Shown piece by piece: positions 1-64,000 of a stretch of DNA of 64,000 bases. Within the stretch, counting starts at the first letter, position 1. Every line of letters starts with the position of its first letter. Under the pieces are notes generated by a model. It had not been told where the DNA came from, ran no database searches, and worked only from the letters and a program-made list of their open reading frames with translations. The DNA is from Chryseolinea sp. (lineage in GTDB: Bacteria; Bacteroidota; Bacteroidia; Cytophagales; Cyclobacteriaceae). A program made the translations under genes and the position numbers. The DNA is taken from contig JAICGJ010000010.1 of assembly GCA_025923195.1 (NCBI GenBank), positions 1 through 64,000 on the forward strand, in the 5' to 3' direction.

Positions 1-302
1 ACCTGCCTACCTGTATTAATGAACTCTTTGATAAAAGACTAGTTTAACAAGAAGCCTCTAACCAAAGTTTTGAAACGACGGCAAAAAATTCAAGCAGGTC
101 GTAATAATTTGGGCCAGTATACAATTTTGTCCATTAATTAATCAATCTAGGTCGCTCAGATCAGGTTGTTCAGAGTAAGCTCTTTGCGACCACAAATTTT
201 ACCAGCAGTTAACGTTTTGAATTTTAACGTTTCCTATAGGACTAAAGAAATTTGCCCTCTCTGAAATTATTCAACAAATTCTAAATTTACAACACAATCA
301 AA
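1..302. other. Intergenic stretch, no gene seen
   Basis: No credible reading frame on either strand. It is AT-rich and lies downstream of the TonB receptor gene. A short repeat, TTAACGTTT, occurs twice between about 207 and 232; I cannot assign it a role. No clear terminator hairpin was found after the receptor stop. Confidence 0.5.
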
Positions 303-3188
303 CTAAAAGGTATAGCCGAGACTCACACTGAGTTCTGTTGCTGGAGCAATGGTAGAAAAAAATCTATCCTGTGCACCAAAGGATTGATAAACCGATTCCT
401 TTTTGTCGCCCAATAGATTTGATACCTTGAACCCTGCACGGATTTTTTCATCCGCTCCAAAAGTTTTATTGGCGCTAAAATTTAGACTGTGAAAGGGCAC
501 GCTATAAACATCGGGTCTGTCAACGATCCCAACGAATTGCAACGTTTCGCCTTGCACATTATAAAAAATTCCAATATCCAGGCCGTTGTTTTTTCCGTCA
601 TAAGAAAAACCTGCGTTAATAATGTATGGCGCCTGACCCGCCATGTCACGTGTGCGATCGATTGTATCCCCCTCTCTGGCATTTTCTACGCGCGAATTAA
701 ATTCTGTTGGGTTCATTTCTATCCTTGAATCCGTTACCGTAAAATTTCCATTGAACGACAAATTCTCAAGACGACGGTCAATGAAACCCAGATTCTTCCG
801 GAATTCAATTTCAGCACCTATTACTTGTCCGTCCCCTACATTTCTAGGTTGAAAAGCTCCTGGTTGCGTCGCGAACTGAACAACCTCTATCGGGTTCTCA
901 AAGGTCTTATAGAATCCGCTTATCGAGAACATTTGTCCTTTTTGCTGAAATATCTCCCAACGCACATCAAAATTGCTAATGTTAGTTTCTCTGAGATTAC
1001 CGTCCCAATATTCTATGCCCGCGACATCATTAGCATCGCGAAACAGACCTCCCACAAAAGTCCGGTTAGTCAACGGATCGAATATTTCTGCATAAGACAT
1101 TTCTTTGAAAGACGGTCGTGCTATTGTCTTAGAATATGAAAACCGAAGGTTTTGTGTTTCCTTTATTGAATAAATCAAATTTACAGAGGGGAAAAAATCC
1201 AGCATGTCCAACACCACCTCATCATCCAATACATTTATTCCTAACTGGTCCTGGCCCGTATAACGTTGCACATACTTTTCCGCCCTTAATCCAAGAATAG
1301 CTTTTAACTTAATAAACGGACTAAATTCAGTCGAAACATAGGCGCTGGAATTATTGACCGTTGCATCAAATAGATTAGGATTGGAGGGAATGAATTGGGG
1401 CTCATATGTAGTTCCCTTGCTAGCATTGCCTTCTACCGGCCATAAGTTATCATCGTGAAACAATTCATTTGGGTCACCTGTGAGTTCAATCCTTCGGATA
1501 TTGAGATCGAAAATTTGAATTTCGAAGTCCCTTTGTTTGTAAGTGTTACCCACGCCGAATCTCACGTTGGCAGGTGAGCCTCTGAAATTATAGTCCTTGG
1601 TCGCTCCCACCTGCGCTACCAAGTTGTTCTCTTCCAGGAAGCGCCAAATTCTTTGTGGAAATCCCGCTTCGGTACTGATTCTTAACCCGTTGTTTTCATA
1701 CTCGTAACGTGTGAAGCGAACATCCGGATCCGTAATTTTAGACCTGGTTGGCGAGATCTTCCACTCGAGCTTCCACCTTCCATTTCGATTAAAATGCTCT
1801 CCGTTCAGTAAAATGTTTGTGAGACCACGCTCGCTGTACTCGAGATTATGTTGAAAGCCAGTAAAGATTGCTCCTTGCTGGGTGTTCTGAAAATCAAATA
1901 TTCCCGCCTTCGATTCTCCGTTTTGCAAGTGAAGAAAATCCAATCGGTATTTTGATCTTTCCCTCTTAAGTGCAACGCCGGCCAATCCACCTAATAATAC
2001 ATTGTTGACTCCAAAATTTCCTTTTTGAAATTCGCGTGGCTCCATTTCATTAACTGTTGGATCTGCAAGCAAGCCATAATTGCCATACTCGGCATCTTCG
2101 TAATATTCCGTATTGTTCTTATAGGAAATGGAGAAATTATACCCCCAAGTGTTTTTCTTCCAAACTATCTGGTTCCCTAACGATGCGCCGATATTGAAGT
2201 CCATCAGACTTCTTTCCTTCATAGCCGCCATCGTCGGATTAAAACTTTCCAGTATGCTCCGGAATTTCAAACCTTCCTCGCTTGTCGGGTCGCCAACAAC
2301 CTCACTAAATAACGGAATGTCTGTACTTCTCCCAGTTGGGATATCCCGGCTTCCGTCGTCAAACCCCAAGAAATCAGTGTCTCCACCTTCGTACGTTAAA
2401 TAGTTTTTATTAAAGTGCATGCTGGGATTGTAGCCAAACCCTATGGATATGTTGGCTAACTTTTCGTCTGGAAATTCTTTTGTTTGAATATCAACCACTC
2501 CACCGGTAAAATCAGAGGGTAAGTCTGCAGTAAAGGATTTCATCACCAAGATATTGTCAATGATATTGGTTGGAAAAATATCTAACTGGAGGGTGTTTCT
2601 GTCGGGGTCAAGTCCAGGTATATCCACACCGTTAAGAATAGATTTTGTATACCGATCTCCGAGTCCGCGAACGAACAAGTATTTACCGCCTTCAATTGAT
2701 ACTCCTGTGATTCTCTTTGCTGCAGACGCGGCATCAGAGTCACCAATTTTTCGAAAACTTGCCGCGGTTATTCCGTCCAATAAATTAGCAGATTTTCGCT
2801 TTACCGTAAGCAGCGCCTCTTCTGTTGTCTTCAATGCTTCTGCAGTAACAACCACCTCTGACAATTGAGCCACGTCTTCCTTCATGCGAATATCATGTAC
2901 CAAGGTCACTTCAGAGTTCTTGACCATAACACCATTGATTGATATCTTTTGATAGGAAATGAATGAAACTTGCAGATTATAAGTGCCCGACGCGAGCGTT
3001 AACTCAAATTTGCCATCAAAATCTGTCGCAGCTCCACTAGTGGTTCCCTCTACAACAACTGTCACTCCCATGAGCGGCTCACCGGTGGCGTCGTCGATTA
3101 CAGAGCCTCTAACGGTACCATTTTGCGCATAAGTAGTCAGTGATAAGAAACACAGCAAGACGAAAGAGAACAGTGTTGCTTTTCGCAT
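303..3188 (-). CDS. TonB-dependent outer membrane receptor with carboxypeptidase-regulatory-like N-terminal domain
   Basis: Outer-membrane active transporter for an unidentified ligand, energised by TonB. I start it at the ATG giving MRKATLF at 3188, because a clean signal peptide follows (about 22 residues, ending TYAQ); a longer frame from 3236 has no such N-terminus. Order of parts: signal peptide, a carboxypeptidase-regulatory-like domain (about 25-110, with the typical GEPLMGVTVVV and DFDGKFELTL patterns), plug domain (about 120-235, with VRGLGDRYTKSILNGV), then a large beta-barrel ending in a terminal phenylalanine, as outer-membrane barrels do. Length (961 aa) is normal for the family. 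It lies downstream of, and in the same direction as, a beta-helix-like surface lipoprotein but is separated from it by a terminator, and each gene has its own copy of a Pho-box-like element. Substrate cannot be read from sequence; phosphate-related uptake is only an inference from the upstream repeat. Confidence 0.93.
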   Translation of the reverse strand: MRKATLFSFVLLCFLSLTTYAQNGTVRGSVIDDATGEPLMGVTVVVEGTTSGAATDFDGKFELTLASGTYNLQVSFISYQKISINGVMVKNSEVTLVHDIRMKEDVAQLSEVVVTAEALKTTEEALLTVKRKSANLLDGITAASFRKIGDSDAASAAKRITGVSIEGGKYLFVRGLGDRYTKSILNGVDIPGLDPDRNTLQLDIFPTNIIDNILVMKSFTADLPSDFTGGVVDIQTKEFPDEKLANISIGFGYNPSMHFNKNYLTYEGGDTDFLGFDDGSRDIPTGRSTDIPLFSEVVGDPTSEEGLKFRSILESFNPTMAAMKERSLMDFNIGASLGNQIVWKKNTWGYNFSISYKNNTEYYEDAEYGNYGLLADPTVNEMEPREFQKGNFGVNNVLLGGLAGVALKRERSKYRLDFLHLQNGESKAGIFDFQNTQQGAIFTGFQHNLEYSERGLTNILLNGEHFNRNGRWKLEWKISPTRSKITDPDVRFTRYEYENNGLRISTEAGFPQRIWRFLEENNLVAQVGATKDYNFRGSPANVRFGVGNTYKQRDFEIQIFDLNIRRIELTGDPNELFHDDNLWPVEGNASKGTTYEPQFIPSNPNLFDATVNNSSAYVSTEFSPFIKLKAILGLRAEKYVQRYTGQDQLGINVLDDEVVLDMLDFFPSVNLIYSIKETQNLRFSYSKTIARPSFKEMSYAEIFDPLTNRTFVGGLFRDANDVAGIEYWDGNLRETNISNFDVRWEIFQQKGQMFSISGFYKTFENPIEVVQFATQPGAFQPRNVGDGQVIGAEIEFRKNLGFIDRRLENLSFNGNFTVTDSRIEMNPTEFNSRVENAREGDTIDRTRDMAGQAPYIINAGFSYDGKNNGLDIGIFYNVQGETLQFVGIVDRPDVYSVPFHSLNFSANKTFGADEKIRAGFKVSNLLGDKKESVYQSFGAQDRFFSTIAPATELSVSLGYTF

Positions 3189-3264
3189 ATAGTTTGAGGT
3201 ATTAATAAAGTCTTCGCAAAGGTCACCTAACGGCATGTGAAAGTGATATTGCGTACATTAACTA

Positions 3265-3282
3265 AATGTTAAATAATTGTTA
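3265..3282 (-). promoter_or_regulatory. Pho-box-like direct repeat upstream of the TonB receptor
   Basis: On the minus strand the site reads TAACAATTATTTAACATT: TAACA repeated with an 11-bp period, followed by TAATG in the third register. It lies 77 bases upstream of the receptor start and matches 16 of 18 bases of the site at 4961-4978. The 11-bp direct repeat is the architecture of PhoB/PhoP boxes; that identity is inference. Confidence 0.5.
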
Positions 3283-3298
3283 TCGACGGCTGCAATAA

Positions 3299-3330
3299 AA
3301 AAAGCCCGCAAAATATACGGGCCTTTTTCC
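3299..3330 (-). terminator. Intrinsic terminator after the beta-helix lipoprotein gene
   Basis: GCCCG at 3304-3308 pairs with CGGGC at 3318-3322 around an AT-rich loop. Read on the minus strand the hairpin is followed by seven T. It is placed 20-50 bases after the lipoprotein stop and before the receptor's own upstream element, so the two genes are probably separate transcripts. A shorter T run on the other side could work in the plus direction. Confidence 0.75.
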
Positions 3331-3350
3331 TGGCTAACGGTGAGATTTTT

Positions 3351-4790
3351 TTATTCCAGTGCGCCCCCTAAGGATGACCATGTCCATCCTTCAAATACTG
3401 AGAGGTCTGCCCCTACGGTATTGGCTCCTTCGGCAACTGACGTCACAAACGCATCAGTCCCTCCTTTGAAAAAGTCTGAAAGGGAACCACTTGGTATTGT
3501 CGCTTGCAGATTTGTGAAAGAACAATTGGCGGGGTTGAGATCCAGATCTTGACCTGCCGTCAGATTGAAGAAATAAATATTCTCCATATCAGTAATAGAA
3601 TTGTCGTCTAAGTCTACTAATCCTTCTGCCGCTCCAGCGTTCACCCATCCATTGATTAGGGTGTGGCCTGCCTCAAGTACGCCTTCGGGTCCATCGAGTT
3701 CAAAAGCCTCATCGCCCGGGTTGATAACCACAAAGTTATCCAGAGTTCCAGCCCAAGATTGATCTGTATCAATGGCATCATCGCCCGTATTCCAAACAAT
3801 TGCGTTAGTTACGTTGACCGTCCCACCAAACCATTCAATACCGTCGTCCTGGTTTGCAATTATTTCGATATTCTCGATAACGGTTGCGCTACCAACACCA
3901 CCCAGTGTTAAACCATTGATCTCATTTCCCTCCCCGATGTTGGCACCGCCGTGACGGATTGAAATATACTTGAGTACACCTGAGTTATCTGCAGCATCAA
4001 TACCTCCATACAACCCATTTTGATCTGATGGCGGAATGCCCTCAATCTGAACCGCCTCAGCATCGGCAGAAATAGGTGCCTTTCCCAGTACCAGAAGCCC
4101 GCCCCAAAGACCGTTCAACTCAGGGTCTAAGTTAGGACTAACTATATCGCCCGGCATAATTTCATCTGCTACCGATGTAAAAATAATCGGCGAATCTGCA
4201 GTACCCTCCGCCATCAATTTTCCACCTCTTGCGATTAGAAGTGCAGTGGCATTTGCTCCCGTGCCTGCTTCACCCTTCACCACTACACCGGGCTCGATAG
4301 TAAGTGTAACGCCATCTACAACAGCTACTCTAGTGGTCAAAATATAAACTTTCCCGGTTTCCCAAGTTGCATTTGCGGTTATGTTTGCACTTACTTCAAT
4401 TTCAGTTTCTTCAACTGGTTCAGCTGTCTTATTTACAGCTCCGGTCTGAGTTGTTGCTTTATCATTATTGTCTGTAATTGTTATTGTCACTGTTCCCGCT
4501 CCAGCTGTAGCGTCGGCTGTAAAGGTTACTACCGCATTACCCGATGTTGCACCAGCGGCAGGTTCAGATTTTTTTGCGGCGGTTCCACCGGTAGCAGCAA
4601 CAGTCATTGCTTTATAACCACCTGGCACCGATACAGCAAATGTAACATCAGCCGCAGTCCCAACTTGAACATTTGTAACGGTTGGGGCAGTGATCGATGG
4701 AGCATCAGGTGTTGCATCATCATCATCATCGCATGCAACAAATGACGTTACCATGGCGGCAATGGCTAGCATGGATAGGAATTTTTTCAT
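3351..4790 (-). CDS. Surface lipoprotein with Ig-like and right-handed beta-helix-like region
   Basis: Predicted lipoprotein of 479 aa. The signal peptide MKKFLSMLAIAAMVTSFVAC ends in a lipobox, and Cys20 is followed by five Asp. An acidic run next to the lipidated Cys is the known Bacteroidota surface-export signal for lipoproteins, so I expect it on the cell surface. Residues about 30-125 look like an Ig-like/cadherin-like module (repeated Val-Thr-rich strands); from about 130 to the end the chain is rich in short strands, Gly, Asn and Asp, as in right-handed beta-helix proteins (TIEPGVVVKGEAG, SPIIFTSV, ADNSGVLKYISIRHGG). Homologues are often annotated vaguely, even as multidrug transporter, which this is not. 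The pairing with a TonB receptor sharing the same upstream element suggests a joint uptake or binding role. No catalytic motif recognised. Confidence 0.8.
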   Translation of the reverse strand: MKKFLSMLAIAAMVTSFVACDDDDDATPDAPSITAPTVTNVQVGTAADVTFAVSVPGGYKAMTVAATGGTAAKKSEPAAGATSGNAVVTFTADATAGAGTVTITITDNNDKATTQTGAVNKTAEPVEETEIEVSANITANATWETGKVYILTTRVAVVDGVTLTIEPGVVVKGEAGTGANATALLIARGGKLMAEGTADSPIIFTSVADEIMPGDIVSPNLDPELNGLWGGLLVLGKAPISADAEAVQIEGIPPSDQNGLYGGIDAADNSGVLKYISIRHGGANIGEGNEINGLTLGGVGSATVIENIEIIANQDDGIEWFGGTVNVTNAIVWNTGDDAIDTDQSWAGTLDNFVVINPGDEAFELDGPEGVLEAGHTLINGWVNAGAAEGLVDLDDNSITDMENIYFFNLTAGQDLDLNPANCSFTNLQATIPSGSLSDFFKGGTDAFVTSVAEGANTVGADLSVFEGWTWSSLGGALE

Positions 4791-4863
4791 GACTTATAGT
4801 TTAGTTTTTTGATTTGCTCAAAGGTGGGCATCTAATGTTAAACCAAGTCAATGGGGAGTTTAC

Positions 4864-4978
4864 GAAATTGTTAGCAACATGAAGACCGCTTTACCTGTAT
4901 GTTAATGCTTTTGGGATCACAAAGCCTTAGAGCGCCGGCAAACGTCGAAAGTCGATAAGTAATGTTAAGAAATTGTTA
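4864..4978 (-). promoter_or_regulatory. Two Pho-box-like elements upstream of the surface lipoprotein
   Basis: The main site, 4961-4978, reads TAACAATTTCTTAACATT on the minus strand, with TAACA repeated at an 11-bp period. The same ten bases TAACAATTTC recur at 4873-4864, followed by a weaker TAAAC. Both lie in the 234-base region before the lipoprotein start. The near-identical copy before the downstream receptor suggests one shared regulator; PhoB-type binding is inference from the repeat architecture. Confidence 0.5.
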
Positions 4979-5024
4979 CGCGCTCACTGCATGAGTCGAT
5001 GGGAAAGGCTTACCTAATAGGAAA

Positions 5025-6014
5025 TTATTTGTTGATGGGCACTTTATTTAAGATCGCCTTAATGATATCCGGAGTTCGCACATTATCAGCTTCCGCTTCG
5101 TAGTTAAGTATAATCCGATGATTCATTACATCCAGCGCCACTTCCTTTATATCCTCTGGTAAAACATAGTCGCGCCCCTCCATGTAAGCCATCGCTTTTG
5201 CCGCGAGATTTAGATTTATGCTCGCGCGAGGTGAAGCGCCGAATTGAATGTATTGAGCCTGATCATTTAACTTGTATTCAAGCGGTTTGCGCGTTGCATA
5301 GACCAGTTCAATAATGTATCGCTCCAGGGATTCTGAAATTGTTACTTTGTTGACCTGGTCGCGAATGGCAAAAATATCTTCCTTGCTTAAGACCGTGGTT
5401 ACATTATAATCAAACTTCATATTGGAAATTCTTCGCATGATTTCCATCTCCTGATTCTTAGTGGGATAATCTACAAAGACCTTCATCATGAAACGATCAA
5501 CTTGTGCTTCCGGAAGAGGATATGTTCCCTCCTGATCTACTGGATTCTGTGTGGCCATGACCAGGAAAGGACGATCCAATGTAAACGTCGTTTCACCAAT
5601 CGTGACTTGTTTTTCCTGCATGGCCTCCAATAACGCCGACTGGACCTTTGCTGGTGATCGGTTGATCTCGTCCGCCAGAATAATGTTCGCAAAGATAGGT
5701 CCTTTCTTCACCTCGAATTTTCCCTCCCGCTGGTTGTAAATCATAGTGCCAACCAGGTCGGATGGAAGGAGGTCAGGCGTAAATTGTATCCGCTGAAATT
5801 CAAGGTGTAATACTTGTGCCAGCGTACTTACGGTTAGAGTTTTTGCAAGCCCCGGAACTCCCTCGAGCAGCACATGCCCATTGGTAAACAACCCTATCAT
5901 CAGGCGATTTACCATATATTCTTGTCCTACCACTACCTTCGCTACCTCAAGATATACTTGCCTTACCTTCTCCTTATGCTCCTGGTGCTTTTCAACGGCT
6001 ATAGCTTCCATCAA
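5025..6014 (-). CDS. MoxR-family AAA+ ATPase
   Basis: A 329-aa MoxR-type AAA+ ATPase, a chaperone-like ATPase usually acting with a DUF58/von Willebrand A partner. Walker A is GVPGLAKT (52-59); Walker B is IILADEIN (111-118), followed by the family pattern SPAKVQSALLEAMQE; sensor 1 is in MATQNPVDQEGTYPLPEAQ; the C-terminal lid contains PRASINL. Length is normal. Usual partner genes (DUF58, BatA/BatB-like) are not next to it here: the upstream neighbour is a divergent phosphoesterase and the downstream gene is the unrelated lipoprotein, so it stands alone in this window. Cytoplasmic. The start MMEAIAV is the only sensible one. Confidence 0.93.
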   Translation of the reverse strand: MMEAIAVEKHQEHKEKVRQVYLEVAKVVVGQEYMVNRLMIGLFTNGHVLLEGVPGLAKTLTVSTLAQVLHLEFQRIQFTPDLLPSDLVGTMIYNQREGKFEVKKGPIFANIILADEINRSPAKVQSALLEAMQEKQVTIGETTFTLDRPFLVMATQNPVDQEGTYPLPEAQVDRFMMKVFVDYPTKNQEMEIMRRISNMKFDYNVTTVLSKEDIFAIRDQVNKVTISESLERYIIELVYATRKPLEYKLNDQAQYIQFGASPRASINLNLAAKAMAYMEGRDYVLPEDIKEVALDVMNHRIILNYEAEADNVRTPDIIKAILNKVPINK

Positions 6015-6100
6015 TCTATTTCAGGTTTTAAACCGATAAAATAACGTAATTATTACCAATTAAGATGGAAATTTTGTTGGAAAACAATAGGCTTAGGTAA

Positions 6101-6796
6101 ATGGTTATGCCCCAAACTTATGTCATCGGTGACATCCATGGCGCTTACAAGGCCCTGCAACAATGTTTAGAGAGGTCGCATTTTGACCGCACGACAGATC
6201 ACCTTATATGCCTGGGGGATGTTTGTGATGGATGGCCGGACACACGATTATGCATCGATGCGCTCTTAAAAATTAACAATCTAACTTATATTCTGGGTAA
6301 TCACGATATGTGGTTGCTGGATTGGATGACCAAGGGAATTGCCGAAAGTATTTGGCTTTCTCAAGGAGGGTCAGCAACAGTCTCGTCTTATTCGAAGGGC
6401 GTTCCTCCAACCCACGTGGAGTTTTTGAAAAAAGCTTTGCCTTATTTTATCGTCGACAATAAATTGTTCGTTCATGCAGGGATTGATCTACACCGACCGT
6501 TAGATACACAGGACATCATGACCCTGGCATGGGATAGAACCCTGGTGCAAAAAGCCTGGAATTATTACGTGAATGGCGCAACGAGGAAGCTGACGAACTT
6601 TGACGAAGTCTATATAGGCCACACGCCTATTCCATTTCGACACCCTATTCAATCAGGTGAGATATGGATGATGGATACAGGAGCCGGGTGGGCCGGAGTA
6701 TTGTCGATGATGAACGTTGGCAGCAAAGAAATATTTACAAGCGACGCTGTACCATCTTTGTATCCTGGAATTGAAGGCAGAATGAAAAACAAGTGA
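6101..6796 (+). CDS. Calcineurin-like metallophosphoesterase (PPP-type serine/threonine phosphatase family)
   Basis: A 231-aa cytoplasmic phosphoesterase with the full metal-binding set of the PPP family: GDIHG (10-14), GDVCDG (39-44, in place of the usual GDxVDRG), GNHD (66-69), and later VHAG and GHTP histidines. The Arg of GDxVDRG is replaced, so protein phosphatase versus diadenosine-tetraphosphatase-like activity cannot be decided. A short bacterial form with no extra domain. Divergent from the MoxR gene and convergent with the exonuclease gene, so no operon context. The start is ATG at 6101; a second Met two codons later is an alternative. Confidence 0.88.
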   Translation: MVMPQTYVIGDIHGAYKALQQCLERSHFDRTTDHLICLGDVCDGWPDTRLCIDALLKINNLTYILGNHDMWLLDWMTKGIAESIWLSQGGSATVSSYSKGVPPTHVEFLKKALPYFIVDNKLFVHAGIDLHRPLDTQDIMTLAWDRTLVQKAWNYYVNGATRKLTNFDEVYIGHTPIPFRHPIQSGEIWMMDTGAGWAGVLSMMNVGSKEIFTSDAVPSLYPGIEGRMKNK

Positions 6797-6807
6797 CCCC
6801 GCATCAC

Positions 6808-8202
6808 CTAAACCTGGTGATCCGTTTCAGAATCGAACACCACTATTTCCGCCCCCCGGGGATTTGTAACGTACCCATTTATCAAACTCTGAACCGTCGG
6901 CGTTTCCGGGCTTCTCTTGACGAGGAATTTTGCTGACTCGAAATCAGAGATTGAACTTTGCCGGTCGAAAAAGCCATAACCCACATAATTGCCTCGTTCC
7001 ACAAGCACCAACGATTGCTCTTCGATGTTCCTGCCTTTTCCGATGATAGCAACGGATCCACCAGGTACTTTGAATGATTCAATAGCTTTCTCAACGCGCG
7101 CATTATAAGCCGCAGCGGGTTCCGCGCCAGTGCAAGCGCCATGACACTTTCCCGTTTGATATTCAAAGCAAAGGCCCTTTGCTAATTGCAGTCCGCTAAG
7201 TTTCGGGCAAAGATCAAAAGTCCGGACTTTTTCCCAGAGGAAATTCCATGCATTGCCTTTGGAGTTAAACTTCTTCAACGGGCGCGAGCCACGAGACACC
7301 AGGTTGACTGAAAACCTACGATATCCATTGCGGTCCTCATAATCGAAAATTCCCCATTCCTCTAACCTGAATTTTTGTGCCAGATTATACTTTGGCCAGA
7401 GTCTGCGAATCTCCTGCGATTCAAGGATGAGTGCTATTAACTCGTTGCCAGTTAGTTCGTAGCTGATATGATGAATTTCATTTCTGATTTTAGAACGGCT
7501 CCATTCGCGCCCATCACCTGAAAAATGACCAGTGATTCTCTTCTTGATATTAATTGCTTTACCAACGTAAATGACGTGTCCATGAGCATTATGGAAATAA
7601 TACACGCCGGCAAGGAAGGGGAGTCGGTCAAATTCTTCCTTCGGCAGATTAGGAGGAAGTATGGTTTCGCCAGAGTTTCGTTTTAGTACTTTGAGTATAT
7701 AGCGGTCGTGATCCCGCCGTAATAATTGATCAAATATTTTCGCAGTGGCTTCGGCATCGCCCCCAGCGCGATGTCGATTTACAATTTCAATTCCCAGACT
7801 CTCGGAAAGACTTCCTAGACTGTAAGATCGAAGACCCGGTATTATCTTGCGGCTCAACCTTACCGTGCAAAGCTTCTTAGATTGCCAATTGATTCCCACC
7901 TCTTCAAATTCCTTTTTTAGGAATGAATAATCAAAGTGTGCATTATGGGCGACAAATACTTTGCCTTCCAATCGTTTAAAAATATCGTCAGCCACCTCTT
8001 TGAATGAGGGTGCACTCATGACCATATCTGTAGTGATGCCTGTAAGGCCCGTGATATAATAAGGTATGTTTCTTTCCGGATTGATGAGGGTGCGAAATGA
8101 GTCCGTCACTCTGATGCCATCGTGCAGATAAATAGCAACCTCTGTGATGCGATGTTTCTCGGCATATCCTCCCGTTGTCTCGATGTCAACAATCGCATAC
8201 AT
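6808..8202 (-). CDS. DEDDh exonuclease fused to a UvrC-like GIY-YIG nuclease domain
   Basis: A 464-aa fusion of two nuclease domains. Residues 1-165 form a DnaQ/epsilon-type 3'-5' exonuclease with all DEDDh residues: Asp6 and Glu8 (DIETTG), Asp91 (HNAHFDYSF), His144 and Asp149 (HRAGGDAEA). Residues about 195-275 are a GIY-YIG domain: GVYYF at 199-203, IYVGKA at 211-216, and Arg222 in KRITGHF. The rest (about 280-464) resembles the region after GIY-YIG in Cho/UvrC-like proteins and includes a cysteine cluster (CPKL, CFEYQTGKCHGAC). The architecture is known in Bacteroidota and Actinobacteria and fits DNA repair (a Cho-like incision nuclease plus trimming exonuclease), but function is inferred. 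Stand-alone gene; the start MYAIVDIETTG is fixed by the exonuclease motif. Confidence 0.9.
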   Translation of the reverse strand: MYAIVDIETTGGYAEKHRITEVAIYLHDGIRVTDSFRTLINPERNIPYYITGLTGITTDMVMSAPSFKEVADDIFKRLEGKVFVAHNAHFDYSFLKKEFEEVGINWQSKKLCTVRLSRKIIPGLRSYSLGSLSESLGIEIVNRHRAGGDAEATAKIFDQLLRRDHDRYILKVLKRNSGETILPPNLPKEEFDRLPFLAGVYYFHNAHGHVIYVGKAINIKKRITGHFSGDGREWSRSKIRNEIHHISYELTGNELIALILESQEIRRLWPKYNLAQKFRLEEWGIFDYEDRNGYRRFSVNLVSRGSRPLKKFNSKGNAWNFLWEKVRTFDLCPKLSGLQLAKGLCFEYQTGKCHGACTGAEPAAAYNARVEKAIESFKVPGGSVAIIGKGRNIEEQSLVLVERGNYVGYGFFDRQSSISDFESAKFLVKRSPETPTVQSLINGYVTNPRGAEIVVFDSETDHQV

Positions 8203-8272
8203 GGGTGTAATTTAAAATTTGACTTGTTCAGTTAAAAGAGGAAATTCAAGCAAATATTTAAATGATCAAAGA

Positions 8273-8620
8273 ATGAATGGGTTGATACGATTTCTCCTTT
8301 CGGGACTGGCTGTAATGCTAACTGCTTACCTCCTACCGGGCGTGCATGTGGAACACTATGGGTATGCACTGCTTGCGGCCCTACTTATATCATTGGCAAA
8401 CATCATTGTCAAGCCAATATTGGTAATTCTAACCATTCCGATCACAATTGTAACGCTTGGCCTTTTCCTTCTTGTCATTAACGCATTGATCATTCTGTTA
8501 GTTGAGTCTCTTGTGCCAGGATTTAATGTTGATGGGTTTTGGTGGGCGCTAGCGTTCAGTCTGATACTATCAATCTTCAATAGCATGTTTTCGGAGCTGA
8601 CGACGCGAAAGGAGGATTGA
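8273..8620 (+). CDS. Small phage-holin-superfamily-IV-like membrane protein (DUF360 type)
   Basis: About 115 aa from the ATG at 8273 (MNGLIRFLLSG), chosen because the frame upstream from 8219 is hydrophilic and the family begins directly with this first membrane segment. Four hydrophobic segments, with the family patterns AYLLPGV and NIIVKPILVILTIPITIVTLGLF. Members are widespread small inner-membrane proteins labelled phage holin family IV although most are not in phages; function is unknown. Nothing around it suggests a prophage. Divergent from the exonuclease fusion. Confidence 0.85.
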   Translation: MNGLIRFLLSGLAVMLTAYLLPGVHVEHYGYALLAALLISLANIIVKPILVILTIPITIVTLGLFLLVINALIILLVESLVPGFNVDGFWWALAFSLILSIFNSMFSELTTRKED

Positions 8621-9144
8621 GCCAGACCGTTCCCGGGCCGGAGGCCCGGGGGTACGGTTATTCAGAGTAATTGCCAACTATTCATTGTAAGACTATCTAT
8701 GCAATGCTTAACGTGCGGAGCTTAACGTTATTCTTCTTGAGTCAAAAACCTGTGACCACAGGCAGGTCGGTGCCGCAAAATAATCGAAATGTTCGATCGA
8801 GAGGTAAGGAGCCCATCCAAACCAGATTTATTTTGAAGCACAACGGAATTTTCTTTTGCTAAGCACCGACGTAGTAACACCAACGGTATTTTCTGCCTGT
8901 GAATCACAAGAATTTTCATTCCCTAGTTATCGACAAGAATGCCCTAATAACTGTACATAATATCGCTGAACATTTTGACATTTTTCTTAAGTGCTGTTTT
9001 TCAAGGAAGTCTTTCGAAGTGGAAAAAAATGTAGATATGCGCACACAATTAAAATTCAACGGTATGGACAACGGTCGTTAGGAATTATGAATGAGTTTTT
9101 GAAGCAAAAAAATAGTACAATTATACTACTCGCGGTTTTCTGAA
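8621..9144. other. Gene-free interval of about 520 bases
   Basis: No credible gene. It starts with a strong GC-rich hairpin (8626-8658, listed separately). A small palindrome, CCTGTG-AC-CACAGG, lies at 8751-8764. Frames of 60-63 codons on both strands have no family likeness, no convincing start region and mutually overlap. The rest is AT-rich with no promoter match I could confirm. Confidence 0.5.
8626..8658. repeat. GC-rich perfect inverted repeat (hairpin)
   Basis: Inner stem CCCGGGCC (8632-8639) pairs perfectly with GGCCCGGG (8643-8650) over a GGA loop; an outer stem ACCGT (8626-8630) pairs with ACGGT (8654-8658). It starts six bases after the stop of the holin-like gene. It is followed by no long T run, so it is either a non-canonical terminator, an mRNA 3' stabiliser, or a REP-like element. 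Its base composition stands out strongly from the AT-rich surroundings. Confidence 0.7.
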
Positions 9145-9795
9145 TTAAACCACAATACCAGTTTCATATGCAAACTTTACCAGGCCAACAATATTGTTGA
9201 CACCGACTTTTTCCATGATGTTCACACGGTGATTACGAACGGTGTTTTCACTCAGGAACAAGCGCTGGCCGATTTCCTTCATAGTGAGTTCCTGGCAAAT
9301 AAGCAATAAGATCTCTCGTTCGCGGTCAGTGAGTTCTGCTGACTGGAAGGACGGCCGCTGCCCGGTCTTGCGCTCAATAACATTCTTGCGCAATACGGAG
9401 GCTACCAATTCATTGTGATAAAAATCCTTGTCGGCGACGGCATAAATAGCCTGTTCTAATTCGTCAGGTTCGGTGTTCTTTAGAAGAAATGCATGCACGC
9501 CCATGTCCATCATGTGAAGAATAAACTTGTTGCTATCGTGCATTGTAAGGATAATTATTTTTACGGCGGGGTATTTTTGCAGTATCTGAGTGCTGGCTTC
9601 AGCTCCATCCATCACTGGCATTTGTAAATCGACAACGACCACGTCAGGGATCTCATATTTGATAAGCGCTAACAGTTCTTTGCCGTTCTCTGCGTCCTTA
9701 ACCTCAAGGATCCGTTCGAAACTGCGCATCAGGTTCACCATTGCTTTTCGAAAAAGGGTATGGTCGTCAGCGATGTAAACTTTCAGTTGCTTCAT
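9145..9795 (-). CDS. NarL/FixJ-type response regulator
   Basis: A 216-aa regulator: a receiver domain (about 1-125) with the acidic pair Asp10-Asp11, phospho-acceptor Asp56 (VVVVDLQMP), the Thr of ILTMHD and the Lys of FLLKN, followed by a LuxR/GerE DNA-binding domain (about 150-216, with LTDREREILLLI and SENTVRNHRVNIMEKVGV). Its start overlaps the end of the kinase gene by 29 bases, so the two are translationally coupled and form one two-component system. Last gene of a four-gene minus-strand operon starting at 11679. Targets unknown. Confidence 0.94.
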   Translation of the reverse strand: MKQLKVYIADDHTLFRKAMVNLMRSFERILEVKDAENGKELLALIKYEIPDVVVVDLQMPVMDGAEASTQILQKYPAVKIIILTMHDSNKFILHMMDMGVHAFLLKNTEPDELEQAIYAVADKDFYHNELVASVLRKNVIERKTGQRPSFQSAELTDREREILLLICQELTMKEIGQRLFLSENTVRNHRVNIMEKVGVNNIVGLVKFAYETGIVV

Positions 9796-10570
9796 AGGGA
9801 ACGATCAATTTTATACTGCTTCCTTGTTCACTCTGAGTGTCAAATTCCAATTTGGCATTTAGTAACCGCGCTCTATTCTCCATATTGTAGAGGCCCAGTC
9901 CTGACGATCCGGATGAGTGACTTAAAGTAGGGTTGAAACCTTTGCCATTGTCCTCAACAGTTATTTTGAGATAATCGCCTCCCGAGACCGTGACATTTAT
10001 CTCGGTCGCCTGAGCATGTTTGATGGCATTGTTTATCAACTCCTGGACTATGCGGAAGATCTTTAATTCTCTACCCGTTGACATCGTTGGAATTTCACGC
10101 GGTTCCCGAAAATTGACAGTGATCAGCGAGGCACTTTGAAATCGTTCACAAATTTCCTTTAGTGCCGGCATTAGTCCAAATTTCTCCAGCGTTGAAGGCA
10201 TTAAGTCCAGACTAATTCGTCTTACGGATGTTAATGTATCATCAAGCATTTGCTTCGACTGTTCGATCAGTTGAGGATCGGGGAGTTGCCTGGCGATTGT
10301 TGTCAGTCCAACCCGAATCGTTGACAGCATACCTCCAACGCTGTCGTGAAGATCTCCCGCCAACCTCCTTCGCTCATTCTCTTCTGATTCAAGGGTTGCC
10401 TCCATCATTTTCTGCTGAAAGTCCAATTCCAGTTGCTGCCGCTTCAATTGCTCCTGAATCATTTTTTTTTGATAATACACGACAAATAAAATAATGGAAC
10501 CCGCAAGCACCAACATAGCGACAGTCGCCAGCGAAAAGATAAGCGTGAATTGAGAAACCCCATCTTCCAT
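9767..10570 (-). CDS. NarL-family sensor histidine kinase (HisKA_3 type)
   Basis: A 267-aa membrane-anchored kinase. One transmembrane segment at about 12-33, a short coiled-coil linker, then the HisKA_3 dimerisation box with phospho-acceptor His75 in DLHDSVGG, and a HATPase domain (N box NNAIKHAQA, G1 DNGKGF, G2 GLGLYNM). There is no extracellular sensor domain, so it probably senses through the membrane segment or through the adjacent seven-helix protein encoded just upstream. It overlaps the response regulator by 29 bases; 38 bases separate it from the membrane protein gene. Confidence 0.93.
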   Translation of the reverse strand: MEDGVSQFTLIFSLATVAMLVLAGSIILFVVYYQKKMIQEQLKRQQLELDFQQKMMEATLESEENERRRLAGDLHDSVGGMLSTIRVGLTTIARQLPDPQLIEQSKQMLDDTLTSVRRISLDLMPSTLEKFGLMPALKEICERFQSASLITVNFREPREIPTMSTGRELKIFRIVQELINNAIKHAQATEINVTVSGGDYLKITVEDNGKGFNPTLSHSSGSSGLGLYNMENRARLLNAKLEFDTQSEQGSSIKLIVPYEATESLHR

Positions 10571-10608
10571 CCCGAAAATTAAAAAATGAAATCCATCTAT
10601 CTGAGCTC

Positions 10609-11313
10609 CTACATAATTCTTTTGGGGGTAACCTTAAGTTTCCGATGTTCCCCGGATGTTGTTCGTATCACCCGGAAATCATAAATCAATCCCACCATAA
10701 CTACAAAGTGCTCGATGATACTTAAGATATTATGGAAACTCCAATAAACAATCAGGCTATTTTTTAAAACGTTTACCAGGTAGGATTGAAAACAGAATAA
10801 GAAGAAGTTTCCAGCGAAATAAATCAAGAATGCAGAATTAAACCAAAACATCGGAAGTTGATGTACGTAAATCGAAGGCAGGTCGCGAAGTAACATGTGG
10901 AAATAAAATAGGCAACATGAAATTACGACTACAGACTGGAACACGACTGTATATGAATTGAAAGCCAGCTTTTGAATGAAAAAAAAATTGATCAATGAAA
11001 AAACAAGTAAAATGCCGGTTATTAGGATAAACCACTCTTTTTTCCCAAACAATATGACAAAATAGATGTACAACAAGCAGATCATGCTTATTATGAGATA
11101 CACTTCTCCCGTTGCATTTTGATAACTTCGAAGCGTGGCCGATCGGATTAAAACGTAAGTGAACACGTTGGCCAAACAACCCACCAGGAACATTAGACCC
11201 ACTAGCCTGACGGTTAAGCTCCTCGACTTGAATCCAATCCAGGAGAGAATGGTAATGAGTGCTGACAGGACAGTCTGTATAGCGGCTAAATAAAAGACGT
11301 GATCGAGTGTCAT
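10609..11313 (-). CDS. Seven-helix membrane protein of unknown function, in two-component operon
   Basis: A 234-aa protein with about seven hydrophobic segments (near 5-25, 33-54, 72-88, 92-112, 120-141, 155-175 and 195-212) and a basic C-terminal tail. No family recognised with certainty. Its gene lies between an unknown 116-aa protein (15-base gap) and the histidine kinase (38-base gap), all in the same direction. The kinase has almost no input domain, so this protein is a candidate membrane sensor for it; that is inference. Similar seven-helix proteins next to NarL-type kinases occur in other Bacteroidota. Confidence 0.7.
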   Translation of the reverse strand: MTLDHVFYLAAIQTVLSALITILSWIGFKSRSLTVRLVGLMFLVGCLANVFTYVLIRSATLRSYQNATGEVYLIISMICLLYIYFVILFGKKEWFILITGILLVFSLINFFFIQKLAFNSYTVVFQSVVVISCCLFYFHMLLRDLPSIYVHQLPMFWFNSAFLIYFAGNFFLFCFQSYLVNVLKNSLIVYWSFHNILSIIEHFVVMVGLIYDFRVIRTTSGEHRKLKVTPKRIM

Positions 11314-11328
11314 CGTCCTGCTGTAATC

Positions 11329-11679
11329 TTAACAATAAGGTGGACAGGGGAGTCCGACATCAAACGCAGCACCACTATCTCCTCCCCTAGCTAAACCATC
11401 TTCTGGCCAAATGAACGTTCCATCTTCCCGGGTAGGTATTAGCACAAGGTGAACTGTCTCTTTCTTTACCGCCTCATTATATTTTAAACCAAGAAAAAAG
11501 GTAATGCCGGCACTGCCCTCTTCACTTAAAATACGCAGCAAAATGTCTCGTCCGTAGAAAACCGATTTCGTGTCCTTTGATTTGTCCTTACGCATTTCCC
11601 TGTCGTACTTTTCAATCCATTCCATAGCTTCCTTTTTAGAAACTTTGCCTCCAACATTTGCTTTAAAATCATTTGCCAT
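11329..11679 (-). CDS. Uncharacterised 116-aa protein, first gene of the two-component operon
   Basis: Not a family I can name. Soluble, charged N-terminal half (MANDFKANVGGKVSKKEAMEW opens a likely helix), a central alpha/beta stretch (SVFYGRDILLRIL, GITFFLGLKY, HLVLIPTRE) and a striking C-terminus, GLPCPPYC, with two Cys. No signal peptide or membrane segment. Fifteen bases upstream of the seven-helix protein gene, so probably co-transcribed with that gene, the kinase and the regulator. The start ATG at 11679 is the only one that keeps the whole frame. Confidence 0.65.
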   Translation of the reverse strand: MANDFKANVGGKVSKKEAMEWIEKYDREMRKDKSKDTKSVFYGRDILLRILSEEGSAGITFFLGLKYNEAVKKETVHLVLIPTREDGTFIWPEDGLARGGDSGAAFDVGLPCPPYC

Positions 11680-12122
11680 AGACTTGTGGGTTAGGTGTGA
11701 AACATACAGTGAAAGTATTGAAAAAAAATTTATGATATTTCACTATCAAGATTATTAGCGTTATCGTGGCCAGGCAAACGATTGGCACGCCGGTCAACAT
11801 CTCCCCATCGACCCAGCACGAAATTCCAGATTCAAAAGAAAAGCAAATATTTTTAACTCGTGCGAAGAAAATCGGCTTACATTTAAGATAAATCTAATGG
11901 TATATGCGCGCTCCAACACCATTTTAATTGTCTTTTGGCCCTGGCAATCGAGGTCGTATTAATTCGTCTTAAAAAAATTGTCAGTCCCAACCACGCGTAG
12001 TATCTTTTCAACACAAATCTGCTGAAGGGATTTCAACAATATGTAAACGGGAACTGGTTTGTATGCCTTATCTTCTGTCACAAATGCTAAGTGAGGGCTG
12101 GAGTTAAAAAAAGAGATTCATT
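11680..12122. other. Gene-free interval of about 440 bases between divergent genes
   Basis: Upstream region of both the two-component operon (minus) and tag (plus), so it should hold promoters for both. I found no full TTTG-N19..21-TAnnTTTG match on either strand. No RNA gene, repeat or long reading frame is visible. Confidence 0.45.
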
Positions 12123-12692
12123 ATGGCTGCGAAAGAAAAAAGTAGATGTCCGTGGTGCCTGAATTCTGATCAGTACATTGAATACCACGACAAAGAATGG
12201 GGCGTCCCGGTGCATAAGGACCAGACCCATTTTGAATTTTTAATATTGGAAGGTGCCCAGGCGGGCTTGAGCTGGTCAACAGTCTTGAAGAAACGGGAGG
12301 GCTACCGAAAGGCGTTTGCAAATTTTGACCCTGTCAAGGTAAGCAGGTTCACGGCTGCCCGCGTTGAAAAAATCCTTCAAGACCCAAGTATCATTCGTAA
12401 TAAACTCAAAGTAAATTCAGCTGTTAATAACGCCAAAAGATTTATCGAGGTGCAAAAAGAATTTGGAAGTTTCGACAAATACATTTGGTCATTCGTGAAC
12501 CATAAACCGATCATAAACAAATGGAAGAGTATTAGTGAAATTCCAGCTACTTCAAAGGAATCCGATGCCCTGAGTAAGGATTTAATCAAACGGGGCTTCA
12601 AGTTCGTTGGAAGCACCGTTATTTATGCTCACATGCAGGCGTGCGGGCTCGTGAATGATCACCTGGTGGACTGCTGGCGATACAAGAACTGA
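12123..12692 (+). CDS. tag: DNA-3-methyladenine glycosylase I
   Basis: Removes N3-methyladenine from alkylated DNA (base excision repair). The 189-aa length is typical. The zinc site of the Tag family is complete, with the spacing of the E. coli enzyme: Cys9 and His22 near the N-terminus, His180 and Cys184 in VNDHLVDCWRY. Other family patterns: YHDKEWGVP (21-29), FEFLILEGAQAGLSW (37-51), and GFKFVGSTVIYAHMQACG before the zinc ligands. Starts at the ATG at 12123. Convergent with the lipoprotein gene, with three bases between the stops. No adaptive-response genes nearby. Confidence 0.96.
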   Translation: MAAKEKSRCPWCLNSDQYIEYHDKEWGVPVHKDQTHFEFLILEGAQAGLSWSTVLKKREGYRKAFANFDPVKVSRFTAARVEKILQDPSIIRNKLKVNSAVNNAKRFIEVQKEFGSFDKYIWSFVNHKPIINKWKSISEIPATSKESDALSKDLIKRGFKFVGSTVIYAHMQACGLVNDHLVDCWRYKN

Positions 12693-12695
12693 ATT

Positions 12696-13199
12696 TCACT
12701 TCGAATTAACGGACAGGATCACGTCCTTTTTGGCCAGGTAAATATTCCATATACCCTCAACTTTTACTGCACCATCGGGTAAGGGCTTCACTTTCGGCCG
12801 GGTATAGAGCAGCGAATCGTATTCTTGACGGCCTTCTGCAACACCTATCTTTTGAATGTTATCTGGCACAGAGCCGGTTTCTGCAGCAACGACGTAAGCC
12901 TCGATAAGTTGATTTTCCACTTCCAGCGCATCGTCATCCCCAGGTGTAATCAGTTTGATTGTCACATGGTATTGCCTTGCTATAGAGTCGATTGCCGAAG
13001 ATCGGAATTTTTCATCGGTCATTGCCTCGTATATGATCCTCCCACGCTCAAGGGAGGCACTAACAATTTCAGAATCGCTGAGTTTTACAATTTTTTGCTC
13101 AATCATTCCTTCATTTAGTTTTTTGCGTTGCTCATCAGACAGCGATCCACCACATCCGAGCGTTAACAAGGTCAAGAATAAAAAACCTGGTTTGTTCAT
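12696..13199 (-). CDS. Uncharacterised lipoprotein
   Basis: A 167-aa predicted lipoprotein: a short signal peptide with lipobox LLTLGC (Cys16), then GGS. The mature part is mixed alpha/beta with conserved-looking patterns RGRIIYEAMTDEKF, IKLITPGDD, and a C-terminal GIWNIYLAKKDVILS. The region resembles, loosely, periplasmic DUF3365/Tll0287-like proteins, but the haem-binding CxxCH is absent, so I make no functional claim. Divergent from prfA, convergent with tag. Confidence 0.65.
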   Translation of the reverse strand: MNKPGFLFLTLLTLGCGGSLSDEQRKKLNEGMIEQKIVKLSDSEIVSASLERGRIIYEAMTDEKFRSSAIDSIARQYHVTIKLITPGDDDALEVENQLIEAYVVAAETGSVPDNIQKIGVAEGRQEYDSLLYTRPKVKPLPDGAVKVEGIWNIYLAKKDVILSVNSK

Positions 13200-13305
13200 G
13201 TTTCAAAGTTCATTGGCTGACTCTACAATTCCAAGCCGGGTGTTTGTAGAACGGCAAATACCAGGGACGTGGACTTTTTGTTAACTTTGTTGGTCATTTT
13301 TGATT

Positions 13306-14373
13306 ATGATAGAAAAACTGGAAGAACTTAAGCTTCGATTCGAGGAAGTGGGCCAACTGCTGATGCAGCCGGAGACGGTTAAGGATATAAAAAAATTCTC
13401 ACAGCTTAATAAGGAATATAAGGACCTCGAAAAGATCGTTACAAAATACAATCAGTTCAATGATACAAAGAATCATCTCCAGCAAGCAAAAGACGTCCTT
13501 CAAAAGGAAAAAGATGAGGAGATGCGGGAGATGGCAAAGACGGAAATTGATGAACTTGAACCCAAGGTCGAAAAGTTCGAATTCGAATTGAAGGAACTTT
13601 TGATTCCAAAGGATCCCAATGATGATAAGAATGTGATGCTTGAAATCCGGGCGGGAACCGGCGGAGACGAGGCTGCTATTTTTGCGGGCGACCTTTGGCG
13701 GATGTATCAACGATTCTGCGAACGAAGAGGGTTGAAAATGTCTGTGCTGGATGTTACAGAAGGTACTGCCGGAGGCTATAAGGAAGTTATATGCAGCGTT
13801 AGTGGGGAAGGTGCTTATGGCATGCTGAAATTTGAATCGGGTGTCCATCGCGTGCAGCGCGTTCCCGCGACAGAGCAAATGGGAAGAGTACATACCTCTG
13901 CTGCCTCGGTTGTTGTTATGCCCGAGGTAGAGGATGTAGCCATTGACATTAATCCAGCTGATCTGGAGTATCAGACTGCCAGGTCTAGTGGGGCAGGTGG
14001 CCAGAATGTAAACAAAGTCGAAACCAAGGTTCAGCTTACGCATAAGCCCACGGGTATTGTGATTACCTGTCAGGTCGAACGTTCCCAGCATGCAAACCGC
14101 GAACGTGCTTTGCAGATGTTAAAAACGAAACTGTACGAGATAGAACTTGAAAAGCAACAATCTGAAATAGGAGCGACCCGGAAATCTATTGTCCGGACCG
14201 GGGACAGGTCAGAAAAAATTAGAACATATAATTATCCCCAAAGCCGGGTAACCGACCACCGTATTGGTTATACTCAACACAACTTGCCGTCGATTATGAA
14301 TGGCGATCTGGATAATTTTGTCGAACAGCTCAGGATTGCGGATAGCGCCGAACGAATGATGGAGGGAGTCTAA
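13306..14373 (+). CDS. prfA: Peptide chain release factor 1
   Basis: Terminates translation at UAA/UAG. A 355-aa protein from the ATG at 13306 ([15 protein letters not shown], the usual family N-terminus); a TTG two codons upstream is a less likely start. The stop-codon recognition tripeptide of RF1, PAT, is at 187-189 ([14 protein letters not shown]) and the peptidyl-transferase GGQ is at 231-233 ([12 protein letters not shown]). Length and motifs match RF1, not RF2 (which has SPF). A TAACTTTG -7-like box lies at 13282-13289, but no -33 element sits at the right distance. Stands alone; LemA follows after 100 bases. Confidence 0.97.
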
Positions 14374-14472
14374 AGAGAAACGGATATAAACAGGTATATT
14401 GCAAAGAACCGTGTAGCTTAGCGGAACTAAATCCTGTATCTAAATTGTTGAAACTATCTAAAAAATCATACT

Positions 14473-15054
14473 ATGGGAAAATGGATCGGAATTGGAGCAC
14501 TTGTAGTACTTGTGCTTTGGATTTTCAGTTCTTATAATGGTTTGGTGAACAAGGAAGAAGCTGTAAACAGCCAATGGGGTACAGTAGAAAGTCAGTATCA
14601 ACGAAGAATGGACTTGATTCCAAACCTTGTGAATACCGTTAAGGGATACGCCGAGTTTGAACAAGAGACTTTGACCAAGGTCATCGAAGCCAGATCTAAT
14701 GCGACCTCTGTAAAAATTGATCCGTCAAACCTGACGCCTGAGAGTCTTGCACAATTTCAACAAGCCCAACAGGGGGTGACGTCTGCATTGTCACGTCTTC
14801 TGGTTGTGGTGGAGAGATATCCGGATCTTAAGGCCAACCAAAACTTTCTGGACTTGCAGTCCCAGCTTGAAGGCACTGAAAACAGGATTGCCGTCGAAAG
14901 AAAACGATTTAATGATGTAGTAAACGTTTATAACTCCGCAGTGAGGACTTTCCCCGGTGTCATCGTCGCCAAGATTTCCGGCTTTGAGCACAAAGGATAT
15001 TTTGAGGCTGCGGAAGGGGCCGAGCAGGCGCCAACCGTCGACTTTGGAAGTTAA
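14473..15054 (+). CDS. lemA: LemA family membrane protein
   Basis: A 193-aa protein: an N-terminal membrane anchor (about 5-21), then the helical LemA domain with the family pattern SYNGLVNKEEAVNSQWG and QYQRRMDLIPNLVNTVKGYA, and FNDVVNVYNSAVRTFPG near the end. LemA proteins are anchored helical-bundle proteins of unclear function. The usual partner genes (a TPM/YgcG-domain protein, a transmembrane protein) are not downstream here: a strong terminator follows at 15077. Single-gene transcript. Confidence 0.93.
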   Translation: MGKWIGIGALVVLVLWIFSSYNGLVNKEEAVNSQWGTVESQYQRRMDLIPNLVNTVKGYAEFEQETLTKVIEARSNATSVKIDPSNLTPESLAQFQQAQQGVTSALSRLLVVVERYPDLKANQNFLDLQSQLEGTENRIAVERKRFNDVVNVYNSAVRTFPGVIVAKISGFEHKGYFEAAEGAEQAPTVDFGS

Positions 15055-15076
15055 CAACTCTCTGCTTGCACAGAGA

Positions 15077-15110
15077 AAAGCCCTGCCATTAGGCGGGGCT
15101 TTATTTTTCT
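15077..15110 (+). terminator. Intrinsic terminator after lemA
   Basis: AAAGCCCTGCC (15077-15087) pairs with GGCGGGGCTTT (15092-15102) over an ATTA loop, with one G-T wobble, followed by a T-rich tail. It lies 22 bases after the lemA stop. The A run before the stem could give a weaker terminator for the converging infB transcript. Confidence 0.85.
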
Positions 15111-15183
15111 AAAGTTTTATGCTTATTAAGCAGGAGTTATCACGGTGAGGCTACACAATATACCGTAACTGTCCGATAAGTAA

Positions 15184-17934
15184 CTACAGCGTCCGTTTCA
15201 CTTCGCGCTGTTCGTAACTTTCAATTACATCTCCGACCTTGATGTCGTTGAATCCGTCGATACCTATGCCGCAGTCAAATCCGGTCTTCACCTCACTTGC
15301 ATCGTCCTTATGGCGCTTCAACGAGCCAAGCTTACCGGCATAAATTACAATTCCATCGCGGATCAGTCGGATCGGATTACCGCGCTTAATCGATCCATCA
15401 GTCACCATACAACCTGCGATTGTTCCGATCTTCGAGATCCTGAACACTTCCCGGACCTCCGCATTTCCAACAATCACCTCTTCAGTCTCAGGCGCCAACA
15501 TGCCCTCCATAGCCGCCTTTACATCGTTGATGGCATCATAGATAATCGAATACAGACGAATTTCAATTTCCTCGTTTTCAGCAACACGCCTGGCGGGCCC
15601 GGATGGCCTTACCTGGAATCCCAGGATAATCGCGTCAGAAGCAGATGCCAACAGTACATCAGATTCTGATATCTGGCCAACTCCTTTATGGATTATCGCT
15701 ACTTGAATTTCCTGTGTCGACAACTTAAGGAGCGAGTCAGTCAATGCTTCTACTGAACCGTCCACATCACCCTTTACAATAACGTTAAGCTGCTTAAAGT
15801 TACCAATCGCGAGTCGTCTGCCGATTTCATCGAGTGTGATGTGCTTCTTCGTTCGTATGCTTTGCTCGCGTAAAATCTGTCCACGTTTCGTTGCTATCTC
15901 GCGTGCTTCGCGATCGGTTTCAACAACCATTACCTTCTCACCCGCCTGCGGAGCTCCATCGAGTCCCAATACAACGACCGGGGTAGACGGTCCAGCCTCG
16001 TTTATCCTCTTTCCAGTATCGTCAAACATGGCCTTAACCCGTCCATAGTTCGCGCCAGCTAACAAAATGTCTCCGATTCGCAATGTGCCAGTCTGCACCA
16101 TAATCGTTGATACATAGCCACGGCCCTTGTCCAGGGATGCCTCAATGACAGATCCCGTTGCATTGCGATGTGGGTTTGCTCTGAGATTTAATAGTTCTGC
16201 TTCCAACAAAACCTTTTCAAGCAAGTTGTCGATGCCCTGGCCTGTCTTTGCCGAGATTTCTTGACTCTGGTATTTCCCGCCCCATTCTTCCACTAGGATA
16301 TTGATCTTCGACAGTGACTCGCGCACCTTTTCAGGATTTGCAGATGGCTTGTCAATTTTGTTGATAGCAATAACCAACGGTACGCCTGCCACCTGCGCGT
16401 GGTTGATGGCTTCTTTTGTTTGTGGCATTACATCGTCATCGGCGGCAACAACGATAATTGCAATATCAGTCAGTTTAGCTCCGCGAGCACGCATCGCCGT
16501 AAAAGCTTCGTGCCCAGGGGTATCTAAGAACGCTATTTTATGGCCGCTCTTCGTCATTACATCATACGCTCCGACGTGCTGCGTAATTCCCCCTGCTTCA
16601 GATGCTGTAACCTTGGTATTTCTAATGTAATCGAGAAGCGACGTTTTGCCATGATCAACGTGACCCATGATGGTAACGATAGGAGCACGCGGCAGCAAGT
16701 CTTCCTCGTCATCACTGTCCTCTTCCATATCCAGCTCCTCTTCGGCAGAGGTAAATTGGACGGCGTAGCCAAACTCATCCGCTATCACTGTGATTGCTTC
16801 AGCATCCAGACGTTGATTTATCGAGACAAACATTCCAAGGCTCAGACAAGTGGAGATCACATCGTTTACTGAAACGTTCATCATGGAAGCCAGGTCATTG
16901 GCGGAAATGAATTCTGTAACCTTCAAGGTCTTTGACGCTTCCTGGTCCTGGATTAGCTGCTGCTCCTGAGCGTCAACATTGGCTTGTCTCTTTTCTCTTC
17001 TATACTTCGCGCCCGTGCCCTTTTTGCTGCCCCCGCTTAGCTTGGCCAATGTGGCTCTTATCTGATCCTGAATTTCTTTTTCCGTAGGTTCCGCCTTCTG
17101 AATCCTGGGCGATTGTGGCGCCCGTCGCTGAGGTTGCTGCTGTGGCCTTGGGCCCTTATTGGGTCCACCCTGCTGTTGTGACTGTTGACCCTGCTGATTT
17201 TCAAACGACGAAATGCGTTTCCGCGGGCGTTTTGCTTTACTATCTTTTTGAGTATCCGAAGACGCAACTGGTGCGTCCTTCTTTTTTTCTTTTTCAACGG
17301 GAAGTTGAATTCTGTCAACTACTTTCAAGCCTTGAAGTTTGTCCGCCCGCCCCTTAATCAATTCCTGCTCCGGATGTTTTTCCAACGCAGCAGCCTGCTC
17401 AGTGACGGCGCTTTCCTGACGAACATCTTCTTTTTTCGGTTCTTCCTTTTTAGAAACCTCGGAAACAATCTCGACCGGCTTTTTTTCCGGTTTTATTTCG
17501 GTTTCCTCTCTTGAAGCAGGTTTTTTCTCGAGCTCAATTTTACCCAAGACTTTAATACCTTCCAACTTGGGTTTTTCACGTTCAACCTTTTCAAACTTGC
17601 TTTCTTCTTTTACCTTGAGATCTTTGGACCCGAGGTTTTTTATCATAATGCTGCTTTCCTCATCGTCAATCCTCTTCTTTAGCGCCTCTTTTTCCGTGTC
17701 AACGTGCGTCTCGACGTGCTTAACTCCAATTGATAGTCCGGAGGCTTCTAACTTTTCAGTTGCTGAGGAAGCAAATTCTTTCGACAAAAGTGCTATTTGT
17801 TCTGGCGTAAGCTTAGCATTAGGGTTGTTTTCCACTTCAAACCCTTTTTTCATTAAAAAGTCTAAAATGGTATTGTGGCCCACATTGAGCTTCCTCGCAG
17901 CCTGACTCAACCTGATCAATTTTTCTTCCGCCAT
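15184..17934 (-). CDS. infB: Translation initiation factor IF-2
   Basis: GTPase that places initiator tRNA on the 30S subunit. 916 aa from the ATG at 17934 ([19 protein letters not shown], the normal IF2_N opening); a longer frame from 17997 is not family-like. Order: IF2_N (1-55), a long Lys/Glu-rich then Gln/Pro-rich linker (to about 330), second IF2_N module (about 345-400), GTPase domain (G1 GHVDHGKT near 425, [13 protein letters not shown] near 521), then domains II-IV ending [18 protein letters not shown]. Last gene of rimP-nusA-infB; the usual downstream rbfA/truB are not here, and the next gene is the converging lemA. Confidence 0.97.
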
Positions 17935-18037
17935 ACTCAAATATGCCTGTTTTTTAAAAACAATAAAACCCAAATCACGACTGATACAAAATATCACGCA
18001 TTATACACGCGATTTGACAGTCTCCGCACTTCAAGTT

Positions 18038-19282
18038 TTATTCAAATTCCTTCCTTAAAATCCCCAAAACCCCTTCAATGGTCTCTTCCTCGAGGTCTGT
18101 TCTCCGAACCAACTCCTCTTTTGAGAGCGCCAATACGCTTTTGGCAGTATCAAGCCCAATTCGATTAAGTTCATCAATAACCCAACCTTCAATCTCATCA
18201 GAAAATTCATTCAGGTCGACATCTTCCTCGGCTTGACCTTCAGCCAGTTCGCGGAATACATCGATTTCGTATCCAACCAACCGGCTCGCTAATTTGATAT
18301 TCAATCCTCCCTTACCAATCGCAAGTGATACTTGGTCGGGTTTGAGATAAACCGAAACTCGTCCGTTGTCTTTGTCGATCTTGATTGAACCTATCTTAGC
18401 AGGACTCAGAGCCCGCTGAATGTACAACTCCAGATTTTCCGTGTAATTGATCACATCGATATTTTCATTCTGCAATTCTCTCACAATCGCGTGAATACGG
18501 GATCCCTTCATACCTACACACGCACCAACCGGGTCAATGCGATCATCGTATGACTCAACAGCAACTTTCGCCCGTTCGCCTGGTTCCCGCACGACCTTCT
18601 TAATAGTAATTAAACCATCATAAACTTCAGGAACTTCTTGTTCGAAAAGTCTCTCAAGAAACACAGGAGAGGTTCTCGACAGAATGATCTTAGGATTTCC
18701 ATTCACCATATCAACTTTGTGAACAATAGCCCTCACGTTTTCACCTTTGCGATATCGGTCCTTCGGGATTTGTTCATTCCTTGGTATAGACACTTCGTTG
18801 CCCTCTGCATCTGTTAAAAGTACCTCACGACTCAACACCTGGTAAACCTCTCCCGAAATAATTTCGCCAACGATATCCTTATATTTTTGGAACAGAATAT
18901 CTTTTTCCAGATCCTTCACTTTTTGGATAAGCGTCTGCCTCGCCGTCGTTACTGCCCTTCTGCCAAAGTCGTCGATAAAAATCTGTTCTGATACCTCTTC
19001 GCCCACTTCAAAATCCGGTTCAATTTTATGCGCCTCAGACAAGCTGATCTTATCAAAATCCCAAATGTCTTCCGAGTCATCATCAACAATTTCCCTGAAG
19101 CGATAAATTTCCAGATCGCCTTTGTCGGAATTTACGATGATGTCAAATTTTTCGTCCGATCCAAACTTCTTCTTTATCATGTTCCTAAAAACATCCTCCA
19201 GGATCCGGATCATTGTTGGCCTGTCAATGTTTTTTTGTTTTGCGAATTCAGCAAATGACTGGATTAATTCATGTGCATCCAT
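18038..19282 (-). CDS. nusA: Transcription termination/antitermination factor NusA
   Basis: RNA polymerase-binding elongation factor. 414 aa: N-terminal polymerase-binding domain (1-125), S1 domain (about 130-200, GEIISGEVYQVLSREVLLTD), two KH domains (KH1 near 235-280 with GACVGMKGSRI; KH2 near 305-345 with LAIGKGGLNIKLASRL), and a short C-terminal helix-hairpin-like segment from about 365. It lacks the pair of acidic repeats found in gamma-proteobacterial NusA, normal for this phylum. Middle gene of rimP-nusA-infB, nine bases after the rimP stop; a gap of about 100 bases separates it from infB. Confidence 0.97.
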   Translation of the reverse strand: MDAHELIQSFAEFAKQKNIDRPTMIRILEDVFRNMIKKKFGSDEKFDIIVNSDKGDLEIYRFREIVDDDSEDIWDFDKISLSEAHKIEPDFEVGEEVSEQIFIDDFGRRAVTTARQTLIQKVKDLEKDILFQKYKDIVGEIISGEVYQVLSREVLLTDAEGNEVSIPRNEQIPKDRYRKGENVRAIVHKVDMVNGNPKIILSRTSPVFLERLFEQEVPEVYDGLITIKKVVREPGERAKVAVESYDDRIDPVGACVGMKGSRIHAIVRELQNENIDVINYTENLELYIQRALSPAKIGSIKIDKDNGRVSVYLKPDQVSLAIGKGGLNIKLASRLVGYEIDVFRELAEGQAEEDVDLNEFSDEIEGWVIDELNRIGLDTAKSVLALSKEELVRRTDLEEETIEGVLGILRKEFE

Positions 19283-19291
19283 GGTTATATT

Positions 19292-19756
19292 CTATTTGAA
19301 ACTTATTAACACGTACGTCTTCTGGATCTGCGAAAATGGTATCTCGGTAATTTTGAGTTCCTTGTGCTTGCTATTACCAATTTCCTGCTCGATCGTTACT
19401 ATTTCATCCGTTACCCTTGTCAGTCTACCCTCGATTACCTGCTGCTCCCGCACTATTTTGACTGTACGGCCGATATTTTTATAATATTGACGCCTAAGCT
19501 TCAATGGCTGGTCCAATCCGGGTGTTGAAACTTCAAGCATATAGCTACCGGTAAATAATGGCGTCTCATCAAAAGCTTTGGAAAGCTCCCTGCTCAGATT
19601 AGCGCAGTCATCGATTGTAACGCCTTTATCGCTATCAATAACGACGAGGACTTTTTGCGGACCTTTTTGGCCCTTGACAATTACATCAACAAGAAACTGA
19701 CTTGAATCAGTTAGTTTTGTCGTAATTATATTCGTTAAATCTTCAATAATCCCCAT
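19292..19756 (-). CDS. rimP: Ribosome maturation factor RimP
   Basis: 30S assembly factor, 154 aa. Family patterns: DVIVKGQKGPQKVLVVIDSDKGVTIDDCANLSREL and the signature GSYMLEVSTPGLDQPLK, followed by an SH3-like C-terminal domain. First gene of the rimP-nusA-infB operon, with its own promoter at 19822-19852 and a leader hairpin that ends four bases before the start codon. Cytoplasmic. The start MGIIEDLT is set by the hairpin and by family length. Confidence 0.96.
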   Translation of the reverse strand: MGIIEDLTNIITTKLTDSSQFLVDVIVKGQKGPQKVLVVIDSDKGVTIDDCANLSRELSKAFDETPLFTGSYMLEVSTPGLDQPLKLRRQYYKNIGRTVKIVREQQVIEGRLTRVTDEIVTIEQEIGNSKHKELKITEIPFSQIQKTYVLISFK

Positions 19757-19760
19757 TTAA

Positions 19761-19786
19761 AAGTCCCATAAACAAAAAGGGGACTT
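19761..19786 (-). promoter_or_regulatory. Leader hairpin just before rimP
   Basis: AAGTCCC (19761-19767) pairs with GGGACTT (19780-19786) over a 12-base loop. In the mRNA the 3' arm ends four bases before the rimP AUG, so the stem would occupy the ribosome-binding region of a leader of about 59 nt. This could be translational control of the operon or an inert structure. Confidence 0.45.
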
Positions 19787-19821
19787 GCCGCCCCCTGCAT
19801 AGAATTATTCAGAAACTTTCG

Positions 19822-19852
19822 CAAAAGTATACCTTTTTTAGTTTTCCTCAAA
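19822..19852 (-). promoter_or_regulatory. Promoter of rimP-nusA-infB
   Basis: Read on the minus strand: TTTG (19852-19849), 19 bases, TACTTTTG (19829-19822). This is an exact match to the Bacteroidota primary sigma consensus TTTG-N19..21-TAnnTTTG. The transcript would start near 19815. It separates the operon from the rfbA gene upstream, which runs in the same direction. Confidence 0.75.
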
Positions 19853-19876
19853 AACGAAGCTGAAATTGTTGAGGTA

Positions 19877-20740
19877 TTAAATGTACTTGGGCAGATTTTT
19901 GAGATAAACCCCATAACCGCTCTTTTCGAGCGGTTTTGCCAGGGTAAGGAGTTGGTCTTTAGAAATAAATCCCTTTCGGAAGGCAACTTCTTCAATACAT
20001 CCAATCTTTAGACCTTGGCGGTGCTCAATCACTTGCACAAAATTCGCTGCATCCATAAGAGAATCGAATGTTCCTGTATCCAACCACGCGATACCCCTGC
20101 TCATCGGCGCAACTTTTAGTTTGCCACGCTTCAGGTATTCGATATTTACGGATGTTATCTCGAGTTCGCCCCGGGCGCTGGGCTTTAAATTCTTTGCTAT
20201 GGACACAACGTCATTATCGTAAAAATATAGCCCAGGTACCGCATAATTGGATTTGGGCTGCTCGGGCTTCTCTTCGATTGATAGAACATTATTGTTGTCG
20301 TCAAATTCAACGACACCGTACCGTTCGGGATCTAAGACATGGTATGCGAATACAACGCCACCGTCAGGATCAATATTCGACAACAGTTTTTGCAGCCCTG
20401 AACCGTGAAAAATATTGTCGCCCAGGATAAGGGCCACTTTTTCTTTACCTATAAAATCTTCCCCAATGATGAATGCTTGGGCCAGACCTTCTGGCTTCGG
20501 CTGAATGGCATATTCAAATGAACAGCCAAGATTTTTTCCGTCGCCTAGCAATTTTTGGAACATCGGCATATCGTGAGGCGTGGATATGATAAGGATTTCG
20601 CGGATGCCAGCCATCATGAGTACAGACAACGGATAATAGATCATCGGCTTATCATATAACGGCATAAGCTGTTTGCTTACTGCCAATGTTAACGGGTAAA
20701 GACGGGTTCCTGAACCACCCGCGAGGATAATACCTTTCAT
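19877..20740 (-). CDS. rfbA: Glucose-1-phosphate thymidylyltransferase
   Basis: Makes dTDP-glucose from dTTP and glucose-1-phosphate, the first step of dTDP-deoxysugar synthesis. A 287-aa protein with the nucleotidyltransferase signature [18 protein letters not shown] (8-25), [23 protein letters not shown], and GVVEFD with [20 protein letters not shown]. Short RmlA form of normal length. Last gene of ugd-uxs-rfbB-rfbA, 25 bases after rfbB. The later genes rfbC and rfbD are not in the window, so the end product is unknown. Confidence 0.96.
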
Positions 20741-20765
20741 AGTGCGACCTTATTTGCCGGATACG

Positions 20766-21824
20766 CTACCGGCCATGATACATGGAAGTATAATATTGAA
20801 GATAGGCTCCAGAGGTGACGTTTCTAAGCCAGTCTTGGTTCGCTAAGAACCAGTCAATAGTTTTTTCTAAACCAACTTCGAAGGTGACTTCGGGCCGCCA
20901 GCCGGTCTCACCAATTAGCTTAGAAGGGTCTATTGCGTATCGCAAATCATGCCCGGCTCGATCCTTCACGTACGTAATCAGCTTCGCCGAAGTGCCATCT
21001 TCCCTCCCCAACTTCTGATCCATGAGATGGCAGAGAAAATTCACCAAATCAATATTCTTCCATTCGTTGTTGCCGCCGATGTTATAAATCTCTCCCTTTT
21101 TCCCTTTATGAAATATCATATCGATGGCCCTGGCGTGGTCCTCTACATATAGCCAGTCACGGATATTTTCACCTTTGCCATAGACGGGGAGCGGCTTGTT
21201 ATTCAGAATATTGTTTATCAAAAGCGGTATGAGTTTCTCAGGAAAATGGAACGGCCCATAATTATTTGAGCACCGGCTGATAATCGTTGGCGTTCCAAAA
21301 CTGTTGCTAAACGCGTTGACGAAATGATCACTGCTGGCCTTTGAAGCTGAGTAGGGTGACCGTGGATCGATCGGCGTATTTTCAGTAAAAAATTCTCCAT
21401 GCTCCGCCGTGCCGTACACTTCGTCGGTTGAGATATGGTAAAACAGTTTACCCTCATAGTTCTCGTGCCATAACGTGTGGGATACACGCAAAAGGTTCAG
21501 TGTCCCGATTATATTAGTCGCGGCAAATTCATTTGGATTATGAAGCGACCTGTCGACATGTGACTCCGCGGCCAGGTGTATTACCGAATCAATTTCATAC
21601 TTCTTGAAAGTGTCGTATAAAAACTCCACGTCTAGGATATCGCCTTTTTCAAAGGTATAGTTCGGCTTATCCTCAATATCCCGGAGGTTTTCGAGATTTC
21701 CGGCATAAGTCAGTTTGTCAAAATTGACAATGGAGTATCCTGGATATTTGTTAACAAACAGGCGTACGACATGCGATCCGATGAACCCAGCACCACCTGT
21801 GATTAGAATTTTTCGCGTTGACAT
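20766..21824 (-). CDS. rfbB: dTDP-glucose 4,6-dehydratase
   Basis: Converts dTDP-glucose to dTDP-4-keto-6-deoxyglucose. An extended SDR of 352 aa: NAD site TGGAGFIGSHV (9-19), HLAAESHVDRS, catalytic STDEVYG and YSASKASSDHFV (Tyr/Lys pair), and the family pattern NNYGPFHFPEKLIPL. Follows the UDP-glucuronate decarboxylase gene by nine bases and precedes rfbA, the enzyme that makes its substrate. Cytoplasmic. Confidence 0.96.
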   Translation of the reverse strand: MSTRKILITGGAGFIGSHVVRLFVNKYPGYSIVNFDKLTYAGNLENLRDIEDKPNYTFEKGDILDVEFLYDTFKKYEIDSVIHLAAESHVDRSLHNPNEFAATNIIGTLNLLRVSHTLWHENYEGKLFYHISTDEVYGTAEHGEFFTENTPIDPRSPYSASKASSDHFVNAFSNSFGTPTIISRCSNNYGPFHFPEKLIPLLINNILNNKPLPVYGKGENIRDWLYVEDHARAIDMIFHKGKKGEIYNIGGNNEWKNIDLVNFLCHLMDQKLGREDGTSAKLITYVKDRAGHDLRYAIDPSKLIGETGWRPEVTFEVGLEKTIDWFLANQDWLRNVTSGAYLQYYTSMYHGR

Positions 21825-21833
21825 GGAATCAGG

Positions 21834-22823
21834 TTAACGAATGTATTTTTCAAAATTCTTGTGATCGCGCTGATAAAGTACCTCTCGCGGCAGAGATTTG
21901 AAATATTCGTATGTGATTCTCAGACCTTCCGATCTGGATACTTTCGGTTCCCATCCCAATATTTTCCTTGCTTTTTCGATATTAGGTTGTCGCTGCTTTG
22001 GATCGTCCTGGGGCAAAGGCTTGTAGACCACCTTTTGTTTCGTCCCTGTGAGTTTTACAATTTCCTCAGCGAAATCACCTATGGTTATTTCGTTTGGATT
22101 TCCAATGTTCATAGGCAGATGGTAGTCAGACATCAGTAACCTGTAGATTCCTTCAACTTCATCATCCACATAACAAAATGAACGTGTTTGTGTTCCATCG
22201 CCGAAAACAGTGAGGTCCTCGCCTCGCAGTGCCTGTCCGATAAATGCCGGCAATACGCGCCCATCGTTTAGTCGCATTCTCGGACCATAGGTATTGAATA
22301 TTCTTATAATACGGGTCTCTAGCTTATGATAAGTATGATAAGCCATTGTGATTGCTTCCTGGAAACGTTTTGCCTCGTCATACACTCCGCGCGGTCCGAT
22401 TGGATTTACGTTGCCGTAGTATTCCTCCACTTGGGGATGCACAAGTGGGTCGCCATAAACTTCTGACGTTGAGGCAACCAATATCCTTGCTTTTTTTGCT
22501 CTGGCCAGCCCCAATAAGTTATGAGTGCCAAGGGAGCTGACCTTCAGCGTCTGAATTGGAATCTTAAGATAATCAATCGGACTTGCAGGGGACGCGAAGT
22601 GAAGTATGTAATGCAGTTCACCAGGTATATGGACGTAAGTTGATACATCCTGATGATAGAATTCAAAATTCGGGTCCTTGAACAAATGTTCGATGTTACG
22701 AAGATCTCCTGTTATAAGATTATCCATCGCAATAACGTGAAAACCTTCGCTGATAAATCGATCGCAAAGATGAGATCCAAGGAAGCCTGCGCCCCCCGTG
22801 ATGAGCACGCGTTTCTTAGCCAT
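21834..22823 (-). CDS. UDP-glucuronate decarboxylase (UDP-xylose synthase type SDR)
   Basis: Extended SDR of 329 aa: NAD site [11 protein letters not shown], catalytic Ser-Glu in STSEVYGDP and Tyr-Lys in YDEAKRF, with the family-specific stretch [15 protein letters not shown] and [18 protein letters not shown]. This is the pattern of UDP-xylose synthase, which turns UDP-glucuronate into UDP-xylose. Its start overlaps the end of ugd, whose product is UDP-glucuronate, by eight bases: two consecutive steps are translationally coupled. This supports the call strongly. Confidence 0.93.
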
Positions 22824-24129
22824 TGATGACCTCCCTTCCGATGCTGTAATACGAGTATCCCATTTCCTTCATGATCGTTAAGTCGTACAAGTTTCTTCCA
22901 TCAAAAATCACCTTATTCTTCATAATTCCCGAAAGCCGGTCAAAGTCAGGGGTGCGGAACTCCGGCCATTCTGTAGCAATGAAAATTGCATCGGCATCTT
23001 GCGCGGCATCATATGGTGTTTCACAATACTGCACTTTATCTCCAATAACCCGTCTCACATTTTCCATCCCTTCAGGATCGTGGACCTTAAGAACGGCACC
23101 TTCATTTAATAGTACCTCGATGTTATATAGCGCAGGTGCCTCACGGATATCATCGGTGTGTGGTTTGAATGCCAATCCCCAGATCGCAATTGTCTTACCT
23201 CTTAGATTGCCATTGAAATATCGCTTGATTCTTGGGATAAGCCTTGTCTTTTGAGTGTTATTGACATCCATGACCGCATTAAGGATCTTGAAATCATACT
23301 TGGCATCTTGTGAAGACTTGGCAAGCGCTTGTACGTCCTTAGGGAAGCAACTTCCGCCGTAGCCGATTCCTGGAAACAAAAACCTTTTCCCTATTCGACT
23401 GTCGGTTCCAACCCCTTTCCTCACGGAATCAACATCTGCACCCAGCAATTCGCACAGATTGGCGATCTCATTCATGAAGGTAATCTTTGTTGCTAGAAAG
23501 GAATTGGCTGCATACTTCGTAAGTTCAGCCGATCTATCATCCATAAAAATTATCGGGTTGCCCTGACGAACAAAGGGCGCGTAGAGGGATTCCATCACTT
23601 TGCGGGCCTCTGGAGAATTTGTACCGATCACAACCCGGTCAGGCTTCATAAAATCTTCTACTGCCACCCCTTCCCTTAAAAATTCCGGGTTGGACACAAC
23701 GTCAAAATCAACGGTAGCTTTCGCGGCGATTTTTGCCCTGACTTTTTCAGTCGTCCCGACGGGAACGGTACTCTTGTCAACTAAAACCGTATACTCTTTC
23801 AGTAAGGGCCCAAGATCTTCGGCTACTTTCAGAATATATTTTAGATCAGCTGAGCCATCTTCGCCCGGAGGTGTAGGCAAGGCCAGGAAAATTATCTTGG
23901 CATCTTTAATACCTTCTTCAAGGTTTGTTGTAAAAAAAAGTCTATGTTGTTTGACATTGCGTTCAAAAAGTTGCTCCAGTCCTGGTTCATAAATTGTAAT
24001 GATACCCTGCTGAAGTTTTTTAATCTTTTCTTTATCAATGTCCACACAGGTGACAGTATTTCCAGTTTCCGCGAAACAAGTTCCCGTGACTAACCCAACG
24101 TACCCAGTACCGATAACCGCTATTTTCAT
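22816..24129 (-). CDS. ugd: UDP-glucose 6-dehydrogenase
   Basis: Oxidises UDP-glucose to UDP-glucuronate in two NAD-dependent steps. 437 aa: NAD site [10 protein letters not shown] (8-17), [28 protein letters not shown], and the catalytic Cys261 in [10 protein letters not shown]. First gene of the four-gene nucleotide-sugar operon, divergent from the acyl-CoA dehydrogenase. No glycosyltransferases are in the window, so the final polysaccharide is unknown. Confidence 0.96.
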
Positions 24130-24275
24130 GAAGCTAAATTTTTATTGAAGCGCCAAATTATAATTTTTCTTGTATCCTCAAACTGACCAAAAATGCGACT
24201 CAAAAAGATTTTCGTCATGCTAACATTCGTTTGTTAGTTCTTATAATGTTAATTTTGCCAATTCAAATCTTCCCA

Positions 24276-25418
24276 ATGTTAAGCTTTCAAGAGACAGATA
24301 ATCAAATAATGATCGCGCAAACGATAAAGGACTTTGGTGCGAAGGAGATGCGCCCATATATTATGGAGTGGGATGAAGCGCAGATATTTCCCATCGAGCT
24401 GTTTCGGAAAATGGGTGAATTAGGGCTGATGGGGATCATGGTTCCGGAAAAGTATAATGGATCAGGTTTTGGCTACCTGGAATACATCACTGCCCTAACT
24501 GAGATTTCTAAGATAGATGGATCTATAGGACTCTCAATGGCAGCCCATAATTCGTTGTGTACAAATCATATCTTGTTATTTGGAACGGATGAGCAGAAAG
24601 AGCATTATTTACCGAAACTCGCGACAGGTGAATGGATTGGTGCCTGGGGGCTTACAGAACCAAACACCGGTTCGGATTCTGCTAACATGCGTTCCACCGC
24701 CGTCCCAGACGGCGATCACTATGTGTTAAATGGTTCCAAGAATTTCATTACACATGGCAAATCCGGGCACGTGGCCGTAGTGATCGCCAGAACTGGCGAG
24801 TTAGGCGACTCCAAAGGCATGTCTGCATTTGTTGTAGAGAGAGGCACTGCTGGATTCTCGTCGGGCAAAAAGGAAAACAAGCTGGGAATGCGGGCGTCGG
24901 AAACTGCCGAGTTGATCTTCAACGACTGTCGCATACATAAATCTCAAATGCTCGGAAGCGTGGGCGATGGCTTTGTGCAGGCGATGAAGGTGCTCGAGGG
25001 AGGTCGCATCTCAATTGCATCATTAGGCTTGGGAATTGCAATCGGAGCCTACGAAGCAGCCTTGCAGTACTCCAAGGAGAGACATCAATTTAATCAACCC
25101 ATTTCGAAATTCCAGGGTATCGCATTCAAGCTAGCTGACATGGCAACCAAAATTGAAGCCGCAAAGCTTCTTACGTTGCGAGCGGGAGATCTAAAGAATA
25201 AAGGATTCGATGTGAGGAAGGAATCAGCGATGGCTAAGCTCTATGCTTCCGAGATTGCTGTTGAAGTCGCCACGGAAGGGGTGCAGATATTTGGGGGCTA
25301 TGGATACACGAAAGACTTCCCAGCGGAAAAATATTTTCGTGACTCGAAGCTTTGCACAATCGGCGAAGGCACGTCCGAGATCCAAAAGCTCGTTATCTCA
25401 CGTGCAATTTTGAGATAA
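24276..25418 (+). CDS. Acyl-CoA dehydrogenase
   Basis: FAD-dependent oxidation of an acyl-CoA to the enoyl-CoA. About 380 aa from the ATG at 24276 (MLSFQETDNQIMIAQTIKDFG); the frame upstream from 24231 is hydrophobic and not family-like. Signatures: GAWGLTEPNTGSDSANM (FAD/substrate contacts), and QIFGGYGYTKDFPAEKYFRDSK with TIGEGTSEIQKLVISR, whose Glu is in the place of the catalytic base of short/medium-chain enzymes. A -7-like TAATTTTG lies at 24250-24257, but the nearest TTTG is only 16 bases before it. Chain-length preference cannot be read with certainty; short-chain or butyryl-type is likely. Confidence 0.93.
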   Translation: MLSFQETDNQIMIAQTIKDFGAKEMRPYIMEWDEAQIFPIELFRKMGELGLMGIMVPEKYNGSGFGYLEYITALTEISKIDGSIGLSMAAHNSLCTNHILLFGTDEQKEHYLPKLATGEWIGAWGLTEPNTGSDSANMRSTAVPDGDHYVLNGSKNFITHGKSGHVAVVIARTGELGDSKGMSAFVVERGTAGFSSGKKENKLGMRASETAELIFNDCRIHKSQMLGSVGDGFVQAMKVLEGGRISIASLGLGIAIGAYEAALQYSKERHQFNQPISKFQGIAFKLADMATKIEAAKLLTLRAGDLKNKGFDVRKESAMAKLYASEIAVEVATEGVQIFGGYGYTKDFPAEKYFRDSKLCTIGEGTSEIQKLVISRAILR

Positions 25419-25420
25419 AT

Positions 25421-25453
25421 TTTGGATTAATAGGCCAATTTAAGCTATATTTG
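25421..25453 (+). promoter_or_regulatory. Promoter of rpsU
   Basis: TTTG (25421-25424), 21 bases, TATATTTG (25446-25453): a full match to the Bacteroidota promoter consensus. It begins three bases after the acyl-CoA dehydrogenase stop; the transcript would start near 25460, giving a very short leader before the rpsU ATG at 25473. Confidence 0.8.
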
Positions 25454-25472
25454 CACCCCATAAATAATAAAT

Positions 25473-25670
25473 ATGTTAATTGTTAACGTAAAAGAGAACG
25501 AATCAATCGACAAAGCCCTGAAACGCTTTAAGAAGAAATTTGAAAAAACGGGAGTTTTGAAGGAACTGCGTGCACGGACGGCGTTCGAAAAGCCATCTGT
25601 TACCCGCAGAAGCGAGATCATCCGGGCAGCTTACCGTGAACAGCAAAAGCTGAAAGAAAACAACTCGTAA
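25473..25670 (+). CDS. rpsU: 30S ribosomal protein S21
   Basis: Small-subunit protein bS21, 65 aa, very basic. Family pattern: [22 protein letters not shown] and the [10 protein letters not shown] region, normal for Bacteroidota. It has its own promoter and a strong terminator (25725-25764), so it forms a separate transcript upstream of xerC and hpf. Confidence 0.97.
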
Positions 25671-25705
25671 TTCAGAACCTTCCCCGTGGATTGCCTGAGG
25701 AAAAG

Positions 25706-25725
25706 TTATCCACATGTTATACACA
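25706..25725 (+). promoter_or_regulatory. Two tandem DnaA-box consensus sites
   Basis: TTATCCACA (25706-25714) and TTATACACA (25717-25725), same orientation, two bases apart. Both match TTATNCACA exactly. They lie between the rpsU stop and its terminator; the second ends on the first base of the terminator stem. DnaA binding is inferred from the consensus only. Confidence 0.55.
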
Positions 25726-25764
25726 TATCCCCTTTAGGCCTTTCTTAAAGGGGATATTTTTTTT
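25725..25764 (+). terminator. Intrinsic terminator after rpsU
   Basis: A perfect 12-bp stem: ATATCCCCTTTA (25725-25736) with TAAAGGGGATAT (25746-25757) over a nine-base loop, followed by a run of eight T. Strong canonical terminator between rpsU and xerC. Confidence 0.92.
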
Positions 25765-25796
25765 ACATTGCTATACGGACAGATGGCTTGCGTAGC

Positions 25797-26675
25797 ATGA
25801 TTGATTCCTTCCTGAGATATCTTGAATTTGAAAAACGCTTAAGCCGTCACACGGTACAGGCATACAAAACAGACCTTCAGCAATTCAGCAGTTATATTCT
25901 CGAAACATTTGCAGAATCCAGGCCCGAAGCTGCTGATTATGGCATAGTGAGGTCGTGGATAATCTACCTCGTAGAGTCAGGTAGGGATGCCTTATCTGTC
26001 AACCGTAAAATCGCATGCCTACGGTCGTTCTACAAATTTCTCGTTAAGCAGGAATGGATAGTAAAGGATCCAATGATGAAAATCAAAGTACTGAAAACGA
26101 AAAAGCCACTTCCAAGCTTTATTAAAGAACACGACATGGCGAGCTTGCTTGATAATGCTACGAGCGATGCCAGTTTTAAGTCTGTGAGAGACATGCTTGT
26201 GTTAGAGCTTTTTTATGCAACGGGGATTCGGTTGTCGGAGTTGTTAACCCTCAAGGAAGGAGACATAAATCTCAGAAATCAAACATTGAGAGTCTTGGGC
26301 AAGCGAAACAAGGAGCGGATTGTTCCTTTCACTAAAAGCCTTGTGGCCCTTATGAGGGACTATATCGTCAGAAGGAATCGAGAAGTTACCGTAGGGCAGC
26401 ATGGTTTATTCTTTGTTACAGAGAACGGAGACCCATGCTATCCAATGCTTATCTATAGAACGATAAAAACCCATTTGAAAAACATACCAACTGAAAAACA
26501 AAGTCCACATGTTCTTCGTCACACTTATGCTACCCATTTATTGAACAACGGTGCTGAGATCAACGCTGTGAAAGACCTTCTTGGACACAGCAGTCTCGCG
26601 GCGACCCAGGTATACACACATAACTCTATAGAAAAATTAAAAAAAGTCTTTGACCAGGCCCATCCGAAAGCCTGA
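25797..26675 (+). CDS. xerC: XerC/XerD-type tyrosine recombinase
   Basis: Site-specific recombinase that resolves chromosome dimers. 292 aa from the ATG at 25797 (MIDSFLRYLEFEKRLS); an in-frame TTG at 25788 is less likely. N-terminal SAM-like core-binding domain (1-90), then the catalytic domain with the full set: Arg145 (ATGIRLSEL), Lys169, His238 and Arg241 (HVLRHTYATHLL), His264 (LLGHSSL) and nucleophile Tyr273 (VYTHNS). It is in a housekeeping context (rpsU before, hpf after), as usual in this phylum, so it is the cellular Xer enzyme and not an integrase of a mobile element. Confidence 0.94.
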   Translation: MIDSFLRYLEFEKRLSRHTVQAYKTDLQQFSSYILETFAESRPEAADYGIVRSWIIYLVESGRDALSVNRKIACLRSFYKFLVKQEWIVKDPMMKIKVLKTKKPLPSFIKEHDMASLLDNATSDASFKSVRDMLVLELFYATGIRLSELLTLKEGDINLRNQTLRVLGKRNKERIVPFTKSLVALMRDYIVRRNREVTVGQHGLFFVTENGDPCYPMLIYRTIKTHLKNIPTEKQSPHVLRHTYATHLLNNGAEINAVKDLLGHSSLAATQVYTHNSIEKLKKVFDQAHPKA

Positions 26676-26776
26676 ACGTGTTTTCAATCTAAACTTTTGC
26701 TGCATGACGAAATAACTACCCATTAGCACAACCAGCTGCCAAGTTTTTTATTTGTTTAACTTAAATTTTTACGATT

Positions 26777-27079
26777 ATGAAGGTACAAGTGCATTCCATT
26801 CACTTTGATGCAGACACAAAACTGATTTCGTTTATTCAAAAGAAACTTGATAAACTTGAGACGTTTTACGATAGAATGGTTGACGGTGAAGTGTTCTTGC
26901 GGTTAAATAATGAAGGAATTGAAAATAAGACGGTAGAGATTAAAGTACGAGTACCTGGCAACCAGCTATTCGCCACCGAAAAGGCAAAGTCGTTCGAAGC
27001 GGCAACGGATCTTGCAGCAGACGCTCTGCGCATGCAGCTGAAAAAGTTCAAGACTAGGATACGAAACGGTAGGTCGTGA
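26777..27079 (+). CDS. hpf: Ribosome hibernation-promoting factor (short HPF/RaiA family)
   Basis: Binds the 30S decoding region in starved cells. A 100-aa short form with the S30AE patterns MKVQVHSIHFDADTKLISFI, KKLDKLETFYDRMVDGEVFLR and the basic C-terminal helix ADALRMQLKKFKTRI. Without the C-terminal dimerisation domain of long HPF. Located 101 bases after xerC and followed by a strong bidirectional terminator. Confidence 0.94.
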   Translation: MKVQVHSIHFDADTKLISFIQKKLDKLETFYDRMVDGEVFLRLNNEGIENKTVEIKVRVPGNQLFATEKAKSFEAATDLAADALRMQLKKFKTRIRNGRS

Positions 27080-27098
27080 CAATAACATCACTTTCAAG

Positions 27099-27126
27099 AA
27101 AAAGGGCTCCGAGAGAGCCCTTTTTT
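27099..27126. terminator. Bidirectional intrinsic terminator between hpf and metK
   Basis: GGGCTC (27104-27109) pairs with GAGCCC (27115-27120), with A runs before and T runs after, so the structure can stop transcription of hpf (plus) and of metK (minus), which converge here. Confidence 0.88.
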
Positions 27127-27127
27127 C

Positions 27128-28384
27128 TTAGCCTAGTTTGAAAGCTTTTTTAACCTGATCAACATAATCAAGCTTCTCCCACGGAAAGAGTTCAACCTTC
27201 AATTTCTTTTCATTCTTCTTCCCTTTGTTGAAGACCTTTTCCACCATTTTCGATTCTCGTCCCATGTGGCCATAGGCTGCAGTCTCAGAATAAATAGGCG
27301 TTCTCAGGCCGAAGCGTTGCTCTATAAAATACGGTCGCATATCAAAGAGCTTACCGATTCGTTTTGCGATCTCCCCATCGTTCTGATTCACTTTCGAGGT
27401 CCCATATGTGTTGACGTATAATCCGACAGGCTGAGCTACACCGATGGCATAGGCGACTTGCACAAGAACTTCATCACAAACTCCCGCAGCGACGAGGTTC
27501 TTTGCTATATGCCTGGTCGCATACGCAGCTGACCTGTCGACCTTCGACGGGTCCTTACCGGAAAAAGCACCTCCTCCATGCGCTCCCTTACCGCCATAGG
27601 TATCGACTATGATCTTGCGGCCCGTAAGTCCTGTATCGCCATGAGGTCCGCCAATCACAAATTTACCAGTAGGGTTCACGTGATATTTAATATCATTTCC
27701 GAAAAGCTTTTGTACACGCTTCGGGAGTTTCTTCTTGATCCTGGGAATTACGACGTCAATGACATCTTGTCTAATCTTGCCTAACATGACAGTATCTTTA
27801 GCAAAATCATCATGTTGTGTGGAAATTACAATAGTATCGATTCGCTGCGGTTTGTTATCATCACTATACTCGATAGTCACCTGTGACTTTGCATCAGGAC
27901 GCAGGTATGTCATGAACTTTCCCTCTTTTCTCAGCTGAGAAAGCTCGCGAAGCAACAAGTGTGCGAGCTCGAGTGGCAATGGCATAAGGTTGTCTGTCTC
28001 ATTCGTGGCGTACCCAAACATCATCCCTTGGTCACCGGCACCCTGATCCGCCTTCTTTCTTCTTTCAACGCCTTGATTAATGTCGGGCGATTGCTCATGT
28101 ATTGCTGATATGATACCGCACGAATCTGCCTCAAACATATATTCACTCTTGGTGTATCCAATTCTCCGAATTACTTCGCGAGCTATGTCCTGAACGTCCA
28201 GATAGGCTTCGGACTTGACTTCTCCTGCCAAAACGACCTGCCCTGTGGTAACCAGCGTTTCGCAGGCTACTTTTGAATCGGGATCGTAGGCCAAAAAATA
28301 ATCTATTAAAGCGTCAGAGATCTGGTCAGCTACTTTGTCGGGATGTCCTTCAGAAACGGACTCCGATGTGAATAAATAGGGCAT
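27128..28384 (-). CDS. metK: S-adenosylmethionine synthetase
   Basis: Makes SAM from methionine and ATP. A 418-aa protein with signatures [12 protein letters not shown] and [16 protein letters not shown], the N-terminal [20 protein letters not shown] (ATP/Mg contacts) and [14 protein letters not shown]. Slightly longer than the roughly 385-aa E. coli enzyme because of a Lys-rich insert near the C-terminus, common in Bacteroidota. Own promoter at 28436-28465; no SAM riboswitch-like structure recognised in the 100-base upstream region. Confidence 0.97.
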
Positions 28385-28435
28385 AAAGATTTGATGATTT
28401 TATTTCTAATGATTGGTTAAAAAAAAACGGAACGC

Positions 28436-28465
28436 CAAATTTAGATTGATTTCCTTAAAACCAAA
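28436..28465 (-). promoter_or_regulatory. Promoter of metK
   Basis: On the minus strand: TTTG (28465-28462), 18 bases, TAAATTTG (28443-28436). The -7 box is exact and the spacing is one base short of the usual range. The transcript would start near 28429, 45 bases before the start codon. Confidence 0.6.
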
Positions 28466-28486
28466 AGGCAGGCCAAAGTAACCCTC

Positions 28487-29197
28487 TTAAATATACAAAA
28501 ACAGGAAAACTGCCGGCGTTTTTGGCAGCTGCAGATCTCGCGTTTTCCATTGCTTTACCGGCAACGTTTTAATTTTCTCCTCGGGCCCCGTTAGGTCCAA
28601 TGCTATCGAAAGCATGGTTTCATTTTGAAGGTTGTTCACCAATAATTGTATGAGACGGTTGTTACGGTAAGGCGTTTCAATAAAAATCTGGGTTTGACTC
28701 TTTTGTCTGGACTCCTGTTCGAGATTCCGGATGGCCTTTGCGCATTCTTTCGCGGCGATCGGCAGGTAACCATGGAAGGCAAATTGTTGCCCATTCAATC
28801 CTGAGGCCATTAGGGCTAACAACAGTGACGAGGGTCCGACCAAGGGCACTACCTGAATATCATTTGTGTGGGCAAAGTTTACAGCAATTGAGCCAGGATC
28901 GGCAACACCAGGCACGCCTGCTTCTGAAATTATGCCGATATTTATCCCCTTGAATACCGGGGCAAATAAACGCGTCAGACTTTCAGTTCCAGTGTCTTTA
29001 TTGAGAAGTTGAAAATCCAGGGATTCGATTGACTGATATATTTTTAGATTGCCGAGGTACCTTCGGGCATTGCGTATATCCTCCACCAAGAAATGTTGAA
29101 TGGTTGGTAAGATTGCATAGACCTGTGGAGTGATTACAAGTTGCTGCGTACCCTCTGCAATGACATTTGGAATGAGATACAACTTTCCTTTGTTCAT
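28487..29197 (-). CDS. RsmI-like SAM-dependent methyltransferase (tetrapyrrole methylase fold)
   Basis: A 236-aa TP_methylase-fold protein: N-terminal GKLYLIPNVI (the G-x-LYLIPTPI region of RsmI), GIISEAGVPGVADPGS (the SAM-loop signature SDAGTPxISDPG), VVPLVGPSSLLLALMASGL, and ETPYRNN. RsmI 2'-O-methylates C1402 of 16S rRNA. This is the shorter Bacteroidota subfamily lacking the usual RsmI C-terminal extension, so rRNA methylation is likely but not certain. Divergent from the DUF2905 gene, 42 bases apart. Confidence 0.85.
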   Translation of the reverse strand: MNKGKLYLIPNVIAEGTQQLVITPQVYAILPTIQHFLVEDIRNARRYLGNLKIYQSIESLDFQLLNKDTGTESLTRLFAPVFKGINIGIISEAGVPGVADPGSIAVNFAHTNDIQVVPLVGPSSLLLALMASGLNGQQFAFHGYLPIAAKECAKAIRNLEQESRQKSQTQIFIETPYRNNRLIQLLVNNLQNETMLSIALDLTGPEEKIKTLPVKQWKTRDLQLPKTPAVFLFLYI

Positions 29198-29239
29198 TCA
29201 CAGGAAGACTTAAGTTTAATATTATTCTGAGAATCACGC

Positions 29240-29452
29240 ATGGGCAAATTTCTTATTATCATCGGAATTATCTGTATCGCCGCCGGGCTTTTAATTACCT
29301 ACTTCCCAAAAATTCCATTTCTTGGGAAACTCCCTGGTGATATAACCGTTGAACGTGAAAATTTCAAATTCTACTTTCCACTCATGACTAGTATTATTAT
29401 CAGCATTATACTTTCTCTTCTCATATTCCTCTACAACAAGTTCAAAAACTAG
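29240..29452 (+). CDS. DUF2905 family small membrane protein
   Basis: A 70-aa inner-membrane protein with two hydrophobic segments (3-20, 45-65) and, between them, the family pattern KIPFLGKLPGDITVERENFKFYFPL. Function unknown; the family is widespread in bacteria. Twenty-one bases before the transporter gene, so possibly co-transcribed. Confidence 0.9.
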   Translation: MGKFLIIIGIICIAAGLLITYFPKIPFLGKLPGDITVERENFKFYFPLMTSIIISIILSLLIFLYNKFKN

Positions 29453-29476
29453 TTAGTCTCTCCGACTTTCTCCTTG

Positions 29477-30385
29477 ATGTCTCAAAACAAATCCTACTCA
29501 TACTTCATTACAGGGGTAATCTTATCCCTGTTAGGAGCCATTTGCTTCTCAACGAAAGCGATCTTTGTAAAGTTAGCCTACCGGGAAACCGACGTCGACG
29601 CAGTTACATTGCTTGCCTTACGGATGATTTTTTCGTTGCCATTTTTTGCCGTGTCCGCCTGGTGGGCAACTTCGAAAAGCAGTAATGTTAAATTTACAGC
29701 GAAGCAGTGGGTAGCAGTCGCTCTTATTGGTTGTCTGGGGTATTATATAAGCAGCTTGTTGGATTTCATAGGTTTGCAGTATGTTACGGCCGGCATTGAG
29801 CGGTTAATACTTTTCGTGTATCCAACAATGGTTTTGCTCATGTCTGCATTAATATTTAAAGTTAATATCAACCGTGCTCAATGGATTGCGCTTGTCATCA
29901 CCTATGTGGGATTACTGGTAGCGTTTTGGGGAGAGGTTAGTTTTGTGGGCAAGTCAACTCAATTCTATTTAGGCGCTGGATCCATATTCATTTGCGCCAT
30001 TACATATGCGATGTATATCGTGGGAAGCGGTAAGATAATCCCTTCGGTCGGCGCTACGAAGTTCAATAGCTATGCCATGAGCTTCGCAGCGTTAGCCGTC
30101 ATTATCCATTTTTTTATCGCAAATGACAATTCGCTACTGTCTTTAGACTTTGAGATTTATGTCTACAGTTTCCTCATGGCTATTATTGGAACAGTAATTC
30201 CCTCGTATCTGGTGACTCAGGGCATCAACAGAGTAGGCTCGGATAACGCGGCTATCATTGGCAGTGTAGGGCCAGTTTCGACGATTGTACAGGCATATTT
30301 TTTTCTAAACGAACCCATCCACATGATGCAGATGTCGGGTACCGCTTTGATCCTAACAGGCATCTTGATAATTAGTAGAAAATAG
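29477..30385 (+). CDS. EamA/DMT-family transporter
   Basis: A 302-aa integral membrane protein from the ATG at 29477 (MSQNKSYSY). About ten transmembrane helices in two EamA repeats (about 8-145 and 160-300); FIGLQYVTAGIERLILFVYPTMVLL and IGSVGPVSTIVQAYFFLNEPI are the typical repeat ends. The drug/metabolite transporter superfamily exports small metabolites or amino acids; substrate not predictable. Follows DUF2905 in the same direction. Confidence 0.92.
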   Translation: MSQNKSYSYFITGVILSLLGAICFSTKAIFVKLAYRETDVDAVTLLALRMIFSLPFFAVSAWWATSKSSNVKFTAKQWVAVALIGCLGYYISSLLDFIGLQYVTAGIERLILFVYPTMVLLMSALIFKVNINRAQWIALVITYVGLLVAFWGEVSFVGKSTQFYLGAGSIFICAITYAMYIVGSGKIIPSVGATKFNSYAMSFAALAVIIHFFIANDNSLLSLDFEIYVYSFLMAIIGTVIPSYLVTQGINRVGSDNAAIIGSVGPVSTIVQAYFFLNEPIHMMQMSGTALILTGILIISRK

Positions 30386-30507
30386 GGCGTTTGAATGCCA
30401 GATTATTCCTATTTGGCCTCAAACTCTTCCGGAACGCACCATTCCACCCAGTATAATTTTACCGACTTCGGAAATCGTCATACCTTCAACACATTAATCG
30501 TGAAGCT

Positions 30508-31149
30508 ATGCGTATTTTAGCATTGATATTAGTCCTCTTTGCCATTCATACAGCTCATGGACAACCCAAGAGGTACACGTTCGTTTTCCTTCATCACAAG
30601 CCGTCTGCTGAAAAATTACCTAAAGACCAAATTGAAACCTTAATGGAGGGACACCTTGCTAATATTGAGCGACTCGCTAAGGAAGGTAAGCTCATCGTGG
30701 CTGGACCATTTGAAGGAGGCGGAGGTATTTTTATCCTCAACACTACTTCAAAAGAAGAAGCGCAAGAATGGTTGAGTTCGGATCCAGGTATACGGTCAAA
30801 ACGTTGGAATGTTGAAATGTTGCCGTTTTCGACCAGAATTGGTTCTTTGTGCCTTGCTAAAGAGCCTTATGAGATGGTCACATATGGCTTTATTCGTTTG
30901 GCCCAGTCGCAAACTGCACCTGCCGAGCAAGTCGCAGAAGCTTTGAAAAGGCATCAGGCTTTTGTATCCGAGCAGGCAGAAAACGGAAATCTGATTTCGG
31001 AAGGAGTCTTTGAACCCAGTGGGAATATCTTGATTCTGAGAGACACGACTTCGAACACCCTTGCATCGGATCCTGCGATTAAGCAAGGATTTTTGTCCGC
31101 CGAAACAAAGAAACTCTGGATCGCAAAAGGATCATTTTGCGAAAAATAA
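30508..31149 (+). CDS. Secreted protein with two YCII-like domains
   Basis: 213 aa. Signal peptide (about 1-19, MRILALILVLFAIHTAHGQ). Two tandem YciI-like (ferredoxin-fold) modules: about 22-110 (RYTFVFLHHKP, HLANIERLAKEGKLIVAGPFEGGGGIFIL) and about 120-210 (VTYGFIRLAQS, HQAFVSEQAENGNLISEGVFEPSGNILIL). Most YCII proteins are cytoplasmic single-domain proteins; a duplicated exported form is unusual though seen in Bacteroidota. The conserved His-Asp pair of YciI is only partly kept (His before each second helix). Function unknown. Convergent with the kinase gene, three bases between the stops. Confidence 0.82.
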   Translation: MRILALILVLFAIHTAHGQPKRYTFVFLHHKPSAEKLPKDQIETLMEGHLANIERLAKEGKLIVAGPFEGGGGIFILNTTSKEEAQEWLSSDPGIRSKRWNVEMLPFSTRIGSLCLAKEPYEMVTYGFIRLAQSQTAPAEQVAEALKRHQAFVSEQAENGNLISEGVFEPSGNILILRDTTSNTLASDPAIKQGFLSAETKKLWIAKGSFCEK

Positions 31150-31152
31150 GCC

Positions 31153-31782
31153 TTATTCAAAAAGATTATTCAGCTCATAATCCACTTTGTTGACTATCAA
31201 ACTGAAGTCGTCGATGTTCTCAACAAAGTCAAGCCGGTCTACATCTATCGTTAATAGCTTCCCGTCGCGATAATTTGAAATCCAGGTTTCGTATTGCTTG
31301 TTCAATTGTCTCAGGTAATCAAGCCTGATTGAATACTCAAAGTCCCTGCCTCTCTTTTCAATCTGCCTGACCAATTTGGGAACACTTGCCTTTAAATAGA
31401 TCAAAAGATCCGGAGGTTTAACGAATGTAATCATGGACTGAAATATTTCCATGTAGTTCATGTAATCGCGATCCGTCATGTAGCCGCTTTGATGCAGGTT
31501 CGCAGCAAAAATATATGCGTCTTCATATATGGTTCGATCCTGGATCGTAGGTTTTGGATTACCGTGAATTTCATTAACCTGTCTGAAGCGACTGTTTAAA
31601 AAAAATATCTGCACATGGAACGCCCACTTGCTCATATCCTGGTAGAAGTCGCGCAAGTAGGGATTGTTATCTACTGATTCGTACAGGGGGTTCCATCCGT
31701 AGTGTTTAGCAAGCTTTTCAGTAAGTGAAGTCTTTCCAGAACCTATATTTCCGCAAACCGCGATGTGCTTCAACCTAGTCAT
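31153..31782 (-). CDS. Deoxynucleoside kinase
   Basis: Phosphorylates deoxynucleosides for dNTP salvage. 209 aa of the dNK/dGK-dAK family: P-loop GNIGSGKTS (11-19), catalytic-region QDRTIYEDAYIFA (the DRS/DRT motif), LIYLKASVPKLVRQIEKRGRDFE (lid region with Arg residues) and YLRQLNKQYETWI. Deoxyadenosine/deoxyguanosine preference is typical for bacterial members. Forty bases downstream of the corA gene, in the same direction. Confidence 0.92.
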   Translation of the reverse strand: MTRLKHIAVCGNIGSGKTSLTEKLAKHYGWNPLYESVDNNPYLRDFYQDMSKWAFHVQIFFLNSRFRQVNEIHGNPKPTIQDRTIYEDAYIFAANLHQSGYMTDRDYMNYMEIFQSMITFVKPPDLLIYLKASVPKLVRQIEKRGRDFEYSIRLDYLRQLNKQYETWISNYRDGKLLTIDVDRLDFVENIDDFSLIVNKVDYELNNLFE

Positions 31783-31821
31783 GGAGAAAGAGACACTTAG
31801 ACTGCTTGGAAAAACCAGGGA

Positions 31822-32772
31822 TCATAGCCACTTCTTCCGTTTGAAGTACCATAAAAAAATCATCGATGAAAAAACCATGAGCGCAATGGCGAAAGGATAT
31901 CCCGAGGCCCATTGTAGCTCGGGCATAAATTGAAAGTTCATTCCATAGATGCTCGCAATCAATGTTGGAGGCATAAAAATTACAGTAACTACCGTGAAGA
32001 TCTTTATCACCTGGTTTTGCTCAATGTTGACCAGACCCAGGAAAGTATTTTGCATATATTCCAGCCGCTCGGAACTAAACTGCGAATGTTGGAGAAGCGA
32101 TGCAATATCTTTCATGATGATCTTTAGCCTTTCATTTTCAATTTTATTAAACTCAGGTATTCTGATCAACGAGCTGACAACACGTTGCTTTTCAGTGGTC
32201 GTTTCATGCAGTAACATGACGTTCTCTTGTAGTTGAGCAATGCCTAACAGCAGATCTTCTTTCAGTGAGCGCTTGGCAATCATTTCTTTGCTGATAAGAT
32301 TAACCTTCCTGTTGATGCCTTCAATTAAATCGGCATCGCTATCAATATGTGTTTCTAATATCGAAAGGAAAACATCAAGTCCGTGTTCTTTCAACTCCGT
32401 AGATGCAGGCTTCAGTTTCCGGACCGTTTCGGCAAAAATCCTAAGATCACCCTGGCGGTAGGTAAAAAGTATGTTGCCTTTCAGGATGAATGTTGTATTC
32501 TGCACTGTTAGTTCTCCATCGCTGGAAACTACACCCAAATTGATTTCAATGGTTTCCTCCGTTTCCAAAAACCTGGAGCTGCTTTCGATTTCCTGAAGTT
32601 CAAGGGATGTAAAAAATTCTATTTTAAATTTCTTTTCAATAAAGTCTTTTTCTTCCTGTGTGGGATTTTGGAGGTCGATCCAGATGATATTGTCAGTATT
32701 ATTAATCTCATCGAAGGAAATATTTTTGTACTGAGTAATTCTCCCATGGACTGACGTGTAGACCCTTATCAT
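31822..32772 (-). CDS. corA: CorA-family magnesium/divalent cation transporter
   Basis: 316 aa: a cytoplasmic alpha/beta N-terminal domain and long helices, then two C-terminal transmembrane segments with the selectivity motif Gly277-Met278-Asn279 (SIYGMNFQFMPEL) between them and a basic C-terminal end (KRKKWL). The GMN motif and MPEL loop are diagnostic for CorA. Pentameric inner-membrane Mg2+ (or Co2+/Ni2+) channel. Upstream of the deoxynucleoside kinase gene. Confidence 0.93.
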   Translation of the reverse strand: MIRVYTSVHGRITQYKNISFDEINNTDNIIWIDLQNPTQEEKDFIEKKFKIEFFTSLELQEIESSSRFLETEETIEINLGVVSSDGELTVQNTTFILKGNILFTYRQGDLRIFAETVRKLKPASTELKEHGLDVFLSILETHIDSDADLIEGINRKVNLISKEMIAKRSLKEDLLLGIAQLQENVMLLHETTTEKQRVVSSLIRIPEFNKIENERLKIIMKDIASLLQHSQFSSERLEYMQNTFLGLVNIEQNQVIKIFTVVTVIFMPPTLIASIYGMNFQFMPELQWASGYPFAIALMVFSSMIFLWYFKRKKWL

Positions 32773-32839
32773 AATCTCATTTAGTTGCTACCAAGTTATG
32801 ACCAATATTTTAATTGACATGAGGTATTGCATGTTAAAG

Positions 32840-32872
32840 AAAAAGACCTGCCAGGTTAAAACCCAACAGGTC
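32840..32872 (-). terminator. Intrinsic terminator after the 33462-32899 lipoprotein gene
   Basis: GACCTG (32845-32850) pairs with CAGGTC (32867-32872), with further pairing inside (AGGTT with AACCC). On the minus strand it is followed by five T and a T-rich tail. It separates the lipoprotein gene from corA. Confidence 0.75.
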
Positions 32873-32898
32873 CAATTCAACCTGTAAAAGAATCTTTA

Positions 32899-33462
32899 CT
32901 ATGTCTCATCATCCTTGTCCGCCTCGTCCGCTTTCTTAATTTCCTCATCGATAATCTTTTCTATGACTTCACGCTGGCGTTCATCGATCGTGTTATCGAC
33001 CTTTGCCTGTTTCTTCATGAAGCGTAGCATTGCATTCTTCTTTATTTCATAAGCGATGAACACTGTATATTCTTTCGTTTTCTCGTTGTAATATTTTTCT
33101 TCTCCCATTTTACGAAGATCCGCCAAGTTAGTATTCATAACTTGTCTGACAAGACTTTGAAACTTGTCGGCAACATCGGCTCCTTTTTCATTTTCTGTTT
33201 GTCCCAAATACTGGTCAGCAACCTGCTTCATTGTTGTGTTAACCTGGCCAGCAAGTTGCGCTTTGGCATCAATATCTGCTTTACCTCTTGCAATATTATC
33301 CTGAGAACTCACGCCCTTGCCTGAGGCTCGAAAAAACCTGTTGTTTGACTCATATGCATTGCCTCTAAATGGCTCTTTAACTTTTTTTCCCAATGGGCCG
33401 GGTGAGCAACCCGTCCAGAACACCACACAAAAACCTATGGCAAGTGCGTTTACAGACTTCAT
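32899..33462 (-). CDS. Uncharacterised lipoprotein (LPP20-like)
   Basis: 187 aa from the ATG at 33462: signal peptide MKSVNALAIGFCVVFWTGC with a lipobox (Cys19), then SPGPLGKKVKEPF. The frame extends upstream to 33675, but that part overlaps the methyltransferase gene and lacks a signal peptide, so I reject it. The mature part is mostly helical and ends in a highly charged tail (KKADEADKDDET). A pattern SSQDNIARGKADIDAKAQLAGQV followed by KEYTVFIAYEIKK resembles LPP20-type lipoproteins, which are of unknown function. Follows the methyltransferase by 67 bases; has its own terminator. Confidence 0.7.
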   Translation of the reverse strand: MKSVNALAIGFCVVFWTGCSPGPLGKKVKEPFRGNAYESNNRFFRASGKGVSSQDNIARGKADIDAKAQLAGQVNTTMKQVADQYLGQTENEKGADVADKFQSLVRQVMNTNLADLRKMGEEKYYNEKTKEYTVFIAYEIKKNAMLRFMKKQAKVDNTIDERQREVIEKIIDEEIKKADEADKDDET

Positions 33463-33529
33463 AAGGAGCGCAAGTGAATTTGTGACTAAAGTACGAAAAA
33501 TTGTGCCAGACAAATAGCATGAAATGCCC

Positions 33530-34249
33530 TCAAAAGCCCCTGGAAGGCACTCTGGCAATGACCTGCCATCTAAAGGCCCATTTCCACTGAATCGTAAAAT
33601 CCCAGGTCTGAGATGCCTGAAGAATTTTTTCCAATTCCGATTTCTTAAAAGCGCGAAGTACCGAAAGTGGTGCATCGTATTTAACCATCGAGGATTTTGA
33701 AAAAAATTGTGTTAGTAACTTGATGGAATAGTAAGCTAGCCAATGGCGGTGTATATCGTTTATTACATATCCTAACGAAACTTGCTGCCTCAGCCGGCTG
33801 AAAAATTCAGTGAGCTGGTCATCGGCAAAGTGGTGATAGAAAAGTGTTCCGATCACTATATCGTATTCCTGATCGTGAAATTCTTTGCTGAAAATGTTAA
33901 GCGTTCGCAGATGAATATTTGGGCAATCGCTTAGGTTTTTTTTGGCGATTGCAATAATGTTTGGATTTGCGTCAATTCCGACAAGATTGAGGTTGAGTCC
34001 CTTCTGCCTTCCCCACAAATCAATGTTCCGTAGCATTTCCCCACTGCCGCACCCCAGGTCTGCGATGGTTATTGTACTGTCCGGAAATGATTTTATCAAT
34101 TGGCCAATAGCCCCCAATGTAATCTTGTTTCCTCCAAGCCACTTGTTAATGAATTCCAATTCGCGCAAGGTTTGTTCGAGAACATCGCCGGAACATTCCA
34201 GATCGTCCATGACTTCAACTTCGGCTGACCTGTTCAAAAAATCTGGCAT
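33530..34249 (-). CDS. SAM-dependent methyltransferase of the type III PKS cluster
   Basis: A 239-aa class I methyltransferase: motif I ADLGCGSGE (63-71), LVGIDANPN (acidic end of strand 2, Asp88 region), and IVIGTLFYHHFADDQLTEF (motif around strand 4), then a C-terminal cap. Its start lies three bases after the stop of the polyketide synthase gene, so the two are surely co-expressed. In Streptomyces griseus the srs locus pairs a type III synthase with a methyltransferase and a flavoprotein hydroxylase; by analogy this enzyme would O- or C-methylate the synthase product. Substrate is inference. Confidence 0.88.
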   Translation of the reverse strand: MPDFLNRSAEVEVMDDLECSGDVLEQTLRELEFINKWLGGNKITLGAIGQLIKSFPDSTITIADLGCGSGEMLRNIDLWGRQKGLNLNLVGIDANPNIIAIAKKNLSDCPNIHLRTLNIFSKEFHDQEYDIVIGTLFYHHFADDQLTEFFSRLRQQVSLGYVINDIHRHWLAYYSIKLLTQFFSKSSMVKYDAPLSVLRAFKKSELEKILQASQTWDFTIQWKWAFRWQVIARVPSRGF

Positions 34250-34252
34250 AGA

Positions 34253-35356
34253 CTAGTTCATTTCTATTTTCAATACCATGCTTTCTATGGTTAGCCCAGG
34301 TCCGAAAGCACAACTTAAGATATACTCTCCGTCGTCTTCCTGACGAAGTCGGCTGCGTATTGCGTGAAGTACAAAGAGAATTGTTGGAGAAGACATGTTG
34401 CCATAATTGCGTAAGACACAATAGGCGGCCCGGTTTTTTTCTTTAGGCAAGTCCAATGCTTGTTCAATGTTTTCAAGAATTTTTTTCCCGCCCGGATGGA
34501 TCGCAAAAAAACGGATGTCTTGTATCTTCTTGGAAATTTTATTAAGAAGGGTCTCAGTCAGCCCAGAGATACCACTTTTGATGATAGAGGGCACGTAGGT
34601 GGAAAGTCTCATCTCGAAACCGAGGTCACCAATGGTCCATGCCATGTCCTGATCGCTTTTCGCCATCAGCGCACTATGAAAACTCTCCGGCATGAGGCGT
34701 ATCCCTTGGCTAGTTCGGGACTCTATCAGCAAAGCCGCTGAACCGTCTGCGAATAATGCATTCGCCAATAGGTTGTCTTCAGTTGGTTTTTTTTGAAAGT
34801 GGAGACTGCAAAGTTCAGTGCAAACGATCAGTACCTTGGCTTTGTTATCTTGATGGCAAAATGCGTCTGCCACTTTTATCGCATTGAATGCTGCATAACA
34901 TCCCATGAAATTAATACCGGTGCGATGAACAGAAGTCGAAAGGTTGTACTTCTTAACCAAATCAATATCGAGTCCAGGCGCATACATGCCCGTACAGCAG
35001 ACCACTATAAGGTGCGTCACATCCCCAATATTGAATGACGGAATGGTCTGCAACATGTTATCAATGGCGTGCGAGCTTAGGTTGACGACATGCTCCCGAA
35101 AAAAGGCCAGTCTTTTTTCAGTTGTAGGAAACGGCTCAAAATCGGGTGAATTGGAATAGAAAGTAAAATCGTTCACCTTGCCGTAATCCTGCAAGACCGA
35201 GTGTCGGTAATCTATTCCGCTCGCTCTAAAGATCGTATGGAGCAATCTGCTTTCATTGTGGCTGAGCTGCATAGCTTTCACCATAAAATCCGCAATTTCG
35301 GACTGACTAAATCTGTTAGGTGGGTTAGCAATCCCAATCGCGGTGATGTAGCTCAT
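34253..35356 (-). CDS. Type III polyketide synthase (chalcone/stilbene synthase superfamily)
   Basis: A 367-aa thiolase-fold synthase that extends an acyl-CoA starter with malonyl-CoA and cyclises the chain to a pyrone or resorcinol. Catalytic triad complete: Cys153 (NFMGCYAAFNAI), His287 (FAIHPGGKKIL) and Asn320 (YGNMSSPT). Length and motifs are those of bacterial alkylresorcinol/alkylpyrone synthases; chain length and ring type cannot be read from sequence. Followed by a methyltransferase (three-base gap). The UbiA prenyltransferase gene is divergent with 71 bases between the starts, and a FAD oxidoreductase lies 1.4 kb further on. The shared divergent promoter region suggests joint control. 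Confidence 0.94.
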   Translation of the reverse strand: MSYITAIGIANPPNRFSQSEIADFMVKAMQLSHNESRLLHTIFRASGIDYRHSVLQDYGKVNDFTFYSNSPDFEPFPTTEKRLAFFREHVVNLSSHAIDNMLQTIPSFNIGDVTHLIVVCCTGMYAPGLDIDLVKKYNLSTSVHRTGINFMGCYAAFNAIKVADAFCHQDNKAKVLIVCTELCSLHFQKKPTEDNLLANALFADGSAALLIESRTSQGIRLMPESFHSALMAKSDQDMAWTIGDLGFEMRLSTYVPSIIKSGISGLTETLLNKISKKIQDIRFFAIHPGGKKILENIEQALDLPKEKNRAAYCVLRNYGNMSSPTILFVLHAIRSRLRQEDDGEYILSCAFGPGLTIESMVLKIEMN

Positions 35357-35427
35357 TTATTTAATATATTCAAAAAACTATAATTTACGGATAGCTGTTC
35401 AAACAGCACTGTCAAAAATTTCGCACC

Positions 35428-36315
35428 ATGTTTTCGTCTTCTTCCTGGCTTCACCTGCGCATCCCCTTTTCTTACTTCCTGCTACCCGTATTTCTCTTTA
35501 GCCTGGCGACCTCACCTAACTTCAATGGGAAACTTTTGCTTTGGACTTTTGTTATCGTTCACTTCTTCCTTTACCCCGCCAGCAATGGCTATAATAGTTA
35601 TTTTGATAAAGATGAAAAAAGCATTGGCGGGTTACAAAACCCACCGCCTGTTGATAAAGGTTTGTACTACTTATCACTCATTTTTGACGGTATCGCGATC
35701 GCATTGGGCCTTATTTTTATAAATGTGACCTTTGCAGCCATGCTGTTTGTATACGGCTTGGTCTCTAAAGCGTATAGTCATCCCTGGGTTAGGCTCAAAA
35801 AATATCCTATACTGGGCTGGCTAGTCGCAGGTCTATTCCAGGGTTTGTTCACGTTTGTAATGTGCTATACCGGTATCAATAACTATGGTTTGGAAAATGC
35901 CTTAAGCCCTTTTGTGTTAATACCGGGGATCTTATGCACCATCATGCTTTGGGCAAATTATCCGATGACTCAAATCTATCAGCACGAGGAGGATGCCAAA
36001 CGAGGCGATGTGACGATCAGCAGATTGTTGGGTATCCGTGGTACGTTCTATTTTGTGAGCGCAACATTTAGTGTCGTAACTATTGGCTTTGCACTGTATT
36101 TGCAGAACTTGGAGTCTAAATATGCATGGTTGTTCCTTATCGCTTTGTTCCCTGTCGTTGCATATTTCTTTTTCTGGTTCTTCCAGACCTATCAGGATGA
36201 GACCAAAGCCGACTACAAACATACAATGTGGATGAATTTCATTTCGGCAACCTGCTTAAATGCATTCTTCCTCTACTTGTTTCTGGATAGAACTCACGTT
36301 GCTCAAACATTTTGA
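35428..36315 (+). CDS. UbiA-family prenyltransferase
   Basis: A 295-aa inner-membrane protein with about nine hydrophobic segments. First Asp-rich motif Asn56-x3-Asp60-x-Asp62 (NSYFDKDEKSIGG); second motif is less canonical: QHEEDAKRGD (185-194), followed by VTISRLLG as in UbiA proteins. Between them AYSHPWVRLKKYPILG matches the family loop. UbiA enzymes attach an isoprenoid chain to an aromatic or other acceptor. Divergently arranged with the type III synthase, so the acceptor could be the resorcinol/quinone product; that is inference. Alternative role: an ordinary quinone, haem or lipid prenyltransferase. Confidence 0.88.
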   Translation: MFSSSSWLHLRIPFSYFLLPVFLFSLATSPNFNGKLLLWTFVIVHFFLYPASNGYNSYFDKDEKSIGGLQNPPPVDKGLYYLSLIFDGIAIALGLIFINVTFAAMLFVYGLVSKAYSHPWVRLKKYPILGWLVAGLFQGLFTFVMCYTGINNYGLENALSPFVLIPGILCTIMLWANYPMTQIYQHEEDAKRGDVTISRLLGIRGTFYFVSATFSVVTIGFALYLQNLESKYAWLFLIALFPVVAYFFFWFFQTYQDETKADYKHTMWMNFISATCLNAFFLYLFLDRTHVAQTF

Positions 36316-36327
36316 ATGACCGTGGGT

Positions 36328-36570
36328 CTACCTGCCTCGCTTTTTTGCGGTTTTCCTTCTAGTCGTACCTGACGTTTTCCTACCGGATTTTTTCGCTGCC
36401 TTCTTGGGAACTTTAGCGCCTCTTTTTCTAGCCTCCGACAGACCGATAGCAATAGCTTGTTTGCGGCTCGTAACTTTTTTTCCGCTCCTACCGCTTCGCA
36501 ATGTGCCACGCTTTTTTTCGTGCATAGCCTCCTCCACTTTCCTTTGTGCTCCCTTTGAATATTTTGCCAT
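36328..36570 (-). CDS. DUF6496 basic, histone-H1-like small protein
   Basis: 80 aa, extremely basic. N-terminal conserved block MAKYSKGAQRKVEEAMHEK, then GTLRSGRSGKKVTSRKQAIAIGLSEARKRG, then a Lys/Arg/Ala-rich tail (KKAAKKSGRKTSG) like the tails of histone H1-type nucleoid proteins. The conserved block is typical of DUF6496, found in many bacteria. DNA binding is inferred from composition. It lies between UbiA and the FAD oxidoreductase but has no obvious metabolic link to them. Confidence 0.88.
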   Translation of the reverse strand: MAKYSKGAQRKVEEAMHEKKRGTLRSGRSGKKVTSRKQAIAIGLSEARKRGAKVPKKAAKKSGRKTSGTTRRKTAKKRGR

Positions 36571-36707
36571 AGTTTTATTTTTTAACTGGTCTAGGCAAAA
36601 TATGTACCCATTGTTTAATGACGCAAACTGTGAGTTTTCTAATATTCTTCATCCAATTATTCAGAAATGTGTCATCATTGTTGTAGAGTTTAGTCAACAT
36701 GGTGCAG

Positions 36708-37818
36708 CTAGCCAAAAGGCTCCCCATGCGTACCCCGAATGATGAGATTGGCAACCGGCCGCACATGTATCGCTAAGTTAACGGCGATGTTAGAGGCCCA
36801 GTGATTTCCAAATAATTTCTGCACTTGTCTTCCGAACCACAATCTGCTTTTGAAAAGTCTATTCCACGCCTCGGCGTACTCGCGCTCCAATTCCGCTCTT
36901 GATGTATTGTTTCTGATATGTCTGATCAGCTTCTCGCTTAGTACCTTGGATGAACGAATTGCCATAGCCATTCCGTTACCACAAAGTGGTGTTATCATGC
37001 CCGCGGCGTCTCCCGCCATGAGCATATGATGGTCAACTGGGGACTTCGTCTCAAAAGAAATTTCGTTGATGGTTTCCGGCTTGTCCCAAATAAATTTCGA
37101 ATTCAAGAATATTTCCTTCAGCAATGGATTCTGGTGAAGTATTTGTCTCTCCATTTCACTTACATTCTTGTACTCCCGGATTTGTTCACGGTGTGTGAGA
37201 TAACATAGATTTGTCTTTCCATTCTCAACATTGCTGATCCCGCAGTATCCTCCCTTGAAATTGTGCAGGGCAATTAAATCATCAGGGTGGTCTGTATGGA
37301 TGTGATACTTAACTCCGACATAAGGAGACCTCTTTTGAGTGAAGGACCGCTTGAGAAAAATATCCAGCTTAGATCTCTTTCCAAACGCTCCGATCGTGAT
37401 ATCCGAATTCAACTCTCTTAATGGTGTACGGATGAGAAACTTCTCGCCTGTGAACTGAATTTTGTCAACTTCCTCTTGCAAATAAAAAAGCACGCCGGCG
37501 TTCCTCGCTTTTTCGTACAACAAATAGTCAAACGTATAGCGACTAATTCCAAATCCACCAAGGTCGAGCGGTAGAATTTCATTTCTGCCTGTTACTGACG
37601 ACAATTGTAATCGCTGAATTTTGGGAGGGTTATATTCGTCGGGAAACAGGCCAAGAGATTTAAGAAAAGGCACTGCCTCGTTCGAAATATATTCACCGCA
37701 AACCCTGTGAAACGGATATTTTTTTTTCGATTACCGTGACCGGGATATCCGCATTAATCAGTTGGATTGAGGTTAGCAGTCCCGAGATTCCTCCGCCGAT
37801 TATGACTACGTTCTTCAA
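36708..37818 (-). pseudogene. FAD-dependent oxidoreductase (geranylgeranyl-reductase/SrsC-like), split by a +1 frameshift in an A9 run
   Basis: The N-terminal part starts at a TTG at 37818 (an in-frame TAG lies just upstream and no ATG is available) and carries the FAD-binding GGGISGL motif (VVIIGGGISGLL). At 37719-37727 (T run on the plus strand, nine A in the mRNA) the frame is lost: as written it stops soon after. Removing one A gives EKKYPFHRVCGEYISNEAVPFL and continues in the long downstream frame (36708-37673, with no upstream start except GTG), which has DAAGMITPLCGNGMAMA, the FAD-contact motif of the GGR family. Restored length is 369 aa, normal. Explanations: real inactivation, sequencing error in a homopolymer, or rescue by transcriptional slippage, which A9 tracts are known to allow. 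It belongs functionally with the polyketide synthase cluster, as the likely ring hydroxylase or saturating reductase. Confidence 0.8.
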
Positions 37819-37949
37819 GAATGGTAATTTTTTCTATAATTGAGAATGATCAGATAAGGAAATGCCCAAGAAAGAACAAAATTTCGACCGGAACAGATCT
37901 TGATGGGTAACCTTTTACGTTAATATACAGTATAAATCCCGGTTGGCTT

Positions 37950-38420
37950 ATGAAATCAAACACGCAAAATTCGGATTCCTTGAACGTATTGTTGATTGGG
38001 AATAATCCCATGGAACTAGGAACTGTCTTAGATCAGCTTAAACAGGTCCGTGCTCAAAAGATTATTACGGAGATTGCCTTTGACCTGAAGGGAATTGTAG
38101 ACCGTTTGATCATGTTCAATCCTAATTTTATCTTCATTGATGATAACATTGGACGGACCGAATTAAGGGAGACTGTCAAACAACTTTCCGCAAACCGCAA
38201 GACAAAAGATATTCCGATCACTGTTCTAAAGAGCTCGAATTATCATGAAGCCCTGGGCTCCGGTAGCATTTTAGATTATTTGCTGAAACAGAATCTGTCA
38301 ACTGAGGCGTTGTATAATACGGTAAGAAATTCATTGCGCTTCCGAAAAACGCAACGCTATCTTCAGAAGATCTATCAAAAGAGAAAGACGGAACGCCTAT
38401 TAAATTTGGTCCTGGAGTAG
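37950..38420 (+). CDS. Degenerate receiver-domain protein (pseudo-receiver)
   Basis: A 156-aa soluble protein with a CheY-like fold pattern: strand 1 LNVLLIGNNP, strand 3 NFIFIDDNI, strand 4 IPITVLKSS, strand 5 ILDYLLKQN, then a helical C-terminus (RFRKTQRYLQKIYQKRKTERL). The acidic pair that binds Mg2+ in true receivers is replaced by Asn18-Asn19, while an Asp pair (64-65) is at the phospho-acceptor place. It has no output domain. Probably a phosphorylation-independent protein-interaction module; the partner is unknown and no kinase is adjacent. Its 3' end overlaps the converging protease gene by 21 bases. Confidence 0.7.
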   Translation: MKSNTQNSDSLNVLLIGNNPMELGTVLDQLKQVRAQKIITEIAFDLKGIVDRLIMFNPNFIFIDDNIGRTELRETVKQLSANRKTKDIPITVLKSSNYHEALGSGSILDYLLKQNLSTEALYNTVRNSLRFRKTQRYLQKIYQKRKTERLLNLVLE

Positions 38421-39632
38421 AAACTCCTTTTTTATTCTTTCGCCCTTTCGTGAAATTTCAAGCCGGATCTTTCGGCCTGGTTTGCTATTGAAAAATCCAT
38501 TAACGCTATTCAAGTCCAAATTCTTTGCGGCGATTCCATTGACACTAAGAATTTGATCCCCGGGTAGTATTCCCCCTTTCTGTGATGCTGATTCCTCTCG
38601 GACCTCTGTCACTTCAAATATATTGAGTGCGGAGCCCTTAGCCTTTATCGTTATACCGCTAAGATTGTAGTAGAAGCTATTGTTAAAACTTGAATTCTTT
38701 CTAAAATATAACCGCTCCTTGGGAAAATTGAACACGATCGTGAAACGACTCATCACTTCACCGCCAATTGCACCGTTTCTGAAAATATTACCAATCTTAA
38801 TACTATCGGTATAGCTGTTTGGATCTGGGAAATTGGCGATCACATTTTCGAGGATGTTCGTACCCAGCGTTAGTGATTTTATTCGCCCCACCTTTCCGTA
38901 GATATCGCCACCCAGGCCTCTGCCCAAAAGACTGCTAACAGTTTTCTCCGGGACTTTTATTCGTTTGTCGGAGGTTGTTTCCAGCATCAGTCCATGGCTG
39001 GCGCCGGAATCCATAAGAAGTTTGGCCTCCATTGTTGTTCCATCCTTCAGGACGAGCGGCACAAACACATAGGGCTTTGTGTCTTCAATGATCATGGGAA
39101 TCATCTGAAATTTAGCTCGCTTCCGGAATCGATCCGGCGTCATCAACGTTAGAAGTTTCTTCTGATAATCAATTTCTACGATAAAGCGGCTAAATAACTC
39201 ATACCCTAAAATCCCATGCACATCCGTTCCCAAATAATTTCTTAGTTCCAGATAATCTTCAGCTAACACGAGCATTGCGTGACCTCGTCCGTTTACCCCC
39301 GGTAAATCTATAGTTACATTGTTTGTCACATAGGCATCCACCAGTTTGTTGCCCCCCGGCCCTGATATGGTATACCTGCGCGAATATGTTAGGTTAAGGA
39401 TATCGGAAAATGTTTTTTGAGTTAGTATGGCAGTTCGCACCCCTGTGTCCAAAATAAATTTTAGTGGCAGGGCATCGTTAAGCACGACCGGAACGATGAC
39501 AAGATTGTTATATACTTCAATTGGAATTTGGACTCGCTTTTTTCCGTTGGTTAACCTGAAACCCAGGTGTTGGCCGTGAAGATTTATGGCACCAAAAAAA
39601 TAGAAAATGAATACCAGGCTTCTCCAGACCAT
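38400..39632 (-). CDS. Secreted aspartyl protease with PDZ domain
   Basis: 410 aa. A signal peptide (about 1-20, ending LHG), then two aspartic-protease-like halves: Asp62-Thr63-Gly64 (LKFILDTGVRTAIL) and Asp208-Ser209-Gly210 (LLMDSGASHGLML), each in the usual hydrophobic context. Residues about 325-400 form a PDZ domain (ASQKGGILPGDQILSVNGIAAKNLD). This arrangement (retropepsin-like pair plus PDZ) is known in Bacteroidota; substrate unknown. Periplasmic or surface. 3' overlap of 21 bases with the pseudo-receiver gene. Confidence 0.88.
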   Translation of the reverse strand: MVWRSLVFIFYFFGAINLHGQHLGFRLTNGKKRVQIPIEVYNNLVIVPVVLNDALPLKFILDTGVRTAILTQKTFSDILNLTYSRRYTISGPGGNKLVDAYVTNNVTIDLPGVNGRGHAMLVLAEDYLELRNYLGTDVHGILGYELFSRFIVEIDYQKKLLTLMTPDRFRKRAKFQMIPMIIEDTKPYVFVPLVLKDGTTMEAKLLMDSGASHGLMLETTSDKRIKVPEKTVSSLLGRGLGGDIYGKVGRIKSLTLGTNILENVIANFPDPNSYTDSIKIGNIFRNGAIGGEVMSRFTIVFNFPKERLYFRKNSSFNNSFYYNLSGITIKAKGSALNIFEVTEVREESASQKGGILPGDQILSVNGIAAKNLDLNSVNGFFNSKPGRKIRLEISRKGERIKKEFLLQDQI

Positions 39633-39890
39633 AGTCTAAACGCACATGTTCAATAAAAATTAAATTTCCGAGAGCACTGAGTATTATCCGTTCTTCCAGA
39701 CTATTGTCAATCCAGACAAATTATCAATAATCCAAAAGGATACATTGGAAAATACTGCTGATTTAAAGCCCGACTGTGCAACGTTATCGGCCGCACTTTA
39801 CGTAAATATAACACAGTAATGATTCCTAGTAGCTTACCAAGATCATGATTATTACGACGGATCAAAGACGCTACTGTTGAGCAGGGAATC

Positions 39891-40013
39891 TTAAAACTTA
39901 TTATCGTGTTTATTCTTGCTAACCATTTTGTTCGGAAATATCCATGGGGCGACTATAGCTAGGATAAACAGAGCAATGACTACAAAAAACGGCCACCAAG
40001 ATGCTACGTCCAT
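39891..40013 (-). CDS. Small single-pass membrane protein
   Basis: 40 aa from the ATG at 40013: MDVASWWPFF, one hydrophobic segment (about 7-24, VVIALFILAIVAPWIF) and a basic tail (KMVSKNKHDNK). A longer frame from 40073 would add 20 residues, but a promoter-like TTTG-N22-TATTTTTG (40065-40032) ends just before 40013 and favours the short form. No family recognised. I include it because of the coherent membrane-anchor pattern and the promoter. Confidence 0.45.
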   Translation of the reverse strand: MDVASWWPFFVVIALFILAIVAPWIFPNKMVSKNKHDNKF

Positions 40014-40031
40014 AAGCTGAATTTTAAAATC

Positions 40032-40065
40032 CAAAAATAGGCCATTCTCAATAATTTTAAACAAA
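40032..40065 (-). promoter_or_regulatory. Possible promoter of the 40-aa membrane protein
   Basis: On the minus strand: TTTG (40065-40062), 22 bases, TATTTTTG (40039-40032). The -7 box matches TAnnTTTG; the spacing is one base longer than usual. The transcript would start near 40025, about 12 bases before the ATG at 40013. Confidence 0.4.
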
Positions 40066-40127
40066 GATTCCAAAATTGTTTTTAGCTTGAAAACCTGTGA
40101 CTTTAAAGCCCAAATTGGGCCTGCATC

Positions 40128-40682
40128 ATGAAAAGATTCCTAATTGTGGCTGGCGTCGCCGTTGCTCTATTGATCACTTTGGGCTTTGTTGCAAAATTTT
40201 TTGTTAAGCAACACGATAAATCCTTTAGCCCCGAAGAAGAGGTGACGTATACGTCGGAGGACTTGCTCATTAAAGTATTCTACAACAGGCCTTATAAAAA
40301 GGGACGAGTGATTTTCGGAGGATTAGTGCCATACGATAAGGTCTGGCGCACGGGAGCAAACGAAGCCACGACATTCGAAACCAATAAAGACTTATTGGTC
40401 GAAGGTAAGACGCTGAAAAAGGGTAAATACACACTTTGGACAATACCAGGTGAAAAGGCATGGAAGATCATATTCAATTCTGAACATGGTCAATGGGGTA
40501 TAGGCTCCGATGGAGAAGCTAATCGGAATCCTGCCAAGGACGTGATCACAATTGACGCATACGCCGTGCAACAGGAGCGAGAATTTGAGCAATTTACGAT
40601 CTCGTTTGAAAAAGTCGGCGAGGATGCAGAAATGGTTTTAATTTGGGACAAAACACTGGTAGCAGTTCCCTTTTCTTACTGA
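40128..40682 (+). CDS. DUF2911 family protein
   Basis: 184 aa with an N-terminal membrane anchor or uncleaved signal (about 4-24). The DUF2911 core follows: DLLIKVFYNRPYKKGRVIFGGLVPYDKVWRTGANEAT and FETNKDLLVEGKTLKKGKYTLWTIPG. Frequent in Bacteroidota, function unknown; exported or anchored on the periplasmic side. Its 3' end overlaps the converging PD40 gene by seven bases. Confidence 0.9.
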   Translation: MKRFLIVAGVAVALLITLGFVAKFFVKQHDKSFSPEEEVTYTSEDLLIKVFYNRPYKKGRVIFGGLVPYDKVWRTGANEATTFETNKDLLVEGKTLKKGKYTLWTIPGEKAWKIIFNSEHGQWGIGSDGEANRNPAKDVITIDAYAVQQEREFEQFTISFEKVGEDAEMVLIWDKTLVAVPFSY

Positions 40683-42271
40683 CTCGTTTTTGATTTCGCC
40701 AATGCCTTGATGGTTAGCTTCTTATTTTCCGGAAGCAGAGCGGGTATAGCATTCGTTAATGTGTTCAGACTGTCGGGGTTGATTCCAAGCCTGACTAGAT
40801 AATCCACTAATGCCTTGGCTTGCAACTGCGTCCGGTCATTGTGATAAGTTGTCTTTGCAATCACGGTGTCCCGTTTGAAAATTTGACCCAAGGAGTCAGT
40901 CTCATCTACTTGGGTACGGATGGAATCCACAGACACTTCAGTCAAATCAGGTGAAGAACGCAGTGAATCTTCTTCGTAACCATTCAACATCACCTGTATT
41001 TCGAACGTAAGTTGCGGATTCGCCTTCACGAGCCTGGCAAACTTTTTCAATTCTGCTTCAGAAGAGGATTCGAGGTCATACGTCAATGGCTTGAATTGAA
41101 CGGTCTCTAAATTCAATTCAGCTCCATTGACAGGTTGCGCCAATACTACATTTATTTTCTCCCGTTGAGGAATCTTCTCGGAGGTAAGGTCGAATTGCTT
41201 TGTAAAGTATCGAATCTTGCTTTGTTCGGGATCAACGGAAAATTCATATTTTGATCCTTCGCGAATATATAAGTAATAAGAACCATCGCTGGCAGGCCTA
41301 CTACTAAAGACACGCTTGTTATTGGTCAAATCCGTAACTGTTATATAGGCTGGCACAGAGGCACCATTCTCATCCAAGATGGTTCCTTCAACTTTCATCA
41401 TTCCCTTCGGGCGGAGTTCTTCAGGAATAAGGAATTCAACTAATTCGCTATTTTTTCGTGCACCCGTGGTCTCTTTAATAAGATACCTGCCCAAAGCAGT
41501 CACACCTACGAACTGGTCATCTTTTTCAGTATTCACGAAATCCAATGGCACTGGATCGGTCCAATGACCATTTTCAAATCTGGTTAAATAAAGATCCATT
41601 CCCCCCTTGTTGGAGCCCATCTTGTCGGAGGAAAAAATTAACGTTTCACTATCTGCCATGATGCGCGGTGCCTGTGAGTTGCCTGTATTGATATTGCTTG
41701 GTAGCGCGACGGGTTCATCCCATTGCCCATTCGTTTTTTTGTCAGCCCGGAAGAGTCTGCACCCGTTCGCCGTGCGCTGGTCCATTTTGTCGCATCGCAT
41801 GAAATAAAGCGTGTTTCCATCTGCGGATATCGAAGGGCAACCATCATTCGTTTTTGAATTGATCGGCAGCATTAGATTCTGGGCCTCCGACCAGACTTTA
41901 CCTCTTAGCTCACTGGTCATGATATCAAAACCTCCCACAACGGGTGATTTGGATGAAGTAAAGAATAGTTTTTTTCCGTCGGCACTCAATGAAAAGCCTT
42001 TCAGAAAAGTGGACCGGCTATTCACATGCTTAGGCAATTCAACAGGCTCGGCCCAATCACTTTCGCGGGAAGTGTAAGCGACGGTGAGAGCCCCGTCTTC
42101 ACCGATGTCAGTAACAAACAAAAGCGCATTACCATCGTGACTTATATATGGCGCATAAGTGTTCAACGATGGATGATTGATGATGCCAGGGAGCCTGCGG
42201 GTTTTTGCCTGGCCGAAAACCAAAGTGATAGAAACATGAAGAAAAAATAACAGGCAAAAAAATCTGCTCAT
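40676..42271 (-). CDS. Secreted PD40 beta-propeller protein with carboxypeptidase-regulatory and OmpA-like C-terminal regions
   Basis: 531 aa. Signal peptide (about 1-20, VFGQ). Residues about 30-270 contain PD40/WD40-like repeats (APYISHDGNALLFVT, FSLSADGKKLFFTSS, CPSISADGNTLYFMR, PRIMADSETLIFSSD), typical of TolB/PorE-like propellers; about 290-370 a carboxypeptidase-regulatory-like beta domain (KVEGTILDENGASVPAYITV); about 380-520 an OmpA-C-like region (FEIQVMLNGYEEDS, then TQLQAKALVDYLVRLGI) in which the peptidoglycan-binding Asp/Arg pair is not clearly kept and a Ser/Asp-rich insert is present. Related to cell-envelope or gliding/T9SS proteins of the phylum, but not assignable to one of them. 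Confidence 0.82.
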   Translation of the reverse strand: MSRFFCLLFFLHVSITLVFGQAKTRRLPGIINHPSLNTYAPYISHDGNALLFVTDIGEDGALTVAYTSRESDWAEPVELPKHVNSRSTFLKGFSLSADGKKLFFTSSKSPVVGGFDIMTSELRGKVWSEAQNLMLPINSKTNDGCPSISADGNTLYFMRCDKMDQRTANGCRLFRADKKTNGQWDEPVALPSNINTGNSQAPRIMADSETLIFSSDKMGSNKGGMDLYLTRFENGHWTDPVPLDFVNTEKDDQFVGVTALGRYLIKETTGARKNSELVEFLIPEELRPKGMMKVEGTILDENGASVPAYITVTDLTNNKRVFSSRPASDGSYYLYIREGSKYEFSVDPEQSKIRYFTKQFDLTSEKIPQREKINVVLAQPVNGAELNLETVQFKPLTYDLESSSEAELKKFARLVKANPQLTFEIQVMLNGYEEDSLRSSPDLTEVSVDSIRTQVDETDSLGQIFKRDTVIAKTTYHNDRTQLQAKALVDYLVRLGINPDSLNTLTNAIPALLPENKKLTIKALAKSKTSQ

Positions 42272-42400
42272 GATGTTAATGTCTTATGCTAAAATAGATT
42301 TAAAAAATGCCATTGCACGCTATTCATGTTAACGAAACGCCATAATTTCATATTTCCTTGTAACTTGTCCAGACTTAAAGTTGACTTATTTCGCGTTTAA

Positions 42401-43144
42401 ATGATCCAGGTAATTCCATCAATCGCCATAAGAAAAGGCAAAGTGATAAAAATGCGGAAGGGTGATCCATCCAGCGAGAAGGCATACGATGAGAATCCGC
42501 TCGACCTGGCACGCCGCTTTGAGGACCATGGTATAGAAGTCGTCCATCTTGTAGACCTGGACGGTGCCGAAAAGGGCAGTCCCGTCAATTGGCACGTTTT
42601 GGAGGCAATTTCTGGATACACAACCCTGAAGGTTGATTTCACGGGCGGGATATCAACTGACGGAGACATTAGCAAAGCTTATGAATTTGGAGCCGCCTAT
42701 ATTACCGCTGCAAGTATAGCCGTTACTGATCCAGAACTTTTTGCTTCATGGATTGTATCCTACGGACGCGAAAAAATGACGCTAGGGGCCGATGTTACCG
42801 ACATCAATACAAAGGAACTTTTATATCGCGGCTGGCGACATAAGACAAAGCTGACGCTTTTTGAGCATTTGGAATACTTTTATTCGAGAGGGTTGAAGTA
42901 TGTCAAATCAACAGACGTATCGAGAGATGGTGTTTTGGAGGGACCCGCTTTCAACTTTTATCAGGAAATACGTGACGCTTTCCCGGAAATTTGTGTTCTG
43001 GCGAGCGGAGGGGTTCGCGGCGTAGATGATATTAAGAGATTGGATGAGATGGGCATCTTCGCTGTCATCTTTGGCAAAGCCTACTATGAAGGAGTATTGG
43101 ATTTAAAAGATCTTGAGCAATTCCTTATCAAAAAACAGGTCTGA
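42401..43144 (+). CDS. HisA-like isomerase homologue lacking the N-terminal catalytic Asp
   Basis: A 247-aa TIM barrel clearly homologous to HisA (the ProFAR isomerase of histidine synthesis): EVVHLVDLDGAEKG, TDPELFASWI, MTLGADV, KSTDVSRDGVLEGPA and ASGGVRGVDDI. The usual opening IPAIDL is here IPSIAI: codon 9 is GCC (Ala) where HisA has its catalytic Asp (Asp8 in the Thermotoga enzyme). The second catalytic Asp (STDVSRDG) is kept. The first phosphate loop is FTGG instead of GGG. No his genes are nearby, unlike in a his operon. Either a paralogue with a new role, or a divergent HisA; a his operon HisA elsewhere in the genome would favour the former. Confidence 0.8.
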   Translation: MIQVIPSIAIRKGKVIKMRKGDPSSEKAYDENPLDLARRFEDHGIEVVHLVDLDGAEKGSPVNWHVLEAISGYTTLKVDFTGGISTDGDISKAYEFGAAYITAASIAVTDPELFASWIVSYGREKMTLGADVTDINTKELLYRGWRHKTKLTLFEHLEYFYSRGLKYVKSTDVSRDGVLEGPAFNFYQEIRDAFPEICVLASGGVRGVDDIKRLDEMGIFAVIFGKAYYEGVLDLKDLEQFLIKKQV

Positions 43145-43525
43145 TCAGTCCACTACTTCCTGCATTTTATATTTTTGGAATATGTAATACAGAAAGTTGA
43201 AAGAGAGGATGGAGTCATCTTCCTCTGACGGACGCTTTACAGGAACTTTTGAAGAATCCGGAGTCTGAACCTTATTTGTTCGGATCGGCGCTTTTACTGC
43301 AATTGAGTCTTTAATGATCGGCGTAGCACCCCTCTGTGACTTCTTAAACGCCGGATCAAGTTCACCAGGCGTGTACATCATCTTCTCGTTTTCCTTGTCC
43401 ACCCCCAGGTCATCGACCTCTGTACCTGGAAAACTGGAATCCTGAGCTTGAATCAAAAAAACACCGCAGGGTGATACTGTGCTTAATACCAAGGCAAGCA
43501 GGATATCATACAGTTTCGTCCTCAT
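43145..43525 (-). CDS. Uncharacterised secreted protein with conserved C-terminal motif
   Basis: 126 aa. A signal peptide (about 1-28, ending IQAQ), then a low-complexity Pro/Ser/Lys linker, then the C-terminal block DSILSFNFLYYIFQKYKMQEVVD. That block is the part that looks conserved in related bacteria. Function unknown. Its stop directly abuts the stop of the converging hisA-like gene. It has its own promoter (43573-43601). Confidence 0.65.
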   Translation of the reverse strand: MRTKLYDILLALVLSTVSPCGVFLIQAQDSSFPGTEVDDLGVDKENEKMMYTPGELDPAFKKSQRGATPIIKDSIAVKAPIRTNKVQTPDSSKVPVKRPSEEDDSILSFNFLYYIFQKYKMQEVVD

Positions 43526-43572
43526 ATACAGGCCAGTTCAGGCACAATTTTATTCTTCGTATCAGAAAAGTA

Positions 43573-43601
43573 CAAAATTAAACTCGTATTACTACTTCCA
43601 A
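43573..43601 (-). promoter_or_regulatory. Promoter of the 43525-43145 gene
   Basis: On the minus strand: TTG (43601-43599), 18 bases, TAATTTTG (43580-43573). The -7 box is exact and the -33 is the minimal TTG. The transcript would start near 43566, about 40 bases before the start codon. Confidence 0.5.
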
Positions 43602-43664
43602 TATCCCCCCGACATGCTGATTTTTGCTGATATAGGCAATTTTTTAGATCGTCTCAGGATTTCT

Positions 43665-44018
43665 ATGGATAAACACCCAATTTCAGGCACTATACAGTTT
43701 TCAGACTTTCAAAGGGTTGATCTTCGCGCAGGGACTATTGTAAGGGCTGAAAAGTTTCCAGAAGCCCGAAAACCCGCGTACAAGTTGTGGGTTGATCTGG
43801 GTCCCTTGGGCATTAAGACGTCAAGCGCGCAAATCACCGCACATTACAATCCTGACATCCTGATTGGCCGGCAGGTTTTGTGCGTCGTAAATTTTGAACC
43901 CCGCAAGATTGCTAATTTTCGTTCAGAAGTCCTGATTACTGGGTTCCCCGACGAAAAGAATAATGTCGTGCTCTGTGGAATTGATAAAAGCGTTCCAAAT
44001 GGTGCCCGGCTCTTCTGA
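43665..44018 (+). CDS. CsaA-like tRNA-binding-domain protein
   Basis: 117 aa from the ATG at 43665 (MDKHPISGTIQFSDFQRVDLRAG); the frame upstream from 43479 is not family-like. A stand-alone OB-fold tRNA-binding domain as in CsaA/YgjH: VDLRAGTIVRAEKFPEARKPAYKLWVDLG, IKTSSAQITAHYNPD, VVNFEPRKIANFRSEVLITGF and VPNGARLF. Described in Bacillus as export-related chaperone; RNA binding is the conserved activity. One base separates its stop from the murF-alr start, so the two are co-transcribed and probably coupled. Confidence 0.92.
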   Translation: MDKHPISGTIQFSDFQRVDLRAGTIVRAEKFPEARKPAYKLWVDLGPLGIKTSSAQITAHYNPDILIGRQVLCVVNFEPRKIANFRSEVLITGFPDEKNNVVLCGIDKSVPNGARLF

Positions 44019-44019
44019 C

Positions 44020-46458
44020 ATGATTTTTTTTTCACAATTACCGGAAATTACAGGCGGCAAATTGCTCCAACTGCGCAGTGATTCTCAAATCGAGTATCTG
44101 TCAATCGATAGCCGCAAGGCGGCTACCCAGAAGGGAACGCTTTTTTTTGCAATAAAAGGTGAGCGTCACGACGGCCATCAATATATTTCAGACCTCTACC
44201 GAATGGGCACACGCCAATTTGTGATTGAGCAGCCCACCGAACATTTAATTGATTTTCCAGAGGCCAATTTTGTGCTGGTATCTTCCACCGTTTCGGCGCT
44301 GCAACGCGTCGCTGCGTTTCATCGGAAACGTTTTTCGTTCCCGGTTGTTGGCATAACGGGCAGCAATGGAAAAACAATTATCAAGGAATGGCTCTACCAG
44401 ATACTGTCTAAAGACCAAAGTGCAGTAAAAAACCCCGGAAGCTACAATTCACAGGTAGGCGTACCGTTGTCAGTTTGGCAAATAAAACCTCACCATCAGA
44501 TTGGCTTATTTGAAGCCGGCATTTCCCGACCAGGTGAAATGGAGCGACTGGAAGGCGTGATCCGTCCCACGATTGGTATACTGACAAACATTGGAACCGC
44601 TCATGACGAAGGCTTCCGTGACCAGGAGCAAAAAATTGAGGAAAAATTGAAGCTATTCAAGAATTCCCAAGTCCTCATTTATTGTGCGGACCATACCCAT
44701 GTGAAACGGGTCATTCAAAAAATGGGAATCAGGACATATTCCTGGGGCCGGGATCAAGGTGTGGATCTATTGGTTTCATTTCAACATCATGCCTGCCAAA
44801 TATCACACGCTGGACAAACACACACCATTGAAATGCCCTTTGCAGACAAAGCCTCTATAGAAAACTGCTTACACTGTGTGGCATTGCTAACATACCTTGG
44901 CTTTAATTACAAGAAGGTTCAGAAGTCGATCAATAGCCTGAGATCTGTTCCTATGCGAATGGAAATGAAGGAGGGCATTAACCAATCATACCTTATAGAC
45001 GATACGTATAACAATGACCTCGGCGGATTAGAATTGAGTCTTCAGTTTCTCACTCATCAAAACCAAAAAAAGAAAAAGAGGCTGATCCTTTCAGACATCT
45101 TAGAGTCAGGGTTGTCCGGGGAGTTGCTGGCAAAACAAATCCTTGTTCTTCTTGAAAAATATCCTGTTCAGAATTTTGTAGGTATCGGGCCTATGCTCAC
45201 GGGTGAGCAAAGATTCTTTTCGGAGAACTCGTTATTTTACCCGACTACGCAGGCCTTTCTAGACAATTTTGATTTTGGATCAATCCATGAAGAGGTGATT
45301 CTCGTAAAGGGCGCTCGCACGTTCACCTTTGAGAAAATTGCTAATAGATTGCAGCGCAAGCTACATGGAACGGTAATGGAGGTAGACTTAAGCGCGTTGG
45401 TACATAACCTCAATGTATTCAGGTCATTGTTAAGACCTGAAACAAAAATAATGGTTATGGTGAAGGCTTTCGCATATGGAAGCGGTAGCCCTGAAGTTGC
45501 AAATGTACTCCAGTATCACAAGGTGGATTACCTTGGCGTGGCATATGTCGACGAGGGTGTCGATTTGCGAAAAAATAACATCGTCATTCCTATCATGGTG
45601 ATGAATCCTTCCGAGGACAGTTTCGATTCCCTTATTAACTATAACCTTGAACCCGAGATCTATAGCTTCAGGATTTTTCACTCTTTGCTAGAATATTTAG
45701 GTGGAAGACCGTGCTCAATACATCTTAAGCTAGATACAGGTATGCATCGGCTGGGATTTGCAAAGGAAGAGTTATCTGAGCTTATTCAACTACTAGGTCA
45801 AAATCGCAATATAATTGTTGCGTCAATATTCACTCACCTCGCAGCAGCCGATGAAAGCGGTCAGGACGAATTCTCGAATTATCAGGCATCAGTATTTACG
45901 GAAGCAGCTGAATCAATTAGCACGTTCTTGGGCTATCGGCCTTTATACCATATCCTGAATTCATCGGGCATATTGAGACTGCCACATCTTCAACATGATA
46001 TGGTCAGGTTGGGGATAGGTTTATATGGGGTCGATCCCTCACATCCTGATTCCAAGGAGCTCAAGCCGGTTGCCGCGTTGAAAACCGTCATTTCGCAAAT
46101 CAAGAGCATCAAGAAAGGTGAGACTGTTGGTTACGGTCGAAAGGGAATTGCAAGGAATGACTTAAGGGTAGCCACAATAGCGATTGGATACGCTGATGGG
46201 TTTAGCAGAAGGCTCAGCCAGGGTGTCGGTGAGGTCCTAATAGCAGGCAAAAGGGCACCTGTCATTGGAAATGTCTGCATGGATATGACTATGGTGGATG
46301 TCACGGCAATAGATGCCAAGGAGGGCGACGAGGTTGTGATTTTCGGTGCGGAATTGCCGATCCAGGAAATGGCCAACAAAATTCAAACGATCCCGTATGA
46401 ACTGCTAACAAGCGTCAGCGAACGAGTTAAGCGGATATTCGTGTCTGATGGAATCTAG
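44020..46458 (+). CDS. Bifunctional MurF (UDP-MurNAc-tripeptide:D-Ala-D-Ala ligase)/alanine racemase
   Basis: 812 aa from the ATG at 44020 (MIFFSQLPEITGGKL). Residues about 1-440 are MurF, which adds D-Ala-D-Ala to the peptidoglycan precursor: ATP loop GITGSNGKT, NPGSYNSQVGVPLSVW, FEAGISRPGEME and IDDTYNND. From about 450 the chain is a PLP alanine racemase: VMEVDLSALVHNL, PLP lysine in MVMVKAFAYGSGS, KLDTGMHRLGF, AIGYADGF and GNVCMDMTMVDVT. The fusion is a known Bacteroidota feature and joins the supply of D-Ala with its use. The MurF half lacks some Asp/His contacts of stand-alone MurF in the first domain, so whether both halves are active is not provable here. It begins one base after csaA. 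Confidence 0.95.
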   Translation: MIFFSQLPEITGGKLLQLRSDSQIEYLSIDSRKAATQKGTLFFAIKGERHDGHQYISDLYRMGTRQFVIEQPTEHLIDFPEANFVLVSSTVSALQRVAAFHRKRFSFPVVGITGSNGKTIIKEWLYQILSKDQSAVKNPGSYNSQVGVPLSVWQIKPHHQIGLFEAGISRPGEMERLEGVIRPTIGILTNIGTAHDEGFRDQEQKIEEKLKLFKNSQVLIYCADHTHVKRVIQKMGIRTYSWGRDQGVDLLVSFQHHACQISHAGQTHTIEMPFADKASIENCLHCVALLTYLGFNYKKVQKSINSLRSVPMRMEMKEGINQSYLIDDTYNNDLGGLELSLQFLTHQNQKKKKRLILSDILESGLSGELLAKQILVLLEKYPVQNFVGIGPMLTGEQRFFSENSLFYPTTQAFLDNFDFGSIHEEVILVKGARTFTFEKIANRLQRKLHGTVMEVDLSALVHNLNVFRSLLRPETKIMVMVKAFAYGSGSPEVANVLQYHKVDYLGVAYVDEGVDLRKNNIVIPIMVMNPSEDSFDSLINYNLEPEIYSFRIFHSLLEYLGGRPCSIHLKLDTGMHRLGFAKEELSELIQLLGQNRNIIVASIFTHLAAADESGQDEFSNYQASVFTEAAESISTFLGYRPLYHILNSSGILRLPHLQHDMVRLGIGLYGVDPSHPDSKELKPVAALKTVISQIKSIKKGETVGYGRKGIARNDLRVATIAIGYADGFSRRLSQGVGEVLIAGKRAPVIGNVCMDMTMVDVTAIDAKEGDEVVIFGAELPIQEMANKIQTIPYELLTSVSERVKRIFVSDGI

Positions 46459-46460
46459 AA

Positions 46461-46616
46461 TCATCCACAACCCAGATTCTTTTTAAGATCCCGGTTCGGC
46501 AGTCCACCATAAGTAGAGTGTTCTTCATCTCGTGGTCTCGCTTCCTCGTTGGGTGGCTTTGCAGGCCCGCGGCTACCACCTGACACCCTCTTTTTTGATT
46601 TTCTTTTCTTAATCAT
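46461..46616 (-). CDS. 51-aa conserved small basic protein
   Basis: A short frame from ATG at 46616: it opens MIKKRKSKKRVSGGSRGPAK and ends YGGLPNRDLKKNLGCG at the stop at 46461. The basic start and the C-terminal GGLP-x-RDLKKNLGCG block look like a small Bacteroidota family I believe recurs in related genomes, although I cannot name it. It lies on the minus strand directly after the convergent murF-alr gene. No signal or membrane segment. Function unknown; the C-terminal Gly-Cys-Gly may matter. Confidence 0.65.
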   Translation of the reverse strand: MIKKRKSKKRVSGGSRGPAKPPNEEARPRDEEHSTYGGLPNRDLKKNLGCG

Positions 46617-46646
46617 CGTCTTGGGCAAATTATTCAAAACTTCTCA

Positions 46647-46677
46647 TTTGATTGGAGGTGAACCACTTTTATATTTG
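46647..46677 (+). promoter_or_regulatory. Promoter of feoA-feoB
   Basis: TTTG (46647-46650), 19 bases, TATATTTG (46670-46677): a full match to the Bacteroidota consensus. The transcript would start near 46684, 19 bases before the feoA ATG. Confidence 0.8.
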
Positions 46678-46682
46678 CCTTG

Positions 46683-46699
46683 TTTAAAATTAATCTAAA
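46683..46699 (+). promoter_or_regulatory. Possible iron-responsive operator overlapping the feoA transcription start
   Basis: TTTAAAATTAATCTAAA is an imperfect dyad (TTTA arms, 12 of 17 positions match its own reverse complement) lying directly after the -7 box, where a repressor would block initiation. Fur or a DtxR-type regulator is expected for feoAB; the identity of the site is inference. Confidence 0.4.
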
Positions 46700-46702
46700 T
46701 AA

Positions 46703-46936
46703 ATGTCAGGGCGGATGAAAAATGTCGCAGAAATGCGTCCAGGGGAACAAGGCATAATCTCAGGCTTCACTGATGATCAATTATCGGTCAAACTTATGGA
46801 AATGGGTTGTCTGCCTGGATCGGCTATCAGGTTTAATTTTACAGCGGCGTTTGGTGATCCTGTTTGCATAAGTGTTTCCGGATATGAGCTCTCGCTCCGG
46901 CTGGAAGAAGCCGCAACCATTTCCATTATCAATTAA
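46703..46936 (+). CDS. feoA: FeoA-family protein
   Basis: A 77-aa SH3-like cytoplasmic partner of the ferrous iron transporter FeoB. Pattern: EMRPGEQGIISGFTDDQLSVKLMEMGCLPGSAI, ISVSGYELSLRLEEA. Ends three bases before feoB. It has a clear promoter and a possible iron-responsive operator. Normal length for FeoA. Confidence 0.93.
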   Translation: MSGRMKNVAEMRPGEQGIISGFTDDQLSVKLMEMGCLPGSAIRFNFTAAFGDPVCISVSGYELSLRLEEAATISIIN

Positions 46937-46939
46937 TTA

Positions 46940-49060
46940 ATGGTTACTCCCAGGAAGCTCAAGGTTGCGTTGGCGGGTAATCCCAATTCCGGCAAATCGT
47001 CGTTATTCAATTATTTAACGGGGCTCAATCAGAAGATAGGGAATTTCCCTGGTGTTACCGTTGAAAAGAGATCGGGCTTCTGCCTGATGGCTGGCAATGT
47101 ATCTGCAGAAATTATTGATTTACCTGGCGCCTACAGCATATATCCGAGGAGTCTGGACGAGCAAATTGTAGCAGAGGTATTGCTGGACCATCACGCACCA
47201 ACAACGCCCGATAAAGTTGTTGTCATCGTGGATGCCACAAACGTCAAGAGAGGATTCCTTTTGTTGAGCCAAATCATCGACCTCGGGCTGCCCACAATCC
47301 TCGCCTTGAATATGATGGACCTGGCGGCAAAGGCTGGAATAAGTTATGATCTCAATTCATTATCAAAAAAGCTAGGAGTGCCGGTCGTTCCTATCAATGC
47401 CCGGAATGGAACAGGGCTGGAGGAGTTAAAGAAAATAATGTGTGAGCCTCCAAACCCACCAGATCGTCAAATCAATGCAATTTGGAAGGAGGCGAAGGAA
47501 GCTGTTAAGGAATTGCGAGATCGCCTTGGTGTTGACAATGACTATGAAGCTTATCAATTCCTGGAACAACCAAAGTCGTTAAAGTTTTTAGGTGATGAGC
47601 GACAACGGGTAGTTGATGATATCAGAAAGAGGTACGAATTTTTTCCAGGCAAATTTCAGGGTGCTGAAACAATACAACGGTACAGCTACATACAAGATTT
47701 ATTGAACGAGGTTTCGCTGAATACTTCGGACACGGCCTGGAAGAAAAACTCCGTTCGCCTGGATAGCATATTGCTGCACAAGGCGTGGGGATATATTATC
47801 TTCTTTACCATACTATTCCTGATCTTTCAATCAATTTTTGCATGGGCGCAGGTGCCAATGGATTTTATTGATAGTCAATTCGCCCGGCTCAGCAGCTATT
47901 TGATTTCCGTGCTACCTCCGGGACCATTGAGCAGCCTCTTAGCTGAGGGTGTCGTTCCTGGAATCGGGGGCATAATGATCTTCATCCCTCAGATCGCTAT
48001 TTTGTTTGCCTTTATTTCAATACTTGAGGAGTCGGGATATATGGCCCGGGTTGTTTTTATGATGGACAAGGTGATGCGGAAGTTTGGCTTGAATGGCAAA
48101 AGTGTTGTTCCGTTGATGTCCGGCGTCGCCTGTGCCATTCCTGCAATTATGGCGACACGCACAATTGACAATTGGAAAGAGCGAACCATTACTATCCTGG
48201 TTACTCCATTAATGAGTTGCTCGGCCAGACTTCCTGTCTTCACCATACTCATCGCACTCGTAGTTCCAAATCAAAAAGCACTCGGCTTTTTTAACCTCCA
48301 GGGTCTTGCCCTGATGGGTATGTATTTACTTGGATTCTTCGCGGCAATAGGGTCGGCATGGCTCATGAAGCTATTGATACGCGTCAAAGAACGAAGCTTC
48401 CTTATCATGGAGTTACCTACCTATCGCTTACCGAAATGGTCGAACGTAGGCTACACGATTGTCGAAAAAACCAAAGCATTTGTATTTGAGGCAGGAAAAA
48501 TCATACTGGCAATATCTGTGATACTCTGGGTTCTCGCCAGTTATGGACCTGGAGATTCATTGCACAGTGCTGAGGCTGTCGTGCTGGAGGAATCAAAGAA
48601 TCTTCGCTTGACTGAAGATGGTCTTGCGGACCGTATAGCGGCATATAAGTTAGAGCATTCTTATGCAGGGATCATCGGCAAAGCGATTGAGCCTGTAATC
48701 AGACCGTTGGGATATGATTGGAAAATCGGAATTGCGCTGATCACTTCATTTGCTGCTCGAGAAGTTTTCGTCGGCACCATAGCGACGATTTACAGCATAG
48801 GAAGTGTGAGTGATTCAGACACTTCCACCATACAACAAAGGCTGAAGTCGGAAATCAATCCGGAAACTGGTGGACCTAGGTTCACACCTGCCGTCGGGTT
48901 TTCGCTGCTTGTGTTTTACACCTTTGCCATGCAGTGTATGAGCACCATCGCCGTAGTTTATCGTGAAACTAAAGGCTGGAAATGGCCCCTCATTCAACTC
49001 GCTTATATGACAGGACTAGCCTACATTTCCGCATTGCTTGTATTTCAAATTCTTTCATGA
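46940..49060 (+). CDS. feoB: Ferrous iron transporter FeoB
   Basis: 706 aa. The N-terminal GTPase domain has GNPNSGKSS (13-21), IDLPGAYSIYP (G3) and NMMD (G4), followed by a helical GDI-like part; then two Gate domains with SGVACAIPAIMATRTI and the second Gate motif SFAAREVFVGTIATIY; about eight transmembrane helices. Imports Fe2+ across the inner membrane. Three bases after feoA. No FeoC. The following gene starts 49 bases after its stop and could be on the same transcript. Confidence 0.97.
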   Translation: MVTPRKLKVALAGNPNSGKSSLFNYLTGLNQKIGNFPGVTVEKRSGFCLMAGNVSAEIIDLPGAYSIYPRSLDEQIVAEVLLDHHAPTTPDKVVVIVDATNVKRGFLLLSQIIDLGLPTILALNMMDLAAKAGISYDLNSLSKKLGVPVVPINARNGTGLEELKKIMCEPPNPPDRQINAIWKEAKEAVKELRDRLGVDNDYEAYQFLEQPKSLKFLGDERQRVVDDIRKRYEFFPGKFQGAETIQRYSYIQDLLNEVSLNTSDTAWKKNSVRLDSILLHKAWGYIIFFTILFLIFQSIFAWAQVPMDFIDSQFARLSSYLISVLPPGPLSSLLAEGVVPGIGGIMIFIPQIAILFAFISILEESGYMARVVFMMDKVMRKFGLNGKSVVPLMSGVACAIPAIMATRTIDNWKERTITILVTPLMSCSARLPVFTILIALVVPNQKALGFFNLQGLALMGMYLLGFFAAIGSAWLMKLLIRVKERSFLIMELPTYRLPKWSNVGYTIVEKTKAFVFEAGKIILAISVILWVLASYGPGDSLHSAEAVVLEESKNLRLTEDGLADRIAAYKLEHSYAGIIGKAIEPVIRPLGYDWKIGIALITSFAAREVFVGTIATIYSIGSVSDSDTSTIQQRLKSEINPETGGPRFTPAVGFSLLVFYTFAMQCMSTIAVVYRETKGWKWPLIQLAYMTGLAYISALLVFQILS

Positions 49061-49109
49061 TCATTCACGGGGTTTTTTATCTTTAGGGCTGGGCAGATAT
49101 CTGCATGCT

Positions 49110-51026
49110 ATGAAGTACCGTGTAATAACTTTCTTCGTTTCCCTTACATTTTTTTCTTGCCAAGAAAAACACCGCCCCTTAAATAAATTTCATGACCCTG
49201 ATATTACTGCTATTGCAGACCTTCAGGACCGCAGGTCAGGTGATAGCCTACTAACATACTTGAATCATTCCAATCCTGCGTACCGACAGGCAGCTGCGCT
49301 CGCTTTCGGCTCTATTCAGGATTCTAATTATATTGAGCCTCTACGAAATCTATTGCTAGAGGATGAAGACAGGCTCGTGCGAAAGGCGGCAGCCTATGCT
49401 ATTGGACAGACCTATTCCTCAAGAAGTGAGCAAGCATTGCTCGGCGCTTCGGTAAAGGAAAAAAACAAACAAGTACTCGCTGAAATAATTCAGAGCTACG
49501 GCAAAGTAGCCAGAGCGTGGAAGTTAAACGTAATGTCAGATGATTCTGTAATAGCTGTAGCAATGGCATGGTCTTATTATAGAATGGCTTTTAGGGGAGT
49601 GGCAGGCGATGATCTTAATATCAGATCTGCAGGACTTTTGAATTCAAGTGACCCAAAGATACGTCTTGCGGCGGCTCACTACTTTGCCAGAGGAGCAAAG
49701 GACTTCGATCGCTACGAACGCGTGTTGAGAAACGTGGTCCTAAGGGATAAATCCGAGGATGTGAGAATGGCTGCCGCCCTTGCGCTTGGCAAAATCAAGT
49801 CTGATTCAGCATTGTATTCAGCAATGTCGGCAGCACAGAACGATCCAGACGACAGGGTGAGAACAAACGCCATTCGGGCTCTTCAGAATTTCCAGCTTGA
49901 GAGGACGAAAGGGCTTTTAGCCCATGCGCTTGCCGATAAAAATGCTAATGTTTCCATTGCAGCCTCTGAAGCAATCAAGGCTGCAATAACGAAGGAACAC
50001 TACCAGGAATTTTATGCATTGGCCCAGATAACAAAAAACTGGAGGTCGCAGGCAAATCTTTATGAAGCAGTGCTCGCTGTATCAAGTACCGAATTGCTTT
50101 TGGAGGAAATTAAATCGCTCTACAATGCATCAACAAATGCATACCAGAAGGCTGCACTGCTTACCGCCCTTCAGCACTCGCCAACGTCTTATGCCTTTCT
50201 GCAGGAGCAATTACTGCAACGTGAAGAACCTGTCATAAAATCGTCCGCGGCCTCCGCGCTCGTGGCGATGAATTATCACAAAAATTTTGACATAGCGATG
50301 GCCGCATCCTTCGCAAACATATATGAACAAGCGATTCAGAATGGCGATGCAGCCGTCATTGGAATTATTTCAGGCGCTCTGGCAGACTCCGCCTTAAATT
50401 ATAGGGCAACAATCACAAATTTTGATTTTCTAAAGGAAGCTCGAAAAAAATTGGTTTTGCCAAAGGACTACGAATCTGTTGTTCCCCTTGAGGCTGCTAT
50501 TGCCCATTTCGAGCGCAGAAGTTTCAAGTCATCCATTACGAATAGTTTCAATCATCCTGTTGACTGGAGTGTAGTCAGACGAATACCCTCGGATCAGAAG
50601 GCCGTTATCAAAACATCGAAGGGCGATATCGCTATCCGTTTACTGATTGAGGAAGCACCGGGTTCTGTTCTTAATTTCGTTTTGCTTGCTAGCAAGAAAT
50701 ATTATGACGATAGGTTCATTCACAGGGTCGTGCCGAACTTCGTTGTTCAGGACGGCTGTCCCCGCGGAGACGGTTGGGGCGGTGAGGCCTACTCTATCAG
50801 ATCCGAATTCTTACCTCATCGATTCAGCACCGGGAGTGTTGGCATGGCATCCGCTGGGAAAGACACGGAGGGAACCCAATGGTTTATCACCCATTCGCCC
50901 ACACCTCATCTGGAAGGCCGCTACACCTTGTTCGCCGTGGTAGAAAGCGGGATGGATATTGTGCAATCACTTGAGGTTGGCGACAGAATTAGTAGCGTCG
51001 AGATAATCGATTTCGCGCCTCTTTGA
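49110..51026 (+). CDS. Secreted HEAT-repeat protein fused to a cyclophilin-type peptidyl-prolyl isomerase
   Basis: 638 aa from the ATG at 49110 (MKYRVITFFVSLTFFSCQ), a lipoprotein signal with lipobox FFSC; the frame upstream overlaps feoB and has no signal. Residues about 40-470 are alpha-helical HEAT-like repeats (NPAYRQAAALAFGSI, DRLVRKAAAYAIGQ, SEDVRMAAALALGKI, DDRVRTNAIRALQN). Residues about 485-635 are a cyclophilin domain with IKTSKGDIAIRL, YYDDRFIHRVVPNFVVQDGC, ASAGKDTEGTQWFITHSPTPHLEGRYTLFAVV. The Arg and Phe of the catalytic FHRV region are kept as FIHRV. Periplasmic or surface folding helper with a binding scaffold; substrate unknown. Such fusions occur in Bacteroidota. Confidence 0.88.
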   Translation: MKYRVITFFVSLTFFSCQEKHRPLNKFHDPDITAIADLQDRRSGDSLLTYLNHSNPAYRQAAALAFGSIQDSNYIEPLRNLLLEDEDRLVRKAAAYAIGQTYSSRSEQALLGASVKEKNKQVLAEIIQSYGKVARAWKLNVMSDDSVIAVAMAWSYYRMAFRGVAGDDLNIRSAGLLNSSDPKIRLAAAHYFARGAKDFDRYERVLRNVVLRDKSEDVRMAAALALGKIKSDSALYSAMSAAQNDPDDRVRTNAIRALQNFQLERTKGLLAHALADKNANVSIAASEAIKAAITKEHYQEFYALAQITKNWRSQANLYEAVLAVSSTELLLEEIKSLYNASTNAYQKAALLTALQHSPTSYAFLQEQLLQREEPVIKSSAASALVAMNYHKNFDIAMAASFANIYEQAIQNGDAAVIGIISGALADSALNYRATITNFDFLKEARKKLVLPKDYESVVPLEAAIAHFERRSFKSSITNSFNHPVDWSVVRRIPSDQKAVIKTSKGDIAIRLLIEEAPGSVLNFVLLASKKYYDDRFIHRVVPNFVVQDGCPRGDGWGGEAYSIRSEFLPHRFSTGSVGMASAGKDTEGTQWFITHSPTPHLEGRYTLFAVVESGMDIVQSLEVGDRISSVEIIDFAPL

Positions 51027-51069
51027 GATTTACTCACATCCGCTAACTTGCGGGCTAAATATCTGGAGC

Positions 51070-52209
51070 TTGGCATACGCTAGTGAAAAAAATTTTAAAG
51101 TCGGTATTTTAGGAGGTGGTCAGCTAGGGAGAATGCTTATCCAGTCTGGAATAGATTTCAATATTCCTTTTGTTGTACTGGATCCAGACCCTCAGGCTCC
51201 TTGTTCCGGTTTGTCCCATTTTATGAATGGGAAGCTCACAGATTTTGACATGGTGATGAAACTGGGAGAATCCTGTGAAGTCATAACGATTGAAATTGAA
51301 AATGTAAATACAACTGCGCTAAAGGAGCTAGTCAAGCGAGGGAAAAAAGTGTACCCACAACCAGAGGTCATCGAGCTGATTCAGGATAAGAGAACACAAA
51401 AAAGATTTTACCTGGAACATGATATCCCTACTGCTGAATTTGTGTTAGTTGAAAACGCAGCTGATGTTGGCACAAAAATATCCTTCCTTCCAGCTGTGCA
51501 AAAGCTTGGCCGTGAGGGATACGACGGCCGTGGTGTTCAAATCATCCAAAGCCAGCAAGACCTTACAAAAGCTTTTGACGCTCCCGGCGTATTGGAAAAG
51601 TTAATTCCTTTCGAAAAAGAAATCGCCGTGATCGTAGCGCGCAACGTCTCCGGTGAGGTAAAAACCTTTCCTGCAGTCGAGATGGTTTTTCATCCTATTC
51701 AAAATCTCGTCGAATATCTTTATGCGCCGGCCGGATCCTCTGAAAAAATTCTTTCAGAAGCCTATGCCATTGCCACAAGGGTCATTGAAAAACTCAACAT
51801 GGTTGGCGTCTTGGCCGTTGAAATGTTTGTTACGCGTGAAGGGAATGTGCTTGTGAACGAAATTGCCCCACGCCCACATAATAGCGGGCATCAGACGATC
51901 GAGGCAAATGCGACATCGCAATATGAGCAACACCTGCGCGCTATTCTCAATTGGCCGTTGGGTGATACAACACAGATTTTACCCAGCGCTATGGTTAATT
52001 TATTAGGCGAGCCTGGATTCGAGGGTGATGCGAGATATAAGGGGATGGAAGAAATAATGAAAGTTCCCGGGGCGCATATCCACCTTTACGGCAAGCGTAC
52101 TACTAAGCCCTTCAGAAAGATGGGTCATGTAACTATCGTTGATACAGATACAGAACGATTAAAGACGAAAGTCGCTTTTGTGAAAAACACTTTAAAAGTA
52201 ATAGCCTGA
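51070..52209 (+). CDS. purK: N5-carboxyaminoimidazole ribonucleotide synthase
   Basis: ATP-dependent carboxylation step of purine synthesis (AIR to N5-CAIR). About 379 aa, ATP-grasp family: [17 protein letters not shown] near the start, [33 protein letters not shown], and [17 protein letters not shown]. There is no ATG in reach: the family N-terminus is so close that the start must be the TTG at 51070 ([14 protein letters not shown]); a GGAG lies just in front of it but closer than usual for a ribosome-binding site. One base before purE, so the two are coupled. Confidence 0.95.
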
Positions 52210-52210
52210 T

Positions 52211-52723
52211 ATGAGTAAACCATTGATCGGTATAATTATGGGCAGTCAGTCAGATCTTAGGATAATGAAAGATGCCGCTGAAGCATTGGAAGAATTGGGC
52301 GTCGTCTACGAGCTCACCATTGTTTCTGCTCATCGCACACCACAACGTCTTATGGAATATGCGAGTACCGCGCGTTCACGTGGATTAAAAGTAATTGTTG
52401 CTGGTGCAGGCGGTGCGGCACATCTACCCGGCATGGTGGCTTCCGTCACAAGCTTGCCTGTAATAGGTGTCCCGATCAAATCATCAAACTCCATTGATGG
52501 ATGGGATTCCACCCTGTCGATTCTCCAAATGCCCGCCGGTGTACCGGTGGCCACCGTCGCGCTTGATGGCGCACGTAATGCAGGTATTTTAGCGGCACAA
52601 ATAATAGGCACATGGGATAAGGCGCTATCAAAGCGCCTCGATAAGTTTAAGAAAGCCCTCAAGATTAAGGTGGAAGCCGCTGCAAAGAAAATCGAGATTG
52701 AAGGTTGGAAAGGGGCTTTATGA
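52211..52723 (+). CDS. purE: N5-CAIR mutase (class I PurE)
   Basis: Moves the carboxylate from N5 to C4 of AIR. 170 aa with [13 protein letters not shown] (8-20), [29 protein letters not shown] and [18 protein letters not shown]: class I features. Follows purK by one base. The next gene begins after 55 bases. Confidence 0.97.
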
Positions 52724-52778
52724 AAAATCGATATCTTTTGTTATAAAATCCGTATTTTCATTCCTGAATACCGCTTTT

Positions 52779-54050
52779 ATGAGACCTAATGACAAAGGCT
52801 GGTTCAAAGACTATTTAGAATTGCGTAAAAGTGCCCTTATGAATTTGTCGAATCCTGAGATTCGCCGGGCGGCACACCCAGAGTATACTCTTTATCGCGT
52901 TCTCCAACCCACGGGCTTAATGTATGGTCAATCCGTTGCATCCATGGGCATACCTAACATTGATCACTGGGATGAAAAAGAAAAACTCAAGATCCTGCTG
53001 ACGGAAAGTTTGATCAGCAGCTCACTTCTTTTCTACGAGAAGCCCTTGAACACTGAGGAAGATCTCACCAGGGCGATTTTCAAGACCATTGAGAATATAG
53101 GCAACTTCTACAACAGCATTTTTCCGGAGTTAGCAACGTCAACCAAAACTATTTTCGGTCGACGGAAATCCCCGCTCGAACTGGCAGAAAGGGTGCTTGA
53201 CAAGCGAATAGAACATGCCAGCAACTTTGGAGGAAACTTCTGGATCTATTTCTTCCATAATAGTCTGCTGTTTCTGGATGTCTTCATCTTTGGTCAATGG
53301 ATCCACACGAACGCGGATCGTATTGTCGCAGACTTCTTCAGATACGAGCGCGAGGAACTCCGTTTCTCCGTAGTGAAGGTCATTGCTGCAGCTTCTCATG
53401 CCAATAAAGAAGTGGCCCTTGAAGAACGAAGGTTATATGAATATTTTGTAGAGAGCACTGACTTGTCTGTAGAGCGAAGGAAGGAGGCACTGAAGATTTT
53501 TGAAGAGGGTTTTTCCATCGAAGACATAAATCTTCCGTCTGAAAACTCCTGGATTCTAAAACGGTTCTTCCTGGAAGTGGCCATCCTCACCATCTGGGCT
53601 GACAAGAAAGTAGAACAGGTTGAACTTGACTTCCTGAAACAGTTCTGCCATTACCTGAGCTTCTCAGACGAAGATTTGGAGAACAGTATGATTTCCATAG
53701 AGGGATTTATGCTTGAACATTGGGGAGAATTAGAATATCTTCAGGATAAGCAAGACTATCAGCAGGTAAGCGAACAGTTCATAAAGCGCGTAGGAAAACT
53801 TGCAGAAAAAAATAAAACCCGGTTAATAAAAAAAATTCAGGAAAACGAGGAGGCTGCACTGCTGATGAAGAAAGCCAGTTCTAATGAACTTACGCTGGAG
53901 GAAAAAGAGAAGGTGAGACACCAGCTCATATCAGTCCTAAAATCCATTCCAACGTTTGGCTTGCTCGCTTTGCCACAACAATTCCTCACTTTGCCTATCC
54001 TGCTGAAAATTCTGCCTAAGAACCTGTTCGCAGAGGGAATAAAGGAATGA
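52779..54050 (+). CDS. LETM1-related biofilm-associated protein
   Basis: 423 aa from the ATG at 52779 (MRPNDKGWFKDYLELRKSA); an in-frame extension to 52698 overlaps purE. Mostly helical and charged (many EE/KK), with one hydrophobic stretch in the middle (FWIYFFHNSLLFLDVFIFGQ), a TerB-like helical part (DLSVERRKEALKIFEEGF, ADKKVEQVELDFLKQFC) and a C-terminal LETM1-like block (SIPTFGLLALPQQFLTLPILLKILPKNLF). This is the Bacteroidota family carrying that name; its molecular function is not known. Convergent with the TerC gene, one base between the stops. Confidence 0.8.
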   Translation: MRPNDKGWFKDYLELRKSALMNLSNPEIRRAAHPEYTLYRVLQPTGLMYGQSVASMGIPNIDHWDEKEKLKILLTESLISSSLLFYEKPLNTEEDLTRAIFKTIENIGNFYNSIFPELATSTKTIFGRRKSPLELAERVLDKRIEHASNFGGNFWIYFFHNSLLFLDVFIFGQWIHTNADRIVADFFRYEREELRFSVVKVIAAASHANKEVALEERRLYEYFVESTDLSVERRKEALKIFEEGFSIEDINLPSENSWILKRFFLEVAILTIWADKKVEQVELDFLKQFCHYLSFSDEDLENSMISIEGFMLEHWGELEYLQDKQDYQQVSEQFIKRVGKLAEKNKTRLIKKIQENEEAALLMKKASSNELTLEEKEKVRHQLISVLKSIPTFGLLALPQQFLTLPILLKILPKNLFAEGIKE

Positions 54051-54051
54051 T

Positions 54052-55038
54052 CTATATTTCCTGCTTATCGCCCTTGCGTGGCACGATCAAAGAAAAAATA
54101 ATGGAAAGTGTAAGGGTTGCAATAATCACGGAAAATGAAGTGTAAACACCAACGTTAACGTCGAATATCTCCAATAACATTTTGGCACCTATAAAAAACA
54201 GGATTATCGATAATCCCTTTTGCAAGAGGTAGAACTTATCTATGATTCCGGCTAGAAGAAAAAACATCGCGCGTAGGCCCATTACCGCAAAGATATTTGA
54301 AGTGTATACTAAAAATTCGTTTTGAGTAATGGCAAAAGCTGCCGGTATCGAATCTACAGCAAACAGCAGGTCCGTGGTTTCAATTAAAACGATGACCAGA
54401 AACAATGGAGTAAACATAAGTTTACCTTGCTGCCGGACAACAAATTTTCCACCGAAATCACCTTCCGTGATGGGTAAGTATTTTCTACAGAATCTCATGA
54501 CTGGATTCTTCTCCGGATCGATTTTCTGATCGCCATCCTCGAAATAAATACGAATGCCTGAGTAGATTAGAAGTACTCCAAACCCGTACAATAACCAGTG
54601 AAATTCATGAATCAGGAGTCCGCCGACAAAAATGAAAATCCCGCGAAACACAATCGCACCAAGAATTCCCCAGAAGAGCGTTTTGTGATAGTATTCCTCC
54701 TTAACCTGAAAGTATTTTAGTATTAGAAGAATAACAAAAATATTGTCCACCGAGAGCGCGTATTCGGTGAGATATGCGGAAAAATACTCCACCGCCCCCG
54801 TTGCTCCGCTTTCGTCATACTTATAAATAAAAAAACCGAACAAAGTGGAAATGGAAACCCAAAAAATAGATTGGTACAACGCGGATTTGGTGGAAGTCTT
54901 ATGAGCTCGCTTATTGAGTATACCCAGGTCGAGAACAAGGAACAGAACGATGATGAAAGCAAAGATCGCAAATAAAATGGTCTCCCTTTCACTATCTCTG
55001 AAAAGGGAAAATAAGGGTATGTTCACCAATGATAGCAA
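54052..55038 (-). CDS. TerC-family integral membrane protein
   Basis: 328 aa with about nine transmembrane helices and the TerC patterns VLDLGILN, EYFSAYLTEYALSVDNIFVILLILKYF and LFAVDSIPAAFAITQNEFLVYTSNIFAVMGLRAMFFLL. The two intramembrane Asp-containing motifs (LSVDN and AVDSIPA) are typical of TerC/Alx; recent work links the family to metal ion export (Mn2+) rather than only tellurium resistance. A TATATTTG box lies at 55121-55114 on the minus strand without a clear -33. It follows the Fur-family gene in the same direction. Confidence 0.92.
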   Translation of the reverse strand: MLSLVNIPLFSLFRDSERETILFAIFAFIIVLFLVLDLGILNKRAHKTSTKSALYQSIFWVSISTLFGFFIYKYDESGATGAVEYFSAYLTEYALSVDNIFVILLILKYFQVKEEYYHKTLFWGILGAIVFRGIFIFVGGLLIHEFHWLLYGFGVLLIYSGIRIYFEDGDQKIDPEKNPVMRFCRKYLPITEGDFGGKFVVRQQGKLMFTPLFLVIVLIETTDLLFAVDSIPAAFAITQNEFLVYTSNIFAVMGLRAMFFLLAGIIDKFYLLQKGLSIILFFIGAKMLLEIFDVNVGVYTSFSVIIATLTLSIIFSLIVPRKGDKQEI

Positions 55039-55191
55039 GGAGATTATTTGCGGTTATTCAAGCCTAAAACATTAAAAAATACAATCCTCGAAGCTCTGCG
55101 GATTTCAAAACTACAAATATAATCCAAACGCAGAAACTTGAACGTATTTATCCATAAGGACTCCAAAAAGAAACCAGGTACCAAAAGACTC

Positions 55192-55605
55192 TTAATTGCA
55201 CCTCTCACAAGTTCCCTGGATCAACAAATTAACCTCCTTCGCTTGGTAGCCTTTTGGTAGCCTAATGCTTGGTACTTCAATGTTAAGACAACTGGTATGA
55301 CCGCACTTATCACACTTAAAATGTACATGATCGTGGTGGTGTTCAGCTACATTACAGGCTTCCTTGCATAGCGCGTATTTCAAACTCCCCTCATCATCCA
55401 AAACTTTATGTATAAGCCCTTTGTCAAGAAAGGTCTTCAGTGTCCTATAAACAGTTACACGATCGAGATCATTGTTAATTTCCTTCTCAATATCGCCGTG
55501 GGACAAAGCATAATTTCTTAACAAGAAAAGATGCAAAATCTCCTCGCGATTGGGAGTCGGGCGCAGGTTAAAGTTCTTTAGCAAAGTTTCTGATACAGCG
55601 CTCAT
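55192..55605 (-). CDS. Fur-family transcriptional regulator
   Basis: 137 aa: N-terminal winged helix (LRPTPNREEILHLFL, HGDIEKEINNDLDRVTVYRTLKTFLDKGLI) and a C-terminal metal-binding dimerisation domain with HHHDHVHFKCDKCGHTSCL and GTCERC, four Cys of a structural zinc site. Fur, Zur or PerR cannot be separated from the sequence alone; the His-rich HHHDHVH suggests metal sensing. Close neighbours are an ABC exporter gene upstream in the same direction and TerC downstream. It could control feoAB, which has a candidate operator 9 kb away. Confidence 0.92.
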   Translation of the reverse strand: MSAVSETLLKNFNLRPTPNREEILHLFLLRNYALSHGDIEKEINNDLDRVTVYRTLKTFLDKGLIHKVLDDEGSLKYALCKEACNVAEHHHDHVHFKCDKCGHTSCLNIEVPSIRLPKGYQAKEVNLLIQGTCERCN

Positions 55606-55639
55606 TTCAATACCGGAAGTTGTTTCCGTAAATTTTCAG

Positions 55640-57433
55640 TTACTGCAATTGCAGCGTAAGCAAGTTACGATAAATACCATTATCTAGCGTACTGAGTTCA
55701 TGATGCGAACCCATCTCTGCCAATCGACCTTTCTGGATAACAAAAATCCTGTCTACTTTTTTGATAGTACTCAACCGGTGTGCAATAACAATGGTAGTTC
55801 GGCCTTCCATTAGTTTTTCCAGCGCCTGCTGAACCAAAACTTCTGACTGTGCATCCAGTGAACTCGTAGCCTCGTCCAATACCAGAATTGTCGGATTTTT
55901 CAAAATTGCTCGAGCGATGGCTATACGCTGACGTTGTCCCCCCGAAAGTTTGACACCCCTTTCTCCCACAACCGTATCAAAGCCTTCCGGGAAACTATCA
56001 ATAAACTCAAGAGCGTTGGCCTGCCGCGCAGCCATGTGAATCTCTTCAAAAGTTGCGCCTGGCTTCCCGTAAGCAATGTTCTCACAAATGGTTCCCCCAA
56101 ACAAAATCACCTCCTGCGGAACAATGCCCAGGTTTCTTCTGTAGGCCGTCAGGTCAAAGTCATGAATTGGCTTGTCATCAACAGTGATTGCTCCGTATTC
56201 GACAGGGTAAAATCTGAGAAGCAAATTAACGATCGTCGATTTTCCTGAGCCACTTTGACCAACCAAAGCAACTTTCTCCCCGGGCTCAATTCTAAAATTA
56301 AGATCTTTAAGCACTTCAAATTCCTTTCGGGACGGATAGACGAAGGATACATTACAGAATTCGATCCGTCCCTTCAACTTAAGGAACGGAGTGGTCTTGC
56401 TCTCCGATTCATCAGACTCCTTCAGGATCTCAAGCAAACGTTCAGATGCCCCGATAGATCGTTGTAGCTGCGTGTAAATATCGCCCAACCCAGCGATGGA
56501 ACCGCCGATAAATGAAGTATAAATAACAAAGGCGAATAAATCGCCGGTAGAAATTTCGCCGGATTGTACGAGTGTCGCTCCGTACCACCCTACGGCTACT
56601 ATGCCTCCAAAAAGGGCGAAGATTACAAAGGAAATAAATAGTCCTCGAAAGCCTGCAGTTCTGATGGCGACACTTACCACCTCCTTAAGGGAATTTGAGT
56701 ACCGCTTGATTTCGAAATATTCGTTTGTAAATGCCTTTACGACAGAAATGGATTGAAGCGACTCTTCAACGATGACATTAGCATTAGCTAGACTATCCTG
56801 AGTTTTTTTTGAAAGCTTTCTGATATACTTCCCAAATAGGAGCGCCAGTATTACCAGAACAGGAAACGTCAACAGCATGAAGCCTGTTAACTTTGGGGCG
56901 AGTAAAAAAATGACAACGGTCCCTAGTATAAGCGTAAGAACTTGCCGAAGCAGCTCAGCAAGAGTAAAAGAAAACATGTCAGTCAACGTGCTAACGTCTG
57001 AGCTTATACGACTCATCAACTCTCCCACTCGGCGGTTATCAAAAAAACTCAATGGAAGCCACACAATCTTTTCGAATACAGCTTTTCGTAGATCGGCCAA
57101 AGAGCGTTCGCTGACCACTGAAAAAGTATAAACCCGGGTGAATGAAAATATACCCTGAACAAACAAAATCGCCAGCAGCCCCAGGGTAATTTGGTTTATG
57201 GTGCGAAAGTATGGAACGGCCTTTCCGCTTGCGACGTCCAGAAGCTTTCCGGCGAGATATGGAAATGAAAGAATGGTAGCACTGGATAAAATCAACGAAA
57301 CAAATCCAACCAGAAACCAGCCCTTGTAAGGAAAGGTAAATTTAAAGATGTCATATAACTGTTTTAAACTTCTGGAGTTTATTCGTCTCTTTTCCGATTC
57401 CTTTAATGCTTCCTTGCCGCCCTGCTTTGACAT
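55640..57433 (-). CDS. MsbA-like ABC exporter (fused membrane and ATPase domains)
   Basis: 597 aa. Residues about 30-330 form the six-helix membrane domain (type IV exporter); about 360-590 the ATPase with Walker A GQSGSGKST, Q-loop, signature LSGGQRQRIAIARAI, Walker B ILVLDEATSSLDAQS and H-loop IAHRLST. Half-transporter that works as a dimer; lipid, drug or peptide export. Starts three bases after a lipoprotein gene and is followed by the Fur-family gene (34-base gap). Family members in this location are often linked to the lipid A flippase but no lipid A gene is here. Confidence 0.94.
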   Translation of the reverse strand: MSKQGGKEALKESEKRRINSRSLKQLYDIFKFTFPYKGWFLVGFVSLILSSATILSFPYLAGKLLDVASGKAVPYFRTINQITLGLLAILFVQGIFSFTRVYTFSVVSERSLADLRKAVFEKIVWLPLSFFDNRRVGELMSRISSDVSTLTDMFSFTLAELLRQVLTLILGTVVIFLLAPKLTGFMLLTFPVLVILALLFGKYIRKLSKKTQDSLANANVIVEESLQSISVVKAFTNEYFEIKRYSNSLKEVVSVAIRTAGFRGLFISFVIFALFGGIVAVGWYGATLVQSGEISTGDLFAFVIYTSFIGGSIAGLGDIYTQLQRSIGASERLLEILKESDESESKTTPFLKLKGRIEFCNVSFVYPSRKEFEVLKDLNFRIEPGEKVALVGQSGSGKSTIVNLLLRFYPVEYGAITVDDKPIHDFDLTAYRRNLGIVPQEVILFGGTICENIAYGKPGATFEEIHMAARQANALEFIDSFPEGFDTVVGERGVKLSGGQRQRIAIARAILKNPTILVLDEATSSLDAQSEVLVQQALEKLMEGRTTIVIAHRLSTIKKVDRIFVIQKGRLAEMGSHHELSTLDNGIYRNLLTLQLQ

Positions 57434-57436
57434 GTC

Positions 57437-58045
57437 TTATTTTTTTTTGACAATACTCGCATCAATTGTATACTCAACCGAATCATCTAGAAACATTTTT
57501 TGACCACCGTCGACAGAATAAGAAGTTAACAACGTTATATCAGAAGCATTTTCAAACTCCAAAGTCAAAAACCTCGAACTGGCATATAAGGAATTAGACT
57601 CATCATATTGGGCTTCGATTTTTCGCACTTGGCCCGCGGACCGGTAATAATAAACCCTAAGAAACCTTACCGGTAGGTCTTCCGTTGTCGTATATGATTT
57701 TATCCTTAGATTGCTTTCCTTGTCGGCAAGGTCCTCCACCTTGTATTTTTCCTTATAGATTGGTTTATTGATGACATCTAAATCCATAAAGACCGCGAGT
57801 TCTTCACTCCAGTCCAACGAATCTTTGGGAGATACAATCGTAATTTTTTCCTGACCATTTAGCACGGCCTTCTTCCTGATCTCGGCACCATTGTTCTTTA
57901 AATAAAAGATTTGCGTACTGATTAAGCTGTCAATATTATAAAGGCCAGGTGAGCCCACGTTTTCATTTGAACATCGCACGAACAACAGGCTGAACAATAC
58001 AAGTACAGCAAGAGATAACTGACGTCTCAAGCCCGATTTCTGCAT
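57437..58045 (-). CDS. Uncharacterised lipoprotein
   Basis: 202 aa. N-terminal signal with lipobox LFVRC (Cys25), then SNENVGSPGLYNID. The mature part is beta-rich, with AVFMDLDVINKP, VRFLRVYYYRSAGQVRKIEAQY and a C-terminal VEYTIDASIVKKK. Not a family I can name; similar lipoproteins recur next to this ABC exporter in related genomes as far as I recall. Three bases before the exporter start and 34 bases after gpmI, so a single operon is likely. Confidence 0.7.
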   Translation of the reverse strand: MQKSGLRRQLSLAVLVLFSLLFVRCSNENVGSPGLYNIDSLISTQIFYLKNNGAEIRKKAVLNGQEKITIVSPKDSLDWSEELAVFMDLDVINKPIYKEKYKVEDLADKESNLRIKSYTTTEDLPVRFLRVYYYRSAGQVRKIEAQYDESNSLYASSRFLTLEFENASDITLLTSYSVDGGQKMFLDDSVEYTIDASIVKKK

Positions 58046-58079
58046 GCGTGTTTCAAGTTGTCAAAACCTTGGTTAAGTA

Positions 58080-59606
58080 TTAATTTTCGAGCAACACAGT
58101 CCCGGTCATTCGGTCAGGTATTGAGATATTCATCAGCGTAAGAATCGTTGGCGCTAGGTCCCCAAGTTTGCCATTCTTCAATTTTCCCTTGTACTGATTA
58201 TCCACTAGAATGCATGGAACAAGGTTCGTTGTATGGGCTGTATTAGGAGATCCATCCTCGTTAATCATCATGTCTGCGTTGCCATGATCTGCAATAATAA
58301 GGGTGGAATAACCATTTCTCACAGCCGCTTCTGTCACTAGTTTGGCGCACTCATCAACCGTCTCGCAAGCCTTGACGGCAGCTTCGAATACGCCCGTATG
58401 CCCAACCATATCTGGATTAGCAAAATTCAAACAAACAAAATCTGATTCTCTCTTATCGAGTTCCACGATAATCTTATCCTTGATCTCACGTGCACTCATC
58501 TCTGGGGCCAAGTCGTACGTAGCAACCTTCGGAGAAGGGCATAGTATTCTGGATTCCCCGGGAAAAGGCTCTTCCCTGCCACCTGAAAAAAAGAAAGTGA
58601 CATGCGGATACTTTTCTGTTTCTGCAATTCGTATTTGCTTGAGTCCCAAATTTGAAATCACCTCCCCCAAAGTATTCTCCAAATTATCTTTGTCGAAAAT
58701 CACTTTTACATTATTAAAGGAGTCATCATAGTTAGTGAGCGTAATGTAATAGAGTGAGAGTTTTTTCATCCCCTGTTCGGGAAAATCCTGTTGTGTTAAG
58801 GCTTCGGTGATTTCCCTTCCACGGTCAGTCCGGAAATTGAAACACAACACAACATCGCCTTCGTGGATCGTACCTATTGTTTGATTCATATCATTGACCA
58901 CAACGATGGGTTGTATGAATTCGTCAGTTACACCATTATCATACGAATTCTTCACTGCAGCCAGGGCATCAGAGGTCTTTTCACCAATTCCGTTGACCAG
59001 AAGGTTGTAGGCGAGTTTAACGCGCTCCCATCGCTTATCCCTGTCCATCGCATAATATCTACCGATAATGCTGGCTAATTGCCCTCCAGTTTTTTGCAAA
59101 TGGCTTGTCAGGTCCTTCAGATAATCGATCCCGGATTTGGGGTCGGTATCCCTTCCATCTGTAAAAGCGTGAACAAAGAGTTTTTTCACTCCGTTGTTGG
59201 CTGCGATTGTAATCAGACCTTTTAGGTGGTTCACATGTGAATGAACGCCGCCGTCAGAAACCAGGCCCATGAAATGTACATTCTTGTCGTTTTTTTTGGC
59301 GTAAGCGAAAGCATCTACCAATACCTGATTCTTGTCCAGCTCTTTTTCTTCTACCGCTTTATTAATTCTTACAAGATCCTGGTATACTACTCGACCGGCC
59401 CCTATATTCATGTGCCCGACCTCTGAATTACCCATCTGCCCTAACGGCAACCCGACGGCTAATCCAGATGCCTCAAGTTTACTATGCGCGTATTTGTTGT
59501 ATAAAGACGAGATAAAAGGTGTCTTAGCCTGGTCAATTGCTGATACTGCCTTGTTAGTTGCGATGCCCCAGCCATCCAGAATCATCAATAAAACTTTTTT
59601 ATTCAT
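58080..59606 (-). CDS. gpmI: 2,3-bisphosphoglycerate-independent phosphoglycerate mutase
   Basis: Interconverts 3- and 2-phosphoglycerate (glycolysis). 508 aa from the ATG at 59606 (MNKKVLLMILDGWG); an upstream extension is not family-like. Alkaline-phosphatase superfamily metal sites: Asp11 (ILDGWG), catalytic Ser61 (GNSEVGHMNIGAGR), HVNHLKGL, AFTDGRDTDP, NFANPDMVGHTG and IIADHGNADMM. First gene of the gpmI-lipoprotein-ABC-fur run. A TATATTTG box lies at 59646-59639 (minus) without a matching -33. Confidence 0.97.
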   Translation of the reverse strand: MNKKVLLMILDGWGIATNKAVSAIDQAKTPFISSLYNKYAHSKLEASGLAVGLPLGQMGNSEVGHMNIGAGRVVYQDLVRINKAVEEKELDKNQVLVDAFAYAKKNDKNVHFMGLVSDGGVHSHVNHLKGLITIAANNGVKKLFVHAFTDGRDTDPKSGIDYLKDLTSHLQKTGGQLASIIGRYYAMDRDKRWERVKLAYNLLVNGIGEKTSDALAAVKNSYDNGVTDEFIQPIVVVNDMNQTIGTIHEGDVVLCFNFRTDRGREITEALTQQDFPEQGMKKLSLYYITLTNYDDSFNNVKVIFDKDNLENTLGEVISNLGLKQIRIAETEKYPHVTFFFSGGREEPFPGESRILCPSPKVATYDLAPEMSAREIKDKIIVELDKRESDFVCLNFANPDMVGHTGVFEAAVKACETVDECAKLVTEAAVRNGYSTLIIADHGNADMMINEDGSPNTAHTTNLVPCILVDNQYKGKLKNGKLGDLAPTILTLMNISIPDRMTGTVLLEN

Positions 59607-59772
59607 GGATATAATATTTCTTCGGACACAAAAGAGCGCAAATATAACGAGTATTAAAGGAATATCAGGTACCAAGAGTTCATTTGGCAAACCTCAAAAG
59701 TCCGTCGAACATGCAGAATCACATATTTTATTATCTTTCGATAATGGCATAGTTTTCGCAAACTTATTCACC

Positions 59773-60174
59773 ATGAATATGAGAAGATATTTACCAGTGT
59801 TTGTGTTATTGTTCTTAACATCCGTTAGCATTAAGACCTTTGCTCAGGGTGACGTCATCGACCAGGTAAAGGAAACGATCAAGGCTGGTAGTGCCAAGGA
59901 GCTTTCAAAATACCTGAATCAAACGGTTGATGTAACCATCGAGGGGAACGTCCAGTCCTATAGTAAGGCACAGGCGGAATTCGTTTTCCGCGATTTTTTT
60001 AAACAACACCCGCCGTCAGAATTTAGCATCATTCATCAGGGTTCGTCAAAAGGCGGCCAGCCATTTGCAATCGGCCAGTTCAAGAGCGGTGGTGAAACCT
60101 ATCGCGTCTTTATGAAGATAAAGGCGATCAACAGCCAGCAACTGGTTCATGAGATTTCTTTTGCCAAGGAATAA
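59773..60174 (+). CDS. DUF4783 secreted protein
   Basis: 133 aa from the ATG at 59773. Signal peptide (about 1-25, ending KTFAQ), then an NTF2-like fold: VIDQVKETIKAGSAKELSKYLNQTVDVTIEG, YSKAQAEFVFRDFFKQHPPSEFSIIHQGSS, and YRVFMKIKAIN. The family is common in Bacteroidota and often sits directly upstream of nadC, as here (49-base gap). Function unknown. Confidence 0.9.
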   Translation: MNMRRYLPVFVLLFLTSVSIKTFAQGDVIDQVKETIKAGSAKELSKYLNQTVDVTIEGNVQSYSKAQAEFVFRDFFKQHPPSEFSIIHQGSSKGGQPFAIGQFKSGGETYRVFMKIKAINSQQLVHEISFAKE

Positions 60175-60223
60175 AAGTTGATCTTTAGATCTGATTCTGG
60201 GCCTCCGCATCTATTTTTGCGCG

Positions 60224-61081
60224 ATGCGTCCCGAATATATTACGGATCCGTTTCTTCAACAATTCATCCGATCTGCGCTGGCAGAAGATATCGGGGATGG
60301 TGATCATACTACGCTTGCATCTATTCCGCCAAATCTTATCAAAAAAGCCAGGTTATTGATCAAGGATGACGGCATTCTGGCGGGCGTTGAATTGGCTCAA
60401 AATATCTTCCGTAGTTTCGACGCGAACTTAAAGTTGGACATCTTCTTAAAGGATGGATCTCCAGTGGGAAAGGGTGCAGTTGCATTCACTGTCGAAGGTT
60501 CCGCTCAATCCATACTCACTACCGAGAGGCTGGTTCTTAATTGCATGCAGCGTATGAGCGCTATTGCAACGAAAACTCATAAGCTCAGGACGCTTATTGA
60601 TGGAACAAAGGCAAAGTTACTTGATACCCGGAAAACCACACCAAACTTCAGGCTTGTTGAAAAATGGGCAGTATTAATAGGCGGAGGATTAAATCATCGC
60701 ATCGGTCTTTATGATATGATAATGTTGAAGGACAATCATATTGACATGGCAGGCGGAATTGAGAACGCAATCAATCGAACAAAAGATTATCTTCGCGCCA
60801 GAAAGAAAAGTTTGGAAATAGAAATCGAAACCCGTTCACTCCATGAGGTCGAGGAGGTAATGCGAGTCGGCGGCGTTCATACCATCATGCTGGATAATAT
60901 GGACCTGGAAACAATGAGGAAGGCAGTGACCTTGATTGGCGGGGCTTATAAGACTGAGGCTAGTGGTGGCATAACTGAGGATACAATCCGCGGTGTCGCG
61001 GAAACAGGTGTCGATTTTATCTCCGTTGGCACGGTAACCCACAGCATTGATAGCCTTGACATGAGTTTAAAAGCCTTTTAA
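60224..61081 (+). CDS. nadC: Nicotinate-nucleotide pyrophosphorylase (carboxylating)
   Basis: Makes nicotinate mononucleotide from quinolinate and PRPP (NAD synthesis). 285 aa: ALAEDIGDGDHTT, TERLVLNCMQRMSAIAT, LLDTRKTTPNFRLVEKWAVLIGGG (quinolinate/PRPP contacts), MLKDNHI, IEIETRSLHEVEE and EASGGITEDTIRGVAETGVDFISVG. Normal length. 49 bases after DUF4783. The TATTTTTG just upstream lies too close to the start to be its promoter. Confidence 0.97.
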   Translation: MRPEYITDPFLQQFIRSALAEDIGDGDHTTLASIPPNLIKKARLLIKDDGILAGVELAQNIFRSFDANLKLDIFLKDGSPVGKGAVAFTVEGSAQSILTTERLVLNCMQRMSAIATKTHKLRTLIDGTKAKLLDTRKTTPNFRLVEKWAVLIGGGLNHRIGLYDMIMLKDNHIDMAGGIENAINRTKDYLRARKKSLEIEIETRSLHEVEEVMRVGGVHTIMLDNMDLETMRKAVTLIGGAYKTEASGGITEDTIRGVAETGVDFISVGTVTHSIDSLDMSLKAF

Positions 61082-61109
61082 TAGCGGCAAGAAGTAAAGT
61101 GCACATTAT

Positions 61110-61595
61110 ATGATCGTGAAGACCAAAAATTACAAGCTGGATAAAAAAACGTATATCAATACAGCATTCAAAACTATTATAAAAAAGCAGGGATGGATCG
61201 CTGCGTTGGGTGCTGTCATAATTTGTCTTGGCTATTTCATACCAGGGGCAGCGTCAATCTGGTGGTTTATCGGAGCGGTTATCGCTCTGGGATTGTACCT
61301 ACTTTTTTGGTGGATTCAATTTTATGGTGTCACACAGTTGGAACAGGGAAAGATGCTGTTCGAGAAATTTTCGTACGAGATCAGCAGCCAACAAATTCTC
61401 ATGAAGCTTAATCCACGGGAAGGCATGCCCTTAAAGTGGGATCAGATCAAGAGCGCATCCATTGGGAAAGACCATTTTGTTTTGTTTGTCAACAAGGCCC
61501 AGCTCATCTATTGGCCATTTAAGATTTTTAATACTGAAAATGAACGAAAATTCGTTGTCAGTATTTTGAGGAACAAAGGATTGGTAAAATCCTGA
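61110..61595 (+). CDS. YcxB-like membrane protein
   Basis: 161 aa with two transmembrane helices (about 30-46 and 50-68) and a C-terminal YcxB-like beta domain (FSYEISSQQILMKLNPREGMPLKWDQIKSASIGKDHFVLFVNKAQLIYWPFKIF). Function of the domain is unknown. Lies 28 bases after nadC and 34 before recX in the same direction, so the group is probably one operon. Confidence 0.78.
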   Translation: MIVKTKNYKLDKKTYINTAFKTIIKKQGWIAALGAVIICLGYFIPGAASIWWFIGAVIALGLYLLFWWIQFYGVTQLEQGKMLFEKFSYEISSQQILMKLNPREGMPLKWDQIKSASIGKDHFVLFVNKAQLIYWPFKIFNTENERKFVVSILRNKGLVKS

Positions 61596-61629
61596 TCGGT
61601 CCGATAAGATAACTGATCGTTAACTTTGC

Positions 61630-62109
61630 GTGGTGTCAAAGCAAGCCAGAAACATTAGCTCTACCGAGGCAAGAAAGAAGATTTATCATTACTGTGCATA
61701 CCAGGAACGTTGCCATTCGGAAGTAAAAAACAAACTGCATGACCTTGGCGTTAGCGCCGGCGAAGTGGACGAGATAATATCCCATCTCATTACAGAAGGA
61801 TATCTGAGTGAGGAAAGGTTTGCAATAGCTTTTGCCGGAGGAAAATTCAGATTAAAAGGCTGGGGAAAAATCAAGATCACTCGGGCGCTCGAGAGCAAAG
61901 GTCTCACACAAAATTGTATCAATGCTGGCCTGAAGGAAATCAATGACGACGATTATATAAACGCCATTGCGTCTTTGCTGATGAAGAAAACCTTTCAACT
62001 AGGCGAGCCGGATCTCTTCATCAAACGCGATCGATTAGCCAATTATCTGATTCAAAAAGGATTTGAGCCGGAATTAGTTTGGCCGATCGTCAAGGAACAG
62101 ATAAAGTAA
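61630..62109 (+). CDS. recX: Regulatory protein RecX
   Basis: RecA modulator, 159 aa, three helix-rich repeats. Pattern: YHYCAYQERCHSEVKNKLHDLG, HLITEGYLSEERFAIAFAGGKFRLKGWGKIKITRALESKG and a C-terminal LANYLIQKGFEPELVWPIVK. The start is a GTG at 61630 or the next GTG at 61633; no ATG is available. recA is not in the window. Follows the YcxB-like gene by 34 bases. Confidence 0.92.
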   Translation: MVSKQARNISSTEARKKIYHYCAYQERCHSEVKNKLHDLGVSAGEVDEIISHLITEGYLSEERFAIAFAGGKFRLKGWGKIKITRALESKGLTQNCINAGLKEINDDDYINAIASLLMKKTFQLGEPDLFIKRDRLANYLIQKGFEPELVWPIVKEQIK

Positions 62110-62203
62110 AGTACGGCGTATAGGTATAAAGTTCGTTTAAGAAATGACTGGAGGATTTGTCACTTTTTTATGATAATTTGCGTTAAGCTTATGAGATCAT
62201 CAT

Positions 62204-62365
62204 ATGAAATCGAAATCTGAGAATAAGCAACATTGGATATCCAATAAAGTCAAGAAGAGCCGTGAACTTGTATACAAGTTGATCGACATCAATAAAGAGA
62301 TTGACGGTGAAGGAAAAACGTTCAGGCTCGGGGAGAAGGTCTATTTCGTAAGGGAACTGGGCTAA
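62204..62365 (+). CDS. Uncharacterised 53-aa protein
   Basis: A short frame with a clear ATG at 62204 and TAA at 62363: MKSKSENKQHWISNKVKKSRE at the start, VYKLIDINKEIDGEGKTFRLG in the middle and EKVYFVRELG at the end. Charged, no signal or membrane segment. It ends 13 bases before the next gene and is in the same direction as the recX group. No family recognised. The even composition and tight spacing argue that it is real. Confidence 0.5.
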   Translation: MKSKSENKQHWISNKVKKSRELVYKLIDINKEIDGEGKTFRLGEKVYFVRELG

Positions 62366-62378
62366 ACCAGAACCGACT

Positions 62379-63134
62379 GTGTCGTTTGCCGTCTCTACCT
62401 TATTTCTCTTCCTATTCATTCTCCCAGGGATAACCTTTAAACGGGCTTACCTTTCTTCTGTATTCTCGCGAAAGCTAAAATTCTCGGGCATCCTCGATGA
62501 GGTGTTTTGGGCGCTTTTTCCGTCCATAATCATGCATATCCTGTCATATCTTTTACTGCTCGCGGCAACATCGGTCTTTGTTCTGGATTTTGATTTAAGG
62601 CGCGTGCTTAGTATAGCGCTCCTGCAACAAAACAATGAAGCACTCTACGGAGATATTTTTGTGGCCTATCTGCTCTATTGCACCTTTGTGATGACCGTTT
62701 CTTTTTTCGCAGGTCACGCAAGCCGCAAGGTTGTTCGAACTCTGAAGCTGGATCGAAAGCTTAAACTGTTCCGATTTACCAACGAGTGGCATTACCTGTT
62801 GAGCGGTGAATTTCTGGATTTCCCGGAGGTACCGGATCATCCCGAGGAAGTTAGTTTCAAACTTGTCAATGCGCTGACAAGTGTCGGCTCTCAACAAATG
62901 ATTTATATTGGTGAACTCATACATTTTACGCTTTCCGACGAGGGTGGGCTTGAAAACATTGTTTTAAAGGATGCTAAGCGAAGACTCCTGCAGGATGATC
63001 TGTCTGAAAACCGATATTACGAAATACCGGGGCGCTATATTACCATTCCATACAAAACCATTGTTAACATCAATATCCGCTACTTTTATCTCGAAGAAGT
63101 GACCGACGATCATGGGGATGAAACCCTACTGTAA
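62379..63134 (+). CDS. Uncharacterised membrane protein
   Basis: 251 aa, starting at a GTG (MSFAVSTLFL). Three hydrophobic segments (about 3-22, 45-70, 95-115), then a cytoplasmic part that begins KVVRTLKLDRKLKLFRFTNEWHYLLSGEF, continues with a beta-rich region (QQMIYIGELIHFTLSDEGGLENIVL) and ends YFYLEEVTDDHGDETLL. Not a family I can name. 13 bases after the 53-aa gene. Convergent with the carboxypeptidase-like gene. Confidence 0.7.
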   Translation: MSFAVSTLFLFLFILPGITFKRAYLSSVFSRKLKFSGILDEVFWALFPSIIMHILSYLLLLAATSVFVLDFDLRRVLSIALLQQNNEALYGDIFVAYLLYCTFVMTVSFFAGHASRKVVRTLKLDRKLKLFRFTNEWHYLLSGEFLDFPEVPDHPEEVSFKLVNALTSVGSQQMIYIGELIHFTLSDEGGLENIVLKDAKRRLLQDDLSENRYYEIPGRYITIPYKTIVNINIRYFYLEEVTDDHGDETLL

Positions 63135-63154
63135 TTTGCAACGGTACGCATATA

Positions 63155-64000
63155 CTATTGCCCCACCATAAAAACCGCATTTGAAAAAACCATCTTGCCG
63201 GATTCCCAGAAACTGCGGAAAAGGGGATTGTCGACGAGATACACAATAGTGCCGTCGCCTTTTTCCTCCACGCCAAAGACCAGGCTATTATCCAATTTTT
63301 TATTCACGTGCCTACCTGCAAAACCCTGTATGGGTTTGGCAACGCCCTTAATCACGCCAACGTTCCAACCTTTTTCCAAATATGCAAACCGTAGCTCGTT
63401 CGTCTTGAGTGTGTAGTAACTATCTTGAATGCCAAAGGCTAGGGGGTGCGACGAGTCGAGGGTCACGTTATATATGGCTCCCGATATAACATTTGAGATC
63501 TCATACCGTTCGGCGTCCTCATAGCGCCGCAGGAGTTCTTTTTCCTTCTGTAGTTTCTCCTTTTTTTCCGCATCATTCTTTTCGTTTTCGCTGGCATACC
63601 GCTTTAGGCCATAACCTTTCTTTTCAACAAATGCATTCAAGGCTTCACCCATTATAATTAATTTGCCTCCCTTGCTAACCCAGTTCATTATACGAGTGAG
63701 TTGTTGGTCCTCCATCATTTTGTATGATCCCTCCGGTATAATTAGTACTGTATATTTGTTCAAATCGATGTCATCAAAATAATCCGTCCCAATTTGTGTA
63801 ATGGGATAATGAATTTGCTGTTCGAAAAAATGCCATGTCTCCCCAGCCGAAATAGAGTTTGTTTGATCACCAAAAAGCACTGCAACCTTCGGCGGCTTTA
63901 AATATTTCACAGCCTCAGCTCCTACATCTTTACCCTTGGAAACAAACCCTGTAGGTGATGTAAAAATCTCTCTGCTCATTCTTTGCGCCAGACTTTGTAT
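63155..64000 (-). CDS. C-terminal part of a large zinc-carboxypeptidase-like secreted protein (runs off the window)
   Basis: The frame is open to the last base of the window, so the visible 281 codons are only the C-terminal end; the ATG at 63979 is probably internal. The visible part resembles the C-terminal domain of Bacteroidota M14-type zinc carboxypeptidases of about 800 aa: KVAVLFGDQTNSISAGETWHFFEQQIHYPITQIGTDYFDD and a DUF4350-like glutamine-amidotransferase-like fold (VLIIPEGSYKMM, WVSKGGKLIIMGEAL). The catalytic domain would lie beyond 64000. A Lys/Glu-rich coiled stretch is inserted in the middle. Confidence 0.7.
   Translation of the reverse strand: MQSLAQRMSREIFTSPTGFVSKGKDVGAEAVKYLKPPKVAVLFGDQTNSISAGETWHFFEQQIHYPITQIGTDYFDDIDLNKYTVLIIPEGSYKMMEDQQLTRIMNWVSKGGKLIIMGEALNAFVEKKGYGLKRYASENEKNDAEKKEKLQKEKELLRRYEDAERYEISNVISGAIYNVTLDSSHPLAFGIQDSYYTLKTNELRFAYLEKGWNVGVIKGVAKPIQGFAGRHVNKKLDNSLVFGVEEKGDGTIVYLVDNPLFRSFWESGKMVFSNAVFMVGQ

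Follow-up and report, generated by a model that had tools for sequence, protein, structure and literature searches.

A HisA paralogue of the Cytophagales with a replaced general-base aspartate and an invariant lysine at position 169

The window, a 64,000-nucleotide stretch of a Chryseolinea sp. contig, carries a gene for a 247-residue protein of the PF00977 (His_biosynth) family, and the translated open reading frame (ORF), 42401-43144, begins MIQVIPSIAI. Among named records the nearest is Chryseolinea serpens (88% identity), which makes the host a Chryseolinea-like member of the Cytophagales, and we take it to be a soil bacterium. As the first-pass annotation had stated, the gene lies alone, with no his gene near; its neighbours are divergent and convergent. 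Elsewhere in the window, positions 43963-46458 hold an 831-residue ORF resembling a MurF–alanine racemase fusion, preceded by a gene for a CsaA-like tRNA-binding protein; this arrangement is known in Bacteroidota. The features of the gene are listed below, with residues numbered as in the window protein.

42401..43144, forward strand: HisA paralogue gene, 247 aa, PF00977, stop codon included (ORF and profile match)
42419..42421, forward strand: Ser7, replacing the invariant Ala of IPAID (Ser in 94/96 paralogues, Ala in 131/131 canonical HisAs)
42425..42427, forward strand: Ala9, codon GCC, replacing the catalytic Asp (D7 of Salmonella HisA; phmmer alignment; Asp in 0/96 orthologues)
42641..42649, forward strand: Thr81-Gly82-Gly83 loop, FTGG where canonical HisA has FGGG (alignment)
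42791..42793, forward strand: Asp131 (D129 of Salmonella HisA), kept in 95/96 paralogues
42833..42835, forward strand: Trp145, the substrate-stacking Trp of HisA (PMC9088769), kept in 93/96 paralogues
42905..42907, forward strand: Lys169, codon AAA, barrel strand 6 (L169 of Salmonella HisA), in 96/96 paralogues and 0/131 canonical HisAs
42926..42928, forward strand: Asp176, the catalytic acid of HisA (loop 6), present here and in 82/96 of the clade
43007..43012, forward strand: Gly203-Gly204 phosphate loop (ASGGVR), kept (alignment)
43073..43078, forward strand: Gly225-Lys226, second half of the conserved phosphate site; residue 226 is Lys or Arg in the clade

The window protein passed the gathering cut-off of PF00977 (194.4 versus 23.6 bits). 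Its best NCBIfam match was the HisA equivalog TIGR00007, at 190.8 bits and under the curated cut-off of 228.95; eight orthologues scored 183.9–210.2 bits, placing all nine paralogues scored under this value, whereas the canonical HisA of the same genome reached 259.9 bits and passed. The PriA profile TIGR01919 gave 127.4 bits, below its cut-off of 306.45. The cyclase-type relatives HisF, AglZ/HisF2 and WbuZ (TIGR00735, NF038364 and TIGR03572) belong to the same PF00977 superfamily, but the paralogue scored only 57, 65 and 57 bits against cut-offs of 295, 310 and 300. The AlphaFold2 model, based on an alignment of 32 relatives, had a mean pLDDT of 90.8, with Lys169 on strand 6 (residues 167–170). 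The closest structure to the model was Salmonella HisA with ProFAR (5a5w; Z 35.8, rmsd 1.9, 242 residues), and the bifunctional HisA-TrpF enzyme PriA/HisAP (2y88, 3zs4) showed the same fold with Z of about 33–35. The modelled structure indicates that the paralogue is a (beta-alpha)8 barrel of the HisA family.

Our alignment covered 96 distinct paralogues and 131 canonical HisAs of the Bacteroidota. The first-pass annotation had read IPSIAI in place of IPAIDL, with the general-base Asp changed to Ala, and the alignment confirmed this by placing Ala9 on D7 of Salmonella HisA. Residue 9 is Asp in 131/131 canonical HisAs and in none of the paralogues, which have A (30), S (23), W (21), T (9), Y (6) or others at this position; a sequencing error or a change confined to one genome is thus ruled out. 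As to whether the Ala is conserved among homologues, the loss of Asp extends across the Cytophagales, but the Ala itself does not. Residue 169 is Lys in every paralogue, while canonical HisAs nearly all have I, L, V, T or F there and never Lys. This coupled gain of Lys169, which the first-pass annotation had not mentioned, makes residues 9 and 169 a perfect separator of the two groups (131/96 in a two-by-two table, with empty off-diagonals). The other catalytic Asp, described as kept, is indeed present in the window gene as D176, but it is relaxed in the clade, being replaced by E, N, H or V outside the 82 proteins that retain it. The reported difference in the first phosphate loop was also correct, and position 81 is Thr, Ser or Ala in the paralogues.

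Further paralogue-specific residues are Arg123 (94/96), Arg206 and basic residues at 19 and 20 in loop 1; residue 147 is Lys in 67/96 paralogues versus Glu in 109/131 canonical HisAs. The GG203-204 and GK/GR225-226 loops are retained. Residue 85, Ser in the window protein, aligns with the basic gripper of canonical HisA, and its counterpart in Salmonella, R83, grips the distal phosphate of ProFAR (PMC9088769). Because the proximal phosphate loops are kept, the basic residue at 85 is lost and other basic residues are gained, one phosphate site is intact, with the distal site altered and the pocket more basic. The paralogue shares with Salmonella HisA (TIGR00007, 5a5w) the fold, the length, the proximal phosphate loops and the equivalents of D129 and W145, as well as D176 in most members. 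Unlike HisA, it never has D7, always has Lys169, lacks the distal-phosphate gripper R83/K85, lies outside the his operon and falls below the curated HisA cut-off.

The window protein shares about 30% identity with Salmonella HisA and 39% with the HisA of its own genome. Within the genus, identity was 91, 87 and 84% for the paralogue versus 75, 69 and 73% for hisA. The dN values were 0.05–0.12 in most pairs, with synonymous sites saturated, and 0.028/0.833 in one pair, so that only their direction, toward constraint, is usable. The paralogue is under constraint.

The genome of the window also has a canonical HisA, reading IPAIDI, in a his operon on another contig, C211 (hisB-hisH-hisA-(GxxExxY)-hisF-hisIE); such a second copy was what the first-pass annotation had proposed to look for. 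The small GxxExxY-type protein gene inside this operon, between hisA and hisF, occupies positions 6836-7213 of the contig (L006, G000:C211). hisD and trpF are each located outside C211, on other contigs. Three genomes, G026, G043 and G045 (94%, 93% and 98% complete, the last a single contig), keep the paralogue and lack canonical HisA, HisF, hisD, trpF and trpC. Since the paralogue is kept where both pathways are missing, its role in these three genomes is neither histidine nor tryptophan synthesis, and since it survives in relatives that have lost histidine synthesis, it must have another job. A further genome, G041, retains the paralogue and lacks hisD; it encodes a second PF00977 protein of 272 aa (L227, G041:C4; 185 bits), perhaps a HisF2-type modification protein.

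We regard it as very improbable that the gene is a decaying copy or a HisA that is redundant or serves as a back-up. Membership of the HisA family is clear and most phosphate-binding residues are kept, as this reading expects; however, the nine scored paralogues (184–210 bits) all fall short of the cut-off that the genome's own HisA passes, both catalytic Asp residues are affected, conservation within the genus is higher for the paralogue than for hisA, and the paralogue persists where the rest of the pathway is gone. On the scores, the residues and the retention in histidine-auxotroph genomes, we reject a back-up HisA. The first-pass view of the gene as a paralogue rather than the histidine enzyme is upheld by the canonical HisA of the same genome and by retention without HisF, hisD, trpF and trpC; of the two options that it named, altered chemistry and a regulatory role, either may apply.

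Orthologues were found in 32 of the 36 same-family genomes searched, being absent from the other four, and in several other Cytophagales families; match counts indicated no orthologue in three families (f2, f11 and f13). In a tree computed without columns 9 and 169, 50 representative paralogues formed one clade (SH-aLRT 99) inside Bacteroidota HisA, and the HisF rows fell outside the HisA-paralogue part. The tree shows a single origin for the paralogue, and the distribution suggests an ancient HisA duplicate, found so far only in the Cytophagales. The residue signature occurred in none of the inspected proteins from outside this order; that inspection stopped short of about 70 weaker class matches, and paralogue motifs had guided the first search, so that rare members may exist elsewhere. 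The open literature, subscription papers being outside our coverage, yielded no paper on this paralogue. A very divergent member (L053, G043:C4; 37% identity), reading LIASVYI, is encoded in a reduced genome of 1.6 Mb; it still has Lys169 and the kinase and regulator neighbours described below.

At about half of the paralogue loci that we examined, genes for a histidine kinase and an OmpR-type regulator immediately precede the paralogue on the same strand. The best NCBIfam match of the regulator was RprY, at 317 bits and under the cut-off of 370. At other loci the neighbour is lysA (diaminopimelate decarboxylase; 376.7 bits, above the cut-off) or unrelated genes, and three loci (L041, L062 and L072) bring lysA, the kinase/RprY-like pair and the paralogue together inside about 4 kb, an arrangement that may be the ancestral locus of the clade. 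Neither the two-component pair nor lysA adjoins the paralogue in the window genus; the closest homologue of the regulator in the genome is on another contig (C108), beside its own kinase. As a pathway clue the operon context was rejected, since the neighbours vary by lineage (RprY-like pair, lysA, unrelated genes) and name no pathway. Upstream of the start codon by about 35–40 bases, a GTAACTT-like block recurs in five same-genus genomes; a sigma-70 scan for a conserved promoter gave nothing above chance.

This gene order suggests a possible regulatory link between the kinase/regulator pair and the paralogue. The main rival to the explanation that we prefer is a pseudoenzyme acting as a non-catalytic metabolite sensor, which would bind, but not convert, a metabolite of the phosphoribosyl type and signal via a partner, possibly the upstream RprY-like pair. 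The same-strand pair at about half of the loci, the loss of the general base, the relaxation of the catalytic acid throughout the clade and the free variation of residue 9 (A/S/W/T/Y) are all consistent with it. In contrast, the pair is not adjacent in the window genus, the gaps elsewhere (61–370 bp) do not make a tight operon, and other families have lysA or unrelated genes as neighbours. Moreover, a scaffold needs no invariant pocket Lys beside the almost invariant Asp131. We consider a sensor rather unlikely on balance.

Position 169 links the paralogue to laboratory work on Salmonella HisA, in which L169R gives TrpF activity and abolishes HisA activity, and Q18R also confers TrpF activity (PMC7591586). 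Simulations show R169 in contact with D129 and salt-bridged to the anthranilate carboxylate of PRA; the counterpart of D7 in TrpF is Cys, within an Asp/Cys acid-base pair (PMC9088769). Lys169 aligns with the Arg of the HisA-L169R structure (5g2h), and among the structure matches the substrate-trapped HisAs have D7 changed to N. The paralogue and HisA-L169R (5g2h; PMC7591586, PMC9088769) both carry a basic residue at 169, in the paralogue probably next to D131 as in HisA-L169R next to D129. In contrast, HisA-L169R has Arg and keeps D7, while the paralogue has a natural Lys, has lost D7 and carries many more substitutions.

This likeness raises the idea that the paralogue arose from HisA as an additional phosphoribosylanthranilate isomerase (TrpF), a natural counterpart of HisA-L169R. 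Lys169 occupies precisely the site at which L169R yields TrpF activity, and the residues corresponding to H17 and Q18 of Salmonella HisA are basic as well. We nevertheless regard this idea as improbable, since the base position, Asp in HisA and Cys in TrpF, is A, S, W, T or Y in the paralogues, and the activity gained by HisA-L169R is not needed by the hosts, most of which have a true TrpF. The same applies to a PriA-type role in covering for a missing trpF: trpF is present in the window genome and in most paralogue hosts, which have separate HisA and TrpF, and PriA keeps the base Asp (D11). Given host trpF and the retention of the paralogue in the three genomes without trpC and trpF, we reject TrpF replacement as the main role.

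We lean, with modest confidence, toward the explanation that the paralogue is a HisA duplicate with a basic Lys169-Asp131 site that binds, and probably converts, a different metabolite of the sugar-phosphate type, probably a carboxylated one. The duplicate would have given up ProFAR isomerisation; it retains the barrel together with Asp131, Trp145 and the proximal phosphate site (GG203-204, GK225-226). The general-base Asp has been lost for good, Asp176 relaxed and the distal-phosphate gripper at residue 85 lost; the gains are the invariant Lys169 on strand 6 and the basic residues in loop 1 (19, 20) and loop 5 (147). The ligand may then be a smaller metabolite that is phosphorylated and bears a further negative group, most likely a carboxylate. 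By analogy with Arg169 in HisA-L169R, Lys169 may pair with Asp131 and hold the carboxylate of the ligand, and the Lys169/Asp131-based site would most likely convert the metabolite. The ligand class is an inference, as is catalysis, which we derive from conserved pocket residues; an invariant Lys would suit a protein that only binds its ligand just as well.

As a lead, strand 6 is also where the Schiff-base lysine sits in many class I aldolases. An hhalign profile comparison with KDPG aldolases, used to place the Schiff-base Lys, gave only a shifted, meaningless alignment. With A, S, W or Y at the D7 position, the paralogue is unlikely to be a conventional Amadori isomerase. As a tentative proposal, the paralogue may be an undescribed Cytophagales enzyme in which the strand-1 Asp was swapped for a catalytic Lys169, working through a Schiff base or as a Lys/Asp acid-base pair on a carboxylated sugar phosphate.

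HisA, TrpF and PriA are a textbook case of new enzymes arising via gene duplication and few substitutions. To these our study adds a parallel from nature, in which an old HisA duplicate that is fixed in many genera has been altered at the position used in laboratory evolution and has lost the base residue. The substrate of the paralogue would reveal where such a trajectory leads, and if Lys169 is catalytic, the paralogue would exemplify in nature the route that L169R opened in the laboratory. Because automatic annotation can label the paralogue as HisA, it can also be miscounted as evidence of histidine prototrophy, notably in reduced genomes without the pathway.
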